Below are positions 1 through 64,000 of a DNA stretch of 64,000 nucleotides, in pieces (positions within the stretch are counted from its first letter, which is position 1; each line of letters begins with the position of its first letter). This DNA is from a bacterium. GTDB lineage: Bacteria; Planctomycetota; Planctomycetia; Planctomycetales; Planctomycetaceae. The position numbers and the translations under genes are program-made. A model generated the notes under the pieces. It saw nothing but the letters and a program-made list of their open reading frames with translations, was not told the origin of the DNA and did no database searches. The stretch spans positions 1 to 64,000 of the forward strand of contig WGME01000012.1 in NCBI GenBank assembly GCA_016125225.1, written 5' to 3'.

Positions 1-57
1 CCTGGCCCCTGTCGTGTTGCGGCCACGCTGCGGCCACCACTCCAGGGAAATCGTCAT
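1..57 (-). CDS. 5' end of an unidentified gene, truncated by the window edge
   Basis: Reading the minus strand from 57, an ATG opens 19 in-frame sense codons that run off the window edge, beginning MTISLEWWPQRGRN. An AAGGAG ribosome binding site lies 8-9 bases upstream (around 66-71), which is the main reason to accept it as a real start. Too little is present to assign a family. It is divergent from the glycoside hydrolase gene, so 58-369 would hold both promoters. Confidence 0.5.
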   Translation of the reverse strand, partial: MTISLEWWPQRGRNTTGAR

Positions 58-369
58 GCGTGGGTCTCCTTTCAGAAGACCTCGGCACGCAATTGGCTTG
101 CCATTCAATCCGATATTTTACGGCTTATGAAACTGCCTCTAGAGAGGTTTCACTTCCGAGCGGATTGATTCGCAGATTTAGAGCATTTAGCACGACGATG
201 ATCATTTGCTGGAAACCATAAAAGTGGCGTCCCGGCTCATCGAGTCGTTCTCACCAAGCTTTTCTAGCTGGCCGTCCATGAAACAACCCACCCACAGTTG
301 CCCGCTTGGGCGTGCATTGCTGGTCCTCAACGGCGACAATACGGCAGACGCCCGTTGAAAGGTCCGGCC
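58..369. other. Divergent intergenic region, likely promoters
   Basis: This 312-bp stretch separates the truncated minus-strand gene from the GH5-like gene. It includes an AT-richer part at about 100-200 and the ribosome binding site of the minus-strand gene at about 66-71. I see no convincing coding frame, RNA gene or strong palindrome. Confidence 0.4.
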
Positions 370-2178
370 ATGAGAATGATTGCGATGTTCCTTGTTTCCC
401 TGTTGGCGGCTCTGCCGGTCAGGGCAGGGGATCTGGAATGGATTCGAGTTTCGGAAGAACGTCACGGCTTCGTACAAACGGCATCAGGCCGCCCTTTTAT
501 TCCCTGGGGCTTCAACTATGACCACGATGCAGATGGTCGGCTCATTGAAGATTACTGGAGCGAGCAATGGTCCGCCGTTGAGTCCGATTTCCGGAAGATG
601 AAGGGACTCGGCGCAAACGTGGTGCGCATCCATCTGCAATTCGGCCAGTTGATGGAGAGCGAGAATCAACCACGACAAGGGGCTCTTGATCAACTCACCC
701 GATTACTGAAGTTGGCGGAAGAAACCGGCCTGTATCTCGATGTGACCGGCCTGGGGTGTTATCACAAGTCCGACGTACCGCCGTGGTACGATGCCTTGAG
801 TGAGCAACAGCGTTGGCAGGCACAGGCTGTGTTCTGGGAAGCCATTGCTGAGACCTGCCACGCGAGTCCCGCTGTTTTCTGCTATGACCTGATGAATGAA
901 CCGGTGGTGGCAGGTGGGGATCAGAAGCAGGACAACTGGCTTGGGCCGGAGTTCGCTGGCAAACACTTCGTTCAGTACATTACACGGGACCGGGGCGGTC
1001 GAGAGCGGCCGGAGATCGCTCGACAGTGGATTCACACGTTAGTCACAGCGATTCGTAAGCACGATCCGCGTCATCTGGTCACGGTGGGCCTGGTTCCCTG
1101 GAGTTTAGATCGCCCCGGACTCACATCGGGTTTTGTCCCGGAGAAGATTGCCCGGGATCTCGATTTCATCGCGGTGCATCTCTATCCCGAAAAAGAAAAG
1201 CTGGAAGATGCGATCGAGATACTCAAAGGGTTCGCGGCTGCGGGTAAGCCCGTCGTGATTGAAGAGATTTTCCCGCTCAAGTGCGACGCCCACGAACTCG
1301 GCAGCTTTATTGATCGATCACGGGAGCACGGCACGGGGTGGATTGGGTTCTATTGGGGCAAATCGCCCGACGAACTTCGTCCCGCGGCAACCATTCCCGC
1401 AGCCCTGACCTTGAGTTGGCTCGAACTCTTCGAAGAGAAAACACCACAGATTCTGGATGAGCAAGTTTCTCGCTCCTCGTATCATGACGTCACCTGCGAA
1501 GGAACATACCCACATCATTTGCAAGGTGTCTGCATCGATAAGGACGCTCTCTACTGGTCATTTACGACAACTCTTGTGAAGACCGATTTGAACGGGAAGC
1601 TGCTGATAAAAATCCCCGCTGCCAATCATCATGGCGATCTGTGTTACCTCGATGGGAAGCTCTATGTCGCCGTGAATCTTGGCAAGTTCAATGACCCGGC
1701 TGGTAATGCCGATTCGTGGGTCTATGTTTATGACGCCGCTACTCTGAAAGAAACGTCCCGGCACGAAGTGCAAGAGGTTTCCCATGGGGCAGGGGGGCTC
1801 GGATTTCGCGATGGCAGATTCTTTGTTGTGGGTGGTTTGCCCAACGGGATCAACGAAAACTATGTCTATGAGTATGACCCTCAGTTCCGGTTCCAGAAGA
1901 AGCATGTCATTCCCAGCGGGCATACCTATCTGGGGATTCAGACCGCGACGTTTGCCCACGATCGCTGGTGGTTTGGTTGCTATGGCGATCCCAAAATTCT
2001 GCTCGTGACCGATGCCAACTTCCAGATGCAGGGGCGTTATGAGTTCGACTGTTCCCTGGGGATTGAAGGGTTGCCTAACGGCAAATTGCTCTCTGCGATA
2101 GGCTCATGTGAGAAAGACAAAGGCTGCACCGGAAGCGTGCAAATCACCGTGCCGGATGAGCAGAAAGGGCTGCGGTAA
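370..2178 (+). CDS. Secreted GH5-like glycoside hydrolase with C-terminal propeller-like domain
   Basis: The product is about 602 residues from the ATG at 370. That start is preferred over the in-frame TTG at 298 because it puts a signal peptide (MRMIAMFLVSLLAALPVRA) at the N terminus. Residues about 20-370 look like a family 5 (cellulase/mannanase type) TIM barrel: a GLGANVVRIHL segment, the acid/base motif YDLMNEP with Glu177, and a strand ending VVIEE with Glu298/299 as the likely nucleophile. Residues about 385-600 are a Gly/Tyr-rich beta region with repeated strands such as KLYVAVNLG and RFFVVGGLP, suggesting a beta-propeller-like fold. Expected role is hydrolysis of a beta-linked polysaccharide outside the cytoplasm or in the periplasm; the substrate is unknown. 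Its 3' end faces the DUF1501 gene. The hydrolase call is firm and the tail domain is inferred. Confidence 0.8.
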   Translation: MRMIAMFLVSLLAALPVRAGDLEWIRVSEERHGFVQTASGRPFIPWGFNYDHDADGRLIEDYWSEQWSAVESDFRKMKGLGANVVRIHLQFGQLMESENQPRQGALDQLTRLLKLAEETGLYLDVTGLGCYHKSDVPPWYDALSEQQRWQAQAVFWEAIAETCHASPAVFCYDLMNEPVVAGGDQKQDNWLGPEFAGKHFVQYITRDRGGRERPEIARQWIHTLVTAIRKHDPRHLVTVGLVPWSLDRPGLTSGFVPEKIARDLDFIAVHLYPEKEKLEDAIEILKGFAAAGKPVVIEEIFPLKCDAHELGSFIDRSREHGTGWIGFYWGKSPDELRPAATIPAALTLSWLELFEEKTPQILDEQVSRSSYHDVTCEGTYPHHLQGVCIDKDALYWSFTTTLVKTDLNGKLLIKIPAANHHGDLCYLDGKLYVAVNLGKFNDPAGNADSWVYVYDAATLKETSRHEVQEVSHGAGGLGFRDGRFFVVGGLPNGINENYVYEYDPQFRFQKKHVIPSGHTYLGIQTATFAHDRWWFGCYGDPKILLVTDANFQMQGRYEFDCSLGIEGLPNGKLLSAIGSCEKDKGCTGSVQITVPDEQKGLR

Positions 2179-2241
2179 CCTATCGAGACTTGCCGAGGTT
2201 GTTCTTCTGTTCTCGTGAGATCAATCGAGCAAAGTGATGGC

Positions 2242-3657
2242 TCACGCGAGGATGTCCGTGACCACGTGGCCATGCACGTCGGTCAGGCGGAAGTCGCGGC
2301 CACTGTAGCGATAGGTGAGCCGTTCGTGATCGAGACCGAGCAGATGCAGAATAGTGGCGTGCAGGTCGTGAACATGCACCGGGTTTTCCACCGCGGCATT
2401 CCCGAATTGGTCGGTGGCACCGTAGGCCAGGCCCCCTTTCACGCCACCACCGGCCAGCCACATGGTGAAACCACGGCTGTGATGGTCGCGTCCCTTGGCC
2501 CCTTGTGACCAGGGGGTCCGGCCGAATTCGCCTCCCCAGACGATGAGGGTTTCGTCGAGCATGCCTCGGCTTTTCAGGTCGCGAATGAGTGCCGCGATGG
2601 CCTGATCACTTTGCTGGGCATGCTTGACATGGTTCATGATGTCGCCGTGATCATCCCACGGTTGTCCACCGCCGTAGTAGAGTTGCACCATTCGCACCCC
2701 CCGTTCCACGAGGCGGCGGGCCACAAGGCAACCATCGGCAAACTGGCCTGAACCATAGAGGCTACGCGTGGCCTGCGATTCTTGCTGCAGGTCGAAGACT
2801 TCCTGAGCCGCAAACTGTAACCGGAAGGCCATCTCATAGGATTGAATGCGGGCTTCGAGCTGCGCATCTTCCGGCCGGGCGTCGCGATGGATGCTATTCA
2901 GTTCCTGCAACAGATCGAGCTGACGCCGTTGCTGGGCCGGTGGGAGATAGGTGTTATGCACGTGCTGGATGACCGACTGCGGATCGAGCTTACTGTTGTT
3001 GATGTGGCAGCCCTGGAAAATTCCGGGGAGAAAGCTGTTGCCCCATAACTGAGGTCCCACCACGGGCTTGCCGGGACAGAGAACGACATAGCCCGGCAGG
3101 TTCTGGTTCTCGGTTCCGAGGCCATAGGTCAGCCATGATCCCAGGCTGGGCCGGGTGGGTTGCGAATGTCCCGAATTCATGATGAGCAGGCCCGGCTCAT
3201 GATTCGGAATGTCGGTGTGCATCGAACGAATTACGCAGATGTCATTAATCACTCCGGCGACATGCGGGTACAACTCGCTGACGTCGACACCATTCTCTCC
3301 GTATTGTCCGAAGCGAAATGGCGAGGGGTACAACTTGCCGATCGACCGGGGGTAATTCTTCGTCAGTTCTTCCGGTTGCTGGCCGGCATACTGCGTGAGG
3401 GCGGGCTTGGGGTCGAAGGTATCGATGTGCGACGGCCCGCCGTTCATGAACAGAAAAATCACACGTTTGGCCCGGGCCGCGAAATGTGAGGGCCTGGGTG
3501 CCAACGGATTGCCCGCTCCGGCCGATGCGGCCCAGGCTGATGAATTCCCTGCTTCGGACTGGGCGATCAAACTGGCCAACCCCAGCGTTCCAAAGCCGGC
3601 ACCCATCCGAGACAAGCATTCCCGTCGTGAAACAGCATTCAGCAGATTCATGGTCAT
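2242..3657 (-). CDS. DUF1501 domain protein (Tat-exported, sulfatase-like fold)
   Basis: This 471-residue protein is typical of the DUF1501 family that is greatly expanded in planctomycetes. The N terminus carries a twin-arginine-like signal (SRRECLSRMG followed by a hydrophobic run). Characteristic segments are FLFMNGGPSHIDTFDPKP, the central VVLCPGKP and the C-terminal VWGGEFGRTPW and DLHATILHLLGLDHERLTYRY. The family resembles the alkaline phosphatase/sulfatase superfamily, but its reaction has not been established. It lies 53 bp downstream of the PSD1 gene on the same strand, the usual pairing, so the two are probably co-transcribed. An ATG two codons in (3651) is an equally possible start. 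Confidence 0.92.
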   Translation of the reverse strand: MTMNLLNAVSRRECLSRMGAGFGTLGLASLIAQSEAGNSSAWAASAGAGNPLAPRPSHFAARAKRVIFLFMNGGPSHIDTFDPKPALTQYAGQQPEELTKNYPRSIGKLYPSPFRFGQYGENGVDVSELYPHVAGVINDICVIRSMHTDIPNHEPGLLIMNSGHSQPTRPSLGSWLTYGLGTENQNLPGYVVLCPGKPVVGPQLWGNSFLPGIFQGCHINNSKLDPQSVIQHVHNTYLPPAQQRRQLDLLQELNSIHRDARPEDAQLEARIQSYEMAFRLQFAAQEVFDLQQESQATRSLYGSGQFADGCLVARRLVERGVRMVQLYYGGGQPWDDHGDIMNHVKHAQQSDQAIAALIRDLKSRGMLDETLIVWGGEFGRTPWSQGAKGRDHHSRGFTMWLAGGGVKGGLAYGATDQFGNAAVENPVHVHDLHATILHLLGLDHERLTYRYSGRDFRLTDVHGHVVTDILA

Positions 3658-3710
3658 CGGCGGCCCTTTGGGCGGAACGGGGTGGGGCAGATGGTCGCGT
3701 TGAGGCAGAA

Positions 3711-6509
3711 CTAGTCGAGAAAAGTAAACTCATTGGTGGCCAGCAGCGCCTGAGCATACTGCTCCCAGGCAGTCAGTTTCACATCCGTCGCGGAGACATC
3801 ACGGGGCAAGGGGTGCTCGATGAAGCGCAGTCCAATCTCCATCTCCCTATCGCTCGGAGCACGCTGAAACAGCCATTGATACAGCCGCTCGATCCGTTGC
3901 CGTTCATTAAGACCATCGTCTTTCAACGCCCTGCGTGACAGTTCCTGGGCCTGTCGAACCATGAATCCGCTGTTGAGCATATATAACTGCTGCATGGGAA
4001 CCGTGGTCTGGCTGCGTCGTTCACTGGTCAGGTTCGGGTCTGGATAATCGAATAACCGCAACGTGGCATTCAAATCATGACGGCTGATCGCCGAATATAA
4101 CGTGCGGCGACGGTGGTTCTGATCATTGAGATTGAGTGACGGGCCGCCGAACGATAAATCAAGATTACCCCCCGCCCGCAGAGCGGCATCGCGCCAGGCT
4201 TCGAAGTCGAAGCGACGACGGTTCTGACGCCACAGCCAGAAATTGTCGGGATCGACTTCACGCGGATCAACACCCTCTGCCGGTGTCACAGCTTCACTCG
4301 ACATGCGGAAGGTGGCCGAGAGCAGAATCTCGCGATGCAATTGCTTAAGCGACCAACCGGACGCGATAAACCGGCTGGCAAGATGATCAAGCAATTCCGA
4401 GTGCGTAGGTCGCTCACCCAGCAGACCAAAGTTGCTCGCGGTCCCAACTAACCCGCGTCCAAAATGTTGCTGCCAGACGCGATTGACAATGACGCGGGCT
4501 GTCAGAGGATTTTCCGGCCGTGCGATCGCGAGGGCCAGTTCCATTCGTCCGCTTCCCTGCTCGAAGGGACGGGGTGCCTCTTCAGATAAGACCGGCAGGA
4601 AACGTCGCGGAACTTCGTCGCCCAATGTTTTCGGATTGCCTCGCAAATGGACCTTGAGATTCACCGGCTCACGTTCGGTCAAGGCATGGGCGACCGGATA
4701 CTTGGTGCCCAGGTTCTGCTTCAACGTCGCCAGCTCTTGTTCAAGTTCCTCGAGACGTGTGCGGCTCGACTCGGGCCATATCTTTTCGGCCTGCCCCTTG
4801 CCTAGAAAAAAGGGGGCCGACTTGTCTGTGAGGAGCGTTTTCAGCACTTCGGACTGTGCCGCATCGAGTTTCACTTTCGACTTATCGGCTGCCTCGGCCT
4901 CTTTCATCTGACGGGCAATCAGGGCTTCAATGAGTCGGGCTTCAACCCTGCGCGCGGCGGATTCGATCACCGCGGAGACCGGACCATCGGTCGAGTCTTC
5001 AGACAACGTCAGACCGCTCGCCAGGGCCTGATTCAACTCGGTGAGACACGCTTTGGATGCCAGATTTTCTGCGCTCAGAAACTGACTCCAGCCTTCCACT
5101 GACACTCCCTGTAAACCCGATTCTCTGACAAGCGGGGCCACGGGTGCCTTGGGGTTCAATTGCCGACGCTGACGCAATCTCAATGCGGCAAGAATATAGT
5201 CCGTCGTCCGCGGCACGAACGACTCGCTCAGCTTGGCGGCTTCTTCGGTTTGAGCGTTTGCCAGGTCTTTCTCGTGTGATTTGACCGCAGCAGCGCGTTC
5301 GTCATAGGCACTCGAGATCTCATCCGGAACCAGCGGTGTCTCACGATATTCCGTGCTCGCAAAGACTCCGGCCAGCGCGTAGTAATCTTCGGTCGAGATC
5401 GGATCAAACTTGTGATCATGGCAGCGGGCACAGGACACTGTCAGCCCGAGAAAGCCCCGGCACAGCGTATCGATGCGATCATCAATCTCATCCGCGGCGG
5501 CCTTGTCCGCACATCCGGCATCGGCATAGTAGACCGGTCCCAACGCGAAGAACCCCAGGGCCGGCAAGCGTGCTCTGCGTTCTTCGGGGGTTGCCGCGGG
5601 CAGCAAGTCTCCCGCGATTTGTTCGATGACAAACTGATCGTAGGGCAGATCGCGATTGAAGGCCGCAGTGACCCAGTCGCGATAACGGTAGCCTTCCGGA
5701 TAGAGCCGGGCCCGAAAGGTATGGGCCTGATCTTCACCATAACGTGCGACATCAAGCCAGTGCCGAGCCCAGCGTTCGCCGTAATGCGGCGAATTGAGCC
5801 AACGGTCGACAAGACGTTCCTCGGCATCGGGGGCGGTATCAGCAACGTACTCATCGACTTCTTCGGATGTGGGCAGCAACCCGGTCAATGTCATGGCCAC
5901 GCGGCGGATATAAGTCCGCCGGTCTGCCTCCGCTGCGGGATGCAATCCTTGTTCTTCCAGCTTGGCCAGCACGAAAGCGTCGAGTGAACGCTTCGGCCAA
6001 TCCGCTTGTTGAACTTCAGGCAGTGGGGGATTGGTGATGGGGCGGAATGACCAGAACTCGCGATCGGCTGCCGACAAGGAACCGTTGGTTCGCAATTCGG
6101 CGGACGGCGGAGCCTCCGCGGACCACGGGAGACCGATCTCGACCCAACGACGAAGGACCTGAATTTCGGCGGCGGTCAGTTTGCCATTGGGGGGCATCTG
6201 CATCCCCCCGCGATGTTCGACGGCCTGAATCAGCAAACTCTCTTCCGGTAGTTCGAGCGAGACCGCCGTCCCGCTGTCGCCGCCAGTAAGAACGGCATCG
6301 CGACTACCGACACTGAAGCCCCCTTTACTCTGTCCCTTGCCATGACAGGCCACACAATGCTGTGTGAGTAAAGGCCGCACCTGGCGTTCAAAGAACTCGT
6401 CACCCGGAAGTTCCCGTGGCATCGGTTCCGCTGCACGCACCCAAGCACCGGTCCAGGGGGCGACAGCCAACACGAAGAGACAACAGCAGAGCCGCGTACG
6501 ATTCCACAT
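3711..6509 (-). CDS. PSD1 / DUF1549-DUF1553 cytochrome-c-like protein
   Basis: From the ATG at 6509 (MWNRTRLCCCLF..., a clear signal peptide) the protein is about 932 residues; an upstream in-frame start at 6560 would hide the signal. Order of domains: a planctomycete cytochrome C domain with the haem motif CVACHGKG, then DUF1549 containing a second CxxCH (CARCHDHKFDP), a helical middle section, then DUF1553 (PSD1) with WQQHFGRGLV and TFRMSSEA. Such proteins are exported and predicted to bind haem; electron transfer coupled to oxidation of sugars is a suggestion in the field, not a proven function. It is upstream of and co-directional with the DUF1501 gene. Confidence 0.92.
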   Translation of the reverse strand: MWNRTRLCCCLFVLAVAPWTGAWVRAAEPMPRELPGDEFFERQVRPLLTQHCVACHGKGQSKGGFSVGSRDAVLTGGDSGTAVSLELPEESLLIQAVEHRGGMQMPPNGKLTAAEIQVLRRWVEIGLPWSAEAPPSAELRTNGSLSAADREFWSFRPITNPPLPEVQQADWPKRSLDAFVLAKLEEQGLHPAAEADRRTYIRRVAMTLTGLLPTSEEVDEYVADTAPDAEERLVDRWLNSPHYGERWARHWLDVARYGEDQAHTFRARLYPEGYRYRDWVTAAFNRDLPYDQFVIEQIAGDLLPAATPEERRARLPALGFFALGPVYYADAGCADKAAADEIDDRIDTLCRGFLGLTVSCARCHDHKFDPISTEDYYALAGVFASTEYRETPLVPDEISSAYDERAAAVKSHEKDLANAQTEEAAKLSESFVPRTTDYILAALRLRQRRQLNPKAPVAPLVRESGLQGVSVEGWSQFLSAENLASKACLTELNQALASGLTLSEDSTDGPVSAVIESAARRVEARLIEALIARQMKEAEAADKSKVKLDAAQSEVLKTLLTDKSAPFFLGKGQAEKIWPESSRTRLEELEQELATLKQNLGTKYPVAHALTEREPVNLKVHLRGNPKTLGDEVPRRFLPVLSEEAPRPFEQGSGRMELALAIARPENPLTARVIVNRVWQQHFGRGLVGTASNFGLLGERPTHSELLDHLASRFIASGWSLKQLHREILLSATFRMSSEAVTPAEGVDPREVDPDNFWLWRQNRRRFDFEAWRDAALRAGGNLDLSFGGPSLNLNDQNHRRRTLYSAISRHDLNATLRLFDYPDPNLTSERRSQTTVPMQQLYMLNSGFMVRQAQELSRRALKDDGLNERQRIERLYQWLFQRAPSDREMEIGLRFIEHPLPRDVSATDVKLTAWEQYAQALLATNEFTFLD

Positions 6510-6959
6510 GATGAACGCAGCCACCTCAAGGCGGGAGAAGCGAGGATGACGAGCAAGCACCCACGATTCTAACCGATCTCAGCACATGCATCAACCAGAA
6601 CTCATGCGTTCTGCCGGGTCATCGAGATGTTGAGACTGGGGATGTCTTCCGGAATCTGGTTTATCGCCTCAGGGCTTGAAAGGGAATCAGACGACTTGCG
6701 CGGTCAGAACACAGCAGAGGCGGCTTTGACTTTCACAATCTGCTCCCGCTTGTTGTAAGCAAACGGATCGGTACCATGAGCTCTTATCCCTGACAGGGCA
6801 GGCTTTTCTGCCATTTCGGATCGCGGTTGTGATGGCCTGTGAAATACGTGGCGCGCCTTTTGCAAATACTCTCATCCGGTGGGACTCGATGGCCGGTTGC
6901 TGATGAGGGCGACTGGCCATCATCGTGTGACATGTGCCCTGCTGACAGGAGATTTCATC
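6510..6959. other. Divergent intergenic region with no gene seen
   Basis: 450 bp between the PSD1 start and the DUF1571 start, transcribed away on both sides. It must hold both promoters. The 3' part contains a ribosome binding site (ACAGGAG at about 6946-6952) for the DUF1571 gene. No RNA gene, terminator or supported ORF was recognised. Confidence 0.4.
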
Positions 6960-7859
6960 ATGACCTTACCCCATCATATTTGGATTGGCTTACAGGGATC
7001 GCTGGCTGCGGCGATGGCGGCTTTATTTTCGATGGAAGCGATGACCTTGCCGAAGCATCAGGAAGAGGTCAGGGCAGCGCGTGCCTTGATACAACCGGTA
7101 CAGTCGCCCCAGACCACGCCATCATCTCAAAGCGTTGACCCTATAGCAGGGCAGGCATTGCGTGCAAAAATTGAACTGCTGGAACGTGGTCAATCGTATT
7201 TGGCATCGGTATCCGGATACTCCGCTGACTTCCATAAACAGGAAATGGTGAACGGAGAACTGCAGGAGAAGCAGTCGATTTTTCTGAAGTGCCGCCATCA
7301 GCCTTTCAGCGTTTATCTGCTCTGGCTGGAAGGGGATGCCGGGCGGGAAGTGCTGTATGTCGATGGCCAGAACGGCAACAAACTTCTGGTGCATGATGGT
7401 GGCTGGAAATCTCGATTGCCTGCCTTATCACTGTCGCCGGAGTGCAGTCTGGCGATGAGCGACTCGCGTTATCCCGTCACGAAAGCGGGGCTGCAGGGAT
7501 TGATCGAAATCATGCTCACGCTTCATCGGCATGATCTTGCGGAGTCTAACTATGCACAGTGCGTTCATCAGGAGAACGTCGAGCATGATGGGCAAGTGTG
7601 TGATCTGTTTACTCTCATCTACAAGAGCCGTGATGTTTCCCCGACCTACCGGAAGTCTGTCACGCTGATTGACCGCAAACACGGACTCCCGCTCTCCACG
7701 CATCATTACGAGTGGGCAGAGAATGGTGACGGCCTTTCGGAAGCAGACCTCGACCAGGCCACCTTGATTGAGTCCTATGAGTTCAGCAATATCGATTTCA
7801 ACTCGACTTTGAAAGACACAGACTTTGCCTCCAACAACGAGGAGTATCAGTTCCGCTAA
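6960..7859 (+). CDS. DUF1571 domain protein, exported
   Basis: Start chosen at the ATG at 6960, preceded by a good AGGAG box; it gives 299 residues beginning MTLPHHIWIGLQGSLAAAMAA, a signal-peptide-like stretch. The longer reading from 6879 lacks a ribosome binding site. Residues about 65-290 match the planctomycete DUF1571 pattern: SYLASVSGYSADFHKQE, then IFLKCRHQPFSVYLLWL, REVLYVDGQNGNKL and the C-terminal YEFSNIDFNSTLKDTDF. DUF1571 proteins look like LolA/LolB-type lipoprotein-carrier-like beta sheets, but the function is unknown. It is followed by a strong terminator at 7910. Confidence 0.85.
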   Translation: MTLPHHIWIGLQGSLAAAMAALFSMEAMTLPKHQEEVRAARALIQPVQSPQTTPSSQSVDPIAGQALRAKIELLERGQSYLASVSGYSADFHKQEMVNGELQEKQSIFLKCRHQPFSVYLLWLEGDAGREVLYVDGQNGNKLLVHDGGWKSRLPALSLSPECSLAMSDSRYPVTKAGLQGLIEIMLTLHRHDLAESNYAQCVHQENVEHDGQVCDLFTLIYKSRDVSPTYRKSVTLIDRKHGLPLSTHHYEWAENGDGLSEADLDQATLIESYEFSNIDFNSTLKDTDFASNNEEYQFR

Positions 7860-7909
7860 CTGGTGAGGATCGCTTGAGGTTCAGACAGATTGATGGCGGA
7901 CTGCTTAGC

Positions 7910-7940
7910 CCCCTGGTCATGAACCAGGGGATTTCCTTTT
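7910..7940 (+). terminator. Rho-independent terminator after the DUF1571 gene
   Basis: A 7-bp perfect stem CCCCTGG/CCAGGGG (7910-7916 with 7924-7930) with a 7-base loop is followed by ATTTCCTTTTG. It lies 50 bp after the stop codon. Confidence 0.75.
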
Positions 7941-8098
7941 GTTGAGCAGCATCCAGGGGATGCGTTGGAGCAGAGTGGCAAGCGAGACATGTTGACTTGG
8001 TACAGGCGACAACAACCCCAGGGTTCGCTGCGCGTGCCGAGGGGTGTTTTCGCTCTGGACAGTTTCTGGCATCAGGATATGCTCAGGAGAGTCGGGAG

Positions 8099-8566
8099 AT
8101 GCCCTCCCGATTGTGGAGTTTCGAGGTGGCTTTTCGTCGCAATCCGCAGCAGGAACGGCAAGCGGTTACGTTGCTGGCCACCGCCTTTGTGGTAGTTGCC
8201 GGAGCCAGTGCGACGGCGTTTATGGTGCTGGCGGTTGCGGAACAGGCGACCTGGACCCACTGGTTGGTGTGGGGGCTGCTCTTCGGCAGCGTGGTGGCAC
8301 TGATTGTCTCCATGCTCCAACCCCGCGAAAAGCAGATCAGTTGGAACAAGCTGGGCTTCCTGTGGGGAGCCCGAGACCAGACCGATCCGCTGGCGACCTA
8401 TAAATTCCGCCGCCGTCGTAGCTCCAACTCCGGACCGACCGGGACCAATGTCCCACCGACCTTGGAGTCGGTTCGCGAGTCGGCTGAGAGTGTGGTCCGC
8501 TGGGTTCCGCGCGGTCCGGCTCCCGAACGCGAGCCACGGCCGTCGAGCAAAAAACGGTCGTCCTGA
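8099..8566 (+). CDS. Small membrane protein of unknown function
   Basis: 155 residues from the ATG at 8099, which has CAGGAG upstream; an in-frame TTG at 7997 would add 34 residues of unlikely sequence. There are two hydrophobic segments, roughly residues 22-46 (LLATAFVVVAGASATAFMVL) and 54-74 (WLVWGLLFGSVVALIVSML), then a basic, Ser/Pro/Arg-rich tail ending SSKKRSS. Two membrane passes with a long cytosolic tail are expected. I recognise no family. It sits between the DUF1571 terminator and the sulfite-oxidase-like gene, 61 bp upstream of the latter, and may share its transcript. Confidence 0.65.
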   Translation: MPSRLWSFEVAFRRNPQQERQAVTLLATAFVVVAGASATAFMVLAVAEQATWTHWLVWGLLFGSVVALIVSMLQPREKQISWNKLGFLWGARDQTDPLATYKFRRRRSSNSGPTGTNVPPTLESVRESAESVVRWVPRGPAPEREPRPSSKKRSS

Positions 8567-8627
8567 AGTCAGCTGGTTCGAATGCCGATTCGCAGCAGGG
8601 ACATTCTGTAGACAGGGATAGCAGAGC

Positions 8628-9278
8628 ATGACAGAAGAGGACAAATACCAGCCGGGAGCACCTCTCACTCCTGCGGAAGCCCCGGTTGGAGCGATTATCA
8701 GCCCCGATACGCACCGCAGCGAACGCATACCACCCGGGCAATCGCGCACGCGAAAATGGCCGGTCCTTCAATACGGCCGCATTCCCGAAATCAGCACCGA
8801 CCGTTGGCGACTGGAACTCCGCGGGCTGGTGAAGCAGCCGTTACGATTTACCTGGGACGAATTTCAGCAACTGCCACGTGTTCAGGTCTTCTCCGATTTT
8901 CACTGCGTGACACGCTGGTCACGGTTGGGGAACGTCTGGGAAGGGGTCTCCGTCAAGACGGTCTTCGGCCAGGCTGGTATTCTCCCGGAGGCGAAGTATG
9001 TCGTCGCCACGGGATATGACGATGGCTGGACCACCAATCTTCCACTGGATGATTTCCTGCAGGATGACGTGCTGATTGCGGACAAGCACGACGGCGAACC
9101 CTTGTCGTTCGATCATGGCGGTCCGGTCCGCTTGATTGTTCCTCGGTTGTATGCTTGGAAGAGCGCCAAGTGGCTCAAAGCCATCACTCTGCTCGACCAC
9201 GACGAACCGGGACTTTGGGAACAGGCGGGGTACCATATGCATGGCGACCCGTGGACCGAAGAGCGGATGTGGATGTAA
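8628..9278 (+). CDS. Sulfite-oxidase-like molybdopterin protein
   Basis: 216 residues with the molybdopterin-binding fold of the sulfite oxidase/MsrP (YedY) superfamily: WRLELRGLVKQPLRFTWDEF, then the Mo-ligand cysteine Cys93 in SDFHCVTRWS, then GPVRLIVPRLYAWKSAKWLKAI. Unlike MsrP, no Tat signal is visible, so the protein appears cytoplasmic. It is a short single-domain member without the dimerisation domain of true sulfite oxidases. Partner subunit and substrate are unknown; no haem-membrane MsrQ gene is adjacent. The family call is secure. Confidence 0.88.
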   Translation: MTEEDKYQPGAPLTPAEAPVGAIISPDTHRSERIPPGQSRTRKWPVLQYGRIPEISTDRWRLELRGLVKQPLRFTWDEFQQLPRVQVFSDFHCVTRWSRLGNVWEGVSVKTVFGQAGILPEAKYVVATGYDDGWTTNLPLDDFLQDDVLIADKHDGEPLSFDHGGPVRLIVPRLYAWKSAKWLKAITLLDHDEPGLWEQAGYHMHGDPWTEERMWM

Positions 9279-9478
9279 CCGCTTGTCAGTAAATTGGTTG
9301 CGAGACTTGAGAGGAATCTGCCCGGTCTCGACTTCCCATCTTGACGTCGACCAAAGCATGTCCTAGATTCCCACCCCCTACCTTTCGGGAAACCTGTCGT
9401 CCTGGAAAGCCTGGTTCAGCCGCGCGCTGGGTCCAGCTGAAATGACTTCAGTTTGGCACAAATCCGACACCTCGAAAC

Positions 9479-10675
9479 ATGTGCAGCCGCATGAACTGGT
9501 CGAAACAAGTCCAGCAACCGACTGCTACGGACAGAGATGTTCGTGGAGGGCTACAGCGCTTTGCTGTGGCTGCCATGCTGTTGTGTGCGGTGGCGGGTTG
9601 CCGAACGGGGCCACGCGGGCAGGTTTTCAGCTATCGCAATCTGCCGCAGAACTATGTGGCCGCCAAGCGTGAAAACGCACAGGTGATCAACCTGTCAGGG
9701 TTGGCCAGTGCCGCTCCCAACAGTGCCGTCATCGGGCCGGGAGACGTGCTGGACGTTACAATTACTACGGGCCTCAGTCAGAACGATGTGGTTCCGATTC
9801 CCGTTCGCGTGCATGAAGATGGCATGGCGAACGTGCCGATTGTCGGACCCGTTCCTGTGGCCGGACTCGAACCGGAAGCTGCTGAAGCCGCGATTGCCGC
9901 AGCCTGTATTCAGCGTCAGTACTATCGCAGTCCGCATGTAACCGTCACCATGAAAAAGCAGCGGGTCAACCGCGTGATGGTGGTTGGTGGCGTGAAAGAA
10001 CCCGGAGTTTATGAACTGCCCAGTGGCAACAGTGATCTCCTGGCGGCCCTGGTGGCTGCGAAAGGGCTCGCGAATGATGCCGGGACCGAAGTGGAAATTC
10101 GAAATCCCACGGCGGCTGTGTCTCCCGGTGCTCCGAACCTGCCTCCCATCGCGGGTGACAGTCCAGATGGTATCGACCAGGTCAATCACAACTGGAGCAG
10201 TCCTACCGTGGCAGCCACTCCCACGGGGAGTAGTTCGCTGCAGTCTCTCAAAGTCGATCTCGTCTCCGCGACCCGAGAAGGCCGAGGCGGATATAAAATC
10301 TCGGATGGCGCTGTGGTGATGGTGGAAAAACGTGATCCCGAGCCGTTGCATGTTATCGGTCTGGTTCATAAGCCCAATCGTTATGAATTCCCGATTGGTG
10401 AAGACCTGCGGTTGCTGGATGCACTCGCTCTGGCTGGTGGAACGGCATCGCCCGTGGCCAGCAAAATTTATGTCATTCGCAAGCAGCCCAATGGCGAACA
10501 GACTTTTGTGGTCAATGTGACCATTACCGAAGCTAAAGAAAATGCCAGTGCTAACATTCGATTGTCGCCAGGCGACATCGTCAGTGTGGAAAAGACTCCG
10601 GCAACGGTGATGTACGACGTCCTGAAGTTCGTCCGCTTCGGTTTAACCGGTTCGGTGCCACTTCTGGGCTTGTAG
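9479..10675 (+). CDS. Wza-like polysaccharide export lipoprotein
   Basis: 398 residues. A hydrophobic stretch ends in a lipobox AVAGC with Cys41 as the probable lipidated residue, so the protein should be anchored to the outer membrane. It has a Poly_export segment (AVIGPGDVLDVTI, GMANVPIVGPVPVAGLEPEAAEAAI) and SLBB-type segments (MVVGGVKEPGVYELPSGNSDLLAAL and HVIGLVHKPNRYEFPIGEDLRLLDALALAGG). Expected role is the channel for capsular or exopolysaccharide export. The gene is 36 bp upstream of the autokinase gene on the same strand, the usual order in such clusters. A methionine four codons in (9491) is an alternative start; no strong ribosome binding site is visible for either. Confidence 0.9.
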   Translation: MCSRMNWSKQVQQPTATDRDVRGGLQRFAVAAMLLCAVAGCRTGPRGQVFSYRNLPQNYVAAKRENAQVINLSGLASAAPNSAVIGPGDVLDVTITTGLSQNDVVPIPVRVHEDGMANVPIVGPVPVAGLEPEAAEAAIAAACIQRQYYRSPHVTVTMKKQRVNRVMVVGGVKEPGVYELPSGNSDLLAALVAAKGLANDAGTEVEIRNPTAAVSPGAPNLPPIAGDSPDGIDQVNHNWSSPTVAATPTGSSSLQSLKVDLVSATREGRGGYKISDGAVVMVEKRDPEPLHVIGLVHKPNRYEFPIGEDLRLLDALALAGGTASPVASKIYVIRKQPNGEQTFVVNVTITEAKENASANIRLSPGDIVSVEKTPATVMYDVLKFVRFGLTGSVPLLGL

Positions 10676-10711
10676 TGCTCGACAAGTTTTTTGCGGCAGA
10701 TGTGAACCAGC

Positions 10712-12994
10712 ATGGATGATGGTCTCAACAACAATTCCAGTCATCACTCCACCATGCTAACAGAGGCGTTACGCTTCCTGCATGTGGTGAGGCTGCGTCG
10801 CTGGACATTGGTGTTATGCTTGGCAATGGCCGGCGGACTCGGTGCAGCCTATTACGTTGTCGCCGAGCGGACTTATGAATCCGCCGCTGATGTGCTGGTG
10901 CTGCAGACCTCCAGTAATGTGCTGGAACATAAAGATAGCAATCCGCAGTCCATTCAAAACCTGATTCCCACGTATCAGAAGGTGTTGCTGAGCGATGCCG
11001 TTGTGGAAGGGGCCATCAAGAATCTTCCCACGAAGCACCGGCATATGCTGACTGGTGTCGGCCGAGCCAAATGGGCCGATGCCTTGCGATCGGGTTTGAG
11101 TGTCTCGGCCGCTCGCATGACGAACGTGCTGACGGTGCGCTATCAATCAAACGACCCGGAGACGGCAGCCTTCGTGGTCAGCAGCGTGCTGGATTCCTAT
11201 CTGGATTTCATGCGGTCGACCCATCAGAACTCTTCCAAAGAAACTTTGAGTGTCTTAACGCGGGAAAAGGAAGAACTCGAGACGCAACTGGCCGCAAAGT
11301 CGACGGAACTTTCGACCTTGAAGAGCCAGATTGGCATCTTGCTCGGCGATGGCAGTTCCGATAACTCGAACTCGCATGTCCTCGCCGAGCGAACTCGGCA
11401 GTTGAATCTCACGCTCACTCAAGCGGTCGAGAAAACGGCGCAGGCCCGGGGCTTTTTTGAAGCGGTGACCTACGCTTTGCAGAATGGCGGCGACATTCAA
11501 CAGTTCCTGATCGAAGCCGAGGGGGGCGTGGGTCGCAGTGTCTTGGCCAAGGAACTTGGGCTCGATACTCAAGACAGCGCCGTCATGGCACGGTTCGAGC
11601 AGCAACTGCAGACCGACGAACTCAACCTGCAGGTGATGTTGACGAAACTGGGCCCGGCTCACCCTGAAGTGATTGCTTTGCAGGAACGCATTACTAGTAC
11701 CCAGCAATATCTGACGAACCGTAACCAGGCCGTCATTGAACGCTTCAAGCAACTGCGGACAACGGAACTGGGACCGCGGCTTTTACAGATGGCCCAGCAA
11801 CGTCTGCTGCAGGCTCAGGCGCATGAGAACACTTTGCGGCAACAGTTTGACATGGCACATTCCGCGGCACTTGCCATGAACACCCAACTGGCCGGACTGG
11901 AACGTCTGGAAGGTGATGTTCAGCGCATGCAGGCGTACTATGAGTTGGTTCTCGACCGCATCAAAGATGTCGACCTGGGGGCTGATGACGGATTGCGGAT
12001 TCGAGTTGTCAGTGAACCGCGAGTGTTGCGTCAGCCGGTCTCACCCAAGCTCTCATCGACAATCATCATGAGCGCATTGCTTGGTACCGTGAGCGGCTTA
12101 GGTCTCATTTATCTGCGTGATGCCATCGATGATCGGTTCAAGTCGCCGGAAGAATTGCAGTCTCAACTCGGTCTGCCGGTGCTCTCGATGATTCGACAAA
12201 TGCCCCAGATCGAAGGGGAAGGGATTCGCAAGGTCTTTACGTTTATCAAACCCAATGCCGCCGAAGTCGAATGCTTCCGGACATTGCGGTCGGCGATTTC
12301 CTTCTGTCCCGGTTCCACGCAGCGACTGGTTGTCACGAGTACGGAACCTGGCGATGGCAAGACGACAACGCTCGCCAACCTGGCCGTGGCGTTTGCTCAG
12401 GCTGGTCGCAAAACATTGCTGATCGATGCCGACCTGCGCCGCCCCGGAATGACGCAGATGCTGGAGATGAAAGGGCAGTCGGGACTTTCGCAAGTCTTGC
12501 GAGATAGCCGCCCCGTCGATGTTAGTTGCCTCGAAAATATTTTCAATCTCGGCCAGGAAAATCTGGATGTGATGCCTTCCGGACCGCGTCCGGTGAACCC
12601 CTCGGAATTGCTGTCGACAGAACGGTTCAACGACATCATCGCCTGGGCTGAAACGATCTACGACCAGATCCTGATCGATGCCCCGCCGATTCTTGCCGTG
12701 GCAGACCCGGCCATCATCGGACGCATGGTGGATGCGGCTCTGGTGGTGATCCGGCCTGATAAGAATCGCCGACGCATGGTGATTCGTGCCGTACAAACCT
12801 ACGTGAATACCGGTGTCAATGTGCTCGGCATTGCGGTGAATCATCTGGCCGATGGTGGCTCCGCGGAATACGGTTACGGCTACGGATATGGCTACGGTTA
12901 CGGTTACGGCTACGGTCACGATGAGGTTGATGCCGACTCGCCCGATGCCGAGCCTTATGAACCCGCTACCACACCGTATCGAGCCGCCGCCTGA
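10712..12994 (+). CDS. Wzz/Wzc-type polysaccharide tyrosine autokinase
   Basis: 760 residues. Residues about 15-110 contain a Wzz-type chain-length domain with a first membrane segment (LVLCLAMAGGLGAAYYVV). A long coiled-coil region runs to about 440, and a second membrane segment follows (IIMSALLGTVSGLGLIYL). The C-terminal BY-kinase domain has the Walker A EPGDGKTTTLANLA (about residues 546-558), Walker A' LLIDADLRRP and Walker B ILIDAPP. The tail contains eight Tyr-Gly repeats, matching the tyrosine cluster that BY-kinases autophosphorylate. It probably controls export and chain length with the Wza-like protein upstream and the O-antigen ligase downstream. Confidence 0.92.
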   Translation: MDDGLNNNSSHHSTMLTEALRFLHVVRLRRWTLVLCLAMAGGLGAAYYVVAERTYESAADVLVLQTSSNVLEHKDSNPQSIQNLIPTYQKVLLSDAVVEGAIKNLPTKHRHMLTGVGRAKWADALRSGLSVSAARMTNVLTVRYQSNDPETAAFVVSSVLDSYLDFMRSTHQNSSKETLSVLTREKEELETQLAAKSTELSTLKSQIGILLGDGSSDNSNSHVLAERTRQLNLTLTQAVEKTAQARGFFEAVTYALQNGGDIQQFLIEAEGGVGRSVLAKELGLDTQDSAVMARFEQQLQTDELNLQVMLTKLGPAHPEVIALQERITSTQQYLTNRNQAVIERFKQLRTTELGPRLLQMAQQRLLQAQAHENTLRQQFDMAHSAALAMNTQLAGLERLEGDVQRMQAYYELVLDRIKDVDLGADDGLRIRVVSEPRVLRQPVSPKLSSTIIMSALLGTVSGLGLIYLRDAIDDRFKSPEELQSQLGLPVLSMIRQMPQIEGEGIRKVFTFIKPNAAEVECFRTLRSAISFCPGSTQRLVVTSTEPGDGKTTTLANLAVAFAQAGRKTLLIDADLRRPGMTQMLEMKGQSGLSQVLRDSRPVDVSCLENIFNLGQENLDVMPSGPRPVNPSELLSTERFNDIIAWAETIYDQILIDAPPILAVADPAIIGRMVDAALVVIRPDKNRRRMVIRAVQTYVNTGVNVLGIAVNHLADGGSAEYGYGYGYGYGYGYGYGHDEVDADSPDAEPYEPATTPYRAAA
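12869..12916 (+). repeat. In-frame hexanucleotide repeat coding (Tyr-Gly)8
   Basis: Eight units of the pattern TAY-GGN in a row, encoding Tyr-Gly eight times, followed by His-Asp-Glu. The units differ at third positions (GGT, GGC, GGA). It lies in the autokinase C-terminal tail, where phosphorylatable tyrosines are expected. Confidence 0.95.
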
Positions 12995-13051
12995 AATGAT
13001 GCGGCTGAGGAGACACCCGACGACTTTGTCGAGTGGCAGGCCTGAGGATCG

Positions 13052-15721
13052 ATGATGTCACGACCTACCCATCGCTCCTCGCGTCGTCACTCTGCCACCG
13101 GTTTCCAGATCCATGCGGTCACGGAACGTTCCGATTTCCTGTTGACCTTGGTCGATGTCGGTTTGTATGCCCCGCTGGTCCTGGTGCCGATGTCGCTGGG
13201 GGGGCGATTGCCCATGGGGCATCTCAGCCTGACCTTGGGAGCACTCTGGGCGGCGGGCTGCTGGATTCTGCGACAGATCGTTCGGGCCGATGGACGATGG
13301 AGCCCGAGTCGCACCGAGCTATTATGGCTCGTGGGAATCGTGTTCACGCTGTTCCAGATGACCCCGCTGCCGGGCTCACTGCTGGCAGCGATCAGCCCGC
13401 AGCAACAAAACCTGCTGGGCCCCTGGCAAACAGGTGAGTTCGCGTCCATAGGGTTGGGCCCTTGGTCGACGTTGTCGTTGAATCCCGCGGGGACGGCCAC
13501 CGGATTGGCCTTGTTCCTGGGCTACGCTCTCTGGTTTCAGATTGCCTACCAGCGCTGGCAGACGCAGGATGATTTGGATCAGGCCCTGCAGCGAGTGCTG
13601 GTGATCATCACCACGACGGCTGCTTTCGGGCTGCTGCAATATGTGTTCGACAACGGGAAGTTCTTCTGGTTTTTTGAACATCCGCAACAAACGACCTCGG
13701 GGTGTACGCACGGGCCTTTCATCTGCCGAAACCATTTTGCCGAATTTCTCGCTCTCGGTGTGGGACCATTTTTGTGGTTCTGGGTCCGTTCAAACCAGTC
13801 GGACAGTCAGGCCGCGACTACACAACAAACCGGTTGGCAAACGCCTGCGACAGGGCCCTCTGTCAGGACCGGTCTGGCCATTGCCGGGCTGGCTTTGGTG
13901 GTGCTGACGGCCTTGCTCACATTGTCACGCGGCGGATCATTGGCCGTGGGCATCGCGGGGTTTGTCACGCTGCTGGCATTGCTGCGAACAGGTCAGGTGA
14001 GTGCCCGATTCCTGCTGGGGTTATCCGCCTGCGGACTCGTTATGGGCATCGTGTTCGCCATGACGAGCTACGAGTCCCTCGCGCGGCGTGTCGATGTGAT
14101 CGACAATCAGTCTCGCTTCGAGATCTGGGCGGCGAATTGGAAACTCTTTCAGCAGTTTCCCTTATCGGGCACCGGCATTGGTACGCATGCCGCGGCGCAT
14201 CAGTTGGTGATCGATCGGGGTGCGTCGCGCAAAATTTTCACGCATGCTGAATCGTGTTACATGCAGATTGCCTCGGAAACGGGGAGTGTAGGACTGGTGC
14301 TGTTGGGGGCTACCATACTCCTGGTGTTATCGTGGATTGTGCGTGTGCTGTGGCGATCGAATGATCCGCGTCAAACCGCCTTTGCCGCCGCTTTGTTAGG
14401 GAGCTGCGTGGCGACCGGAGTCCACGCCGTCTTTGATTTCATCTGGTACATTCCCGGTTGTGTTGTGATGCTGTTGCCACAACTGGTGATGGCCAGCCGG
14501 CTGTCTCAATTGGCCACTCGACCAGCTCACACGGGATGGAAGATGCCCAAGTTCGTGTGGCTGGGAACTGGTGGTACGGTGACCGCCGTGGGATTGTGGA
14601 TGCTGGCGATTCAACTGCCTGCCCTGTCGGCTCAACCTTTGAATCTTCGCTATCAATGGCTGACCTATCAGGCACCTCAGGCGACGGAAGACGAGGCGGA
14701 CGAAGATTACCGCCTGCAACAACAAGTCGAGCGAGCCAAGACCGCCGTGCGGGCCATGAAAGCGCAGCCCGAGTCATCGACGTTACAAGCCATCGCGGCC
14801 TATCAATATCTGAAGATGTTCGATCTCAAACAGTCGCGAAGTGACTTGCCCATGTCGCTACTGCAACTCAGAGATACGGTGCAGGTCTCCGAGTTCGCAT
14901 CGGTTGAGGAAGCGCGGGCCTGGCTTGATAACGCGTGTGGCAAGAACAGCCGACTGCTCGATGCCGCCTGGAATGCCGCCCGCAAGGCGGTGCAGGAATC
15001 TCCGTTGGAAGGTGCGGCCTACCTCACTCTGGCAGAACTCAGCTTCCGCTATGACACGACTGGGGAACTCCGCGAGAAACTGATTCAACAGGCTTTGCAT
15101 GTCCGGCCGTATCATGCCGAAATCCGTTATACTGCGGGAGAAGAAGCCCTGCTGGCGGGTGATGAAGCGCGGGCGATCGAACTCTGGCGTGATGTCTTCG
15201 CCATCGGAGGCAGCTATCCGCTGCGGATCGGCCGGGTGCTGGCAGCAGTGAAGCCTGCGGAATTCTTTCTGACCGAGTTTCAGCCCGACTATGCCGCGTG
15301 CCAGCAGATCTATGAAGTCTATCAGGAGTCCGGTCAGACTACGGAGGCGGCTGCCATGCTGCAGGCGGTCGCGGTCGCCGCCATCGCTCAAGCCCGCCAG
15401 TCCGAAGATGATGTCGCCGCACGCGCCTGGATTGCCGCCGCCGATGCCTATACCAAGCTGGGACGCCCCGACGCGGCTTTGCAGACCCTGCTGGCGGGAG
15501 CGGATCAATTGCCTCATCACTGGCGACTGCGGGAAGCCCTGGGGAAAGAGCTTTACCATCAGGGACAGTTCGTCGCCGCGGCAGAACATCTCCGCTGGGT
15601 CTCACGTCATCGGCCCGATGATGTAGGGCTTCGTCAGTTGGCGGAAGACGCCCATCGGGAATCGCTAAAGGATTACCGAGCAACCAGTTCACAAGTGCTG
15701 CCCGCGAACTACGTGCGCTAG
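13052..15721 (+). CDS. O-antigen ligase/polymerase-like membrane protein with C-terminal TPR region
   Basis: 889 residues. About twelve hydrophobic segments lie in residues 25-525, including the Wzy_C-type core (LALVVLTALLTLSRGGSLAVGI, then FEIWAANWKLFQQFPLSGTGIGTHAAAH), typical of O-antigen ligase/polymerase proteins. From about residue 540 on, the protein is soluble and helical with TPR-like repeats (AYLTLAELSFRYDTTGEL, AAADAYTKLGRPDAAL, LGKELYHQGQFVAAAEHL). It follows the Wza and Wzc-like genes on the same strand, 57 bp after the latter, so polymerising or ligating the same polysaccharide is likely. GAGG lies upstream of the ATG. Its stop is only 9 bp from the convergent M24-like gene. Confidence 0.88.
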   Translation: MMSRPTHRSSRRHSATGFQIHAVTERSDFLLTLVDVGLYAPLVLVPMSLGGRLPMGHLSLTLGALWAAGCWILRQIVRADGRWSPSRTELLWLVGIVFTLFQMTPLPGSLLAAISPQQQNLLGPWQTGEFASIGLGPWSTLSLNPAGTATGLALFLGYALWFQIAYQRWQTQDDLDQALQRVLVIITTTAAFGLLQYVFDNGKFFWFFEHPQQTTSGCTHGPFICRNHFAEFLALGVGPFLWFWVRSNQSDSQAATTQQTGWQTPATGPSVRTGLAIAGLALVVLTALLTLSRGGSLAVGIAGFVTLLALLRTGQVSARFLLGLSACGLVMGIVFAMTSYESLARRVDVIDNQSRFEIWAANWKLFQQFPLSGTGIGTHAAAHQLVIDRGASRKIFTHAESCYMQIASETGSVGLVLLGATILLVLSWIVRVLWRSNDPRQTAFAAALLGSCVATGVHAVFDFIWYIPGCVVMLLPQLVMASRLSQLATRPAHTGWKMPKFVWLGTGGTVTAVGLWMLAIQLPALSAQPLNLRYQWLTYQAPQATEDEADEDYRLQQQVERAKTAVRAMKAQPESSTLQAIAAYQYLKMFDLKQSRSDLPMSLLQLRDTVQVSEFASVEEARAWLDNACGKNSRLLDAAWNAARKAVQESPLEGAAYLTLAELSFRYDTTGELREKLIQQALHVRPYHAEIRYTAGEEALLAGDEARAIELWRDVFAIGGSYPLRIGRVLAAVKPAEFFLTEFQPDYAACQQIYEVYQESGQTTEAAAMLQAVAVAAIAQARQSEDDVAARAWIAAADAYTKLGRPDAALQTLLAGADQLPHHWRLREALGKELYHQGQFVAAAEHLRWVSRHRPDDVGLRQLAEDAHRESLKDYRATSSQVLPANYVR

Positions 15722-15730
15722 ATTCGAGTA

Positions 15731-16909
15731 CTATTTCGCCGACGGACTTTCGGGCAAACTGAGAATGCCCGGCACATGCACGTTGGTGCCTTTGACAATC
15801 ACGGTGACCACGGGCCAGTCGGATGTCGGTGTGAGCAGGGTCGGACCTTGATCGGTAACCAGGACGCTGTCCCCCATCAACACCGGGCCGACGGACGGAT
15901 GCCAGAAAATCGGTGTCCCTGCCGTCAACTTGTATTCGCTGGTCGGCATCAATGGCACGCCGCCGTGTTCATACTCGATCAAGTCTGCCTGATCAGCGAG
16001 CCGCCATTCGTCGGCGGCTCCCGATTTGTCATAGATTCGATGGACTCGGTTCCAGACTTCGTACAGCTCCCAGCCCGACTGCGAGAAGAACATCCCGGTC
16101 GCGGCAATCAGGGCGGCTTGTTCGTAACTCTTCAAGAGATCGTGTGAGGGGTCAGCCAGGCAGACGGTGCGGGCGGCTCCCACATGCAATCCCTGAAAGC
16201 GACCCACTGCGGAAATCGTGCAGTACTTCAGTACCGGAGTCGCCGAGTGGGTCCAGTGACGGAAGCGTTGACCGCGGCCATCACCAATCACCTGCAGTCG
16301 CTGCGGCTGGACGCCATGCTTCATCAAACGATGCGACAATTCTCCGGCAATCTCGGATTCTTCCCGCCCGGAAACCAGCCCTCGGGCTGTGGCTTCCACC
16401 GCATGTGCCACCAGACGACCCGCCGTTTTCAGGCGTTGCAGGTCATACTCCGGCAGCGGCAGCCGCATCCCCTGCAGGTGCTCGTTGACATCAATGACGT
16501 GTTTCACCGCGACATCGCCGGCAACCCGGCGGCCGCGACACAGGTCTTGCAGCATCACCTGTCGGGGTTCAGTCCACGGGCGTTCTTTCAACTGAAAGCC
16601 GAGGCCGGAAACTTCATGTTCGAAGAGCATCGGCGTGTCGACGTTATTGCAGACGACCACGCGTGCTTCGGGGGTGATAAACAGCGAAGGCGAGCAGGTG
16701 GAACTGCCACACCGCTGGCCCATCCCTCCGGCCGTCATCCAGGCAAAATTGCCCGCGGTCTGGAGCAGCATGGCGGAGTACCCTTCCGCCCGCAGAAACT
16801 CGCTGATCATTTGATGACGCTGTGCGACAGCGGTCACACGCTCCAGATCGATGGTCGCAAACTCGGCGGATGACAATGGCACCGATTGCTCCAACGTGGC
16901 CAGCGACAT
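15731..16909 (-). CDS. M24 (Xaa-Pro aminopeptidase-like) fold protein, probably lacking metal sites
   Basis: 392 residues from the ATG at 16909, which has GAGGAAGG at a good distance; an in-frame GTG at 16936 is less likely. The N-terminal creatinase-like domain (LLQTAGNFAWMTAGG...) and the pita-bread C-terminal domain (LVAHAVEATARGLVSGREESEIAGEL) identify the M24 family. The five usual metal ligands (Asp, Asp, His, Glu, Glu) appear mostly missing: the first Asp site reads ISAVGRFQG, the second AARTV rather than DxTRT, and the two Glu sites read FWHPSVG and MGDSVLVT. A His remains in EYEHGGVP. It may be a pseudo-peptidase or a ligand-binding protein. It is convergent with the O-antigen gene. 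Confidence 0.8.
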   Translation of the reverse strand: MSLATLEQSVPLSSAEFATIDLERVTAVAQRHQMISEFLRAEGYSAMLLQTAGNFAWMTAGGMGQRCGSSTCSPSLFITPEARVVVCNNVDTPMLFEHEVSGLGFQLKERPWTEPRQVMLQDLCRGRRVAGDVAVKHVIDVNEHLQGMRLPLPEYDLQRLKTAGRLVAHAVEATARGLVSGREESEIAGELSHRLMKHGVQPQRLQVIGDGRGQRFRHWTHSATPVLKYCTISAVGRFQGLHVGAARTVCLADPSHDLLKSYEQAALIAATGMFFSQSGWELYEVWNRVHRIYDKSGAADEWRLADQADLIEYEHGGVPLMPTSEYKLTAGTPIFWHPSVGPVLMGDSVLVTDQGPTLLTPTSDWPVVTVIVKGTNVHVPGILSLPESPSAK

Positions 16910-17191
16910 AACGCCTTCCTCAGTGAGCGACAACACAACGAGAAAGTTCGCCGCAAATGTCGGACCGAACTTCCAGCGGTCAGCACAGTTTTCCTGCAGC
17001 GCAGTTGCGGAGGCGACAACCCCCTAAGCGACACCAGCCAATTGATCAATCAGAGACGAAATGAAACGGAGAAAATCCGATGAGAGCGACAATGTTTAAG
17101 TATATCATCGTTTCCTGGTGATTCCTACAATTCGCGAGTCGATCACGTTCAGAAGACGGGAAAATCTCTTCGCGACAGATTGAAAATTCAG

Positions 17192-17686
17192 ATGGCGCGT
17201 CACGAAGCCGACCGTGAAGACTTGTTTGCCGAAGCACGAGCTCTGGTTCGCCGTGCCGAATGGCTGAACGTTGCGGGAAGGCCGTTGACGCTGGTCGGTT
17301 GGCGGTCAACGGGTTGGCTGTCGATCTACCTGGGGCCTGATCTGATGTATCAGTTCGATGCGGGGGGACGCCTGCGACGAGCCTATGTCGCTGGGGAACT
17401 CTACCGTTCGCAAGGTGATACACTGGCTCGGTTGAATCGCGAACGAACGGCTGCGGAAACCACCCTCGTCCGCTACGATCTCGATACCACGCAGCTCTCG
17501 GAATTCCGGCAGCAGATGTTGAACGACCTGTCGCAACTGCTGGTGAATCTCACGGCGTCAAACGTGGCTCCCGAGCGTTGTGAGCCGGTGGACGATCCTG
17601 CAATTCTGGATGATCTGCAACGGGCCTGCCAGCAGATATCCATTGCCGATCCGTGGCTGGCCCCCGCGATCGCAGTTCGTCGCTAA
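17192..17686 (+). CDS. Conserved-looking protein of unknown function
   Basis: 164 residues from the ATG at 17192 (MARHEADREDLFAEARAL...); a TTG four codons earlier is also possible. No signal peptide or membrane segment is visible. The N-terminal half is mixed alpha/beta with LTLVGWRSTGWLSIYLGPDLMYQFDAGGRLRRAYV, which looks like a small beta sheet, and the C-terminal half is helical. I do not recognise the family. It is divergent from the M24-like gene and 48 bp upstream of the epimerase gene, so co-transcription with the latter is possible. Confidence 0.7.
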   Translation: MARHEADREDLFAEARALVRRAEWLNVAGRPLTLVGWRSTGWLSIYLGPDLMYQFDAGGRLRRAYVAGELYRSQGDTLARLNRERTAAETTLVRYDLDTTQLSEFRQQMLNDLSQLLVNLTASNVAPERCEPVDDPAILDDLQRACQQISIADPWLAPAIAVRR

Positions 17687-17734
17687 ACCCATGATCTCCG
17701 CGTAGCCCTGCGTCCGGGTAAGTTGAGAACCGTT

Positions 17735-18604
17735 ATGTCGTTACTGATTGTGGGATGTGGCTACCTCGGAACGCGGCTGGCCCGTCGTTGGCAGCAAACC
17801 GGGCAGGCTGTCTTTGTTACCACGCGTTCCGAAGAGCGAGCCGAGGAGTTTGCCGCCGAAGGCTGGTTGCCGATCGTTGCCGACATTTGCGACCCCGCGA
17901 GCCTGCAAGGACTTCCAGCGGTCGATGCCGTGGTCTTTGCTGTCGGTTACGATCGCACTGCCGGGCGAAGCCAGCAGGAAGTCTATGTCGATGGCTTTTC
18001 GCATGTGTTGCAGGTCATGTCCGAACGTTGCAAGCGGTTTGTCTATATCTCCAGCAGCAGCGTTTATGGCCAGCACGCAGGGGAGTGGGTCGATGAGGAT
18101 TCGCCCTGCGTTCCGAGTCAACCGGGCGGGCAATACTGTCTGCAGGCGGAACAGTTGCTCCAAGCTGTTTCTGCAGCGTCCGGATTCCAGGGTACCGTGC
18201 TACGACTGAGCGGCATCTATGGGCCCGGCCGGTTGTTGTCTCGGATTGACGCCTTGCAGCATGGCGAGCCACTCATGGGTTCGCCCGAGGCTTGGCTAAA
18301 TCTGATTCATGTCGAAGACGCGGTTTCGGTTTGCGTGGAGGTGCTTACGCGTGCGGCAACCAGTGCCGTCTATCTCGTCAGTGATCACGAACCGGTGCCA
18401 CGCGGTGATTACTACCGGCATCTCGCCAAATTGGTCGGTGCCCCAGAGCCGGTGTTTGATCCCAGTCAACCCGCACGACGCGGTGCCGGGGGGCTCAATA
18501 AGCGTTGCTCCAACCGACGGCTGGTCGAGGAGTTCGCGTTGAAATTTCGCTATCCGACCTACCGGGAAGGTCTGGTCGACGCGATTGGTGCCGCTCAGTC
18601 GTAG
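17735..18604 (+). CDS. NAD-dependent epimerase/dehydratase family protein (extended SDR, YeeZ-like)
   Basis: 289 residues from the ATG at 17735. The Rossmann dinucleotide motif is at the N terminus (LLIVGCGYLGTRLARRW). A second diagnostic element is VYISSSSVYGQ, with SSVYG being the conserved SDR strand around the catalytic Ser. The usual YxxxK catalytic pair is not clear; the corresponding segment reads YCLQAEQLL, so Tyr is present but the Lys is replaced by Glu. The C-terminal part (LRLSGIYGPGRLL, LNLIHVEDAV) is typical of atypical extended SDRs like YeeZ. Substrate is unknown. No nucleotide-sugar genes are directly adjacent. Confidence 0.85.
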   Translation: MSLLIVGCGYLGTRLARRWQQTGQAVFVTTRSEERAEEFAAEGWLPIVADICDPASLQGLPAVDAVVFAVGYDRTAGRSQQEVYVDGFSHVLQVMSERCKRFVYISSSSVYGQHAGEWVDEDSPCVPSQPGGQYCLQAEQLLQAVSAASGFQGTVLRLSGIYGPGRLLSRIDALQHGEPLMGSPEAWLNLIHVEDAVSVCVEVLTRAATSAVYLVSDHEPVPRGDYYRHLAKLVGAPEPVFDPSQPARRGAGGLNKRCSNRRLVEEFALKFRYPTYREGLVDAIGAAQS

Positions 18605-18837
18605 CGGTTGCCACCTTGCAGAATCGATACAACCTCTGCCAGACGACCAGTCCTGTGGGACAAAACCCTGCTGGTCAGCTTGTCAAACTCCTTTTTCTTC
18701 GCGGAGGGGATCTCTTCGCATGTTTCTTCTCTGCCACAAGAGCAATCGTGAGCTAGGTTTTCCGGATGGGATTGTGTCGCGCGGTCCCTCGAAGATGACC
18801 AACCTCACCGCGATTGAGACAGGAGTCGTTAATCCCC

Positions 18838-20163
<1,326 letters not shown>

Positions 20164-20214
20164 TGCTCATCCGTGGCAGAGATTGGTCCCTGCTGACTGC
20201 CGAGAAACCTAGCT

Positions 20215-21192
20215 ATGTCGCTCGATCCTGTATTGCTTGTTTCCATCGTTGCCTTCGTGGGTGTCACGGCCTTGGTGACCGCGGTGTTGGCCATTGTTTA
20301 CGGCGTGAATGGAACCCGGGCGGAAGACCGTCTCGATGTTCTGGCTGGCAACAAGCCGGTTGAGGCCGAGAATAAAGGCCTGATGAAAGAAGACATGGTC
20401 CGCATTGGCCGCGGGGCCATGCAGGGCATGATTGGTGGCTTCTCCGATCGGATGGCAAAGTGGGGGCTTTTTTTTGAGCAGGCTGATTCGCCGGTCTCGT
20501 TCGAAACCTTCCTGATGTTGTCGGCAGGTTGCAGCTTTTTGGGTGTCGGTGGCGCGGTCATCGGCAACGCACCCATTCCGCTCTACCCCGTGTGTGGCTT
20601 TTTAACCGCCTTGTTGCCGTTGATGTGGCTGACGATGCGTCGCAATTCGCGGTTCAAGAAATTTGGTAAGCAACTGCCCGATGCCATGGAACTGATTGCC
20701 CGAGCCTTGCGATCCGGTCATAGTCTCTCTTCAGGCCTGCATGTGGTCGTGGAAGAAATGCCCGACCCGGTCTCCCATGAATTTCATCTGGCATTTGAGC
20801 AGCAGAACCTGGGGGTACCCATTGAAGTGGCGCTCAAGAGCATGCTCAAAAGGATGCCCAACCTCGACCTGAAATTCTTCGTGACGGCGGTCGCGATTCA
20901 GCGGCAGACCGGCGGTGACCTCGCGGAAATCCTCGACAAAATTGGTTACGTCATCCGCGAGCGGTTCAAGATTCTGGGAACCGTGCAGGCTTTGACCGGG
21001 GAAGGTCGTTTGAGCGGTATCGTGTTGATGGCGATGCCCATCGCCATTTTCATCGCCGTTTATTACCTCAATCCCGATTACGTGATGCTGCTGTTCACGA
21101 CCGAAATCGGCAAGAAGATGATCGCGGGCGGAATTGTGATGCAGGTTCTGGGTGCCGTTGCCATCAAGAAGATTATCGATATCAAGGTGTAG
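20215..21192 (+). CDS. tadB: TadB pilus assembly platform protein
   Basis: 325 residues with membrane segments at the N terminus (VLLVSIVAFVGVTALVTAVLAIVYG), the middle (FLMLSAGCSFLGVGGAVIG, VCGFLTALLPLMWL) and the C terminus (IVLMAMPIAIFIAVYYL, MIAGGIVMQVLGAVAI). The type II secretion F domain is clear: QLPDAMELIARALRSGHSLSSGLHVVVEEMPDPVSHEF and IQRQTGGDLAEILDKIGYVIRERF. It forms the inner-membrane platform of the Tad pilus with TadC. It sits between tadA and tadC on the same strand. Confidence 0.93.
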   Translation: MSLDPVLLVSIVAFVGVTALVTAVLAIVYGVNGTRAEDRLDVLAGNKPVEAENKGLMKEDMVRIGRGAMQGMIGGFSDRMAKWGLFFEQADSPVSFETFLMLSAGCSFLGVGGAVIGNAPIPLYPVCGFLTALLPLMWLTMRRNSRFKKFGKQLPDAMELIARALRSGHSLSSGLHVVVEEMPDPVSHEFHLAFEQQNLGVPIEVALKSMLKRMPNLDLKFFVTAVAIQRQTGGDLAEILDKIGYVIRERFKILGTVQALTGEGRLSGIVLMAMPIAIFIAVYYLNPDYVMLLFTTEIGKKMIAGGIVMQVLGAVAIKKIIDIKV

Positions 21193-21241
21193 CATTGCCC
21201 TCTGCGAACAGCATTCCCTGTGAGATCCCTGAGACAATACC

Positions 21242-22171
21242 ATGAACATGCTTTCGATCTTACCGTGGGCGATCTTCGGCGCGATTACCGTGGCGGTCTG
21301 GGCCGTCATGATGCTCTTTGGTTCGAAGGATTCTCGGGCCGCCGAACGGCTTGACGAACTGCGTGACCCTCAGTTGCGCAATAAGAAGGGCAGCAAGAAA
21401 CAAGGCATGGGAGCCGTGATTGAAGCGGCCGCCCCGGCTCTTTCCAAAGCGCTGCAACCGAAGACCGAACTGGAGCAGAACCAGCTCAAAGTCCGCATGT
21501 CGAATGCGGGCTATCACAATGTCGAAGCCCCGCAGGTGTATCTGGCTATCAAGTTCTGCCTCCTGTTGTTAGGGGCACTCGCTGGTGGTGGATACGGTAT
21601 GCTGGTTTATGGCATGAGCCAGAACGGTTTGACGTCGCTCGTTCTCGCGGCCGGGGCTGGGTTTTATCTGCCCGAAATCGTGCTTAAATTCATGGTGTCC
21701 GGCCGGCAACAGAAAATCTTTCTCTCGCTGCCCGACGCGCTCGATTTGCTGGTGGTCTGTGTCGAAGCAGGTTTAGGTCTTGATGCCGCCATCCGTCGCG
21801 TCTCCGAAGAACTGGGCGATACCGCACCCGAAATCACCAGTGAATTCAATCTGTGCCTGATGCAGTTGAACATGGGACGCCCGCGTCGCGATGTGCTGCA
21901 TGATCTGGGTGTGCGGACGGGCGTGGACGATGTGAAATCGCTGGTCGCGATTCTGATTCAAGCCGACAAGTTCGGGGCCTCGATTGCCCAGGCGTTGCGC
22001 GTGCAGTCCGATGCCATGCGGGTTAAACGTCGTCAGATTGCCGAGGAAAAGGCTCAGAAGACCGCCGTGCAGATGCTCTTCCCGATGGTGCTGTTCATCT
22101 TCCCCGGCATCTTCGTCGTGCTCGTCGGCCCCGCCGCCATCAAGATGATGGATCAATTGCTGGATAAATAG
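21242..22171 (+). CDS. tadC: TadC pilus assembly platform protein
   Basis: 309 residues with the same F-domain architecture as TadB but more divergent: SLPDALDLLVVCVEAGLGLDAAIRRVSEEL followed by LVAILIQADKFGASIAQALRVQSDAMRVKRRQIAEEKAQKTAVQMLFPMVLFIFPGIFVVLVGPA. The first membrane segment is at the N terminus and a long amphipathic cytosolic part follows. It partners TadB in the Tad pilus platform. It is last in the visible tad run; a compound inverted repeat begins at its stop codon and separates it from tdh. Confidence 0.93.
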   Translation: MNMLSILPWAIFGAITVAVWAVMMLFGSKDSRAAERLDELRDPQLRNKKGSKKQGMGAVIEAAAPALSKALQPKTELEQNQLKVRMSNAGYHNVEAPQVYLAIKFCLLLLGALAGGGYGMLVYGMSQNGLTSLVLAAGAGFYLPEIVLKFMVSGRQQKIFLSLPDALDLLVVCVEAGLGLDAAIRRVSEELGDTAPEITSEFNLCLMQLNMGRPRRDVLHDLGVRTGVDDVKSLVAILIQADKFGASIAQALRVQSDAMRVKRRQIAEEKAQKTAVQMLFPMVLFIFPGIFVVLVGPAAIKMMDQLLDK

Positions 22172-22172
22172 C

Positions 22173-22235
22173 GGAAAGCAAAAAGCGGAAGGCACAAAGC
22201 CATTCAGTCTGTCCGCATTCAGCTTTTCGCTTTCC
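22173..22235. repeat. Intergenic AAAGC-type inverted repeat, copy 1
   Basis: Between the convergent tadC and tdh 3' ends, 22173-22186 (GGAAAGCAAAAAGC) pairs with 22222-22235 (GCTTTTCGCTTTCC) with only one G-U type mismatch, around a spacer that carries more AAGC-like units. It shares the GGAAAGC/GCTTTCC core with the larger element at 33825-33914. It may act as a two-way terminator. Confidence 0.75.
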
Positions 22236-22239
22236 TCTG

Positions 22240-23268
22240 CTACTTCGACCAATCCAGCACCACTTTGCCGCACTCGCCTGACAGCATAGCATCGAAGCCT
22301 TTCTGGAAGTCGGTGTAGTGGTAGCGATGGGTGATCACCGGGGCGATGTTCAGCCCGGACTGCAGCATGACGGTCATTTTGTACCATGTCTCATACATCT
22401 CCCGGCCATAGATGCCTTTGATGGTGAGCATGTTGAAAATCACCGTGTTCCAGTCGATCGCCATTTCCTTTTCCGGAATGCCCAGCATGGCAATCTTGCC
22501 GCCATGGGCCATGTTCGCGATCAGACTGTTGAAGGCTGCCGGACTGCCGGACATCTCCAGCCCGACATCGAAGCCTTCTTTCATGCCGAGTTGTTTCTGA
22601 GTATCGGCAACTGATAGCTCGCGGGGATCAACCGCGAGGGTCGCACCCAGCTTGCGTGCCAGATCGAGTCGATACGGATTCAGATCGGTCACCACCACAT
22701 AGCGTGCCCCGGCATGCCGTGCCACCGCACAAGCCATGACACCAATCGGCCCGGCCCCGGTGATGAGCACATCTTCCCCGAGTAACGGAAACGATAACGC
22801 GGTATGAACGGCATTGCCGAACGGATCAAAGATGGAGGCCACCTCAAGATCGATGTCCGGGGCATGATGCCAGACGTTGGTCATCGGTAGCACAATCGTT
22901 TCAGCAAATGCCCCCGGTCGATTGACACCGACACCTTGCGTATGGGCACACAGGTGGCGACGACCAGCCAGGCAGTTGCGACACAAGCCACAAACCACAT
23001 GACCTTCACCACTCACGATTTCGCCCGGATGGAAGTCGGTGACATTGCTCCCGACTTCGATGACTTCCCCTACGAACTCGTGGCCGACGGCCATGGGCAC
23101 GGGAATTGTTTTCTGCGCCCAGGCGTCCCACTTGTAGATGTGCAGGTCGGTGCCGCAGATGCCGGTCTTGAGCACTTTGATGCGGACATCGTTGATCCCC
23201 ATGGTGGGTTCAGGGATGTCCATCAACCACAGCCCGAGTTCGGAATGCTGTTTCACCAACGCGTGCAT
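22240..23268 (-). CDS. tdh: L-threonine 3-dehydrogenase
   Basis: 342 residues, the usual length. Zinc-dependent medium-chain dehydrogenase: catalytic zinc ligands Cys38 ([13 protein letters not shown]) and His63-Glu64 (VGHEFVGEV), structural zinc cysteines at 93, 96, 99 and 107, and a Rossmann motif ([21 protein letters not shown]). The [10 protein letters not shown] segment and ending distinguish Tdh from other members. It oxidises threonine to 2-amino-3-ketobutyrate with NAD in the cytoplasm. No kbl ligase gene is next to it in this window. It is divergent from the XRE-cupin regulator, which is an obvious candidate regulator. The start has an AGGTGA box upstream. Confidence 0.94.
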
Positions 23269-23359
23269 GCTTCACCTGATCTTGGGGCAAATTCTACTGG
23301 ACGAACGGGATGATGAATCTCACAATAGTCGGTCTCTGTTCTCTTTGCAAGATAAAAAT

Positions 23360-23371
23360 CCAGTATAGTGG
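23360..23371. promoter_or_regulatory. Candidate operator overlapping a -10-like hexamer
   Basis: CCAGTATAGTGG is a 10-of-12 palindrome in the 111-bp tdh/regulator gap, containing TATAGT, just 8 bp before the regulator start codon. A position like this would suit autoregulation. No experimental support; the sequence alone suggests it. Confidence 0.3.
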
Positions 23372-23379
23372 ACGTTGTC

Positions 23380-23964
23380 ATGCCACGTCGTGTTGCTGTC
23401 ACCGAGTCCGATCCGATCAGCAGCCATGTCAGTGATCGCGTGAAAGCGCTGCGGCAGGCACGGAACTGGTCGCTCGAAGAACTGGCAACCGCATCGGGTG
23501 TGAGTCGCTCGATGCTGAGTCAGATCGAACGCAACGCGGCCAATCCCACACTGGCGGTGACCTGCAAGATTGCCTTGGCCTTTGGGCTGACTCTGGCCGA
23601 GTTTGTCGAAGTGCCCGGCGCGTCGTCTGGTATCTCCGTGATCCGGGCCGATGACCGCGAGCATCTCTACCGTTCCGATGGTCACTGCGAGATCCGCACG
23701 CTTTCGCCCCTCAATCTCGAAAAGGATGTCGAGTTTTATCAGGTGCGGTTGAAAGTGGGCGGGGCCTTGAAGAGTGCGGCCCATTTTGAAGGGACACGCG
23801 AGTTCCTCACAGTCGAACAGGGGAAGGTGCGTGTGGAATCGGCCGAAGACGTGTCGGATCTCAATCGCGGTGACTCCGCCAGTTATCGAGCCGATGTCCC
23901 GCACACTCTCTGTAACATGGGGAAAAGCGACGCCGTCGTCTTCCTGGTGGTGATCTACCGCTGA
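23380..23964 (+). CDS. XRE-family regulator with C-terminal cupin domain
   Basis: 194 residues from the ATG at 23380; a GTG four codons earlier is in frame. Residues about 12-70 are a helix-turn-helix (VKALRQARNWSLEELATASGVSRSMLSQIERNAANPTL in two parts), typical of XRE/HipB-like repressors. Residues about 110-190 form a cupin (GGALKSAAHFEGTREFLTVEQGKVRV, then RADVPHTLCNMG), the small-molecule sensing part of PuuR-type regulators. Divergent orientation from tdh suggests control of threonine or amino acid catabolism, an inference from position only. Confidence 0.9.
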   Translation: MPRRVAVTESDPISSHVSDRVKALRQARNWSLEELATASGVSRSMLSQIERNAANPTLAVTCKIALAFGLTLAEFVEVPGASSGISVIRADDREHLYRSDGHCEIRTLSPLNLEKDVEFYQVRLKVGGALKSAAHFEGTREFLTVEQGKVRVESAEDVSDLNRGDSASYRADVPHTLCNMGKSDAVVFLVVIYR

Positions 23965-24195
23965 TGATCAGCGAGGTTCTTCTGGACAAACGGTCAGAAA
24001 TTTCGCGTAGCAATTCTGTTGGACAGCGGTATAATGGGCCGACTGATGCAGTTACGGGAACGGACGACGCTCGCTGTCGCCCGTCCCGTTTTCTTTTAGC
24101 CGTTCCGTTTCCCAATCCGCGTCGCTCGGCACTTTGGGAGCGGGGAATATATGTTGATCGTTTCCTGATCAACCCTGGGTGAGAGGAGAGATTCC

Positions 24196-24675
24196 ATGGA
24201 CCAGCAACCGATTTCTCGCGAGGGATATGACAAACTCCGCGAAGAACTCCGGCAACTGGAAGACGTGGAACTTCCGGCGATTGCTCAAGCCGTGGCCGAT
24301 GCCCGCAGTGAAGGGGACTTGCGCGAAAACGCCGAGTACCACGGCCAGCGCGAGCGTCAGGGGTTGATGCAGGCCCGCGTTAACGCCTTGAAGTCCAAGC
24401 TGGCTTCCTGCTACATCGTGGACAAATCGACCTTGCCGAAGGGCATTGTCAGTTTCGGCTGCCAGGTGACAGTCAAAGATCTGAAGTACGACGACATCGA
24501 ACGCTATGTGTTCGTCGGTCCCGGTGAGGATGATTACACCTGCGATCCGATGAAAATTCTGACGAGCAGCCCGCTGGCACAGGCGATGATGGGCAAAAAA
24601 GTCGGCGACATCGTCGAGTTTGAAGCCCCCAAAGGGATCTTGAAATACGAGATCTCCGAGATTGAAGTCATCTGA
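24196..24675 (+). CDS. greA: Transcription elongation factor GreA
   Basis: 159 residues, normal length. The N-terminal coiled coil carries the conserved [17 protein letters not shown] start and the acidic tip region ([20 protein letters not shown]). The C-terminal FKBP-like domain follows ([39 protein letters not shown]). It binds the RNA polymerase secondary channel and stimulates cleavage of backtracked transcripts. A GAGAGGAGAG ribosome binding site precedes the ATG. The stop is 3 bp from the convergent SixA-like gene. Confidence 0.95.
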
Positions 24676-24678
24676 ACT

Positions 24679-25191
24679 TCAATTGACATCGAGTTCTCGA
24701 GGTCGCCAGAGGCCCAGCACTTCACTGCGCGTGCTGGGTGTAAACTCCAGCCAATGGTTGATGGGCAGGCGAAGCGCCATCAGGCACGCCGTGGGGATTT
24801 CCTCGTGTCGGCCGGAGAGTTGGGCGAAGAGTTCTTCCAGACCGGGATTGTGCCCGATCAGCATCAACCGAGGTACGGCGTCATCCGTGGCTTGGATCGT
24901 GGTCGCCAGTTGGGCCACGGTCGCCAGATACAGTTGAGAATCCGTCTGGTAGGTTGGCAGGGGAACACCGATCTCCGCCCAGGTTTCCGCCATCACCCGC
25001 CACGTTTCGCATGTGCGGACTGCCGTGGAACAGCGAACCAAGGCGGGCAACAGTCGCTGGGAGAGAATCAACCGACCCATCTGTGTGGTGGCCTCCACCC
25101 CCCGCGAGTTCAACGGTCGGTCGTGATCGCTCAGGCCGGGACTGGCCCAGCTTGATTTGCCGTGACGCAAGAGCAGCAGTTCGCGTGTCAT
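24679..25191 (-). CDS. SixA-like phosphohistidine phosphatase
   Basis: 170 residues of the histidine phosphatase (phosphoglycerate mutase) superfamily. The catalytic RHG triad is at residues 9-11 (LLLLRHGKSSW), the conserved Arg/Thr region is at RCSTAVRTCETW, and the second catalytic His is in LMLIGHNPGLEEL. The short form and the KSSWASPGLSDHDRPLNSRG stretch match SixA, which removes phosphate from histidine phosphotransfer proteins. Its partner is unknown here. It is convergent with greA, and upstream of its start lies a 557-bp stretch without a supported gene. Confidence 0.88.
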   Translation of the reverse strand: MTRELLLLRHGKSSWASPGLSDHDRPLNSRGVEATTQMGRLILSQRLLPALVRCSTAVRTCETWRVMAETWAEIGVPLPTYQTDSQLYLATVAQLATTIQATDDAVPRLMLIGHNPGLEELFAQLSGRHEEIPTACLMALRLPINHWLEFTPSTRSEVLGLWRPRELDVN

Positions 25192-25748
25192 GTCAACGTA
25201 TCCGGTGGAATTGGGCGGCGACCGTACCAGTGTTTCCTGTGGGCCGGGAAGGATTCAAGCCTGAAAGACGCCGCGACGATCTGAACTGAGGACCGGAGTG
25301 CGCTGACGAGTTTCCAAAGGGCCGAAAGTGACGACGTTACTGGATTTGACGGAGAATACAGACTTCCGGATTCACCGTGTAAATACAATTTTGCGGTTGA
25401 GCCAGCCGGACCGAGCCGATTTCGTACGCTCGCCGGTCCTTGCTTCGTGGGTTCAGAGTCAACGTGCAGAATTCGTCCAGGAAATGTTCCACGCGGTGGC
25501 ACGGATCGAACAGATGCTCCGCACGTGGTCGCATGTTTTTGAGCAAGATGCTGGCGATTTTGATCGCGAGCAGCACCGGAGTGCGGCCTGACCGACTTGC
25601 CTGACCCGCAAGGTCAACGTATCCTGCGTGGGCTGAAACTGCGGGAGCAACGATCCACAGCATTGATTTCTAGGTGAGAACGAACGGGCGACGGAAACCT
25701 GGTTTAGCCAGGTCAACGCCGGTTGAACTTGTGAAAAAGTATCATCGC
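25192..25748. other. 557-bp gap before the BMC gene, no supported gene
   Basis: Between the minus-strand phosphatase start and the BMC start. A GTG-initiated 87-codon frame at 25328-25591 (+) and a 108-codon frame at 25337-25663 (-) both exist, but neither has a strong ribosome binding site or recognisable motif. A 5-bp stem (CCTGG/CCAGG at about 25699-25713) lies near the BMC start. The gap should contain divergent promoters and may contain a leader or small RNA that I cannot identify. Confidence 0.35.
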
Positions 25749-26357
25749 ATGGCGGAAACCTACAGTATAGCACTGCTCGAGGTGAGCAATCTGGCACCGT
25801 CGTTTATGGTGACAGATCATTGTGCCAAGGCCGCCAATGTGCGGATTCTGGGAATCGAGAGTGCCGACGGAGCCGGGCAGTGCATCAAGCTCGCCGGTCC
25901 TACGGCCGATGTTCAAGCCGCGGCCGAACTGGGTATGGCCATGGCGGAGCGGATGGGCGCCACGGCGACATTCTCGGTGTTGCCGGCCCCCTTGGAAGTG
26001 ACCCGGCAACTCGTTGATTCCAAACCGGTTTTTAGTCCATTACTGGGTGTCTACGACAATCGCATTCCGAAAGACGACAAGATGGCCACGACAGAAGCCT
26101 TGGGACTCTTGGAAACACAAGGGTTGGTAGCCGCGCTGCATGCCACCGATGACATGCTGAAAGCTTCGAACGTCACTCTCGCGGGTAAAGAGAAAATTGG
26201 TGCGGCTTATGTCACCATCATGGTGCGTGGCGATGTGGCTGCCGTTCAAACCGCGATTGAAGTGGGACGCCAGACCGTCGAACGCCTCGGTGGCAAGCTG
26301 ATTCTGGCCGATGTGATTCCTCGACCGCACGCGGACCTCGCCAAACTGCTGCCATAG
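25749..26357 (+). CDS. Tandem-domain bacterial microcompartment shell protein (BMC-T, PduT-like)
   Basis: 202 residues from the ATG at 25749 (MAETYSIALLEVSNLAPSF). There are two BMC domains in tandem: a divergent first copy at about 4-85 (IALLEVSNLAPSFMVTDHCAK, then VQAAAELGMAMAERMGA) and a canonical second at about 105-190 (ALGLLETQGLVAALHATDDML, GAAYVTIMVRGDVAAVQTAIEVG). Such BMC-T proteins form trimeric pseudohexamers in microcompartment facets; PduT and EutL/CsoS1D are known examples. No other shell or lumen enzyme gene is within the window, so it is an orphan or satellite of a distant locus. It ends before a strong bidirectional terminator. Confidence 0.88.
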   Translation: MAETYSIALLEVSNLAPSFMVTDHCAKAANVRILGIESADGAGQCIKLAGPTADVQAAAELGMAMAERMGATATFSVLPAPLEVTRQLVDSKPVFSPLLGVYDNRIPKDDKMATTEALGLLETQGLVAALHATDDMLKASNVTLAGKEKIGAAYVTIMVRGDVAAVQTAIEVGRQTVERLGGKLILADVIPRPHADLAKLLP

Positions 26358-26385
26358 TTCCCAAGACTTTCATCATGCATGCGAC

Positions 26386-26415
26386 AAACCCCACGAAGTT
26401 GTCTTCGTGGGGTTT
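26386..26415. terminator. Bidirectional terminator between the BMC gene and the thioredoxin-like lipoprotein gene
   Basis: A 13-bp perfect stem, AAACCCCACGAAG with CTTCGTGGGGTTT (26386-26398 and 26403-26415) and a 4-base loop, sits between two convergent genes. The A/T-rich ends make it usable on both strands. Confidence 0.85.
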
Positions 26416-26446
26416 CCGCTGCGCGAGGTTCTCGGATCGATGGCTG

Positions 26447-28627
26447 CTACTTCGCGTTAGCAGCCTCAGTGGCCGAGACCGGTTTGTCATCGACGGGTTG
26501 TGCTTGGTCCGACGGAGCAGCTGTGGCCGGCAGGGCCGTCGTACCGGTCACGGGAATGATCTGCGATTGCAGAATCTCGCGTGTGGCGTCGTTCTGCAAC
26601 CAGCCCACCAGCGACAGTGCACCTAACTGGGTCGGTTTGGTGGTGAATTGCACATTGCGGCCTGATTCGAACTGCTTCAGATATTCTTGAAGGTGTTCTT
26701 CCACCTCGCTCAGCGGCATCGATAACGAGTATTCAAGTTTGCCGTTGCGTGCCCCGGAACCCTTGGCTCCGCCTGGCATCTCACGCACCACGTTATGATG
26801 TTCGCGGATGCCGTTGGGGGCTCGCAGATGAATGTCGTTGTCCACCAGAGCTAACCGCAGCCGTAACTTTGGCAGCAGCGATTCGTCGAAGTCTGTGGCA
26901 GAAGCCGTAACATGCAACGTGCCGTTCTCCACGCGGGCATCCAGTTCCAGCTTGCCACCCGCGGCCATCTTCATGCGGGCATCGACCAGGGCTCGCACCT
27001 TGCTGTAGATGCCCTCCGTATGGTGGGTGATACCGCCGACACCCCCTTCTGGCGATACCACGCCATCGAGAATTACGGTGGGAGTCCCCGAGCCTTCATA
27101 GTAGGCAAAGCGGTCTTCGCTGTCCTGATTCGTCAGCGGATCTGGAGCCGGAATGTGCTGATGATACTGCAACACGATCACGTTCGATGATGGATAGGTT
27201 TCCGCCAAGGCAGCCAGGGCCAAGTCGGCACCGACGCAGGGAGGGCAACCAATTCCGGTAAACAGTTCCACCAGGACCGTTCGCTTCCGCTCCTCTTCGG
27301 GAACCAACTCACTGGCCGATGACCGTGCCTTCTCGAAGAGTTTCTCGATCTGCTGATGATACGTAGCGTCGATAAATTCATCGAAGCCCTCGACGGAGCC
27401 TTTTTCCTCTTCCCAGATGTTGAGCAATCGCTCGCGGGGCGTTGGGTCGCCAGGGGGCTGGCCCGAATGCATTTCGGCCAGCATTTGTTCGAGCATCGGC
27501 ATAGCGACGATTTCAGCGAAGTAGCTTTTGGCGGCCTCTTTATCATCGTGGCCTGCCGCATAAACTCCCAGCGCCTCAAGAATTTCGGGGTTGTAGCGTT
27601 GCGTGGCGAACAAGCCCTTCAACTCTTCATACGCTTGAGCCTTTTGGGCCGCATCGTCGGTTTTGAGATTTCGCATGGCGATATCAACATGAGCCTGATC
27701 TCGCAACTGCTTTACGGTATCTGCCATTTCACTCTTGAGAGGCTCACCCAAGGAATCGAGGGCTGCAATCCACTCCAGGGCGAGTTCCGGATGTCGACGT
27801 GTGAATGTCACTGAAGCCGCCGCTCGCAACTTGGATTGATCAACAACTCGCTGTCCCCACAGATTCGCGCAGTCAAGACAGTCCGCATAGATTTGCTTCA
27901 GTTGATCGGCGCTCACATTCGGAAATTGATTGAGCCGCGCGAAGATACCGTCATAGGCATGCATCGAGAGTGCCGAGCCGCGCATGTCTTTCGCGGCTTC
28001 AATGATAGAGGCTGGCTGCTCTTTGCTTTGAATGGCATCTTGAAAACGATCGAGCCCGCTGGCCAGGGGCATATAGTCCCAGCCCTCGAAGGTCGTTTCT
28101 TCTGTAGGGCGGAGCATGGCGGTCATCATCCCCATCCCGGGCAGATCGAGTGACCCCCGGACCACCCCATCCATCAGGGTTCCCTGATAGTCTCCTGGCT
28201 GTCCGTTAAAGCTGAACTGCACCTGCAGTTTATTCTGCTCGACTTTTGTCTCCGTCGCTTTCAGATCCGGAAATTTCGGCATTACCGCGACCACGGTGCC
28301 TGTGGTTTCGCCGGATTCCCCCTTTTGAAATTCGAGTAATGCCAGGCAGATATCTCGAAACGAGGGTTGTCCCTTTTCGTCGGGGATCGGCTGAGTGATG
28401 ACTAACCCCCAGCGACCAACGAAGTCCTTGGCGTTCGGGCGGACCCGGAGACCACGGGCATTACTGCCACTTTCGGCTGCAGCGGTGTCGTCTGGACTTT
28501 CTGTTGTCACGCTGGAGTCGCCATCGGTCGAGACGGCTTCATTACGGGCTTTGCCGCAACCGATCAGCGATAAAACGCCAGCCATCACCAAGGCACAAAC
28601 TGTCAAATTGCGAACGCCAAAAAGCAT
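26447..28627 (-). CDS. Lipoprotein with thioredoxin-like domain
   Basis: 726 residues with a lipoprotein signal (MLFGVRNLTVCALVMAGVLSLIGC; lipobox LIGC). A beta-rich N-terminal part (about 60-170) and a helical part (about 190-430) come first. Then a thioredoxin-like domain begins at about residue 450 (TVLVELFTGIGCPPCVGADLALAAL) with a CPPC redox motif and the cis-Pro region GTPTVILDGV. A final beta domain at about 565-690 resembles Ig-like sandwich modules. This resembles membrane-anchored thiol-disulfide proteins in planctomycetes, but the partner is unknown. A Lys/Ala-rich C-terminal tail follows. Confidence 0.8.
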   Translation of the reverse strand: MLFGVRNLTVCALVMAGVLSLIGCGKARNEAVSTDGDSSVTTESPDDTAAAESGSNARGLRVRPNAKDFVGRWGLVITQPIPDEKGQPSFRDICLALLEFQKGESGETTGTVVAVMPKFPDLKATETKVEQNKLQVQFSFNGQPGDYQGTLMDGVVRGSLDLPGMGMMTAMLRPTEETTFEGWDYMPLASGLDRFQDAIQSKEQPASIIEAAKDMRGSALSMHAYDGIFARLNQFPNVSADQLKQIYADCLDCANLWGQRVVDQSKLRAAASVTFTRRHPELALEWIAALDSLGEPLKSEMADTVKQLRDQAHVDIAMRNLKTDDAAQKAQAYEELKGLFATQRYNPEILEALGVYAAGHDDKEAAKSYFAEIVAMPMLEQMLAEMHSGQPPGDPTPRERLLNIWEEEKGSVEGFDEFIDATYHQQIEKLFEKARSSASELVPEEERKRTVLVELFTGIGCPPCVGADLALAALAETYPSSNVIVLQYHQHIPAPDPLTNQDSEDRFAYYEGSGTPTVILDGVVSPEGGVGGITHHTEGIYSKVRALVDARMKMAAGGKLELDARVENGTLHVTASATDFDESLLPKLRLRLALVDNDIHLRAPNGIREHHNVVREMPGGAKGSGARNGKLEYSLSMPLSEVEEHLQEYLKQFESGRNVQFTTKPTQLGALSLVGWLQNDATREILQSQIIPVTGTTALPATAAPSDQAQPVDDKPVSATEAANAK

Positions 28628-28762
28628 GGCGAAACTTTCTTCACGGAATGGATTGGGTACGTCGTCCGCTTCTTTACGGATGGAAGTCGAAAACAGCCAT
28701 CTTACGCCAAATGACCGGAAAATGCTGAGGCTCTCGTGAACTTTGTGAGCAGGCGGGAATCA

Positions 28763-29305
28763 TCAGGGGAGAAAGCCGCGCTCGCGCAGTTCTGTGATGT
28801 TGTCACGGGCACTTTGCATCACCCGTTCCGAGGCGTAACGCATGACTGCGATTCCGGCCAGACCCGCTGGTGCCGTGAGAATGGCGACCCGATCTTCATC
28901 GTCGTTGTCCAACTGCCGGTTGAGCCGGTCGACCGTTTCTTCGACACTGTCCGAGGAGACTTTGCGGGCCAGACTGCGATTATTCAGCCGCAGATGGGAA
29001 AAAGAGGCGGTGCGGGCCAGCAGATAACGCGCCACGCTGTCATCGACTTCATCATCTTCCTCGAAGAAGTTCTCGAACTCGGGCTGGATGTTGTCGGGAG
29101 TAATGATCAACGGACGGGTGATCTTGACCAGCCCTTGTCGCACACTGACGGGTTGCCCCGCTTGTTTCGGTGATAGCACCAGATAGTAGGGCAGTTCCGA
29201 TTCCCCGAATGTGAACAGGGAATACGGAACGGAACGCTCAATCGTGACGGCTTCCCAGGCATCGCGAAATCGCTGTTCCTGTTCATACTCTTCGAAGGCA
29301 GACAA
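28763..29305 (-). CDS. Conserved-looking protein of unknown function
   Basis: 180 residues from a TTG at 29305 preceded by AGGAG at a suitable distance; the next in-frame ATG is far inside. No signal peptide. The N-terminal part reads FRDAWEAVTIERSVPYSLFTFGESELPYYLVL, then a beta-rich segment (GLVKITRPLIITPDNIQPEFENFFEE), an acidic stretch and a helical C terminus ending RERGFLP. I do not recognise the family. It stands alone between two minus-strand genes with separate gaps. Confidence 0.65.
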   Translation of the reverse strand: MSAFEEYEQEQRFRDAWEAVTIERSVPYSLFTFGESELPYYLVLSPKQAGQPVSVRQGLVKITRPLIITPDNIQPEFENFFEEDDEVDDSVARYLLARTASFSHLRLNNRSLARKVSSDSVEETVDRLNRQLDNDDEDRVAILTAPAGLAGIAVMRYASERVMQSARDNITELRERGFLP

Positions 29306-29470
29306 AGGTTGCTCCTGATCAAGGATCGGAGGGAAATCCCGCCGTCCCGCACAGATGACTTCTCTCGCTATAGTTGAGTCGATTGGGCAAGAGAACGCAA
29401 CCGCGACAAAATCGGTAAGAAGTCATGGGGATCTGTCGGAAGCCGAACCTTGTACTTGAGTTGAAAACAA

Positions 29471-29507
29471 CAGCAGGCGGGCAACCTCAGTGGTTGTCCG
29501 CCTGCTG
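29471..29507 (-). terminator. Rho-independent terminator after the small secreted protein gene
   Basis: A 16-bp stem (CAGCAGGCGGGCAACC at 29471-29486 with 29492-29507, one G-U pair, 5-base loop) is followed on the minus strand by TTGTTTTC. It lies 46 bp after the stop of the 29553 gene. Confidence 0.85.
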
Positions 29508-29552
29508 CGTAGTCAATTGAAACGATCAATAGCAAATGACATAGCGGAGTGG

Positions 29553-29957
29553 CTAGCGGATTTCGCGGCCACGAATGAAGAAGATCGTCCCATTACCGGT
29601 ACGGCCGTTGCCGGAAATCTTCTTACCGTCAACGGTGGCGCTGAAGGTGACCCGCGCTCCATCTTCGTCTTTGCCCTTGAATTCGACGGTGGTCATCTTG
29701 TTCGGGCCAAATCCGGTCGTTTCGGATGTGTATGTCCCGTAGACGTCCGGGGCGTCCGGGCCCACGGAGATGTCGCAAGCCCCTTCTTCGAACTCATCAT
29801 CCGCACCGTCTTCGTCTTCGAAGAACTGAATGACCCCCTCAAAGGTTCCGTCTGTGCTGAAGAATGTCACGCTGTAGCTGACTTCAGCCACTTGTGCCGA
29901 AGCGGTCAGCGGAGCCATGACGAACAAAGCGGCCAACAACAATCCAAAACGCACCAT
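29553..29957 (-). CDS. Small secreted acidic protein of unknown function
   Basis: 134 residues with a clear signal peptide ending TASAQ (about residue 22). The mature part is acidic and beta-rich, with FFEDEDGADDEFEEGACD and VGPDAPDVYGTYTSETTGFGP, and ends in GNGTIFFIRGREIR. One Cys, no catalytic motif and no membrane anchor. It may be a secreted single beta-sandwich domain. A GAGAGAGA box lies before the start and a strong terminator follows the gene, so it is a monocistronic unit. Confidence 0.7.
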   Translation of the reverse strand: MVRFGLLLAALFVMAPLTASAQVAEVSYSVTFFSTDGTFEGVIQFFEDEDGADDEFEEGACDISVGPDAPDVYGTYTSETTGFGPNKMTTVEFKGKDEDGARVTFSATVDGKKISGNGRTGNGTIFFIRGREIR

Positions 29958-30334
29958 GAGTCTCTCTCCCCTGTTTTCTCAGCCTTGACGTGTGCTGCTG
30001 ACGGCCCGTTACCATACAGAACAGCGAGAAGCAGGCTGAAAATGTTGTTTCCATCGCGGCAATGACAGGGGAGTGGCGGTCTTCACCCCAACCCTTGTTC
30101 CGATTCCGGATGTTCACATTAGGGTAGCTATGCTGGCTGTGGCTGCAATTCGTGGTTTTGGTGGTATGCGAGTTTTTAGTAAGATCGCATCAAAGATGAT
30201 TAGTAGGTTTACTATGTTTGGGTAGGATAGGATGATTCTCCGGAGGGGTTTAATTGGCCGGGAATGGAACGGGTGGTCACATTTCGGGGGCGTGAAATTC
30301 CATAACTGCTGACCTTGTCTCTGGTTGCGGAATT
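29958..30334. other. Intergenic region with AT-rich segment, no gene
   Basis: 377 bp between two minus-strand genes. The part at about 30150-30260 is notably AT-richer than its surroundings. A frame that runs through it from 30485 gives a low-complexity C terminus rather than a plausible protein. It probably holds the promoter of the 29553 gene; no RNA gene was identified. Confidence 0.35.
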
Positions 30335-31105
30335 TCAGCCTCTCGTGAAGTAATAGAGGCTGAGCAGCAGTCCGATTCCTACCACGCTGCGGCGGACGAG
30401 CGTTTTGTTCAACCTGCGAGCGACTGCCGCTCCCCAGAAGCCGCCCAGAATGGCCGCGACTGTCATCGGCAGGGCATGCGACCATGAGACCGAACCGCTG
30501 CTGATGAAACTCACCGTGGCGACCAGATTGATCGCAGTTCCAAATAAAGCCTTCAGGGCATTCATCTTATGAATGTCATCGAGGCCAATGATTGCCAGGG
30601 CGGACAGCATGAGGATGCCAATCCCGGCTCCAAAATATCCGCCGTACACCGAAACGCCGAACTGGAACAGCATGATCCCGATCATTGAGACCCGCGACGG
30701 AGTGGCATGATGCTGCCCGATGCCCGTGAAGCGGCTGATCGCGGGTTGGAATGCCAACAGAGATGTTGCCGTAAGAATCAGCCACGGCACCAGCAGCGCA
30801 AACCATTCTGCAGGCAGCCAGATCAGCAACTGTGCTCCGAGGGTGCCTCCCACGAGAGATGGCAGCAATAACCACTGAATCCAATGGCGGCTGCCTTCAA
30901 ACTCGCGGCGATAACCCCACATGCTCGCGATGGAACCCGGCAATAGTGCCGTCGTGCTGGTCGCATTCGCCGTGACACTGGCATCGGCCGTGCCACCGAG
31001 AATCCAGATCAACGTGGGAAAGGTGAGCAGCGTGCCGCCCCCGGCGACGGAATTCACGACTCCCGCGGCAAAGGCCGCCAGACACAACCACACCAGCGGC
31101 ATCAT
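30335..31105 (-). CDS. TauE/SafE family membrane transporter
   Basis: 256 residues from the ATG at 31105. About eight hydrophobic segments, with the family's repeated half: the [23 protein letters not shown] motif near the N terminus and [22 protein letters not shown] in the second half. These proteins are anion (sulfite or organosulfonate) exporters. Its start overlaps the ridA-family stop as ATGA, indicating translational coupling and co-transcription with that gene. No sulfur gene is adjacent in this operon; the sulfite-oxidase-like gene lies 22 kb away. Confidence 0.88.
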
Positions 31106-31569
31106 GCAGGGTCGACTTCCACCCAAAGGGCCAGTTCCACGGCGGCGTTGAGTGGCAATTCACTCACACCGACAGCAATCCGGGTGTGCTTGCCTTTGTC
31201 GCCAAAGACCTGCACCAGCAGGTCCGAAGCCCCGTTGATCACCACCGGTTGCTTGGAAAACCCCGGTGCCGATTGCACGTAGCCTTCGACCCGCACGACA
31301 CGGCGGACGTAATCGAGGTTCCCCAGTTCTGCCTTGATAGCCGCCAGGGCGTTCATCAGGCACAACCGCGCGGCGTGCTGGCCATGTTCTTCGTGAATGT
31401 CGTGTCCGACCTTGCCCTGAAAGACCACTTCCTTACCGATGATCGGTAACTGCCCGCTGCACAAAACCAGATTTCCCGTCCGCAGGGCCGGGACATAACT
31501 GGCAATGGGAGCTGCGGGGGCAGGCAGCGGATGCCCCAATTCGACGAGTCGTTGTTCGATGGTACTCAT
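31102..31569 (-). CDS. RidA (YjgF/YER057c/UK114) family protein
   Basis: 155 residues from the ATG at 31569 ([16 protein letters not shown]); an in-frame TTG at 31590 is less likely. The family pattern is present: [33 protein letters not shown], and the catalytic Arg-containing [21 protein letters not shown]. Family members hydrolyse reactive enamine/imine intermediates. This is the longer YjgF-type variant with two extra N-terminal helices. It is translationally coupled to the TauE/SafE gene. Confidence 0.9.
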
Positions 31570-31813
31570 GATGTTCTCGCCCACAGGCAATTGGTGATGG
31601 ACCGCATCAGTTTACCGAAATTCCTGACAAGATCGTATCGCGGGCCTGGGGATCGGTTGATCTCCGGCTGCTGACAACGCATTCTGCGCCATCGATACGT
31701 TCATTGCATCTTCACGAGCTTACTGGACGTGCAAAATCGATGTGCCTAAAGTGGAGGCTCGCGCTGAGTCTGCAAGAACCTTTGATCCAGTCTTTCTCCG
31801 TTGATGGGTGCCC

Positions 31814-33316
31814 ATGAAAGTTCAACAGTTTCTTGAACACCACGGTCTGGCTCAGAACCCGTTCAGCCAGGAAGATGCCCAGACCGACCCGCTGTTCAAG
31901 CAGCATTGTTCCCGCGATGTGTTTCACCCCGCGTGGGATAAGATTTTCGGTTCCGCCGATGAACCCGCCACTGCGGTGGTCTTCGGCGAGAAGGGGAGCG
32001 GCAAGACCGCCTTGCGATTGCAGATTGTCGAGCAGATCTCGGCACATAATCGCGCGCATCCCGATCATCGCGTCTTTGTCATCGAATATGACGACTTCAA
32101 TCCCTTCCTGGATGCGTTCCACGAGCGGATGAAATTGTTCAGCCATAATCCCGAGAAGACGCTGGCTCGTTTTCGGCTATGGGATCATATGGACGCCATC
32201 CTCTCTTTGGGGGTGACGGATCTGGTGACCGCCATCCTGGAAGGACAGTCAGCGAGTGCTGATGCCGCCTTTACCATCGACAGCGGCAAATTGACGCAGC
32301 TGTCCCCACCGCAAAAACGCGATCTGCTGCTGCTGGCGGCTTACTACGATCGCAGCCTCGGCCTTTCGCCGGGAGAACGCTGGACCCGGCTGCGTCGCAA
32401 GCTGCACTTCCACAACTGGAAAGCCTATTGGGATTTGACGCTCGGAGTCGCCGGGTCGGCCGTGCTGTTCGGTTTGACCACGTACTTCGGCGGACTGACG
32501 CAGTTCCGTGATTCGTGGTGGCCGTGGGCGATCATTCTGCTGTTGTGGGCTCCGTGGGTCTGGCGGCAACTGCATCTGGTCTGGCATGCCTGGCGCGTGT
32601 CCCGACAAATGAAGGTGATCGACCACAACGTCAATCCGCTCCGTCGCACAATGTCTCGCTTTGAAGGGAAAGATCTGGTGGGTCAGCCGACCCCCAGTCG
32701 CGACCGCAGCGATGATCGTTATGAACTCTTGAGCAAGTTCCAGAGTGTCTTGCGGACCTTGGGTTTCCAGTCGGTCACGATTCTGGTTGACCGTGTGGAT
32801 GAACCGCACCTGATCAACGGTTCGGCTCAACGCATGCGCGACCTGTTATGGCCGATGTTCGACAACAAGTTTCTCAAGCACGCCGGCGTGGGGCTGAAAC
32901 TGCTGTTGCCCATCGAGGTCAGTTTTTATCTGACGAAGGAAGACAAGGAGTTTTACGAGCGTTCACGGCTCGATAAGCAGAACCTGATTCGCTCACTCGA
33001 ATGGACCGGGGAATCGCTGTACGACCTGGCCAATGACCGTCTGCAAGCCGTTGCGTTAGATGGTCAGACGGCGAAAGTGAAGCTCAAATCGTGGTTTGAA
33101 GAGAGCGTGGATGAGCCGGAACTGGTCAGCACGCTGGCCCGGTTGCGAGTCCCGCGGCATCTCTTCAAGTTCATTCACCGGTTACTAGTCGATCACTGCA
33201 ATCGCTACACGGCCGAATCACCGAAATGGCAAATTGGCCGCGAAACCCTGCAGTCGGCACTCGCCGTCTATCTGCGTGACCTGGAAGCTTACGACCGCGG
33301 CATGGGAACGGGCTGA
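31814..33316 (+). CDS. Membrane P-loop NTPase resembling KAP NTPases
   Basis: 500 residues from the ATG at 31814; a GTG two codons earlier is also in frame. Walker A is GEKGSGKTAL at residues 58-67, and a Walker-B-like strand VTILVDRVDEP lies at about 321-331. Two strong hydrophobic segments, about 205-227 (LTLGVAGSAVLFGLTTYFGG) and 236-254 (WWPWAIILLLWAPWVW), lie between the two motifs. Transmembrane helices inserted inside a P-loop domain are the hallmark of KAP NTPases (Kidins220, PifA). The N terminus FLEHHGLAQNPFSQEDA is like that of AAA-type ExeA/STAND proteins. Role unknown. Divergent from ridA; followed by groES (convergent). Confidence 0.7.
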   Translation: MKVQQFLEHHGLAQNPFSQEDAQTDPLFKQHCSRDVFHPAWDKIFGSADEPATAVVFGEKGSGKTALRLQIVEQISAHNRAHPDHRVFVIEYDDFNPFLDAFHERMKLFSHNPEKTLARFRLWDHMDAILSLGVTDLVTAILEGQSASADAAFTIDSGKLTQLSPPQKRDLLLLAAYYDRSLGLSPGERWTRLRRKLHFHNWKAYWDLTLGVAGSAVLFGLTTYFGGLTQFRDSWWPWAIILLLWAPWVWRQLHLVWHAWRVSRQMKVIDHNVNPLRRTMSRFEGKDLVGQPTPSRDRSDDRYELLSKFQSVLRTLGFQSVTILVDRVDEPHLINGSAQRMRDLLWPMFDNKFLKHAGVGLKLLLPIEVSFYLTKEDKEFYERSRLDKQNLIRSLEWTGESLYDLANDRLQAVALDGQTAKVKLKSWFEESVDEPELVSTLARLRVPRHLFKFIHRLLVDHCNRYTAESPKWQIGRETLQSALAVYLRDLEAYDRGMGTG

Positions 33317-33325
33317 AATTGGCGG

Positions 33326-33403
33326 AGGGCTAAGTGTCCAGGGCTGAGGGCAAATGCCTCTTTATGTTTGACTCTAAGCCCTCAGCACTAAGCCCTTAAC
33401 CCT
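33326..33403. repeat. Intergenic imperfect inverted repeat (GGGCTAAG type)
   Basis: Left arm GAGGGCTAAGTG...GGGCTGAGGG (about 33326-33350) and right arm CCCTCAGCACTAAGCCC...CCCTC (about 33378-33403) pair with about seven mismatches in 26 positions. The right end overlaps the groES stop region. It sits between convergent genes and could serve as a terminator. Confidence 0.6.
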
Positions 33404-33746
33404 CTTCGCCTTCTTCCATTTCATCGTCACCGGCGGCTTTTTTCTTGGTCTTGGCTGTGGAGCGGCGGAAGACGGCGACGACATCTTCAATGGGCACAAC
33501 ATAGAGCACATTGTCGGGTTCGAGATCGACCGGGATCGCGCTCTTCGGATGAAAGAGCACCTTATCGTATTTCCGGATGGGGAAGTCGTGGTCGCGCTCG
33601 ATCTGCGCACTGATCTCGACCACGCGGCCGGTGATCGTCGGAATCTCGGCTTTATCGGGCAGCACAATCCCGCCCCGGGTGGTATGTCGGCTTTCATCCT
33701 TGCGAATCAGAATCCGCTTGCCCAGCGGTTCAACGTAATCGGTCAA
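33396..33746 (-). CDS. groES: GroES co-chaperonin with acidic tail
   Basis: 116 residues if started at the TTG at 33746, which has AAGGAG six bases upstream; no ATG lies close by. Recognisable GroES: VEPLGKRILIRKDESRHTTRGGIVLPDKAEIPTITGRVVEIS includes the mobile loop (GGIVLP) and the roof beta hairpin, and IRKYDKVLFHPKSAIPVDLEPDNVLYVVPIEDVVAVF is the C-terminal barrel. About 20 extra residues follow (TKKKAAGDDEMEEGEEG), beyond the usual ~97. No groEL gene is adjacent. The long frame reading to 34052 is an artefact through intergenic repeats. Confidence 0.85.
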   Translation of the reverse strand: MTDYVEPLGKRILIRKDESRHTTRGGIVLPDKAEIPTITGRVVEISAQIERDHDFPIRKYDKVLFHPKSAIPVDLEPDNVLYVVPIEDVVAVFRRSTAKTKKKAAGDDEMEEGEEG

Positions 33747-34112
33747 CTTCAACTCCTTGGACTCGGCCCCGTCACGGCGGCCTCTGCTTGAGCAGAATCT
33801 GTTTTCAAATCTTGAGCGTGTTCTTGCGGAAAGCGGAAAGCCCAAAGCAGAAAGCCAGACCAGAGACATCCGAAGGTAATATGGCTTTCCGCTTTTAGCT
33901 TTCTGCTTTCCGCATGGAGGGTTTGAAACAGCTTCTCGCACCCAATTGTATCGGCAATTGTCCAGTGGGGGCAGCAATTCTGAATTTTGCCCTCTGTGAC
34001 CCGCTTCCGAGATGTACAGCCGCACGAAAATCGGTTGTGATCCGGAGATCACGCACGCCCGTTGTCTCCCGCAGTGCCGGTGCGCTCCGGCCGTTCCTGA
34101 AAGGATGCGAGC
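33747..34112. other. Divergent groES/peptidase intergenic region
   Basis: 366 bp that hold the groES ribosome binding site (33753-33758), the 33-bp-arm inverted repeat and, near 34101, AAGGATG before the peptidase start. No CIRCE element (TTAGCACTC-N9-GAGTGCTAA) was seen upstream of groES. The repeat separates the two promoters. Confidence 0.4.
33825..33914. repeat. Intergenic AAAGC-type inverted repeat, copy 2 (33-bp arms)
   Basis: The left arm 33825-33857 and right arm 33882-33914 are reverse complements with four mismatches, each built of repeated GGAAAGC/AAAGC units (outer core TGCGGAAAGC with GCTTTCCGCA). The 24-bp loop is unrelated. It lies in the divergent groES/YiiX-like promoter region. 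It is related to the copy at 22173. Confidence 0.8.
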
Positions 34113-34790
34113 ATGTGGTCACTTCTCATCGCAGCACAACTCCTCGCGATGCCGTCTGATACCACGCGGGCGGCGTTTCCCGAAATCGCAGCCGAGGCAC
34201 AAACCGGCACGTTGATTTTCAGCCAGGGCGACTGCCTCGCCGTGAAGGTCTTTTCCTGCAGTCCCTACACCCATGTCGGCATGGTGATCATCGAGAACGG
34301 TCAGCCGGTCGTCTACGACGCGATGAACGGCACCGGTGTCCGCAAGACGCCGTTGCCTGACTATCTGATTTTCCTAGTGCCCAGCGAAGTCGAGGTCGTC
34401 CATCCCGCTAAACAGTGGGACTCGGCTCAACACGCGGCGATGATCGAGCATCTCGACAGCCAGATCGGTAGACCGTACCGCATCCGGCACTTCAGTACGG
34501 GCCAACGGTGCGACGGGGTTCACTGTGCGGAGTACATGACCGACGCCCTGATGGCCGCCGGTAAACTCAAAGCCGAACGCCCACCCCGCGTGTCGCCGGG
34601 CAGTCTGCGCCAAGGCGTGCTGGCAGGGCAGGTGTATACCCACGGTCGCCACTACGACTTCACGCCCGCTCCCTATCCCGAACCAACAACCGAGGAATCG
34701 TGGTGCAACCGCTGCTGCCGCGAAACCGCCGAATGCTGGGCCGCCACCTGCCAGCAGTTCTCACGGTCGTTTCTGTGCCAGGAGAAGTGA
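34113..34790 (+). CDS. YiiX-like permuted NlpC/P60 cysteine peptidase family protein
   Basis: 225 residues with an N-terminal hydrophobic leader. The permuted papain-like pattern of the YiiX/YebB family is present: GDCLAVKVFS then SPYTHVGMVII with catalytic His54, and the nucleophile segment CDGVHCAEYM with Cys138 followed by Glu140. These proteins resemble LRAT/NlpC enzymes and act on lipids or peptidoglycan amide bonds; the substrate is unknown. Oddly, the C-terminal 30 residues carry six cysteines (WCNRCC, ECWAATC, FLC), suggesting disulfides or metal binding. An AAAGGATG box precedes the ATG. Confidence 0.8.
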   Translation: MWSLLIAAQLLAMPSDTTRAAFPEIAAEAQTGTLIFSQGDCLAVKVFSCSPYTHVGMVIIENGQPVVYDAMNGTGVRKTPLPDYLIFLVPSEVEVVHPAKQWDSAQHAAMIEHLDSQIGRPYRIRHFSTGQRCDGVHCAEYMTDALMAAGKLKAERPPRVSPGSLRQGVLAGQVYTHGRHYDFTPAPYPEPTTEESWCNRCCRETAECWAATCQQFSRSFLCQEK

Positions 34791-34800
34791 ACCACGCCAT

Positions 34801-34889
34801 CATTTAGCCCTCGGTTGCTCGCAACCGGGGGTGGGCTGTGATTTATGTGGGGAGAAGCCCCCCGTTGACGAGCAACGGGGGGCTAAATG
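34801..34889. repeat. Compound palindromic repeat (TTTAGCCC/GGGCTAAA family), copy 1
   Basis: Outer arms CATTTAGCCC (34801-34810) and GGGCTAAATG (34880-34889) are perfect complements. Inside are two hairpins: CGGTTG/CAACCG with CTCG loop (34812-34827), and CCCCCCGTTG/CAACGGGGGG (34858-34867 with 34873-34882). It lies between the YiiX-like stop and the convergent sugar isomerase stop, so it may also terminate. It closely matches the element at 47864. Confidence 0.9.
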
Positions 34890-34911
34890 AGAAACCATTC
34901 GCACGGACGAT

Positions 34912-35760
34912 CTACATCTGCTTCACGGCGGCGCGGAGATTCTTCAGGCAGACTTCGATGTCGGACAAGGGGTTGTCCGGGTTTTCTTCGTATTCCAAAG
35001 CGACGCAGTACTGGTAATCGAGCTTCTTCAGGGCTCGCAGGCAGCCGACGATGTTGAGATCGCCTTCGCCGAGGATCTTGAATTGCTTCGACGATTTGTC
35101 GCCGTTCTTCACCGTCTTCACGTCTTTCATGTGGACGCCGAAGACGCGGGCACCGAAGCGTTCGATGGCTTCCACCGGGTCGACATCGCTCCGCAGGTAG
35201 TGGCCGGTGTCGACGCAGGCCCCGATCTTGGGATGCCGGTCTTTCACCATGCTCCACACATCATCGATGCTGTTGTAACGATGGCCGGGACCGTGGTTAT
35301 GAATCGCGATTGCGACGTCATACTCGGCGACCAGTTTATCGAGCAGATCAAACGTTTCCGGTGTCTTTTCCGGGTCGGCGCTCAGAGACTTGAGTCCCAA
35401 CGCTTTGGCGAATTCGAATTGGCTGCGGGCCTGGGTTTCGTTGGTGCTGAAGGGGAGCACGCCGTAGCCGATCACGGTCACGCCGGCGTCCGCGAGCATC
35501 GCTTTTTGCTCGGCGATCTGGCCGGGGACGTTGCTCATGGGGAGATGCCGGGGATAGGCCTCCCAGTACTTCAAACCCAGGGTGTGCGTATGTTCGAGGG
35601 CCTGCTGCACATCGAAGCCACGCAGTGAGTAGCTTTGAATGCCCGCCTTGAACCCGCCGTACGGATCTTCGGATTCAGCCGACCAGACAGAACGCGTGGT
35701 GATCGCCGCGGCGGCGACTGCCGTGGCTTGCAGAAAATGACGACGAGTGATGGCAGACAT
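34912..35760 (-). CDS. TIM-barrel sugar phosphate isomerase/epimerase family protein, Tat-exported
   Basis: 282 residues from the ATG at 35760, with GGGAG upstream. A twin-arginine signal opens the protein (MSAITRRHFLQATAVAAAAI). The rest is a xylose-isomerase-like (AP endonuclease family 2) TIM barrel: IQSYSLRGFDVQQALEHTHT, ADAGVTVIGYG, VAIAIHNHGPGHRY, KIGACVDTGHYL, VFGVHMKDVKT and the metal-site Glu region CVALEYEENPD. Typical planctomycete enzymes of this type act on exported sugars. It is the third gene of the second PSD1/DUF1501 operon, 114 bp after DUF1501. Confidence 0.88.
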   Translation of the reverse strand: MSAITRRHFLQATAVAAAAITTRSVWSAESEDPYGGFKAGIQSYSLRGFDVQQALEHTHTLGLKYWEAYPRHLPMSNVPGQIAEQKAMLADAGVTVIGYGVLPFSTNETQARSQFEFAKALGLKSLSADPEKTPETFDLLDKLVAEYDVAIAIHNHGPGHRYNSIDDVWSMVKDRHPKIGACVDTGHYLRSDVDPVEAIERFGARVFGVHMKDVKTVKNGDKSSKQFKILGEGDLNIVGCLRALKKLDYQYCVALEYEENPDNPLSDIEVCLKNLRAAVKQM

Positions 35761-35874
35761 GAAGTCAACTCCCGGGAAGAAATGATACAGAGAAGGCACG
35801 GCCTGATCTTAGCAGCCCCGGCAGGGAAATCCCACGAGACAGATCATTTGGACAGGGACGGTTGCTTAGTCGGC

Positions 35875-37353
35875 TTATGCCAGAATCTCGGTGATCGGGC
35901 TGCCGAAATCGCGTTCCAGACGGACGCGGTTGGGGACGAAGAGTTGCCGGTGATGCAACCCGAGTTGGTGCAGCACGGTGGCATGCAGATCGGTGACATA
36001 GTGCCGATGTTCCACCGCGTGGAAGCCGACTTCATCGGTCTTGCCGTGAGCCAGGCCCCCTTTCACGCCCCCACCGGCGAGCCAGATGCTGAAGCCATAC
36101 GGATGATGATCGCGACCGTCGGACCCTTGCGACCCCGGCGTACGGCCGAATTCAGTGGCCCATACCACCAGCGTTTCATCCAGCAAGCCCCGTTGTTTCA
36201 GGTCATGAATGAGTCCCGCGATGGGCTGATCCACCGCTGTGGAGTTCTGGACATGGTTGTTTTTCAGGTTGCCATGGGCGTCCCAACCTCCCGCTCCGCC
36301 GTTGGAGCCGTGATAGACCTGCACGAAACGGACGCCGCGTTCGACCAACCGCCGGGCCACGAGCATCTGTTCGCCGAAAGACTTCGTCTCCTTCCGATCA
36401 AGCCCGTACCGGGTTTGGGTCTCGGCTGTTTCATCGGCATAGTTCACCACCTCGGGAACGGCGGTCTGCATGCGGAATGCCAGCTCGTACGATTTGACGC
36501 GGGCGAGAATGGTGGGGTCGTCGGGATATTGCTGGGCCGTCAGTTGGTTGAGCTGATGCAGCAGTTCGAACTGGTCCCGCTGAGCATCGAGCGTCATGCC
36601 GGCCGGTCGCGAAGCATAGGGCAGCGGATTTTTCGGATCGACGGCCAATCGCACGCCGTCATATTGCGGGCCAAGGTAGCTCGCCCGGTGGGCTTCCTGT
36701 CCGCCGCAGCAATCGGCCAGGGGCGTACCAAGCACGACAAACTGCGGCAGGTTCTGATTGAGCGTTCCCAACCCGTAGCTGGCCCAACTGCCGATCGTGG
36801 GGTGAAAGCCATCGAGCCGATGCTTGCCCGAATGGAATTGCAACTGGGCACCGTGGTTGCTGTCTTCGGTCCACATGGAACGGACTAGGCACAGGTCGTC
36901 GGCATACTGGGCGAGGTTCGGCCACCAGTCGCTGATCTCCAGCCCGCTTTGTCCCCACTTCTTCCAACCCACCTGCATGGGATACAGCGTGGTGCGAATC
37001 TGGCCGTTGGCATCGGGCGCGACGACACGTTCATTCGCCAGAAACGGCGACTTGAGCACATCGGCATACGGGGTTTCTTCGATCGTCTTCCCGGCATATT
37101 GATTGAGCGCGGGCTTTGGATCGAACGATTCCATGTGACTGGTGCCGCCGATCATGAAGAGCCAGATCACGCTTTTGGCTTTCGGGGCGATATGCGGACC
37201 GTCACCGGGGATGGCGGGGGTGAGGTCCGAGCCCCAACCGTCGCGTGCGAGCAATGCCGAGAGCGCCAAACTGCCGAACCCCAGGCCGGAGTGTTGCAGA
37301 AAGGCCCGGCGGGTGACGACGTCGAATTCCGTGGCTGTTTTCGTGGGATGCAT
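35875..37353 (-). CDS. DUF1501 domain protein (Tat-exported), second module
   Basis: 492 residues, a second member of the family seen at 2242. N-terminal twin-arginine signal [23 protein letters not shown]. Core motifs are the same: [50 protein letters not shown] and [17 protein letters not shown]. The reaction is unknown. It is 16 bp downstream of the PSD1 gene, so the two are very likely one transcript. Confidence 0.93.
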
Positions 37354-37369
37354 GGCAATCGGTACCGCG

Positions 37370-40300
37370 TTAGCGAACGGTGAGAAAATCGTGATGATTG
37401 ATCAGAGTCTGCAAGAGAATCTGGCGAGCCTCCGGCGAGCGGGACTGTAGATACTCAGTGCAGAGGGTGGCTTCTGCGGTGGTCGGGCTCCGCGTCAGAA
37501 TCTGCCGGAATGCTGCTTGAATAAATGCAGCGTCAGGCAACTGTTGCGATTCCATTTCCCTGGCCAGATGCTGAGCGGCTGCGGCGACCAGAGGGCTGTT
37601 CACCATCGCCAGGGCCTGCTGCGGAATGACGCTGTGACTGCGGCGGTAACATTCATTCGGGCTGGCCGCATCAAATGTCAGCAGGAAGGTCATCTGCTTT
37701 TCGTAGGCATGCCGGAAGTAGACACTGCGGCGGAGAATCTTTTCCCCCTCAGCGAAATCGAGATCCGGCCCCCCCGTGGTGCGATCGAGTTGTCCACACA
37801 CCGCAAGCACGCTGTCACGCACGGCCTCGGCTTCCAACCGTCGGACTGCGGCTTTCCACAAGTAATGGTTGTCGCGGTCGAGTTGGCTGTTGGCCTCGGT
37901 CAGTTCCGGAGAAGCCGTGGACGACAACTGATACGTTCGCGACATGGCGATCGACTTGTGAAGCTGTTTGAGATTCCAACCCTGATCCATGAAATCGACG
38001 GCGAGGCTGTCGAGCAGGTCGGCCAATGGGGGACGGGGAGAACGCAATCCGAAGTCGAACATGTTGGCGACAAGCGGTTCACCGAACATACGTTGCCAGA
38101 CATGATTCACCGCCACGCGGGCCGTTAATGGGTTTGACCGGTCGGTAATCCACTGAGCGAAGGCCAACCGTCGCCCCGTCGATTCCCGTGGGTATTCCTT
38201 GCCCACGGGGGTGTAGGTTCCGTCGGATTTCGTCAATTCCGCGGCGGCGGTGTCTCGTTTTTTCTCGGCAGCGGTCACGGCTTCCGCGGCCTTTTTCACG
38301 GCGTCCGATTCGGCTCCTTGCGGCAGTACCGCCTGATGTTTTTGTGTCGCTTCAAGAACGACCACTTCCGCTTCCGCGAGATTTTGGTCACGCTCAGCTT
38401 GTGTGGCGGTCGCTTTCAGTTCAGCGATGTTCATCGCCTCCGGCGTCAGATACTTCGCGCGATCGGCGGCGATGCGGGCCGCAGTGGCTTGAACGGTCAA
38501 CTGTGCGACTTTGAGCTTGGCCGCCGTGACGGCAACCGCGTCTTTCGATTGCTGAAGTTGTGCGGTCGCGGTTTCGATGGTCGGGCGAGCCGTCATCGCT
38601 TCCAGGGTGTGATGGACCGGCGCGGTGGCATCGAGTGGAGACACCGAAAACGATTGAAAGTCCGCGGTACAATCAAAGGTCCATAAGCCGATTTTGCCCG
38701 GCACGCGCTCATGAGGAATCTCAAAGGCCAACGCGGGCTCGCCGTTCACATAGGCATTCAGCCAGCGGTCCTGGAGACGAAGTTCGACGGTGTACTCGCG
38801 GTCTCGCTGAATGTCGAGTTTTCGCTGCCCCTTCGCCGAGTACTCGGGTGTCTGCCGCTGGGCCACGAATTGGATTTTGGGGGTCGGGGGATGAGCACTG
38901 ATATAGATGGCATCGTTTCGCTGGGGCGACTCATCATCAAAACTGATGCCGATGGAATGCCATTGCTGGCCGCCGATCAGCCGGAATTTTGTCGTCAGGA
39001 CGACATCACGAGGGACGGCTTTCTTGCTGATCAGCGAACTCCGTTCAGCGATAATCTGAGCCTGATGGGCTCCGGTCTCATCGAAAGTCCACATCCCCCC
39101 TGCGGTCGCCCAGCGCGATTCATCCAGCTGAGTGAATCGATCTTCCCAAAGCATGGGCGAAGCGGTCGGCGGGTTCTCAGCAGCCGCCTGCAAGCCGGCC
39201 AGTTGCTGCTCGGCCTGAGTGACGCGTTGCTGGGCTTCCGTGTGGGCCGTTTCGGCTTTGGCGAGCGCGGTTTGAACTTGGGCTTCTAGGGCCGCGATGT
39301 CCTGAGCTTGTAACGCGGGATAGTAAGCCAGCACCGGCAGCGGTTGCGGTGTCACCACGAGCGACTGTTCAAAGATGGCGGGAATCTGGGGCGATAGCGG
39401 GTGATCTTTGTCGGGCGATTTTTCATTGCCCCGCAAAAATTTGAAGGTCTGCGTTTCAGGTTGGCCATCAAACGCCCGGGGTAAGCCATCGAGATCGAGA
39501 TTCGGTTGGCTGGCTAAACGATCGGTCCGAACTTCGTGCGGTTCGAAGATCGCCCGCAGCTGGTAATAGTCGTCATGCGTGATGGGGTCGTACTTATGAT
39601 CGTGGCACTTGGCACATTCCATCGTGATGCCGAGAAACGCCTTCGCGGTATGGTCGATGGTGGTGTCCAGCCACGTATTGCGATTGAACTTGAAGTAATT
39701 GCGCGCCAGAAAACCGGTAGCCCGCAATGTCGCCGGATCATCCGGAGCGAGTTCATCACCCGCGAGCATTTCGCGGAGCATCTGGTCGTAGGGCTTGTCA
39801 GCATTGAGCGATTCGATGATCCAGTCGCGCCAGTGCCAGATGTGCCGGGAGCTGCTGCGGAGTTCGTCGCGATATCCGTCCCAATCGCTGTACCGCCAGA
39901 CATCCATCCAATGCCGCCCCCAGCGCTCACCGTAGGCCGGTGAAGCCAGCAGACGATCGACGACCGTTTCCCAAGCGGTGGCAGAATCATCAGCGAGGAA
40001 GGCGTCGATTTCGTTGGGTGTGGGTGGCAAACCAGTCAGGTCGAGTGTGATCCGCCGCAGCAACGTCGTCCGATCAGCTGCGGCGACGGCTTGTAATCCC
40101 AGTTCTCGATGATGCTGGGACAGCAAGCGGTCAATCGAAGTGGCAGACCATTCGGGCGGGGCATCGTTCGGCAACGTCGGCTGGACCGGGGGGCGATAGG
40201 CCCAGTGATCTTTGGGTGACGACAAGGCCGTTTCATTTTCCGGTGCCGGTGCTCCCTCAGCGATCCATTGCCGCAAGACGTCAATCTGAGCGGCTGTCAG

Positions 40301-40594
40301 CGGTTCACCTTCCCCTTCCGGCGGCATCCGTTCGGCGGGATCGGTGGCAGATACACGGGCTAGGAGTCGGCTGGTTTCGGGAAACCGGGGTTGGATCACG
40401 CGGGCATCGGCGTCGCCAGTGGTCATGGCTGCTGCGGTATCGAGTCGCAGCCCCCCTTCCTGCTTGAGCGGGCCATGGCAAGCCACGCACTTCCGGGCCA
40501 GCAGCGGCTTGATCGTGCCGAGATACTCGTCCGCGGCAAAGAGGGAGCTAACCGTTCCCGCCAGACAGACCAGGCAGCACAGACTTCGGAACAT
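37370..40594 (-). CDS. PSD1 / DUF1549-DUF1553 cytochrome-c-like protein with inserted beta-sandwich
   Basis: 1074 residues, longer than the first copy (about 932). Signal peptide [21 protein letters not shown]-terminal haem motif [16 protein letters not shown]1549 with a second CxxCH ([11 protein letters not shown]); C-terminal DUF1553 with [17 protein letters not shown] and [13 protein letters not shown]. The extra length comes from a block at about residues 481-652 ([19 protein letters not shown] ... [20 protein letters not shown]) that resembles DUF1080/concanavalin-type sandwiches, flanked by Ala/Gln-rich coiled coils. Such a domain may bind a polysaccharide. It heads the operon with DUF1501 and the sugar isomerase. 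Confidence 0.92.
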
Positions 40595-40798
40595 GGCGGG
40601 TACTCTGAGACGGAGTCGACGAAGGCGAGCGTGCTACTAGGTTAAGCAGACCCATCAACAATCGCCAGTGTGTTTATGCCGTCGCATCTGGACGCCGCCA
40701 AGATTCTTCCGCACAATGAGTTCGATCCGCAGGGTTTCGCTCTCCTTGCTGGCTTCCTGGGTTCGACTCTGCTCCTTTAGCGGTTAGCCATCGACGTT

Positions 40799-42676
40799 AT
40801 GTCACCACTCGATTTCAGCGATCGCATTACCTGCCTGCCGGTGATTCATGGCAGCGGCGACTGTGCCGTTGAGGTCCGGCGGCTGATGTTGTCACGCGAT
40901 TTCGATTGCCTCGCGGTTCCCTTGCCCCCGTCATTCCAGGCGAGAGTTGAGCAGGCGATCGAGCAGTTGCCGCAGTTGTCGATGGTCTTACAGCGCGAAC
41001 CCTCGTGGACCGCCCCCGTCGATTGGTCGCCCGATGCCGAGGAAGACGAGAGGGATACCGAAACGGAAGTGGCCAGTTATGTGCCCATCGATCCCTGTCA
41101 GCCGGTGATTGCCGCGTTGCGATTGGCGTTGGGGGAACGTTTGCCGCGAGCCTATATCGATCTGGAGACCGATCGCTTTGAAAGTTACGGGGCGATGTTG
41201 CCCGACCCGTATGCCCTGAAACAAGTAGCCGCCGATCGCTTTGCGGCAGCGGTCTTGCCAACGATTCCGCGACCTGCCTCGGAACAGGGCCGGCAACGGG
41301 TCGAAGAGATGGGCCGACGATTACGCGAGTTGGAACAGCGCTATGAGCGCATCCTGCTGGTCTGTTCGATGATCGACTGGCCCTGGATTCGGGAAGCTTA
41401 CCGAGATCAACCACCCAGCGATGTCACCGAAACATCCGTCGAAGAGACCGAAACCTACGCCGTGGAAAGCCGGACCTCGCTCTTCCTGCTGGGCGAGTTG
41501 CCGTTCATCACTGGCCTGTATGAATCGGCCCGGGCCGAATTAGAACAGGACGAGAATCTGTCGCTTGATGGCGTGAAAGCGTTATTGCTGGCGACTCGCG
41601 ACCACTACAAGCACGAACTGGGGCGACAGGCCCGCACGATCTCACCGAAATTGCTGCAGACCTATTTTCAATACGTCCGCAATCTCTCGCTGATCGAACG
41701 GCGACTGACACCCGACTTCTATACCTTGATGGTCGCTGCCCAACAGATTTTCGGCGATCAGTTTGCTCAATCACTTGCCGAAGTGGCCCGCACCTATCCG
41801 TATGACAATGCTGGTGCTCGGCCGGAATTCCGGTGCGGGATTCAGCAGGGGCGGTTGCCCGATGGCACGAATCTGGAACTGAAAAACCGGTTGCCCGGTC
41901 AAGTCATCCACTGGCGTTCGCTGCAGCTGAAACCAAAGCCGCTGCGCATGGACCAGTTCCGTTGGCAGATGCGCTGGAATCCGTATCGACAATGCAGTTG
42001 GCCGCCTGAAGATGTGGCCATCGAAAAGTTTCGCACGCATGTCAAAGAGACGGCGTTGTCGTTGATCGGCAGTGATCTCGCGCGCTCTGAAAAATTCTCG
42101 ACCAGCCTCAAAGACGGACTCGATATCCGCGAGACATTGCGGAACTGGCACACCGGCGATCTCTATGTCAAAGTTCTGCCCCCCACGCGTGGCTCACTTG
42201 ATAGCGTGGTCATGCTGTTCGATGCCCCCGCTGATCCGCGAGACTATCCGTGGCGGGTCACCTGGCATGCGGAGCATCATGACGAATCGACGCTGGCGTT
42301 GTTCGCCACCGACTTCAGCCAGAACTTGGTGGGGCCGGGAATCGGGCAGGCTTTGTATGGCGGGGCTTTGTTCTTGTTTCCCCCGCGACCCATTCCCGAT
42401 ATCTGGCGGAATCAGCGGTTCGACTTCACCGATACCTTGGAAGAACGGCTGCTGTCCGCCGCCTGTTTCCATGCCGAAGAACGCCATGTCGCCGTGTTGA
42501 GTGCCTTGCCGCCGGGGCAGGGCTGGAAGAAGCTTGCGAAACGCTTCGGCAAGACTCTGGTGCATGTGCCTTTGTCCCGGTTCAGCCAGGAACAGATTCA
42601 GCAGCTGCGGATCTTCCATGTGCTGAATGGCACCCAGATCCGCAGTTATGCTTCAAATTTCATCCGCAAGGCATAA
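40799..42676 (+). CDS. Large protein of unknown function, N terminus TraB/ChaN/DUF5682-like
   Basis: 625 residues, no signal peptide or membrane segment seen. The N-terminal ~200 residues follow the pattern of TraB/ChaN/EreA-like folds: ITCLPVIHGSGDCAVEVRRL, FDCLAVPLPPSF, a central LPRAYIDLETDRF and RILLVCSMIDWPWI. The remaining ~420 residues (helical middle, then TRGSLDSVVMLFDAPADPRDYPWRVTWHAEHHDESTL in two parts and a final GGALFLFPPRPIPDIW) match nothing I recognise. It stands alone on the plus strand, divergent from the PSD1 operon. The fold suggestion for the first part is tentative. Confidence 0.55.
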   Translation: MSPLDFSDRITCLPVIHGSGDCAVEVRRLMLSRDFDCLAVPLPPSFQARVEQAIEQLPQLSMVLQREPSWTAPVDWSPDAEEDERDTETEVASYVPIDPCQPVIAALRLALGERLPRAYIDLETDRFESYGAMLPDPYALKQVAADRFAAAVLPTIPRPASEQGRQRVEEMGRRLRELEQRYERILLVCSMIDWPWIREAYRDQPPSDVTETSVEETETYAVESRTSLFLLGELPFITGLYESARAELEQDENLSLDGVKALLLATRDHYKHELGRQARTISPKLLQTYFQYVRNLSLIERRLTPDFYTLMVAAQQIFGDQFAQSLAEVARTYPYDNAGARPEFRCGIQQGRLPDGTNLELKNRLPGQVIHWRSLQLKPKPLRMDQFRWQMRWNPYRQCSWPPEDVAIEKFRTHVKETALSLIGSDLARSEKFSTSLKDGLDIRETLRNWHTGDLYVKVLPPTRGSLDSVVMLFDAPADPRDYPWRVTWHAEHHDESTLALFATDFSQNLVGPGIGQALYGGALFLFPPRPIPDIWRNQRFDFTDTLEERLLSAACFHAEERHVAVLSALPPGQGWKKLAKRFGKTLVHVPLSRFSQEQIQQLRIFHVLNGTQIRSYASNFIRKA

Positions 42677-42708
42677 ATTTCGGCACGAGGTGTCGCCGAG
42701 CGTGCCCT

Positions 42709-43125
42709 TTACCAGACCTCTTCCCATTGGGCGAGATGAGCGTGCGCATGGCGACCGGCCGGAAACGCTTTGGGGGCCGTGGCAGGAATCCGCAACCACA
42801 CGGCATGACCGCGGTAGTCGCCTTCGATGGCCACATGCGGACCCACATCATCCTGAGCACCCAGTCCTTGAGCCTGCCACGCGAAAGAGCGAATGGAGTC
42901 AAACACCTGGGACAAGGCCTGCAGGTCGAGGAAGAATCGCGAGCTGCGCTGCCGACCGTCGTGAATCCCCCCGATCACTTCCGTCGCCGAGACGAATAAC
43001 GTGACTTCGCTGGGACCAGCCCCCTGATAGATATGGCAACCAATGGGAGCCATCGATTCCACGCCCACCAGATGTGCCGCGACTTCGTCGGCGAATTGAT
43101 GGAGCCATTCCGGGGGATTGACCAT
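42709..43125 (-). CDS. Small protein of unknown function, paralogue of the one at 52302
   Basis: 138 residues from the ATG at 43125 (MVNPPEWLHQFADEV), which has GAAGGA upstream. No signal or membrane segment. It aligns by eye with the protein encoded at 52302-52778: WLHQFADEVAAHLV versus WLADFVQHAADWF, VSATEVIGGIHDGR versus GSTEMVGGKDDGQ, FFLDLQAL versus FELNLLGL, and a shared IEGDYRGH/IRGTVGEH strand and final AP...R.H segment. Shared small alpha/beta fold with an unknown ligand is likely. I do not recognise a named family. Confidence 0.75.
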   Translation of the reverse strand: MVNPPEWLHQFADEVAAHLVGVESMAPIGCHIYQGAGPSEVTLFVSATEVIGGIHDGRQRSSRFFLDLQALSQVFDSIRSFAWQAQGLGAQDDVGPHVAIEGDYRGHAVWLRIPATAPKAFPAGRHAHAHLAQWEEVW

Positions 43126-43813
43126 GTCTGCGTCCTTCTCTTCCGTGATTGCCAATTGAAGGGGATTCAATTCGAGAGCGGTTGAGACGATCGCAACTGG
43201 GATGCCACCCCGTGACGGCTCACGTCAGATTGCCTGCCCTGCGAAATCGGTCCTCCATGGCCAATCACTATGACAACTGTGAAGCGAGGGGATCGTGGGG
43301 CTTGTGGGCGTTGAACTTGCGAAAATCGACGCGCCTGCTGTGTCTCTTGGCAGCCAGCGTGTGGGTTTCTACCAGTCTGGAGACGCGTGCAATTGATATG
43401 TCCCTTACGTTATGCGAGACCGCTAACTTGAACGGGTTCCGTCTCTGAAACACGTTTGTCGAGCGATCATGAATGGCCTGTGTACAACACTCAGAACATC
43501 GGACCGAAGACCCGTCAGATTGGTCCGTCGTTGTGTCTCGTCTGGTGAACAGTTTGTATGCCCCGGTATTCGGCGGTTGGGCAGATCGGGACGCCAAACT
43601 TGAGCCCTTTTTGCCTCACAATGGACTGGTATCGTTTCCCACAGGCGGCCGGTTGTAGCGATTGTAGGAATTATGCCTGCAGTCTTTCACTTCCTTTCAT
43701 CTGTCGGCACAATCGGCAAGTTCTGCATGCGCGGCGCATCCCTTTCCTTTCCGAAATTGTTTGCTGATCGCTGGGGGTGAGCGGTCAACGGCCAACGGAG
43801 TGGGGCTCGGCAG
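43126..43813. other. Divergent gap before the TonB receptor, no supported gene
   Basis: 688 bp between the small minus-strand gene and the receptor. It should contain the receptor's promoter and perhaps an iron-responsive operator. I searched for a Fur-like palindrome and found none that is convincing. A 99-codon frame at 43149-43448 (+) has no good ribosome binding site or motif. The AT-rich tract at about 43680-43770 may hold the promoter. Confidence 0.4.
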
Positions 43814-46057
43814 ATGATCCAACGGAAGTGGACAGGAGTGCTGCTGAGTCTCGGCGCATGCCTTCTGGGAAATGCGGGGCTGGTGTGCGCTCAGGAACCC
43901 GATGCCGCAACGTTGCCCGAAGTGAATGTGCAGGCAACGCCGCTGCCTTTGACACCCCCCGATGCGGTCTTCCCGCCCGCGGGATTCGATCCGACGCCGT
44001 TGCTTCCGAGTACGATTCTGGAGAGCACAATCTTTGGTTCCCCTAAGGCGGACGGTTACCGGGCCAGTTCCTCGACCGCGGCGACCTTTGTCGACGTCCC
44101 CGATATTGAACTCCCGGCGTCAGTGAGCACGGTTACGCGGGATGTGATCATCGATCAACAGGCCCTGCGGATTGACGACATTCTGCGTGATGTCAGCGGG
44201 GCTACGAAGTTGAGCGATCAACTGCGACCCGATTCGTTTCTGATACGTGGCTTTCAGGTGGAGTCTCGAGACTACCGCAAGAATGGCATGCTCGACCCGA
44301 CCTACACCCCCCGCGATTTTGCCAACGTCGAGCGCGTCGAAATCCTGAAAGGCCCTGGCTCGGTGTTGTACGGAGCGGGGCAACCTTCGGGTACGGTGAA
44401 CCTCGTCACCAAGAAACCCTTCGCCGAAGATTACAACGCCTTCACCGCCCAGTTCGGCAGTTTCGACTTCCAACGCTACACCATCGATACCAACGGTCGT
44501 GTGAATGACGATGGCGATGTGTTGTTCCGGGTGAACATGGCCTATGAGAATCGAGACAGCTTCCGCGACTATGGTTACAACGAACGGGTCTTTGTCGCCC
44601 CGGTGATTAGTTGGATCATCGATGATGACACATCGCTCACCTGGGAAGGGGAATATCTGCAGGATCGCCGCCGGTTCGATACGGGTGTCGTCGCGTTGAA
44701 TGGTCAGGTCGGCAGCTTGCCCATCGAGCGGTATCTTGGTGAACCCGAGAACGATTTCCAGTTGTTCCAGGATTGGCGGCAATCGATTTTTCTCGATCAC
44801 CGGTTCAATGACATCTGGACAGCGCGGGTGATGGCGACCAACATTTTCTATTACGCGCCGTCATCGGGCACCTTCCCGCTCAGCCAGGACGCGGGGACGA
44901 CGACCATCAACCGCTCCCGGCAGGATATCACCCAGTTTTTCGAGCAGTATCACGGACTGACGTTCAACCTCGCGGCCGAATTCCTCACGGGTGCGATGGA
45001 ACACAAACTGGTCATCGGCACCGAGCAGGGCTGGTTCATCTCGAATAATTTTCTGTCGGAATCGACGATTCCCGGTTTACAGAACCTGCCGATTGATGCG
45101 GTGAACCCGGATTACACTGACCCCAACGTCTTCTTCACGCCGGCCAAGTTCGAATCAGTCTTTCGGGAGAATCGACACGGCGAATACGTACAGGACGTGA
45201 TCAAGATCAACGAGCAATGGTCAACCTTGGTGGGGCTGCGGTACGACAGTGTCGACACCACATTCCAGCGCGAGTTAAAGACCTTCGGTATTCCCACGCT
45301 GCCCGATACAGAGACCGATCAGACCTTCACGCGCTGGACGCCGCGTGTCGGCATCACCTACCAACCGATTCCCGAGGAATGGAGCATCTTCGGCAGTTAT
45401 GCCCGCTCTTTCGATGCACCCAGTGGTGGTCCCCGTATCACCGATGATCCGCTCAAACCGGAAATCGGTGAGGCCTGGGAAGTCGGTACCAAACTGCAAT
45501 TGCTGCCACGGCTCGCGGGGCAGGCCACGTGGTTCTGGATTCAAAAAGACAATGTGACGATCGATACCACGACGTCCACGCCACCGTTCTTTGTGACGTC
45601 GCAAGTGGGGCAGCAGACGAGTCAGGGGATGGAACTCAGCCTGATTGGGAACCTGACCGATCGCTGGACCACGACATCGAATTACACCATCACCGATGCT
45701 GTGCTGCGTGATCCAACCAATCCTGATCTCGACGACCGTCGGCCGCGCAATGTCCCCCGGCACATGGTCAACCTGTGGTCGCGGTACAACGTGATCCAGA
45801 ACGATCAACACACGCTGGGTTATGGGTTGGGCATGGTCTATCTGGACGATCGGTTGGCGTCGTTCGGCGGCGATCTGCGGCTGCCCGATTTCACCCGTTG
45901 GGACGCCGGTCTGTTCTACACCCGCGGCATGTGGAACACTTCGCTGTACATCGAAAACCTGTTCGACAAAGAGTACTACACCGGCTCGGTGAACGACTTC
46001 CAGATTTACCCCGGGGCACCTATCACGTTCCGTGGTCAGGTTGGGGTGGTGTTTTGA
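43814..46057 (+). CDS. TonB-dependent siderophore receptor
   Basis: 747 residues with signal peptide (MIQRKWTGVLLSLGACLLGNAGLVCAQ). A TonB-box-like stretch TLPEVNVQATP comes next, then the plug domain (VSTVTRDVIIDQQALRIDDILRDVSGATK, then RGFQVESRDYRKNG and VERVEILKGPGSVLYGAGQPSGTVNLVTKKP). The 22-strand barrel follows, ending with the expected aromatic C terminus (TFRGQVGVVF). The overall layout is that of FhuA/FpvA-type receptors that import ferric siderophores. No TonB/ExbBD or siderophore genes are in this window. Confidence 0.93.
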   Translation: MIQRKWTGVLLSLGACLLGNAGLVCAQEPDAATLPEVNVQATPLPLTPPDAVFPPAGFDPTPLLPSTILESTIFGSPKADGYRASSSTAATFVDVPDIELPASVSTVTRDVIIDQQALRIDDILRDVSGATKLSDQLRPDSFLIRGFQVESRDYRKNGMLDPTYTPRDFANVERVEILKGPGSVLYGAGQPSGTVNLVTKKPFAEDYNAFTAQFGSFDFQRYTIDTNGRVNDDGDVLFRVNMAYENRDSFRDYGYNERVFVAPVISWIIDDDTSLTWEGEYLQDRRRFDTGVVALNGQVGSLPIERYLGEPENDFQLFQDWRQSIFLDHRFNDIWTARVMATNIFYYAPSSGTFPLSQDAGTTTINRSRQDITQFFEQYHGLTFNLAAEFLTGAMEHKLVIGTEQGWFISNNFLSESTIPGLQNLPIDAVNPDYTDPNVFFTPAKFESVFRENRHGEYVQDVIKINEQWSTLVGLRYDSVDTTFQRELKTFGIPTLPDTETDQTFTRWTPRVGITYQPIPEEWSIFGSYARSFDAPSGGPRITDDPLKPEIGEAWEVGTKLQLLPRLAGQATWFWIQKDNVTIDTTTSTPPFFVTSQVGQQTSQGMELSLIGNLTDRWTTTSNYTITDAVLRDPTNPDLDDRRPRNVPRHMVNLWSRYNVIQNDQHTLGYGLGMVYLDDRLASFGGDLRLPDFTRWDAGLFYTRGMWNTSLYIENLFDKEYYTGSVNDFQIYPGAPITFRGQVGVVF

Positions 46058-46074
46058 GGGGTCGGGGGCAGGTG

Positions 46075-47181
46075 TCAGGAAATCGCAACCACGGCGGCAA
46101 CGTGATGTGTGGGGCCACCGCAAATCATGCTGGGCGAGGTGCGTAGCACCTGGCATTGTGCGTCGAGATAGCCCCGGCTACGCGCTGCTGAGAGATGGTC
46201 GCCGCGTTCCCAGGCGGTGCGTGATCCCAGCCACCAGTAACCGAAACGGATCGAAGTGAAGTGGCGTCGCCAGCCGAGGGCGAGGCGACCCATCGTCCAG
46301 CGGGCATTCACATCTTGCAGTGGTCGGCAACGGACTGCACCGCTGTCATCGCGATACCACATGGCATCGATCCCCAGCGGACCACGATAGCCCTGCTGAT
46401 GCAGTCGCTCTGCAGCCTGCGTAGCGATCTCGATGGCCGGCGACCAGTCGTGCGCGGAATCGGTCTGGTGAAAAATCGAACCGGCATATTGCCCCTGTGA
46501 TGTCGGCAGCATCTCGGCGACCCCGACGAATTGTACGCCAGTGTCCACGATGTCGAACAGAATGCCGGCCTCGGCGATCCGCTGGACCCACGGTTCAAAA
46601 AAGACCACGCCATCGGCTCGCTGGCGTTTGGTGAACCATGGGCGTAGTGCTGCGGTCAGCGGACCATATCCCAGTAAGCGTTCGCGTCCTGACATGCCGA
46701 ATTCGGCCTTGATCACCCATTTCGTTAAGAGACCGGGAAATTGAGCAACCGCGGTTTCCACGGCGGAGAGATCGGTGATCGTCTGGCTTCCCTCCAGTCC
46801 GACATTCCAACTCTGTTCGAGATCCATCGACCAGCGGCGCGAATTCGCCCTGCGGATGATCTGCGGGTCAATCACGATTTGAGCGCGTTGTTGTGCAAGG
46901 TGACTGAGTGCGGATGTCCATCCCCAGGGAACCAGCTCAGCGTCTGCGGGAATGTCAGCGAACTGCGTCACCGTCTGCAACCGGGGCAGGCCGACCGAGG
47001 CACACTGCTCCCAGAATTCCTGTTCGATGGATTCAGGTGTCCAGAGAATGTCGCCATCATCAGCGATGGCCAGCCAACTGGTAGCGAGTTCGGCATTTAA
47101 GCGGCGGAGTTGAGACGAAAGGGTTGAACCGGGCCTAGCCAGTTGGTGTTCGAAATCGAAGTTGCCAATGAAGGCCCGCAT
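46075..47181 (-). CDS. ATP-grasp-fold protein of unknown substrate
   Basis: 368 residues. The ATP-grasp pattern is visible: TKWVIKAEFGMSGRERLLGYG (nucleotide-binding Lys and Gly loop), GVVFFEPWVQ, DIVDTGVQFVGVAEM and the metal-binding end LGIDAMWYRDDSGAVRCRPLQDVNARWTMGR, where DVNAR stands for the usual D(I)NPR. The first 120 residues form an N-terminal domain. Such proteins ligate a carboxylate to an amine or thiol; the substrate here is unknown. It is convergent with the TonB receptor (17 bp apart) and follows the PaiB-like gene on the same strand by 7 bp. Confidence 0.75.
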   Translation of the reverse strand: MRAFIGNFDFEHQLARPGSTLSSQLRRLNAELATSWLAIADDGDILWTPESIEQEFWEQCASVGLPRLQTVTQFADIPADAELVPWGWTSALSHLAQQRAQIVIDPQIIRRANSRRWSMDLEQSWNVGLEGSQTITDLSAVETAVAQFPGLLTKWVIKAEFGMSGRERLLGYGPLTAALRPWFTKRQRADGVVFFEPWVQRIAEAGILFDIVDTGVQFVGVAEMLPTSQGQYAGSIFHQTDSAHDWSPAIEIATQAAERLHQQGYRGPLGIDAMWYRDDSGAVRCRPLQDVNARWTMGRLALGWRRHFTSIRFGYWWLGSRTAWERGDHLSAARSRGYLDAQCQVLRTSPSMICGGPTHHVAAVVAIS

Positions 47182-47188
47182 GCCGATC

Positions 47189-47812
47189 TCACTTCGCGGA
47201 AGGCAGGGTGGCGGCCATCAACGCGGCGATCGCCACCGCATCGGCATCGCCTTGCTGTTGCAGTCCGGCAATGACACGCTCGCGGCGTTCCAGCGAATGG
47301 TTCTGGCTGAGCTTCCACTTGCCTTCGAGCCGTGTGACTTCGATCCGAAAGCCCACAATGGCCGCCAGCAGCTTGCGGGCGAAATCAGTGTCTCGTTCGA
47401 ATTTCCACGGTTGGGCCTGCGGTTGTTCATAGCGTTCCACCGTTTGAGCCACGATGTCGAGCGTTTCGTCATCATCGACCAGTTCAAAGACACCGTACGC
47501 ATGCACGGCGACATAGTTCCAGGTGGGAACAACGTTCTCGGCGGCATACCAGGTGGGTGTGATGTAAGCGTGCGGACCATGGAAGACCACCATCACCGTT
47601 TCGCCGTCGGCATACCGCCAGTGGGGGTTGGCCTTCGCCATGTGGCCGATGAGCGTGCCCTGCGGTCCGGTCGTGCGATCGAGAAGAAACGGCAGATGCG
47701 TGCCCAGCGGCAGTTCGTCCCCCTGAGACGTCAACAGCCCAAAGCTGTGTAGTTCGATGAATGCATGGATCGTAGCGAGATCCGTCTCATGAAAGGCCGC
47801 GGGCAGGTACAT
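47189..47812 (-). CDS. PaiB-like FMN-binding negative transcriptional regulator family protein
   Basis: 207 residues, the usual length. PaiB-type pattern: MYLPAAFHETDLATIHAFIELHSFGLL at the N terminus, HLPFLLDRTTGPQGTLIGHMAKANPHWR with flavin-binding HLPF and GHMAKANPHW, then VMVVFHGPHAYITPTWYAAENVVPTWNY and VAVHAYGVFEL. The fold is the FMN-binding split barrel. It is a putative regulator in Bacillus, but the target here is unknown. The gene is upstream of the ATP-grasp gene with only 7 bp between, so the two are probably one operon. Divergent from ribD. Confidence 0.9.
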   Translation of the reverse strand: MYLPAAFHETDLATIHAFIELHSFGLLTSQGDELPLGTHLPFLLDRTTGPQGTLIGHMAKANPHWRYADGETVMVVFHGPHAYITPTWYAAENVVPTWNYVAVHAYGVFELVDDDETLDIVAQTVERYEQPQAQPWKFERDTDFARKLLAAIVGFRIEVTRLEGKWKLSQNHSLERRERVIAGLQQQGDADAVAIAALMAATLPSAK

Positions 47813-47863
47813 GATGGGGTGTCAATCATCTATGGGGATTGGTCTCTGCGCTCTCCGTATTTC

Positions 47864-47938
47864 CCATTTAGCCCCCCATAGCTCGCAATGGGGGGCCGTG
47901 GAATTGCCCCCGGTTGCTCGCAACCGGGGGCTAAATGG
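47864..47938. repeat. Compound palindromic repeat (TTTAGCCC/GGGCTAAA family), copy 2
   Basis: Outer 13-bp arms CCATTTAGCCCCC (47864-47876) and GGGGGCTAAATGG (47926-47938) are perfect complements. Inside: CCCCCCAT/ATGGGGGG (47872-47879 with 47888-47895), and GCCCCCGGTTG/CAACCGGGGGC with a CTCG loop (47906-47931). The GTTGCTCGCAAC core is shared with copy 1 at 34801. It lies in the divergent region between the PaiB-like gene and ribD. Confidence 0.92.
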
Positions 47939-48037
47939 TTGGTTAGCGCGATCATGCGTCTTTAACCAGACAATAACAGGGCTTCACAGGTTTCTGCTAA
48001 GATGACGTTGGACACAGCATAATCCCACAGGTTCCTT

Positions 48038-49144
48038 ATGTCGCGACGATACACTTCAGAAACCGATGTGATGCGGCATGCATTGTCGTTGGGGGCCCTC
48101 GGCATCGGTCACGTCGAACCCAATCCGCCAGTCGGAGCGGTGATCGTCGACGAAGAACTGCGGGAACTCGGCAGCGGCTATCACCAGCACTACGGCGGCC
48201 CGCATGCTGAAGTTTATGCGTTGGCAGCAGCAGGGGAATCTGCACGCGGCGGCACACTGTTTTGCACGCTCGAGCCCTGCTGTCACTTCGGGAAAACACC
48301 GCCGTGCAGCCGGGCGGTGATCGCCGCCGGGATCAAACGCGTCGTCATCGCCATGGCAGATCCGGCGCCGCATGTGGACGGCGGGGGCATCGCCGAACTC
48401 AAAGCGGCAGGCATTTCCGTTGAGGTCGGATTGCTGGAACCCGAAGCCCGGCAAATGACTGCCCCGTTCGTGCAGTTGATGACGCGGCAACGACCGTGGG
48501 TGCATGCCAAATGGGCGATGACTCTAGATGGCAAGATCGCGAGCCGTACGGGACATTCGCAGTGGATTTCGAATTCGCAATCGCGGGCAGTAGTGCATCA
48601 ACTGCGCGGGAGAATGGATGCGATTGTCGTCGGCATCGGAACAGCGCTTGCTGACGATCCACAGTTGACCGCACGACCGGCGGGAGTGCGGGTCGCTACG
48701 CGGGTTGTTATCGATTCGCAAGCCCGTTTGCCGTTGTCGTCGCAATTGGTACAGACGGCAGCAGACATTCCCGTTATCTGCGTGACCTCGACGGCGGCCT
48801 CCGCCGAGCGGATGGAGTGCCTGCGGGCTGCGGGGGTCGAGGTGTTGCAGTGTGCCCCCGATGAAACGGGGCGGCCACTGGTGGGGGAATGGCTGACAGA
48901 ACTAGGGCAGAGAAAAATGACCCACGTGCTGGTGGAAGGAGGCGGCACCCTGATCGGCAGTCTCTTCGATGCCCAGGCGATTGATGAAGTCCATGCGTTC
49001 ATCGCACCGAAATTGTTAGGCGGAGCGCAGGCGACGACAGCCATTCAGGGGCTGGGACTGGAATCCGTTCCGGAAGCGGGTCTGCGCGTGCTGGAGACAC
49101 AGGTGCTGGATGGCGACATTTATGTCCACGGCCGGACGCGATAG
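48038..49144 (+). CDS. ribD: Bifunctional riboflavin biosynthesis protein RibD
   Basis: 368 residues. The N-terminal deaminase carries the zinc motif HAEVYAL (His56, Glu58) with Cys81 and Cys90 in EPCCHFGKTPPC, deaminating the pyrimidine. The C-terminal reductase (WAMTLDGKIASRTGHSQWISN, then THVLVEGGGTLIGSL and EVHAFIAPKLLGG) reduces the ribosyl group with NADPH. It carries out steps two and three of riboflavin synthesis in the cytoplasm. It is monocistronic here, with no other rib gene adjacent. A modest AGG box precedes the ATG. Confidence 0.95.
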   Translation: MSRRYTSETDVMRHALSLGALGIGHVEPNPPVGAVIVDEELRELGSGYHQHYGGPHAEVYALAAAGESARGGTLFCTLEPCCHFGKTPPCSRAVIAAGIKRVVIAMADPAPHVDGGGIAELKAAGISVEVGLLEPEARQMTAPFVQLMTRQRPWVHAKWAMTLDGKIASRTGHSQWISNSQSRAVVHQLRGRMDAIVVGIGTALADDPQLTARPAGVRVATRVVIDSQARLPLSSQLVQTAADIPVICVTSTAASAERMECLRAAGVEVLQCAPDETGRPLVGEWLTELGQRKMTHVLVEGGGTLIGSLFDAQAIDEVHAFIAPKLLGGAQATTAIQGLGLESVPEAGLRVLETQVLDGDIYVHGRTR

Positions 49145-49177
49145 CCGGGCTTTTGCCGGGTCAGTTGTGCTGATCGC

Positions 49178-50761
49178 TTATTGACGGGGTGCTGCCGCTT
49201 CGGTCGCCGCCGCGGCTTGTTCTTCGGCACGAGTCAGCTTCATCCACTCGCCATACTGCTGATCGAGATCCAGAAACGGGGTATCGGTCAGCACTTCCAA
49301 CGACTGAGGAAACTCGCGCTTGCGGGCATTGGCGCTGTAGAGCTCCGTGAGATGGGTGACGAGGGCATCGCGATAACGGCCATTGTCGTACTGCATGAAG
49401 AAGTGGGCCATGCCTGCCGCCTGCGTGTAATTCTGCACGAGATGCGGTGCCCGTTGAAATTCCTGACTACCGAGTGCGGTCAGTTCATCCATGGGGACGT
49501 AGTACATCTTGTCGAGATAGTTCATGCGAGCCCCGGCGAAGCGGATGTGCCGCGGATCGCCGACCGAAAACTCGCCGTCATACCGGCGGAATGATTCCAT
49601 ATAACACGCGATGCCTTCAATCAGCCAGAAGTTGGCCTTGTCGGCGATCGGCCGGTTCTGGACATGGCTTTCATAAAACAGCTGATGTGTCGCTTCGTGG
49701 AAGAGCGTATCTTCCGGGGCCCCTTGCGGATCGAAGTAGAAGTGAATGGTGCGGTCACCCGTGAGATAGATGCCATTCGTCTGCCGGATGGCCGGGAATA
49801 ACGGCTCCAGCCGGGAGATGTATTCGTCTTTTGTGCGATAGTAATGGACCAGATACTGCTTGGCGTTGCGGTTATTCATCCGCGCGTTGCCATTGAAGAT
49901 CTGCTGGAGTTGTTCGGGGTCGTTGAAGAACCCGGCGAAGGTCTGGTGGAAGAACACATAGAAGTCTTCCAGAGCCCGGCCTAATTCCACGCCCCGTTCC
50001 AGACTGTAATTGGTGCGAATGAGGTAATGGTCGGTCTGAATGACCCAGGCATGATCGAAATCTTGGCGGATGACGGCTTCTTTTTCGGCCGAGATCCATT
50101 TGCCATCGAGATACCGCTCACCGGCGACGTAGCGGTCGACATGATTCTTCGGTAACCAGCCGAAGTCATCGTGCCATTCCAACCCTTTCACAAGCATACT
50201 CTTGGCGAAGGGCGTGACCCATTCGCCGCGGTATTTCACATAGCCGAGTAAACCCCGGGCAAGTTCGTGGTCGGGATCATGAATCGAGAGCTCGCGGACC
50301 AGGTCGTAGGCGTACCCGGGGTAGCCGTTGTGGAGTGCCCGCCGAGACAGCGCATACAACTCGCGGGCGTATGTCTCTCGTTGACGCCGCAGTTCCACAC
50401 GCAGGTTTCGTTCTGCATCCGGCATGTCGAAGGGAATGTCCGGCTGCATTTGCCGCGGCAACGAACCGACGAAGATGCGGGTGTTATCGGGCGGCTGCAT
50501 CAACGGGGTGATGGACTCGGCGAGATCCGTCAGTCCGGCATCGAGGGAATCCCCTCGAAGGCGACGCAGTTTTTCGAAGTATGCGGCATGCACGTCTGTG
50601 TAATTCGACTGCAGCAGCCGTAACGCCTCAGGGTTGCGGGGGCGGACCTGAGCTGTAGATGTGATTGGTCCCGCCACACACATCCAGCCTACCAGCAGCG
50701 CCCAGCAATGCGGCCAGAGAATTCTCGAGTGCTGTCTGCCCACCATCCGGCCGATCCCCAT
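49178..50761 (-). CDS. DUF1570 family HExxH metalloprotease-like protein
   Basis: 527 residues from the ATG at 50761, with an N-terminal hydrophobic signal (WPHCWALLVGWMCVAGPITSTAQ); the longer frame from 50899 adds 46 unlikely residues. The zinc motif HEATH is at about residue 355 within DTLFHEATHQLFYES, preceded by GIYLTGDRTIHFYF, the DUF1570 pattern. A downstream Glu (LIEGIACYMES) completes the gluzincin-like layout. It is likely exported. It is downstream of a second HExxH gene, 82 bp apart on the same strand, so the two are probably one transcript. Confidence 0.85.
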   Translation of the reverse strand: MGIGRMVGRQHSRILWPHCWALLVGWMCVAGPITSTAQVRPRNPEALRLLQSNYTDVHAAYFEKLRRLRGDSLDAGLTDLAESITPLMQPPDNTRIFVGSLPRQMQPDIPFDMPDAERNLRVELRRQRETYARELYALSRRALHNGYPGYAYDLVRELSIHDPDHELARGLLGYVKYRGEWVTPFAKSMLVKGLEWHDDFGWLPKNHVDRYVAGERYLDGKWISAEKEAVIRQDFDHAWVIQTDHYLIRTNYSLERGVELGRALEDFYVFFHQTFAGFFNDPEQLQQIFNGNARMNNRNAKQYLVHYYRTKDEYISRLEPLFPAIRQTNGIYLTGDRTIHFYFDPQGAPEDTLFHEATHQLFYESHVQNRPIADKANFWLIEGIACYMESFRRYDGEFSVGDPRHIRFAGARMNYLDKMYYVPMDELTALGSQEFQRAPHLVQNYTQAAGMAHFFMQYDNGRYRDALVTHLTELYSANARKREFPQSLEVLTDTPFLDLDQQYGEWMKLTRAEEQAAAATEAAAPRQ

Positions 50762-50843
50762 GCGAAAACAGTTCCCACCATTGTAGGGGAGCGGCGGAGG
50801 GGTGACTAGACGAGTCAACCTGGCGAGGGCTGCAGATGTAACC

Positions 50844-51887
50844 TCAGCGGGGACTGAAAGATGGGTCAAATTCCCGCGTCCGGGTTGTCGTGACAACATG
50901 CACCGGAACCGTCAGTTGGCGCCGGGGCTGCCGCGTCGGTTGGGGTTCAAAACCGGTGGCGACCGGTTGTTCGAGACCTTCACGGATTGTTGCCGACTCT
51001 GTTCTCGGCAACGGATGGGGAACCGACGCCGGGGGAAATGCGTTCGCGAGTCCTAACTCGATCGAAGGCAGGGATTCCGACTGTCCACGGATGACGGGTG
51101 ACTGGCTGCGAGGCATGTGATGCGACAAGGCGAGCATGGCTCCATCGGGCGAGTTCAGATCGGGACTCCCCGCGAGAATCCATTGATCAAGGTCGTGTTC
51201 GAGATCGTCGATGCTTTTGTATCCATAAAATTGATCCAGGGCGGGAGCCCAGCCCGATTTCAGTGCCATGCCCAGAAACTGCAGGTACACCTGCTTATTG
51301 CGGAGTTGAATCAGGAAATCGGCCAGTGAGTAACCCTCGGCATACAACGTGAGAACCTGTTGTGTTTCCGAGGGATATTCACGCATGGGGAGCAGCTGCT
51401 GCAACGGGATTTTTCGCGTGGTACGCAGCACCTGCTCATGAATCTTCCGCAATCGCATCCGTTCCGAGTCATGTTCAATCAGCGAAGCGGCCCCTTCATC
51501 GGCCCAGCGAGGTAACGGTCTACGGAAGTAGCAGGCGAAGATGGTGTGATTGACTTCATGCGGTAACACCGAATCGAGAATTCGCTCGGCGGTTCCCTGC
51601 ACGTTCATCTTCCAACCGTAAACTTCGCCACGGTCGAAATTGAAAGAGGTGGCACCACCCGCTCCGTAATCTCCCACTTTGACGAAGATCGGGCACGGGC
51701 GGTCCCAGCGGGGCATTTCCCGACCCAGCCAGACGTGGGCGAGTTCGCGGCGGTAGTGTTCCGCGGCTTCGCCAACCTGCTGGGCAAATTCCTGCGTGGG
51801 GGCTGTCACCACGAAGTTTTCGGTACGAAAATTCGCACCGGGGACGGTCGTCGCGAGGACGAGCAGACAGGCGTGCAAAGCATCCAT
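50844..51887 (-). CDS. HExxH metallopeptidase-like protein (gluzincin/MA-like)
   Basis: 347 residues with a signal peptide (MDALHACLLVLATTVPGA). The zinc motif is HEVNH at residues 110-114 within SVLPHEVNHTIFACYF; the third ligand is probably the Glu in WADEGAASLIEHD. The first 80 residues (FVVTAPTQEFAQQVGEAAEHYRRELAHVWLG) are like DUF1570/peptidase MA openings. The C-terminal ~110 residues are proline-rich and low in structure. It is the first gene of the pair with the DUF1570 gene at 49178. Substrate unknown. Confidence 0.78.
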   Translation of the reverse strand: MDALHACLLVLATTVPGANFRTENFVVTAPTQEFAQQVGEAAEHYRRELAHVWLGREMPRWDRPCPIFVKVGDYGAGGATSFNFDRGEVYGWKMNVQGTAERILDSVLPHEVNHTIFACYFRRPLPRWADEGAASLIEHDSERMRLRKIHEQVLRTTRKIPLQQLLPMREYPSETQQVLTLYAEGYSLADFLIQLRNKQVYLQFLGMALKSGWAPALDQFYGYKSIDDLEHDLDQWILAGSPDLNSPDGAMLALSHHMPRSQSPVIRGQSESLPSIELGLANAFPPASVPHPLPRTESATIREGLEQPVATGFEPQPTRQPRRQLTVPVHVVTTTRTREFDPSFSPR

Positions 51888-52301
51888 GCGGCACGTACTT
51901 CAGCTAGAGATCAATGCGACCAGGCGTCCTGCCTTGTCGGCGAAACGATGCAATCAGCAAAACTCACACCATCGGCAATTATTGCCGGATCACAAAATCA
52001 GAGTATCGAACTAAGTGATTTTGAATCAAGTTGTTGCGGCCAGATTCATGGTTGGCCCGTTACCCGGTTGTGGACGCTGATGCGTTGTAGGTCTTACAAC
52101 TTCAGTCCCAATTTTGCCCTCGTTAGGACGTGCAGGTTCCGAATTGCAGGAGTGTTTGCACCGACAGTCGTGCTCGGAACATGTGGTTGCGAGAGACCGA
52201 GACCCAGCACAAACTGCCGTCTTATTCTCCCCTTCCGATTCCTGAACGCCCGATAGCAAGCGTTGAAAGTGAAATGATATTGCGATTGGGAGTCGACGAC
52301 C
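51888..52301. other. Divergent gap with a perfect 15-bp palindrome, no gene
   Basis: 414 bp between the minus-strand metalloprotease start and the plus-strand small protein start. It contains the palindrome at 51973-51987 and a ribosome binding site (GGGAG at about 52288-52292) before the TTG start of the small protein. No RNA gene or supported ORF was recognised. Confidence 0.4.
51973..51987. promoter_or_regulatory. Candidate operator: 15-bp perfect palindrome
   Basis: CGGCAATTATTGCCG reads the same on both strands apart from the central base, located 86 bp upstream of the HExxH pair start and 315 bp upstream of the small protein. Dyad symmetry in a divergent promoter region suggests a regulator site; no specific regulator can be named. 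Confidence 0.3.
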
Positions 52302-52778
52302 TTGCCTCACGCACACCTCATCGTGCAGCACGCTTTGAAACAGGTCGACCTGATGGTCGGCCAGCGCGGACAGCGTGATCCTCGGCCTGCCTGGCTGGCC
52401 GATTTCGTACAGCACGCCGCAGACTGGTTTGCACCATTGTCTGGCGTCGGCCGTGTCGGCTATGAATGCGAACCAACCGAGCAGGGTTGGGAAGCTCGGC
52501 TGTATCTCGGCTCCACCGAGATGGTCGGTGGAAAAGACGACGGTCAGTGGAAGCCGCAGAGCTTCGAATTGAACCTGCTCGGCTTACGCGACTGCTTCAC
52601 CACGCTCGATGAGTTCCGGTGGAACGTCGCCGCGGGCGAAACGGGCGGGTCTTTTATCACCATCCGTGGCACGGTCGGCGAGCACGACTTGTGTCTGAAA
52701 GCCTATTCCCGGGCACCACACCGCGCGGGACCAGCCCTGCGGCAGTTCCACGATGGCCGCGTGCAGCCGATTGATTGA
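52302..52778 (+). CDS. Small protein of unknown function, paralogue of the one at 42709
   Basis: 158 residues from a TTG at 52302 with GGGAG nine bases upstream; an internal ATG at 52353 is the alternative. It shares motif order and spacing with the 42709 protein (WLADF, STEMVGGKDDG, FELNLLGL, SFITIRGTVGEH, AP...R.H). This copy has about 20 extra N-terminal residues (HLIVQHALKQVDLMVGQRG). No signal or membrane segments; function unknown. It is 90 bp upstream of the aminotransferase gene on the same strand. Confidence 0.75.
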   Translation: MPHAHLIVQHALKQVDLMVGQRGQRDPRPAWLADFVQHAADWFAPLSGVGRVGYECEPTEQGWEARLYLGSTEMVGGKDDGQWKPQSFELNLLGLRDCFTTLDEFRWNVAAGETGGSFITIRGTVGEHDLCLKAYSRAPHRAGPALRQFHDGRVQPID

Positions 52779-52868
52779 TGTGAGGGACAGTGGACGCGCA
52801 GGTTGGTCATGCCGTAGGCTGCAGCAAAATTCCAGCCTGAAACATTCCGACCACGCGCGAGTCCCAGC

Positions 52869-54053
52869 ATGTCCGCATCGATTCCTCCCGCCATCTGTCC
52901 GCCGCGTCGTATCCTCATGGGCCCCGGTCCGAGTGATATCCCGGCCCGTGTGCTCGCTGCCTTGGGGGCACCGACTGTCGGTCACCTTGATCCCTATTTC
53001 CTAAAGGTGATGGATGAACTGCAGGCCATGCTGCGGCAGGTGTTTCGCACGCAGAATTCGCTCACTTTGGCGGTGAGTGGCACCGGCAGCGCGGGGATGG
53101 AAACTGTCGTCGATAACCTGATCGAACCCGGCGACCGCATGGTCGTCTGCGTGAACGGTGTCTTCGGCGGTCGCATGGCCGATGTCGCCCGCCGTGCTGG
53201 TGCGGAAGTGACGGTCCTCGAACGTCCCTATGGCGAGGTCTTCGATCCCGCGGTAATCGAGACCGCCCTCAAGTCACATCAGCCCAAAGTTCTCGGGATT
53301 GTGAATGCGGAGACTTCGACTGGAGCCCATCAGTCGGTTGAAGAGATTGCGAAACTGTGTCATCAGCACAGTGCCTTGATCGCCGTCGATTGCGTGACCT
53401 CACTCGGCGGAATGCCGGTCGAAGTCGATGCCTGGGGACTCGATGCGGTTTACAGCGGCACGCAAAAATGCCTCAGTTGCCCGCCGGGATTGGCCCCCGT
53501 CACCTTCAGTTCACGTGCGGTCGAAGCCCTGGATCGCCGCACCAAAAAGGTGCAAAGCTGGTATCTCGATATGCAGATGGTGAAGGATTACTGGGGCGGC
53601 AGCCGGGCGTATCATCACACGGCCCCGATCAACATGAACTTCGCCCTGCACGAGGCCCTGCGGCAAGTGCTGGAAGAGGGGCTGGAAGCCCGGTTTGCCC
53701 GGCATCAACAGAATCATCTGGCTCTCAAAGCCGGAGCCGAGGCGATGGGATTGAGCTACGCCGGTGTCGACGGGCATCGGTTGCCGATGCTCAATGCCAT
53801 TCAGATTCCCGATGGCTTGGACGATGTCATTGCCCGCAAGCAGTTGCTCAACGACTATGGCATCGAAATCGGTGGCGGATTGGGGCCCTGGAAAGGCAAA
53901 GTCTGGCGCGTCGGCTTGATGGGCACGGCATCGTCCGCAGCGAATGTGCTGCTGTTCCTCGCGGCCCTGGAAAACTGCCTGATCTCGCAAGGAAAACAGG
54001 TCCCGGCTGGTGCTGGAGTGGCCGCCGCGAATGCCGTCTATCGGCAAAATTAA
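52869..54053 (+). CDS. Class V aminotransferase (alanine-glyoxylate type)
   Basis: 394 residues of the PLP-dependent class V family. Characteristic features: N-terminal [70 protein letters not shown], the PLP lysine Lys200 in [13 protein letters not shown], and a C-terminal [22 protein letters not shown]. The substrate pair is most likely alanine/serine and glyoxylate; the family also contains phosphonate and serine-pyruvate transaminases. It may be co-transcribed with the small gene upstream. It is convergent with the BON-like gene. Confidence 0.93.
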
Positions 54054-54072
54054 GGCGGCTTGTCCGAGGAGG

Positions 54073-54315
54073 TTAATCCTGCCGGACGACCTGCAGATCG
54101 TTCCGCACGCGGAGTTGGGTAGGCAGGTCGCGAAACGCTTCTTGTGCCAACTGTTTGTGATAGTAGCTGGCGACTCGACCGGTGAGGATGATTTCCCCTG
54201 CGGCCGATTGCATGGCCATAACCTGGCGGCTCCACCAGTCGCGATGCCGGGCGAGAATGGGCGTCAGCAGATCGGCCGTTTCGTGAGGCGGATCGACAAT
54301 ATACCGGAGCGACAT
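54073..54315 (-). CDS. Short BON-like domain protein
   Basis: 80 residues from the ATG at 54315. The C-terminal half AAGEIILTGRVASYYHKQLAQEAFRDLPTQLRVRNDLQVV follows the BON pattern (beta-Gly-beta then helix then beta), here split into short segments. BON modules are small lipid- or membrane-associated domains, but isolated ones have no assigned role. A longer frame reaching 54528 includes low-quality sequence and is not preferred. It is convergent with the aminotransferase. Confidence 0.65.
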   Translation of the reverse strand: MSLRYIVDPPHETADLLTPILARHRDWWSRQVMAMQSAAGEIILTGRVASYYHKQLAQEAFRDLPTQLRVRNDLQVVRQD

Positions 54316-54662
54316 AATAGCATCCGCTGGGGCAGGCGAAGGCAATCGAGCAGATCGACGATCGCAGCACTCAACTGGCGATCGGCTCTGCCAGTACCCT
54401 AGTTCGAAACTCGCTTTCGGGTTGAGGGATTCCTCAATTTTTTTCTGCGCAAAACTTGTGATGGGCAGACTTTGCCGATCGAGACAATCAATCGTGTGTC
54501 GGCAATTCTTGCCGCGGTCTTGACCCAATTTTCAGATTCACCTACAAACCGCCCGCTCGCTGACACCCGGGGGCCTGAAACGGTGTCGGAAGCACGTTCA
54601 CTCCCAAACCTGTCTGACAATCATTCGACGTTCGATCCACGTCTCAACGTAGGAAGAGGCCC
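54316..54662. other. Intergenic region before the YTV-like gene
   Basis: 347 bp between divergent genes. Most of it is featureless; the GGAAGAGG at about 54651-54658 is the ribosome binding site for the YTV-like gene. No RNA gene or repeat was recognised. Confidence 0.4.
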
Positions 54663-55901
54663 ATGCTTCGTTTCCTGAAAGCTGCGGCGTCCACAACGGC
54701 CGCCCTCACGGTTCTGAGTGCCGGACCTGTTTCGGCACAACTGTTCGGTCGCTGGAACAACAACAGCGACTGCGGCTGCAACGCCCCTGTGGCTCCGGCG
54801 ATGATGTCGGCCGCATACACGGCACCCACTGTCACTGCCTGCACGGCTTGTGCTCCGGTGGTCCAGCAGACCGCCTGTGTGCCGTTGCAACCGGTCATGC
54901 AAACGGTCTATCGCCAGGTGCCTGTGACGGAATATCAACCCGTCAAGGAAATGGCCAAAAAGCAGGTGTTTGAAACCAAGTATGTCGATCAGGCGGTGAC
55001 CGAATACCGTCCGATCACCGAAACCAAAGTGGTCGATGTTCCCACGGTCTCGTATCAGAACGTGACAGAAAATCAGGTTCAGTACCGGAACACTGGTTAC
55101 TGGCGGACACGCACCGATTGTGTGAATAAGGCCGCTCCTTGCCAGGTTGATTCCCGCCCCGGTTTTGCCGGTTGGATGAACCGCACCAGTTATGAACTGA
55201 CTTCGGCCTTCACGCCGAATACTCGCTCGACCCGCGAATATGTGCCTCAGATGATGGCCTGCAACGTGGCTTCCACACGGCAGGTGGCAGTGCAGGGCAG
55301 CCGGCAGGTCTCTTATAACGTGACCCGCATGGAACCCTATCAGACCACGCGTCGCGTGGCCGTGAGTGAACCTCGCTGGGTCGATACTGAAATCACGGTT
55401 ATGAAGCCCTATACCGTGGTGAAGACCATGGCCGTGGGGACGCAAGTCACCTTCGCTCCGCTGGGTGCGGGAACCACCGCGACCGCCTTGGGACCGGTGC
55501 CTGACCCGAACATGAATCGCCGGGCCGATGCCCTCGACAAGTCGGACCCCTCACGCGTGAATGATCGCACCAAGGGGGCCATTGACGGACAGCCGATTCT
55601 GCGTGAACGGATTGCCCCGACCAATGAACCGGAAATCGTCGATCCGCGCCGGTTGCTCACCGACACGGAGATGACCGATTCACCTTACTTCGCAGCAGAC
55701 TTCGTGGATCTCGGCCGGTCAACACCGTTGCCCTATCCGTCGAAGTTGACCACGATCACTGCCGCCAAGCCCGTCTCGGCTCCCACGTTCCAGGCTCCCG
55801 GTGCTGCCCGTGCAGCTCAGTGGGTGGCCCGGACCCCGAAATCTCCCTCACTGGCCCCCGTGACGTCTGCGCTTTCCGTCGCTGACACGGACCAGCCGTA
55901 A
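54663..55901 (+). CDS. Secreted YTV-like repeat protein
   Basis: 412 residues with signal peptide (MLRFLKAAASTTAALTVLSAGPVSA). A short Cys-rich segment follows (DCGCNAP, TACTACAP). Residues about 75-260 are built of repeated tyrosine/threonine/valine strands of the kind RQVPVTEYQPVKEM, KYVDQAVTEYRPITET and RMEPYQTTRRVAVSEP, matching the planctomycete YTV repeats found in large surface proteins. The last third is Pro/Thr-rich. It is probably an extracellular or cell-surface structural protein. A strong GGAAGAGG precedes the start and a strong terminator follows, so it is monocistronic. Confidence 0.8.
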   Translation: MLRFLKAAASTTAALTVLSAGPVSAQLFGRWNNNSDCGCNAPVAPAMMSAAYTAPTVTACTACAPVVQQTACVPLQPVMQTVYRQVPVTEYQPVKEMAKKQVFETKYVDQAVTEYRPITETKVVDVPTVSYQNVTENQVQYRNTGYWRTRTDCVNKAAPCQVDSRPGFAGWMNRTSYELTSAFTPNTRSTREYVPQMMACNVASTRQVAVQGSRQVSYNVTRMEPYQTTRRVAVSEPRWVDTEITVMKPYTVVKTMAVGTQVTFAPLGAGTTATALGPVPDPNMNRRADALDKSDPSRVNDRTKGAIDGQPILRERIAPTNEPEIVDPRRLLTDTEMTDSPYFAADFVDLGRSTPLPYPSKLTTITAAKPVSAPTFQAPGAARAAQWVARTPKSPSLAPVTSALSVADTDQP

Positions 55902-55960
55902 CGCTCCCAGGCGTACCTTTCTGTTCGATGTTTCCCGCGTGAAAACGCGCTCAACCTCGC

Positions 55961-55991
55961 GGCCCCGGTTTCATACCGGGGCCCTTTTTAT
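55961..55991 (+). terminator. Rho-independent terminator after the YTV-like gene
   Basis: A 9-bp perfect stem GGCCCCGGT/ACCGGGGCC (55961-55969 with 55975-55983), 5-base loop, followed by CTTTTTATT. It lies 60 bp after the stop codon. Confidence 0.9.
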
Positions 55992-56017
55992 TGGCAGCGC
56001 TCGACGTCGTCTCGCGG

Positions 56018-56659
56018 CTAACGGCGACCGCGGGTCGGCCGGTAGCCATACTCGATGGCGAACCAGTTGGCGAATTGCTCGCGCTTGTGCGGGTTCGTGT
56101 TGCGGGTGTCGACCACATGCCCGATTTCATGAATCAGCACGTTGTTCAAATAGAAGTCCCGCAAGGTCTCGGCCGTCCAGGTGAGATGCCACTGCGAACC
56201 GACCTGGGCCCACTCGCCGCCATACATTCGGGCTTCAATGATCTGCTCGGGGCGGGGTGGTCTTAGATACCGTTCGACCAAGGACTCTTCGATGGGATAG
56301 AGATAAACATTCTCGCCCCATTGCATGCCGTACCGCGGGAACAACGCCTTCTTGCGAGTCATCCGGCTGAGCTGCACCACTTCCACCTGAGCGACAATCT
56401 CCTCCGGCAATTCCGCGAGTCGCGCCCGCACCTCATCGGCTGTGACCGCATGCACATAACCATGGCCCGGTGATTGAACCACCAAACGTGTCGCCGTGTT
56501 TTCCTGCGGCTCGTGCCAGTCTTCGGGAGCGGAAAAATACGAGGAGCCGTCCAGCACGCCCCGTTGACGGAACGCCGCCGCTGGTCGGACAGAACGCGGA
56601 TTTCGTCCGGTAATCGATCCAGGAACCGAGCGGTGATGTGTTGGTGGACGCGTACCCAT
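56018..56659 (-). CDS. HExxH metalloprotease-like protein
   Basis: 213 residues. The zinc motif HEIGH is at residues 177-181 (NVLIHEIGHVVDTRN), with the rest of the active-site helix; the third ligand may be the Glu in EQFANWFAIEYG. The preceding region (VYLYPIEESLVERYL, MYGGEWAQVGSQWHLTW) is beta-rich. No signal peptide is visible; the N terminus is Pro/Arg-rich and uncertain, so the true start may be inside it. Its 3' end faces the YTV-like gene's terminator. No named family is recognised beyond the zincin motif. Confidence 0.65.
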   Translation of the reverse strand: MGTRPPTHHRSVPGSITGRNPRSVRPAAAFRQRGVLDGSSYFSAPEDWHEPQENTATRLVVQSPGHGYVHAVTADEVRARLAELPEEIVAQVEVVQLSRMTRKKALFPRYGMQWGENVYLYPIEESLVERYLRPPRPEQIIEARMYGGEWAQVGSQWHLTWTAETLRDFYLNNVLIHEIGHVVDTRNTNPHKREQFANWFAIEYGYRPTRGRR

Positions 56660-57064
56660 GTTGGCCGGGACGTCGGCGACGTCATCCTTTCAGTGCAGCG
56701 AGAAATCCGATCGTCAGAGACTAATGTGACCACGTCACTCAGACACATCCATCCTAGGATCGTGTCGAAACAGGTGGCAAGTGTACACCCTAAGTCGCTG
56801 TCGGTGGGGGACTTCGGAACAGGGGAGCCGGTTTCCAGTCAGACCCTCCTCCACTCTTACGGGTTCGTTTCCCCGAGCGCTGGTGACGGAAAGCGAGCAG
56901 TAACCTAGAGATAGCGGGCAGGGGCAAATTCCGGTGCCGAGGGCCACAGGAAATCGCCCACCGTTGCTTGTACAGATAAAAAAATAAAGCCTTATCTGGT
57001 AAGGCTTTATGGAGTCGCCTGTGGGCGAGTTTGACGGTTGTAGCGATTGTGGCAGACCACGGCC
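56660..57064. other. Intergenic region containing the kinase terminator
   Basis: 405 bp between two minus-strand genes. Its right part (56975-57010) is the kinase gene's terminator; the rest must hold the promoter of the 56018 gene. No RNA gene was recognised. Confidence 0.4.
56975..57010 (-). terminator. Rho-independent terminator after the kinase gene
   Basis: An 11-bp perfect stem ATAAAGCCTTA/TAAGGCTTTAT (56984-56994 with 57000-57010) with a 5-base loop, followed on the minus strand by a run of seven T. Confidence 0.92.
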
Positions 57065-60000
57065 TTACGGCCCGACCGCCCCCACCCAGGCAGGCTCGCC
57101 GCTCCCTTGTCCGGGAACATTGGCCTGCGGTGCATTGGCCGCCGGCGCGAGAAACTTGGCATCACCCGGAGTTGTCGAGGCAAATGCAATCCCCGTTTGG
57201 CCCTGTTGACCGCCGCCCCAGACCACGAGATGCCCCGCTGGCGGCTTCTCTTCTTCAGCACGTGTCGTCCAGTTGCCGAACATCGTGCCGAGCATTTGCG
57301 ATTTGTAAACGTCGTCATTCAATCCTTCCGCAATCAGCACGTCGGCTGTCTGCGATTCAAAGAAAAGATTGCGACGCAGAGAAAATCCTTTGGATGAGGC
57401 GGCCGGCAACTTAGCAACACGGATCGCCACGCTGTTCTTATAGAACGTGTTGTTCGCGAAGAGGAACTCTGTCCAGGCGGCTCCATCGACCAGCTCAATC
57501 CCGGCGGTGGTCTCGGCGAAGAGACATTCCCGCACTTCGAAAGAGCGGGTTTCCTGGCCGCTGATGCTCAGGCCAGCGGTCAGTGGACCGCGAAACTGAC
57601 ATTTGCGAATGAGCAGGTTCTGGCTGTCGACGCTATCGCCCTGTGTGCCTTTCTTGGAGCGAATGCCAACTGCGGAACTCGCTCCCTGAAAACTCAGGCC
57701 TTCGAGTGTGACACGGTCGGAACTGAAACTGGGACCTAATGCCCCTGACAGCAGCAGACCCGTTTCGGTGAAACCTTCGACCTTCATGTTTTGCAGCAGG
57801 CAACGGTCGAGACTTTCCGCCAGTTCGATGGCGACCGGTTTGCCATCAGCATTTACCGTGATATTGCTCAGTTGTACCCCTTCGACGTTGTTCAGCCGAA
57901 TGACGGGGTCGGCACCGCTGGGGGCGAGAATCACTGCTCCCTCACCGCGGATAATGACGTTGGCTCCCCAATCGCGTTTGCTCCAGCCTTTGCCCGAGAA
58001 CTGAATTCGGTCGGAATAAGTTCCCGCTGCGACTTTGATCAGGAACCGATCACTGCGATTTTTAGCATCGAAATTTCGCTCGACTTCGGTCAGTGCCGCT
58101 GACAGGCTGGAGAATTCGCCGCCGGCTCCGACTGTGGTTTCTCGCTTCTGTGCCCAACCGGCAGAGGGCGCAGGACGATTGGCGGCTTTTGTGGCTGGGG
58201 TCTCTGTCGTTGTTCCCGTACTGGTGGTATCCACTTCGGCAGCGGGTTCGTCGGACTTGGATTTGGCCGACTTATTAGTTCTGGCCGTTTTGGCTGGCTT
58301 GCTACCGAGCCCTCCGAAGGCGAAGACCAAACCCACGGCGATCAAAATCCCCCCTGCCAGTCCTCCGCCGATCAACAGCTTCTTACGAGACGAACCATCG
58401 CTCTTAGTCGGGGCTTTGGCTTTGGTGGGCATTGCAGAGCGCGATACCGTCGAGCGGCCAGCGCGTACGGCACTGACGGAACCCGTGGGAAAACCACCCT
58501 CGAATGTGAATCCCTGATCAACGGGAAACCCCGGTTCCTCGCTGACAGGCGAAGCGACTTCGGGGACATCGTCTGTTGCTTCGACGGCTGCCGGTTCCGG
58601 AGCAGTGTTGGGGGCAGGCACGCCTCCCAGAGCCGCGAAATCGAACATCGGCGAAGGTTCTGTCGGAGCCGCAAAGCTCCAGTCGGCAACCGGTTCCGCC
58701 GGAGCGACGGCTTCTGTCACCTCTTCTTCAACCAGTTCCGGTTCAAAGTCTTCGGAATCTGTATTGGTCGGCAGTTCTCCAACGGGCTCTTCGACCACGG
58801 CGTCTTCGAGAACTGCGAGTTCCTCGATGTCAGCGTCTGGAGTTACCGTGACCTGTGGTACTTCTGGTTCCGCGATCGGTGTAGCTGGAATCACCGGAGC
58901 AGCGACGGGTTTCGCGACCGCACGGGCGGGTTGCGATGTCGCTTTGGCCGTGGCTTTTGCCACGACTTTAGCCGGTGCGACCACCTTCTTGGGGGTGGTA
59001 TCGATCACGATCGCCGGAGCGGGCTCAATCATGATCTCGGGAGGAGACATTTCAGGTTCCGATTCCGTCGCGCCCGTCAGGAATGAAAAGTCAGGAGCAC
59101 CAGGGGCTGCGGATGGAGCGGCCGGTGGTGTCGGAGGCGCGATCGGTACCGGCTCCTCTTCCATGACGACTTCGGGAACTGCAACGTCCGGTTCGTCGAC
59201 CGGGGTTGAGTTCGACGGAACTTCGACAGGTGCGGGAACGGCTGGTGGCTCGGGAATGGCAGCCGGAGCGGTATCGCGGGCCACACCGGTTGAAGGGGGG
59301 GGACGCACCACGCTGCCGCTTTCCTCGGCATTGGATCGCAGCTTTGACGATCCCGTGCCTCCATGAATGGAAGACGAATTCAGATTCGGCGACGAGGGAG
59401 CCGCAGGCGTGGCGAGGCCCGCAAAAAAAGCGGCCAGTTCTGGTTCGGCAGTCGAAGCGGTGGACTCGGGCGCGAAGTCGCTCGACTTCAGGATTTCACC
59501 GCTTTCAGGGCGGGGAGTTCCCGAGGAGAGCAGGGCCGTTGAACCTGATGGGGTGACTTCGTCACGCTTCGTGATATGGGGTAACACCGGTTCTGGAGCA
59601 GTTGGATTGGCAGGTTTGGCAACCGGTGCCGGTGTGGTTGGGGCGACCACCGGAGCGGCTGGCTTAGCAATCGGTGCGACCACCCTGGCCGTTGCGGGAG
59701 CGGCCCGTTTGGTAGAATCGTGTCCGCGTGACTGGACCAGTTCCGGATGGTTGGTTTTCCAGGTGGCATCACCATTCTGACACAGCCAGCCCAGCAGCAT
59801 TTCGGAAACATCGTTCGCCGTCTGGAAGCGGTCGTCGCGTTGCTTCGCCATCATTTTCTTCAGGATGGGCTGCAGACTCGCGGGCATGTCGGGGCGATCC
59901 AGCACAACATCCGGCGGCTCTTTGGTCTGATGGGCCATCAACCGTTGGGCGAGTGTGCCCTCAGTGAATGGGGCATGACCTGTGAGCAGGAAATAGAGCG

Positions 60001-60823
60001 TACAGCCCAGGGCATAAATGTCGGCACGGGCATCGACCGAGTGGCTGTCGAGCGCCTGCTCCGGGGCCAGATAGTCGGCGGTCCCCAACACCTTCTCATC
60101 GTGCTGAATGGTGAGGGCTTCCTGATCGCCATCGGCCGAGAAGAAACGGGCCAGTCCGAGATCGAGGATCTTGACGGTTCCTCGCTTATCCAGCAGCAGA
60201 TTGCCGGGCTTGATGTCGCGGTGTACGAGACCGGCCTTGTGAGCATGGGCCAGGCCCAGGGCGGCCTGACGGACGAAATCCGCCGAGTCGGAAAAGCTGC
60301 GAGGTCCCTGCTTCGCCACCAGTTCCTGCAGGCTTAAGCCTTCGACATATTCCATCACCAGAAAGTGAATTTCAGCATCGCGGTCGGTTTGATGATCGAC
60401 ATCGTAAGCCCGCACGATATTAGGATGGTCCAGTGAGGCGACCGCTTGCGCTTCCCGATGAAAACGTGCCAGATACGACGAATCTCCCACGCGTTTGGCC
60501 GGCAGCACTTTGATGGCGCAGTGACGGCGCATCAGCACGTGTTCGGCCAGATAAACGGAGCTCATGCCGCCCCGGCCCAGCAACGACAGCAACCGATATT
60601 TGCCGAGGAAGTAACCTTTGTGCTTGCCCTGCAGCAGTTTGTCGGCCTGCCAGCGAGTGATCGCCTGCTTTTCGACGAGGGCTTCCGCCAGTCGTCCGGT
60701 GTCTTCGCGATCCCCTCCCGCGGCGGAGTAGGCGTCCACCAACTGATGCAATCGTTGTGGTTCGATCAGGCCACTCTTATTGAGAACGGCCAGAAACGAT
60801 TCGCCACTCAACTTCTGCGACAT
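57065..60823 (-). CDS. Ser/Thr protein kinase with C-terminal beta-helix domain
   Basis: 1252 residues. An N-terminal helical segment comes first, then a Hanks-type kinase at about 75-340: YRLLSLLGRGGMSSVYLAEH (Gly loop), CAIKVLP (Lys), VHRDIKPGNLLL (HRD) and ILDLGLARF (DLG in place of DFG). A long Pro/Ala/Thr-rich disordered region at about 360-800, one membrane segment at about 815-838 (KKLLIGGGLAGGILIAVGLVF), and an extracytoplasmic right-handed beta-helix at about 905-1230 (FLIKVAAGTYSDRIQFSGKGW, then GVQLSNITVNADGKPVAI and similar rungs) follow. The kinase faces the cytoplasm and the helix the periplasm or outside. The gene is followed by a strong terminator. Confidence 0.9.
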   Translation of the reverse strand: MSQKLSGESFLAVLNKSGLIEPQRLHQLVDAYSAAGGDREDTGRLAEALVEKQAITRWQADKLLQGKHKGYFLGKYRLLSLLGRGGMSSVYLAEHVLMRRHCAIKVLPAKRVGDSSYLARFHREAQAVASLDHPNIVRAYDVDHQTDRDAEIHFLVMEYVEGLSLQELVAKQGPRSFSDSADFVRQAALGLAHAHKAGLVHRDIKPGNLLLDKRGTVKILDLGLARFFSADGDQEALTIQHDEKVLGTADYLAPEQALDSHSVDARADIYALGCTLYFLLTGHAPFTEGTLAQRLMAHQTKEPPDVVLDRPDMPASLQPILKKMMAKQRDDRFQTANDVSEMLLGWLCQNGDATWKTNHPELVQSRGHDSTKRAAPATARVVAPIAKPAAPVVAPTTPAPVAKPANPTAPEPVLPHITKRDEVTPSGSTALLSSGTPRPESGEILKSSDFAPESTASTAEPELAAFFAGLATPAAPSSPNLNSSSIHGGTGSSKLRSNAEESGSVVRPPPSTGVARDTAPAAIPEPPAVPAPVEVPSNSTPVDEPDVAVPEVVMEEEPVPIAPPTPPAAPSAAPGAPDFSFLTGATESEPEMSPPEIMIEPAPAIVIDTTPKKVVAPAKVVAKATAKATSQPARAVAKPVAAPVIPATPIAEPEVPQVTVTPDADIEELAVLEDAVVEEPVGELPTNTDSEDFEPELVEEEVTEAVAPAEPVADWSFAAPTEPSPMFDFAALGGVPAPNTAPEPAAVEATDDVPEVASPVSEEPGFPVDQGFTFEGGFPTGSVSAVRAGRSTVSRSAMPTKAKAPTKSDGSSRKKLLIGGGLAGGILIAVGLVFAFGGLGSKPAKTARTNKSAKSKSDEPAAEVDTTSTGTTTETPATKAANRPAPSAGWAQKRETTVGAGGEFSSLSAALTEVERNFDAKNRSDRFLIKVAAGTYSDRIQFSGKGWSKRDWGANVIIRGEGAVILAPSGADPVIRLNNVEGVQLSNITVNADGKPVAIELAESLDRCLLQNMKVEGFTETGLLLSGALGPSFSSDRVTLEGLSFQGASSAVGIRSKKGTQGDSVDSQNLLIRKCQFRGPLTAGLSISGQETRSFEVRECLFAETTAGIELVDGAAWTEFLFANNTFYKNSVAIRVAKLPAASSKGFSLRRNLFFESQTADVLIAEGLNDDVYKSQMLGTMFGNWTTRAEEEKPPAGHLVVWGGGQQGQTGIAFASTTPGDAKFLAPAANAPQANVPGQGSGEPAWVGAVGP

Positions 60824-61226
60824 GCCCTGGTACCTGCATCTCCGCTCTCAAGGAGCCGTATTTGGATGATGAACAATGAGCGTTTGTCGCCTCAGCCACG
60901 TGAGGCATCCCTTCTGACCAATCGCTGAGGGTTTCCGGAAGTGAACGCGAGCTTCGATTCAACGATAGGGAGATCGAGGAGACCACCGTATATCGACCTA
61001 AGCTATCACTGCGACAGACGGCTTTCCAGTCCCGATCAGCATTCATGGAGCATGGGGTGTAACTTCCCATCGCATGATCCTAAACACCTCTAATATACGT
61101 CGACCGCTTTTCTCATCGCCCGATTTGATTGACTCCCGCCTTGTCTCTGGAGACGATGAACGCACGTATTCTGAAATCAATGTCTCCCGCATCACGCGAT
61201 TGTCCTACTGGTGGAAAAGGCAAACC
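60824..61226. other. Divergent intergenic region between kinase and dioxygenase
   Basis: 403 bp with divergent promoters expected. In-frame codons run back from the dioxygenase start to 61074, but without a ribosome binding site there. No RNA gene or palindrome was recognised. Confidence 0.35.
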
Positions 61227-62072
61227 ATGTCGAGCGGAACGATGAAAACCGAGTTCAAAGCCGTGCTGGATCAACAGGACCTCGCGGAAATCCCACGCGA
61301 CTTGCGCTTTCATCAGGTCGCAAATCCCCAGCCGAAAACTCTCTCTCCGGCGGATATCGAACACTACAACCGGCTGGGTTATGTCACCGGTCTGACCGCC
61401 TTTTCGTCAGCAGAGATCGCGGAGATTCGTGAGTACTTCGACCAGTTACTGGCCCAGGTGATGGCTGCTGGAGGGGACAGCTATTCCATCAGTTCGGCGC
61501 ATTTGAAGCATGGGCGAGTGTGGGATCTGATGCATACCCCGAGCATCGTCGATGCGGTCGCTGATCTTCTCGGGCAGGATGTGATTGGCTGGGGTGCCCA
61601 TTTCTTCTGCAAAATGCCCCGCGATGGGAAGCAGGTGGCCTGGCATCAGGATGCTAGTTACTGGCCACTCTCGCCGTCGAAGGCCGTCACTGTCTGGCTG
61701 GCAATTGATGACGCAGACGTGGAAAACGCCTGCATGCGGTTTGTTGCTGGTTCGCAACATCATGGCCACATGACCTTCCGACCCAGCGACTCCACCGAGC
61801 ATAATGTGCTGAACCAGACGATTGATAACGTCGAGCAGTACGGCACGATTGTTGATAACCCGCTGAAAGCCGGACAGTTCTCGATTCATTCCGACCTGCT
61901 GCTGCATGGTTCGGAAGCCAACGCTTCCGATCGTCGTCGTTGCGCGCTGACGTTGCGGTACGCCTCGGCCGATGTGCGAGCCCATCTCGACTGGAATCAG
62001 AAAGGCGTCTGGGTGCAGGGTCAGGATGCCGCAAATCATTGGGCGAACCGACCACGCCCCACGATCGACTGA
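61227..62072 (+). CDS. Phytanoyl-CoA dioxygenase family protein
   Basis: 281 residues from the ATG at 61227 (MSSGTMKTEFKAVLDQQ), which has AAAAGG upstream; the longer frame from 61074 is not supported. It is an Fe(II)/2-oxoglutarate dioxygenase: FYxRxG-like opening (EHYNRLGYVTGLTAFSSAEI), the iron motif HxD at His140-Asp142 (VAWHQDASYWPLSP), distal His227 (HSDLLLHGSEAN) and basic RRR at 236-238 for 2-oxoglutarate. Such enzymes hydroxylate lipids or small molecules; the substrate is unknown. It is plus-strand and upstream of the response regulator by 382 bp. Confidence 0.92.
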   Translation: MSSGTMKTEFKAVLDQQDLAEIPRDLRFHQVANPQPKTLSPADIEHYNRLGYVTGLTAFSSAEIAEIREYFDQLLAQVMAAGGDSYSISSAHLKHGRVWDLMHTPSIVDAVADLLGQDVIGWGAHFFCKMPRDGKQVAWHQDASYWPLSPSKAVTVWLAIDDADVENACMRFVAGSQHHGHMTFRPSDSTEHNVLNQTIDNVEQYGTIVDNPLKAGQFSIHSDLLLHGSEANASDRRRCALTLRYASADVRAHLDWNQKGVWVQGQDAANHWANRPRPTID

Positions 62073-62454
62073 GCGCGAACCGCCAGAAGGCGAAGCCACC
62101 GTCAGCGTGCGACTGTATTCTGCGGGCAAAAGACAATCTCTGAACACCTGGGGATAGTGAACAGGGCCAGGTTCGTTCCGCGCAGTGCGGAGGGGTTCCG
62201 CACCAACGGATGATTTTGACAATTCCGATAGTGACATATTTTCCGTCAAAAAACGGGAGGTTATACCCTTATAGTATAAGAGCTTGGTGTTTTTACTGTG
62301 CTATTGTTTTTATTAGAAAACGGCTGCGACGGTCAGTAATTGACTGACTCCGCGTCCGGAACTGCTCATCGTAAGATAGGGGTGCCGAGTACTGATCTAT
62401 CATCAGAGACTCGCGGTGATGCTTTGCCCTTGCACTGACTTAGAATGTGAAAAC
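62073..62454. other. Intergenic region with AT-rich segment and possible promoter
   Basis: 382 bp. At about 62190-62210, GTGCGGA pairs with TCCGCAC around a 5-base loop, possibly a weak terminator for the dioxygenase. Just downstream, TTGACA (62216-62221) and TATTTT (62237-62242), 15 bp apart, make a candidate promoter for the response regulator. The tract to about 62330 is clearly AT-rich. No gene was recognised. Confidence 0.35.
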
Positions 62455-62841
62455 ATGCTTCAGCGTCCGCGGCTACTCCTGGTTGATGATGATGCGAGTT
62501 TTCGACGTCTGGTTTCCCATCACCTGCGGCGACACTTTCTGGTAACCGAGGCGTCGAACGGGGAAGAGGCCCTGAATCGCGTGATGGCCATCACGCCGGA
62601 GTGCGTCTTGCTGGACATGGAAATGCCAGGCTGGTCGGGCATCGAAACGTTAGAGCAGATGCGATCTCTGCCGCGCATGGAACATGTGCCTATCATCATG
62701 TTGACGGGCAATTCTGACCGGGACAAAGTGATCGCCTCTCTCGGAGCGGGTGTTTCCGATTACGTATTGAAGCAAAGCTGTAACGGGGCAGAACTTGTGA
62801 CACGTATTCTGCATATGTTGCCGCAGTACGCTCAGGCTTGA
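62455..62841 (+). CDS. Response regulator, receiver domain only
   Basis: 128 residues from the ATG at 62455; upstream in-frame GTG/ATG at 62416/62419 would add 12-13 residues. It is a complete receiver domain: acidic pocket Asp11-13 (LLLVDDDASF), phospho-acceptor Asp54 (CVLLDMEMPGWSG), Thr84 (IIMLTGNS) and Lys106 (YVLKQS). No output domain is attached, so it is a CheY-like signalling or phosphorelay protein. No histidine kinase is adjacent. It lies 108 bp upstream of the glycosyltransferase. Confidence 0.9.
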   Translation: MLQRPRLLLVDDDASFRRLVSHHLRRHFLVTEASNGEEALNRVMAITPECVLLDMEMPGWSGIETLEQMRSLPRMEHVPIIMLTGNSDRDKVIASLGAGVSDYVLKQSCNGAELVTRILHMLPQYAQA

Positions 62842-62949
62842 ACCTGACGCCACAGCTGGCAAGAAGCCTCGGACTCAACCGCTCTTTCCGCATCCGGTCC
62901 GCACCTGCTATTCTGCACCTCATGACAGGCACGCAGGGAGGCTGGAACA

Positions 62950-64000
62950 ATGCGCGTGGGGCTGGTGATTTTGCATGCTGATCCGGCACGGGGTGGGGCC
63001 GAACGGTATACCGTCGATCTCGCGGCTGCGTTAGCTCGTCGCGGCATTGAGTCCTCGCTGATCTCTTCGACCCCCGGGCCTGAAATTCCCGGAGTCACGC
63101 CCGTCGTTTTGCCGGCCCGTGGACTTTCTCGCAGTGGTCGCTATCTCCGTTGGCTGCGTGCTGTGGAGACCCATCGGGCCGCCGCGAATTATGACATCGT
63201 GCATGCGGCGTTGCCGATTCGTGATTGCGATGTCTATCACCCGCATGCCGGACTGGCTGCCGAAGCCGTCGAGAGGGGGCATCTCAAGCGAACGGGCTGG
63301 TCGCGACTGGGATCGTGGATGGGTAACCAGTTAAACGGACGCCGGCAAGCCTTCGCGTTTGTCGAGAGAAAATTGCTGTCAGGGTCACGGCGACCGATTG
63401 TGATTTCCCTGTCGAGTTACGTTCAAACGGCCATCCGCCAGTTCTACCGCCTTCCCGAAGATCGGCACGCCTGCCTGTTTAATGCCGTTGATTTGCAGCG
63501 GTTTGACCCGGCAGCGACGCACTCTGCTGGAACCACATGGCGGCAAAGTCTGGGATGTTCCGACCAGGATGTGCTCGCGTTGATGATCGCCCAGGATTTC
63601 GCACGAAAGGGGCTTTCGGAAGCCATTGCCGCCGTGGCTCAGGTTCCAGACCCGCGACTCAAACTGGTTGTGGTCGGCAAGCCCGATCCGACAGCCTGGC
63701 AGCAACAGGCCCAATCCCTGGGCGTTACGCACCGAGTCATTTTTTCCGGGCCCACGACTCAGCCCGCGGCCTGTTATCGAGGGGCAGACTTCTTTGTGCT
63801 GCCGACGAAACATGATCCGTGCAGCCTTGTCGTGCTGGAAGCCCTCGCCATGGGCTTGCCCGTCATCACGACAACGCGGAACGGAGCCGCCGAAGCGATG
63901 ATTGCAGGACAGCACGGCGAAGTTCTTGCGGACCCCGACGATGTGCCCACCCTGGCCGATGCGATGAATCACCTTTGTCAGGATACGGTCCGGTCAGCCA
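62950..64000 (+). CDS. GT4-family glycosyltransferase, truncated at the window end
   Basis: 350 codons are visible from the ATG at 62950, with GGGAGG upstream, and the frame remains open at base 64000. It is a family 4 glycosyltransferase: N-terminal acceptor domain (MRVGLVILHADPARGGAERYTVDLAAAL) and a nucleotide-sugar domain (LALMIAQDFARKGLSEAIAAVA, LVVVGKP, VIFSGPTTQPAACYRGADFFVLPT, then PCSLVVLEALAMGLPVITT). The FARKGLSEAI and HAALPIRDCDVYHPHAGLAAE segments are reminiscent of WaaG-type LPS core glucosyltransferases. It probably modifies a surface glycan. Confidence 0.9.
   Translation, partial: MRVGLVILHADPARGGAERYTVDLAAALARRGIESSLISSTPGPEIPGVTPVVLPARGLSRSGRYLRWLRAVETHRAAANYDIVHAALPIRDCDVYHPHAGLAAEAVERGHLKRTGWSRLGSWMGNQLNGRRQAFAFVERKLLSGSRRPIVISLSSYVQTAIRQFYRLPEDRHACLFNAVDLQRFDPAATHSAGTTWRQSLGCSDQDVLALMIAQDFARKGLSEAIAAVAQVPDPRLKLVVVGKPDPTAWQQQAQSLGVTHRVIFSGPTTQPAACYRGADFFVLPTKHDPCSLVVLEALAMGLPVITTTRNGAAEAMIAGQHGEVLADPDDVPTLADAMNHLCQDTVRSA

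Follow-up and report, generated by a model that had tools for sequence, protein, structure and literature searches.

A satellite tandem BMC-T gene with a probable internal translation start in Planctomycetota and Verrucomicrobiota

The PVM metabolosome, a microcompartment of the fucose/rhamnose type, is described with BMC-H and BMC-P shell proteins, and no BMC-T protein is named in the accessible parts of its descriptions (PMC4207490, PMC8217296, PMC8857213). Shell proteins with two non-permuted BMC domains per chain are represented by PduT, which is trimeric, and, in engineered form, by 6NER, a tandem of two Haliangium BMC-H copies. In PduB/PduB', one shell gene carries two in-frame start codons, and that of PduB' was mutated in the study of PMC9132943, according to the part of that paper available to us. 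Finally, the accessible text of PMC8217296 lists CcmK3 and CcmK4 of the beta-carboxysome as distal carboxysome paralogs and proposes that their separate regulation tunes permeability. Here we describe a gene that resembles each of these and differs from each: like CcmK3/K4 it lies far from the main locus, whereas its product is a tandem protein of a metabolosome; like PduT this product has two non-permuted BMC domains; unlike 6NER it is natural and its domains have diverged; and like PduB/PduB' the gene contains a second in-frame start codon. Such tandem proteins may already have been placed in a clade in the figures or supplementary material of the 2021 catalogue (PMC8217296).

The window, i.e., the whole stretch of DNA that was analysed (64 kb), represents the first part of a 151,820-base contig and contains one tandem BMC gene with the following features.

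25749-26357, + strand: tandem BMC-T gene, from ATG at 25749 to TAG at 26355-26357; full-length product of 202 aa
25764-25991, + strand: BMC domain 1, divergent; PF00936 at 49.1 bits; loop ESADGAGQC at the pore position by alignment
26082-26084, + strand: in-frame internal ATG, codon 112, ahead of domain 2; proposed second start codon
26082-26357, + strand: proposed short product by translation, a putative 91-aa BMC-H-like protein with a complete PF00936 domain
26097-26327, + strand: BMC domain 2, conserved and BMC-H-like; PF00936 at 85.9 bits; loop KIGAAY

An earlier note on this DNA had read two BMC domains in the gene, and the profile search bears this out, as both exceed the Pfam cut-off for PF00936 (24.5 bits) and each covers model positions 1-75. 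Circular permutation is absent: both domains are complete, and each follows the strand-helix-strand-strand-helix-strand order in the structure model. The protein has the two non-permuted domains of a standard BMC-T protein (BMC-T s) and is predicted to be a trimer. Mean identity to the window's domain 1 is 58% among 24 Planctomycetia representatives and 33% among 17 distant ones, compared with 85% and 68%, respectively, for domain 2; by these values domain 1 is the divergent one of the two and appears to have changed faster. The NCBIfam models for CcmO, CsoS1, EutM, EutK, and PduT are matched only below their cut-offs, with CcmO reaching 107.3 bits against an equivalog cut-off of 270 bits. Facet motifs named in the accessible part of PMC8217296, K..N and RPH, are both present in domain 2 according to the alignments, while domain 1 keeps the facet Lys and lacks the RPH motif. 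The pore position was fixed by alignment with PduA, where the KIGAAY loop of domain 2 is nearly invariant and the putative ESADGAGQC pore loop of domain 1 varies across phyla. Given two different pore loops and a first domain without RPH, a specialised facet or pore protein, one of the roles considered in the earlier note, seems plausible. A function of conserved cysteines as Fe-S ligands was rejected, as they are not retained in distant members; the QC motif of the window protein is kept in 56 of 80 relatives only.

AlphaFold2 modelling of the window protein as a single chain yielded a confident two-domain structure (pLDDT 90.4, pTM 0.87), and the single-chain model of a verrucomicrobial member reached a pLDDT of 88.6, the two models sharing one method and related alignments. 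With both models, 6NER aligns along the entire chain (TM 0.76-0.80, relative to model length), and it is the best whole-chain match for the window protein (Z 23.4, 176 residues, 1.9 Å), whereas PduT and HO-5812 compare with the two models at a TM of about 0.4 and 15-17 Å. In their placement of the two domains, the models thus agree with the engineered fusion 6NER and not with PduT or HO-5812. Structural rows obtained with VIA-align mostly cover domain 2, and the absence of a family from them carries no meaning. The window protein also differs from PduT in having no CPG loop, the Cys-Pro-Gly pore loop that is present in nine PduT-like sequences, and in sharing at most 26% identity with it in structural alignments. 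In a domain tree, which is built from few columns and whose bootstrap has not settled, all first domains fall on one side of a 99/98 branch, the PduT domains are separate (97/97, long branches), and the second domains remain among BMC-H proteins on short branches. Taken with the faster change of domain 1, this tree fits an origin of the tandem gene by fusion of two BMC-H genes, with domain 2 remaining under BMC-H-like constraint.

We then turn to the surroundings of the gene, which the earlier note had described as lacking any other shell or core compartment gene in the 64 kb. This was confirmed, since neither profile searches nor tblastn detected another shell gene or a core PVM gene in the window, and a genome-wide profile search found no further BMC domain and no BMC-P on the entire contig. 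When 15 proteins encoded in the PVM region of this genome were compared with the window by tblastn, BMC-H matched domain 2 of the BMC-T gene, and the sole other match was a weak one (25%, E 3e-6) of an isomerase-like PVM-neighbour protein at 34936-35493. Three ORFs at 18814-22171 (+ strand), upstream of the BMC-T region, we take to be Tad pilus genes by their resemblance (an ATPase and two membrane proteins). A 726-aa lipoprotein-like ORF at 26447-28627 (- strand) is convergent with the BMC-T gene and shows a weak DUF1223 match below the cut-off; similar ORFs adjoin BMC-T in four other loci (L044, L047, L056, L061). The window's neighbours were also considered as conserved context and discarded, as none of the 13 neighbour proteins tested proved general and matches, leaving aside weak dehydrogenase ones, were confined to 7-8 of 80 loci. 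Matches to W_Tlp, W_RidA, W_TadA, or W_bacT occurred in L040, L044, L045, L047, L056, L061, and L065, and weak dehydrogenase neighbour matches in L097, L109, and L117.

The main locus lies elsewhere in the same assembly. Contig C9 (38,584 bases) carries a fucose/rhamnose-type PVM locus within about 9 kb, in the order DeoR, PduL, two BMC-H, acetate kinase, BMC-P, a protein without Pfam match, aldehyde dehydrogenase, BMC-P, a second protein without Pfam match, BMC-P, class II aldolase, and an LDH-type dehydrogenase. This gene set corresponds to the PVM set named in the accessible part of PMC4207490. As side observations, two proteins of the main PVM locus have no match to any Pfam model (L005:9593-10063 and L005:11829-12554), the latter starting with an encapsulation-peptide-like helix (IERIVANVLEQL), and the 432-aa protein that closes the locus (L005:14710-16008) has no Pfam match either. 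The genome-wide search for BMC-H and BMC-P genes that the earlier note had proposed thus retrieved, on C9, a locus with two BMC-H and three BMC-P. A satellite BMC locus is defined by three published conditions (PMC4207490, as given in its accessible part), and the window gene agrees with each of them: its contig has an insufficient shell complement, with only PF00936 domains and not both PF00936 and PF03319; the shell genes of the locus are contiguous, there being a single one; and the genome has the C9 locus with its BMC-H and BMC-P genes. The BMC-T gene is therefore a satellite shell gene, as the earlier note had suggested among other options, and its term orphan holds for the window and fails for the genome. 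That note had also asked whether the gene is an ordinary member of a known locus elsewhere; a main locus elsewhere does exist, while the accessible parts of the PVM descriptions mention no BMC-T. In two relatives, BMC-T and BMC-H are separated by 1.2 Mb (G089) and 3.3 Mb (G148), and this separation is not an assembly effect because each genome was assembled as one contig. Regarding membership in the PVM metabolosome, the main locus is present in the same genome, and the protein is presumed to be incorporated into its shell.

This arrangement is common among relatives. Within the family, 46 of 170 genomes have an ortholog, some as fragments. All 46 family carriers have BMC-P, but so do 164 of the 170 family genomes (p 0.15), and co-occurrence within the family is uninformative for this reason. 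Among 393 sampled Planctomycetota genomes with a completeness of 90% or more, 22 were carriers of a BMC-T of this kind, called at 121 bits or more (14 from the window's subfamily and 8 from a second one), and every carrier had two or more further shell matches; among the non-carriers, 131 genomes had shell matches and 240 had none (p 4e-10, kinship ignored). Likewise, the 11 carriers among 383 Verrucomicrobiota genomes (6 and 5 by subfamily) all fall within the 72 genomes with shell matches (p 5e-9), and 24 of 25 distant carriers have BMC-P, the exception being a 2.5-Mb assembly. The loci fetched from named genomes are the best 80 of 114, and of these L103 alone has genes of the PVM shell and core within the fetched flank; many contigs are short, so the isolation of BMC-T is overstated by some amount. 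The second tandem BMC-T subfamily, read in 13 loci (L120-L132), has the loop KLGGGY or KLGGGF and the end ARPS; it adjoins BMC-H, BMC-P, and aldolase genes in a PVM-like locus in L120-L122 and is unlinked elsewhere. Relatives in Planctomycetota and Verrucomicrobiota are mostly unlinked to the main locus, in genomes that nearly always have one. A possible split BMC-T gene in G885 turned out to be separate BMC genes. Two family genomes that are 97% complete, G003 and G004, have no match to BMC-P, BMC-T, or the PF00701 aldolase discussed below, and have likely lost the whole compartment.

Could the protein instead act outside any compartment, e.g., as a free trimer or as a sheet with another role? 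The absence of linkage in most loci would suit such a use, as would three family genomes (G057, G078, G110) that carry BMC-T and give no BMC-H match. These three genomes nevertheless have BMC-P, and against this use stand also the co-occurrence in the other samples, the facet motifs kept in domain 2, and the linked aldolase, whose tail is encapsulation-like. Use outside a compartment, which the earlier note had allowed for, is disfavoured since carriers almost always have BMC-H or BMC-P genes too, and we hold it to be very improbable. A relic gene that has been drifting since it lost its place in an operon is scarcely credible: a lone position and an occurrence in only 46 of 170 family genomes could be expected of it, yet the reading frame is open in the 30 loci that were read, the window's included, domain 2 retains its high mean identity among Planctomycetia representatives, and the fold is confident. 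We thus return to the satellite shell gene, in which two further traits, both absent from the earlier note, were observed: a conserved internal start codon and a linked PF00701 aldolase.

The junction codon before domain 2 is ATG in 94 of 98 genes and GTG in the other four. The linker in front of domain 2 changes in length and sequence, yet a Met precedes the domain, lying 2-9 residues ahead of its first conserved motif in all 80 genes measured; L105 also has the Met. Seventeen further genes comprise 13 with ATG and four with GTG (L125, L128, L129, L130), and in L128 an AAGGAG stands six bases upstream of the junction GTG. As background, 14-codon windows from other parts of domain 1 contain an ATG in 33% of cases for the set of 80 genes and in 22% for the set of 17. 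Where the junction codon is GTG, 62% of the ATG-free windows of these four genes include a GTG, which puts the chance of four out of four at about 0.15, and GTG as a substitute start was set aside on this ground. The 98 genes share descent and are not independent cases; at <80% identity they reduce to 42 representatives. PduT-like genes served as a control, from which a tenth gene with a single BMC domain had been dropped, and a junction Met was present in two of nine (Ilyobacter, Listeria), close to background.

Local mRNA structure was expressed as a folding-energy z relative to synonymous recodings with local codon usage, positive values meaning weaker structure. At the internal codon, z was +0.67 to +0.74 (se 0.14) in 25 Planctomycetia representatives, rising up to +0.97 eight codons on, +1.35 (se 0.13) in 17 distant representatives, and +1.02 (se 0.22) in 13 genes of the second subfamily, while PduT controls were flat (-0.04, se 0.28, n=7). 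The window's own value is +1.09, and z is positive in 38 of the 42 representatives. Further from the codon, z is near zero or below in the Planctomycetia and distant representatives, save for a second rise of +0.87 in the distant set, 23 codons downstream, which counts against the start reading. Anti-Shine-Dalgarno binding upstream of the internal ATG surpasses that of primary start candidates (-2.65 kcal/mol, n=72) and of random in-frame positions (-2.47 kcal/mol); nevertheless, the ribosome-binding site is no better than expected from the protein sequence (-3.91 vs -3.94 kcal/mol in recodings), and that of the window is weak (-0.9 kcal/mol). Of the features looked for in a gene with two products of the PduB/PduB' type, the conserved internal start codon is present and a better-than-expected ribosome-binding site is not.

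An ordinary satellite BMC-T with one product would be consistent with part of these data. The junction Met would then be the former start of a fused BMC-H gene, kept by descent or for a local reason of folding or codon use. The lack of a Shine-Dalgarno signal beyond that of recodings and its weakness in the window point this way, interdomain linkers may tend towards weak mRNA structure on other grounds, and all evidence for a satellite gene fits equally. It is harder to reconcile with a Met that is kept in so many genes although the spacing to domain 2 varies and domain 1 falls to 33% identity, or with weak structure that recurs in three gene sets and not in PduT. We regard a single product as somewhat improbable, and internal initiation at codon 112 as likely, judging from the sequence. 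A literature search on internal or alternative starts in microcompartment genes returned nothing on tandem BMC-T proteins in the accessible texts. PduB' lacks 37 residues, whereas the short product proposed here would lack a whole domain, which would change the tile from the trimeric to the hexameric type.

When ORFs lying up to 5 kb from BMC-T were clustered over 81 loci, a PF00701 protein (Pfam 201 bits), which matches NCBIfam models below cut-off only, emerged as the recurrent neighbour across both phyla. Direct blastp located this aldolase in 22 of the 81 loci, the clustering having put 23 loci in its first cluster; in 20 it stands directly upstream of BMC-T on the same strand at a distance of 9-174 bp (6 Planctomycetia, 14 others), and the remaining ones lie 2.8 kb upstream (L084) or downstream on the other strand (L104). 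The second largest cluster was dropped, as it contains ORFs antisense to BMC-T, and other clusters include a downstream membrane protein in 11 loci and a kinase in 10. After a variable linker, the aldolase ends in a helix of the encapsulation-peptide type, DVSHIVAAVVDALKRRGIGG in the window's genome, which resembles the N-terminus of the aldehyde dehydrogenase of the same genome and whose hydrophobic moment is within the range of other cargo termini and not exceptional. In the window's genome the aldolase is encoded on contig C27 (L156:8775-9803) and is 70% identical to that of L077 (L077:8923-9939). It adjoins a histidine kinase on C27, and its other neighbour we take to be MnmG; by eye, the same kinds of neighbours flank the aldolase together with BMC-T in L076, L077, L081, L082, and L087. 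The simplest reading is that BMC-T left the aldolase site in the window's lineage, or entered it in others.

Across the family, the aldolase is present in 152 of 170 genomes, i.e., in 45 of 46 BMC-T carriers and 107 of 124 non-carriers (p 0.045). Its role as a BMC-T-specific partner was given up for this reason; occurring in carriers and most non-carriers alike, it seems to accompany the PVM compartment in general and is a candidate PVM cargo whose gene lies at a distance from the main locus. In three incomplete genomes (G008, G096, G102), the aldolase is present and BMC-P gives no match. Lactaldehyde is a PVM intermediate (PMC8857213, accessible part), and from this and its protein family we infer that the aldolase would split a 2-keto-3-deoxy sugar acid into lactaldehyde and pyruvate.

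Together, these observations make it probable, in our view, that the window gene belongs to the PVM metabolosome as a satellite shell gene, that its full-length product would form trimers, and that it would also use an internal start to give a 91-aa BMC-H protein. The trimers would be pseudo-hexameric facet tiles with two alternating pore loops, and being unlinked from the main operon the gene could be expressed separately, altering the mix of tiles and the permeability of the shell. Translation probably also starts at 26082, producing domain 2 alone, a BMC-H protein that would be able to form hexamers, and one gene would in this way supply two kinds of tiles, a trimeric BMC-T and a hexameric BMC-H. 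Where the PF00701 aldolase is linked to the gene, as it is in some of the lineage, it may add a second aldehyde-forming route to this compartment. More tentatively, and as a possibility that stops a little short of being probable, we propose a widespread BMC-T lineage of Planctomycetota and Verrucomicrobiota that originated when two BMC-H genes fused, with the second start still in use, initiation setting the ratio of BMC-T to BMC-H, and the encapsulated aldolase adapting the fucose/rhamnose compartment to the second aldehyde route.

A conserved, unlinked BMC-T protein would add a type of tile to the PVM shell that searches of main clusters would miss. If the internal start is used, a single message could, in a compact manner, fix the proportion of two facet tiles. 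The linked aldolase with its cargo-like tail points to a second route into the compartment, which is itself important to the breakdown of plant and algal deoxy sugars by these bacteria.
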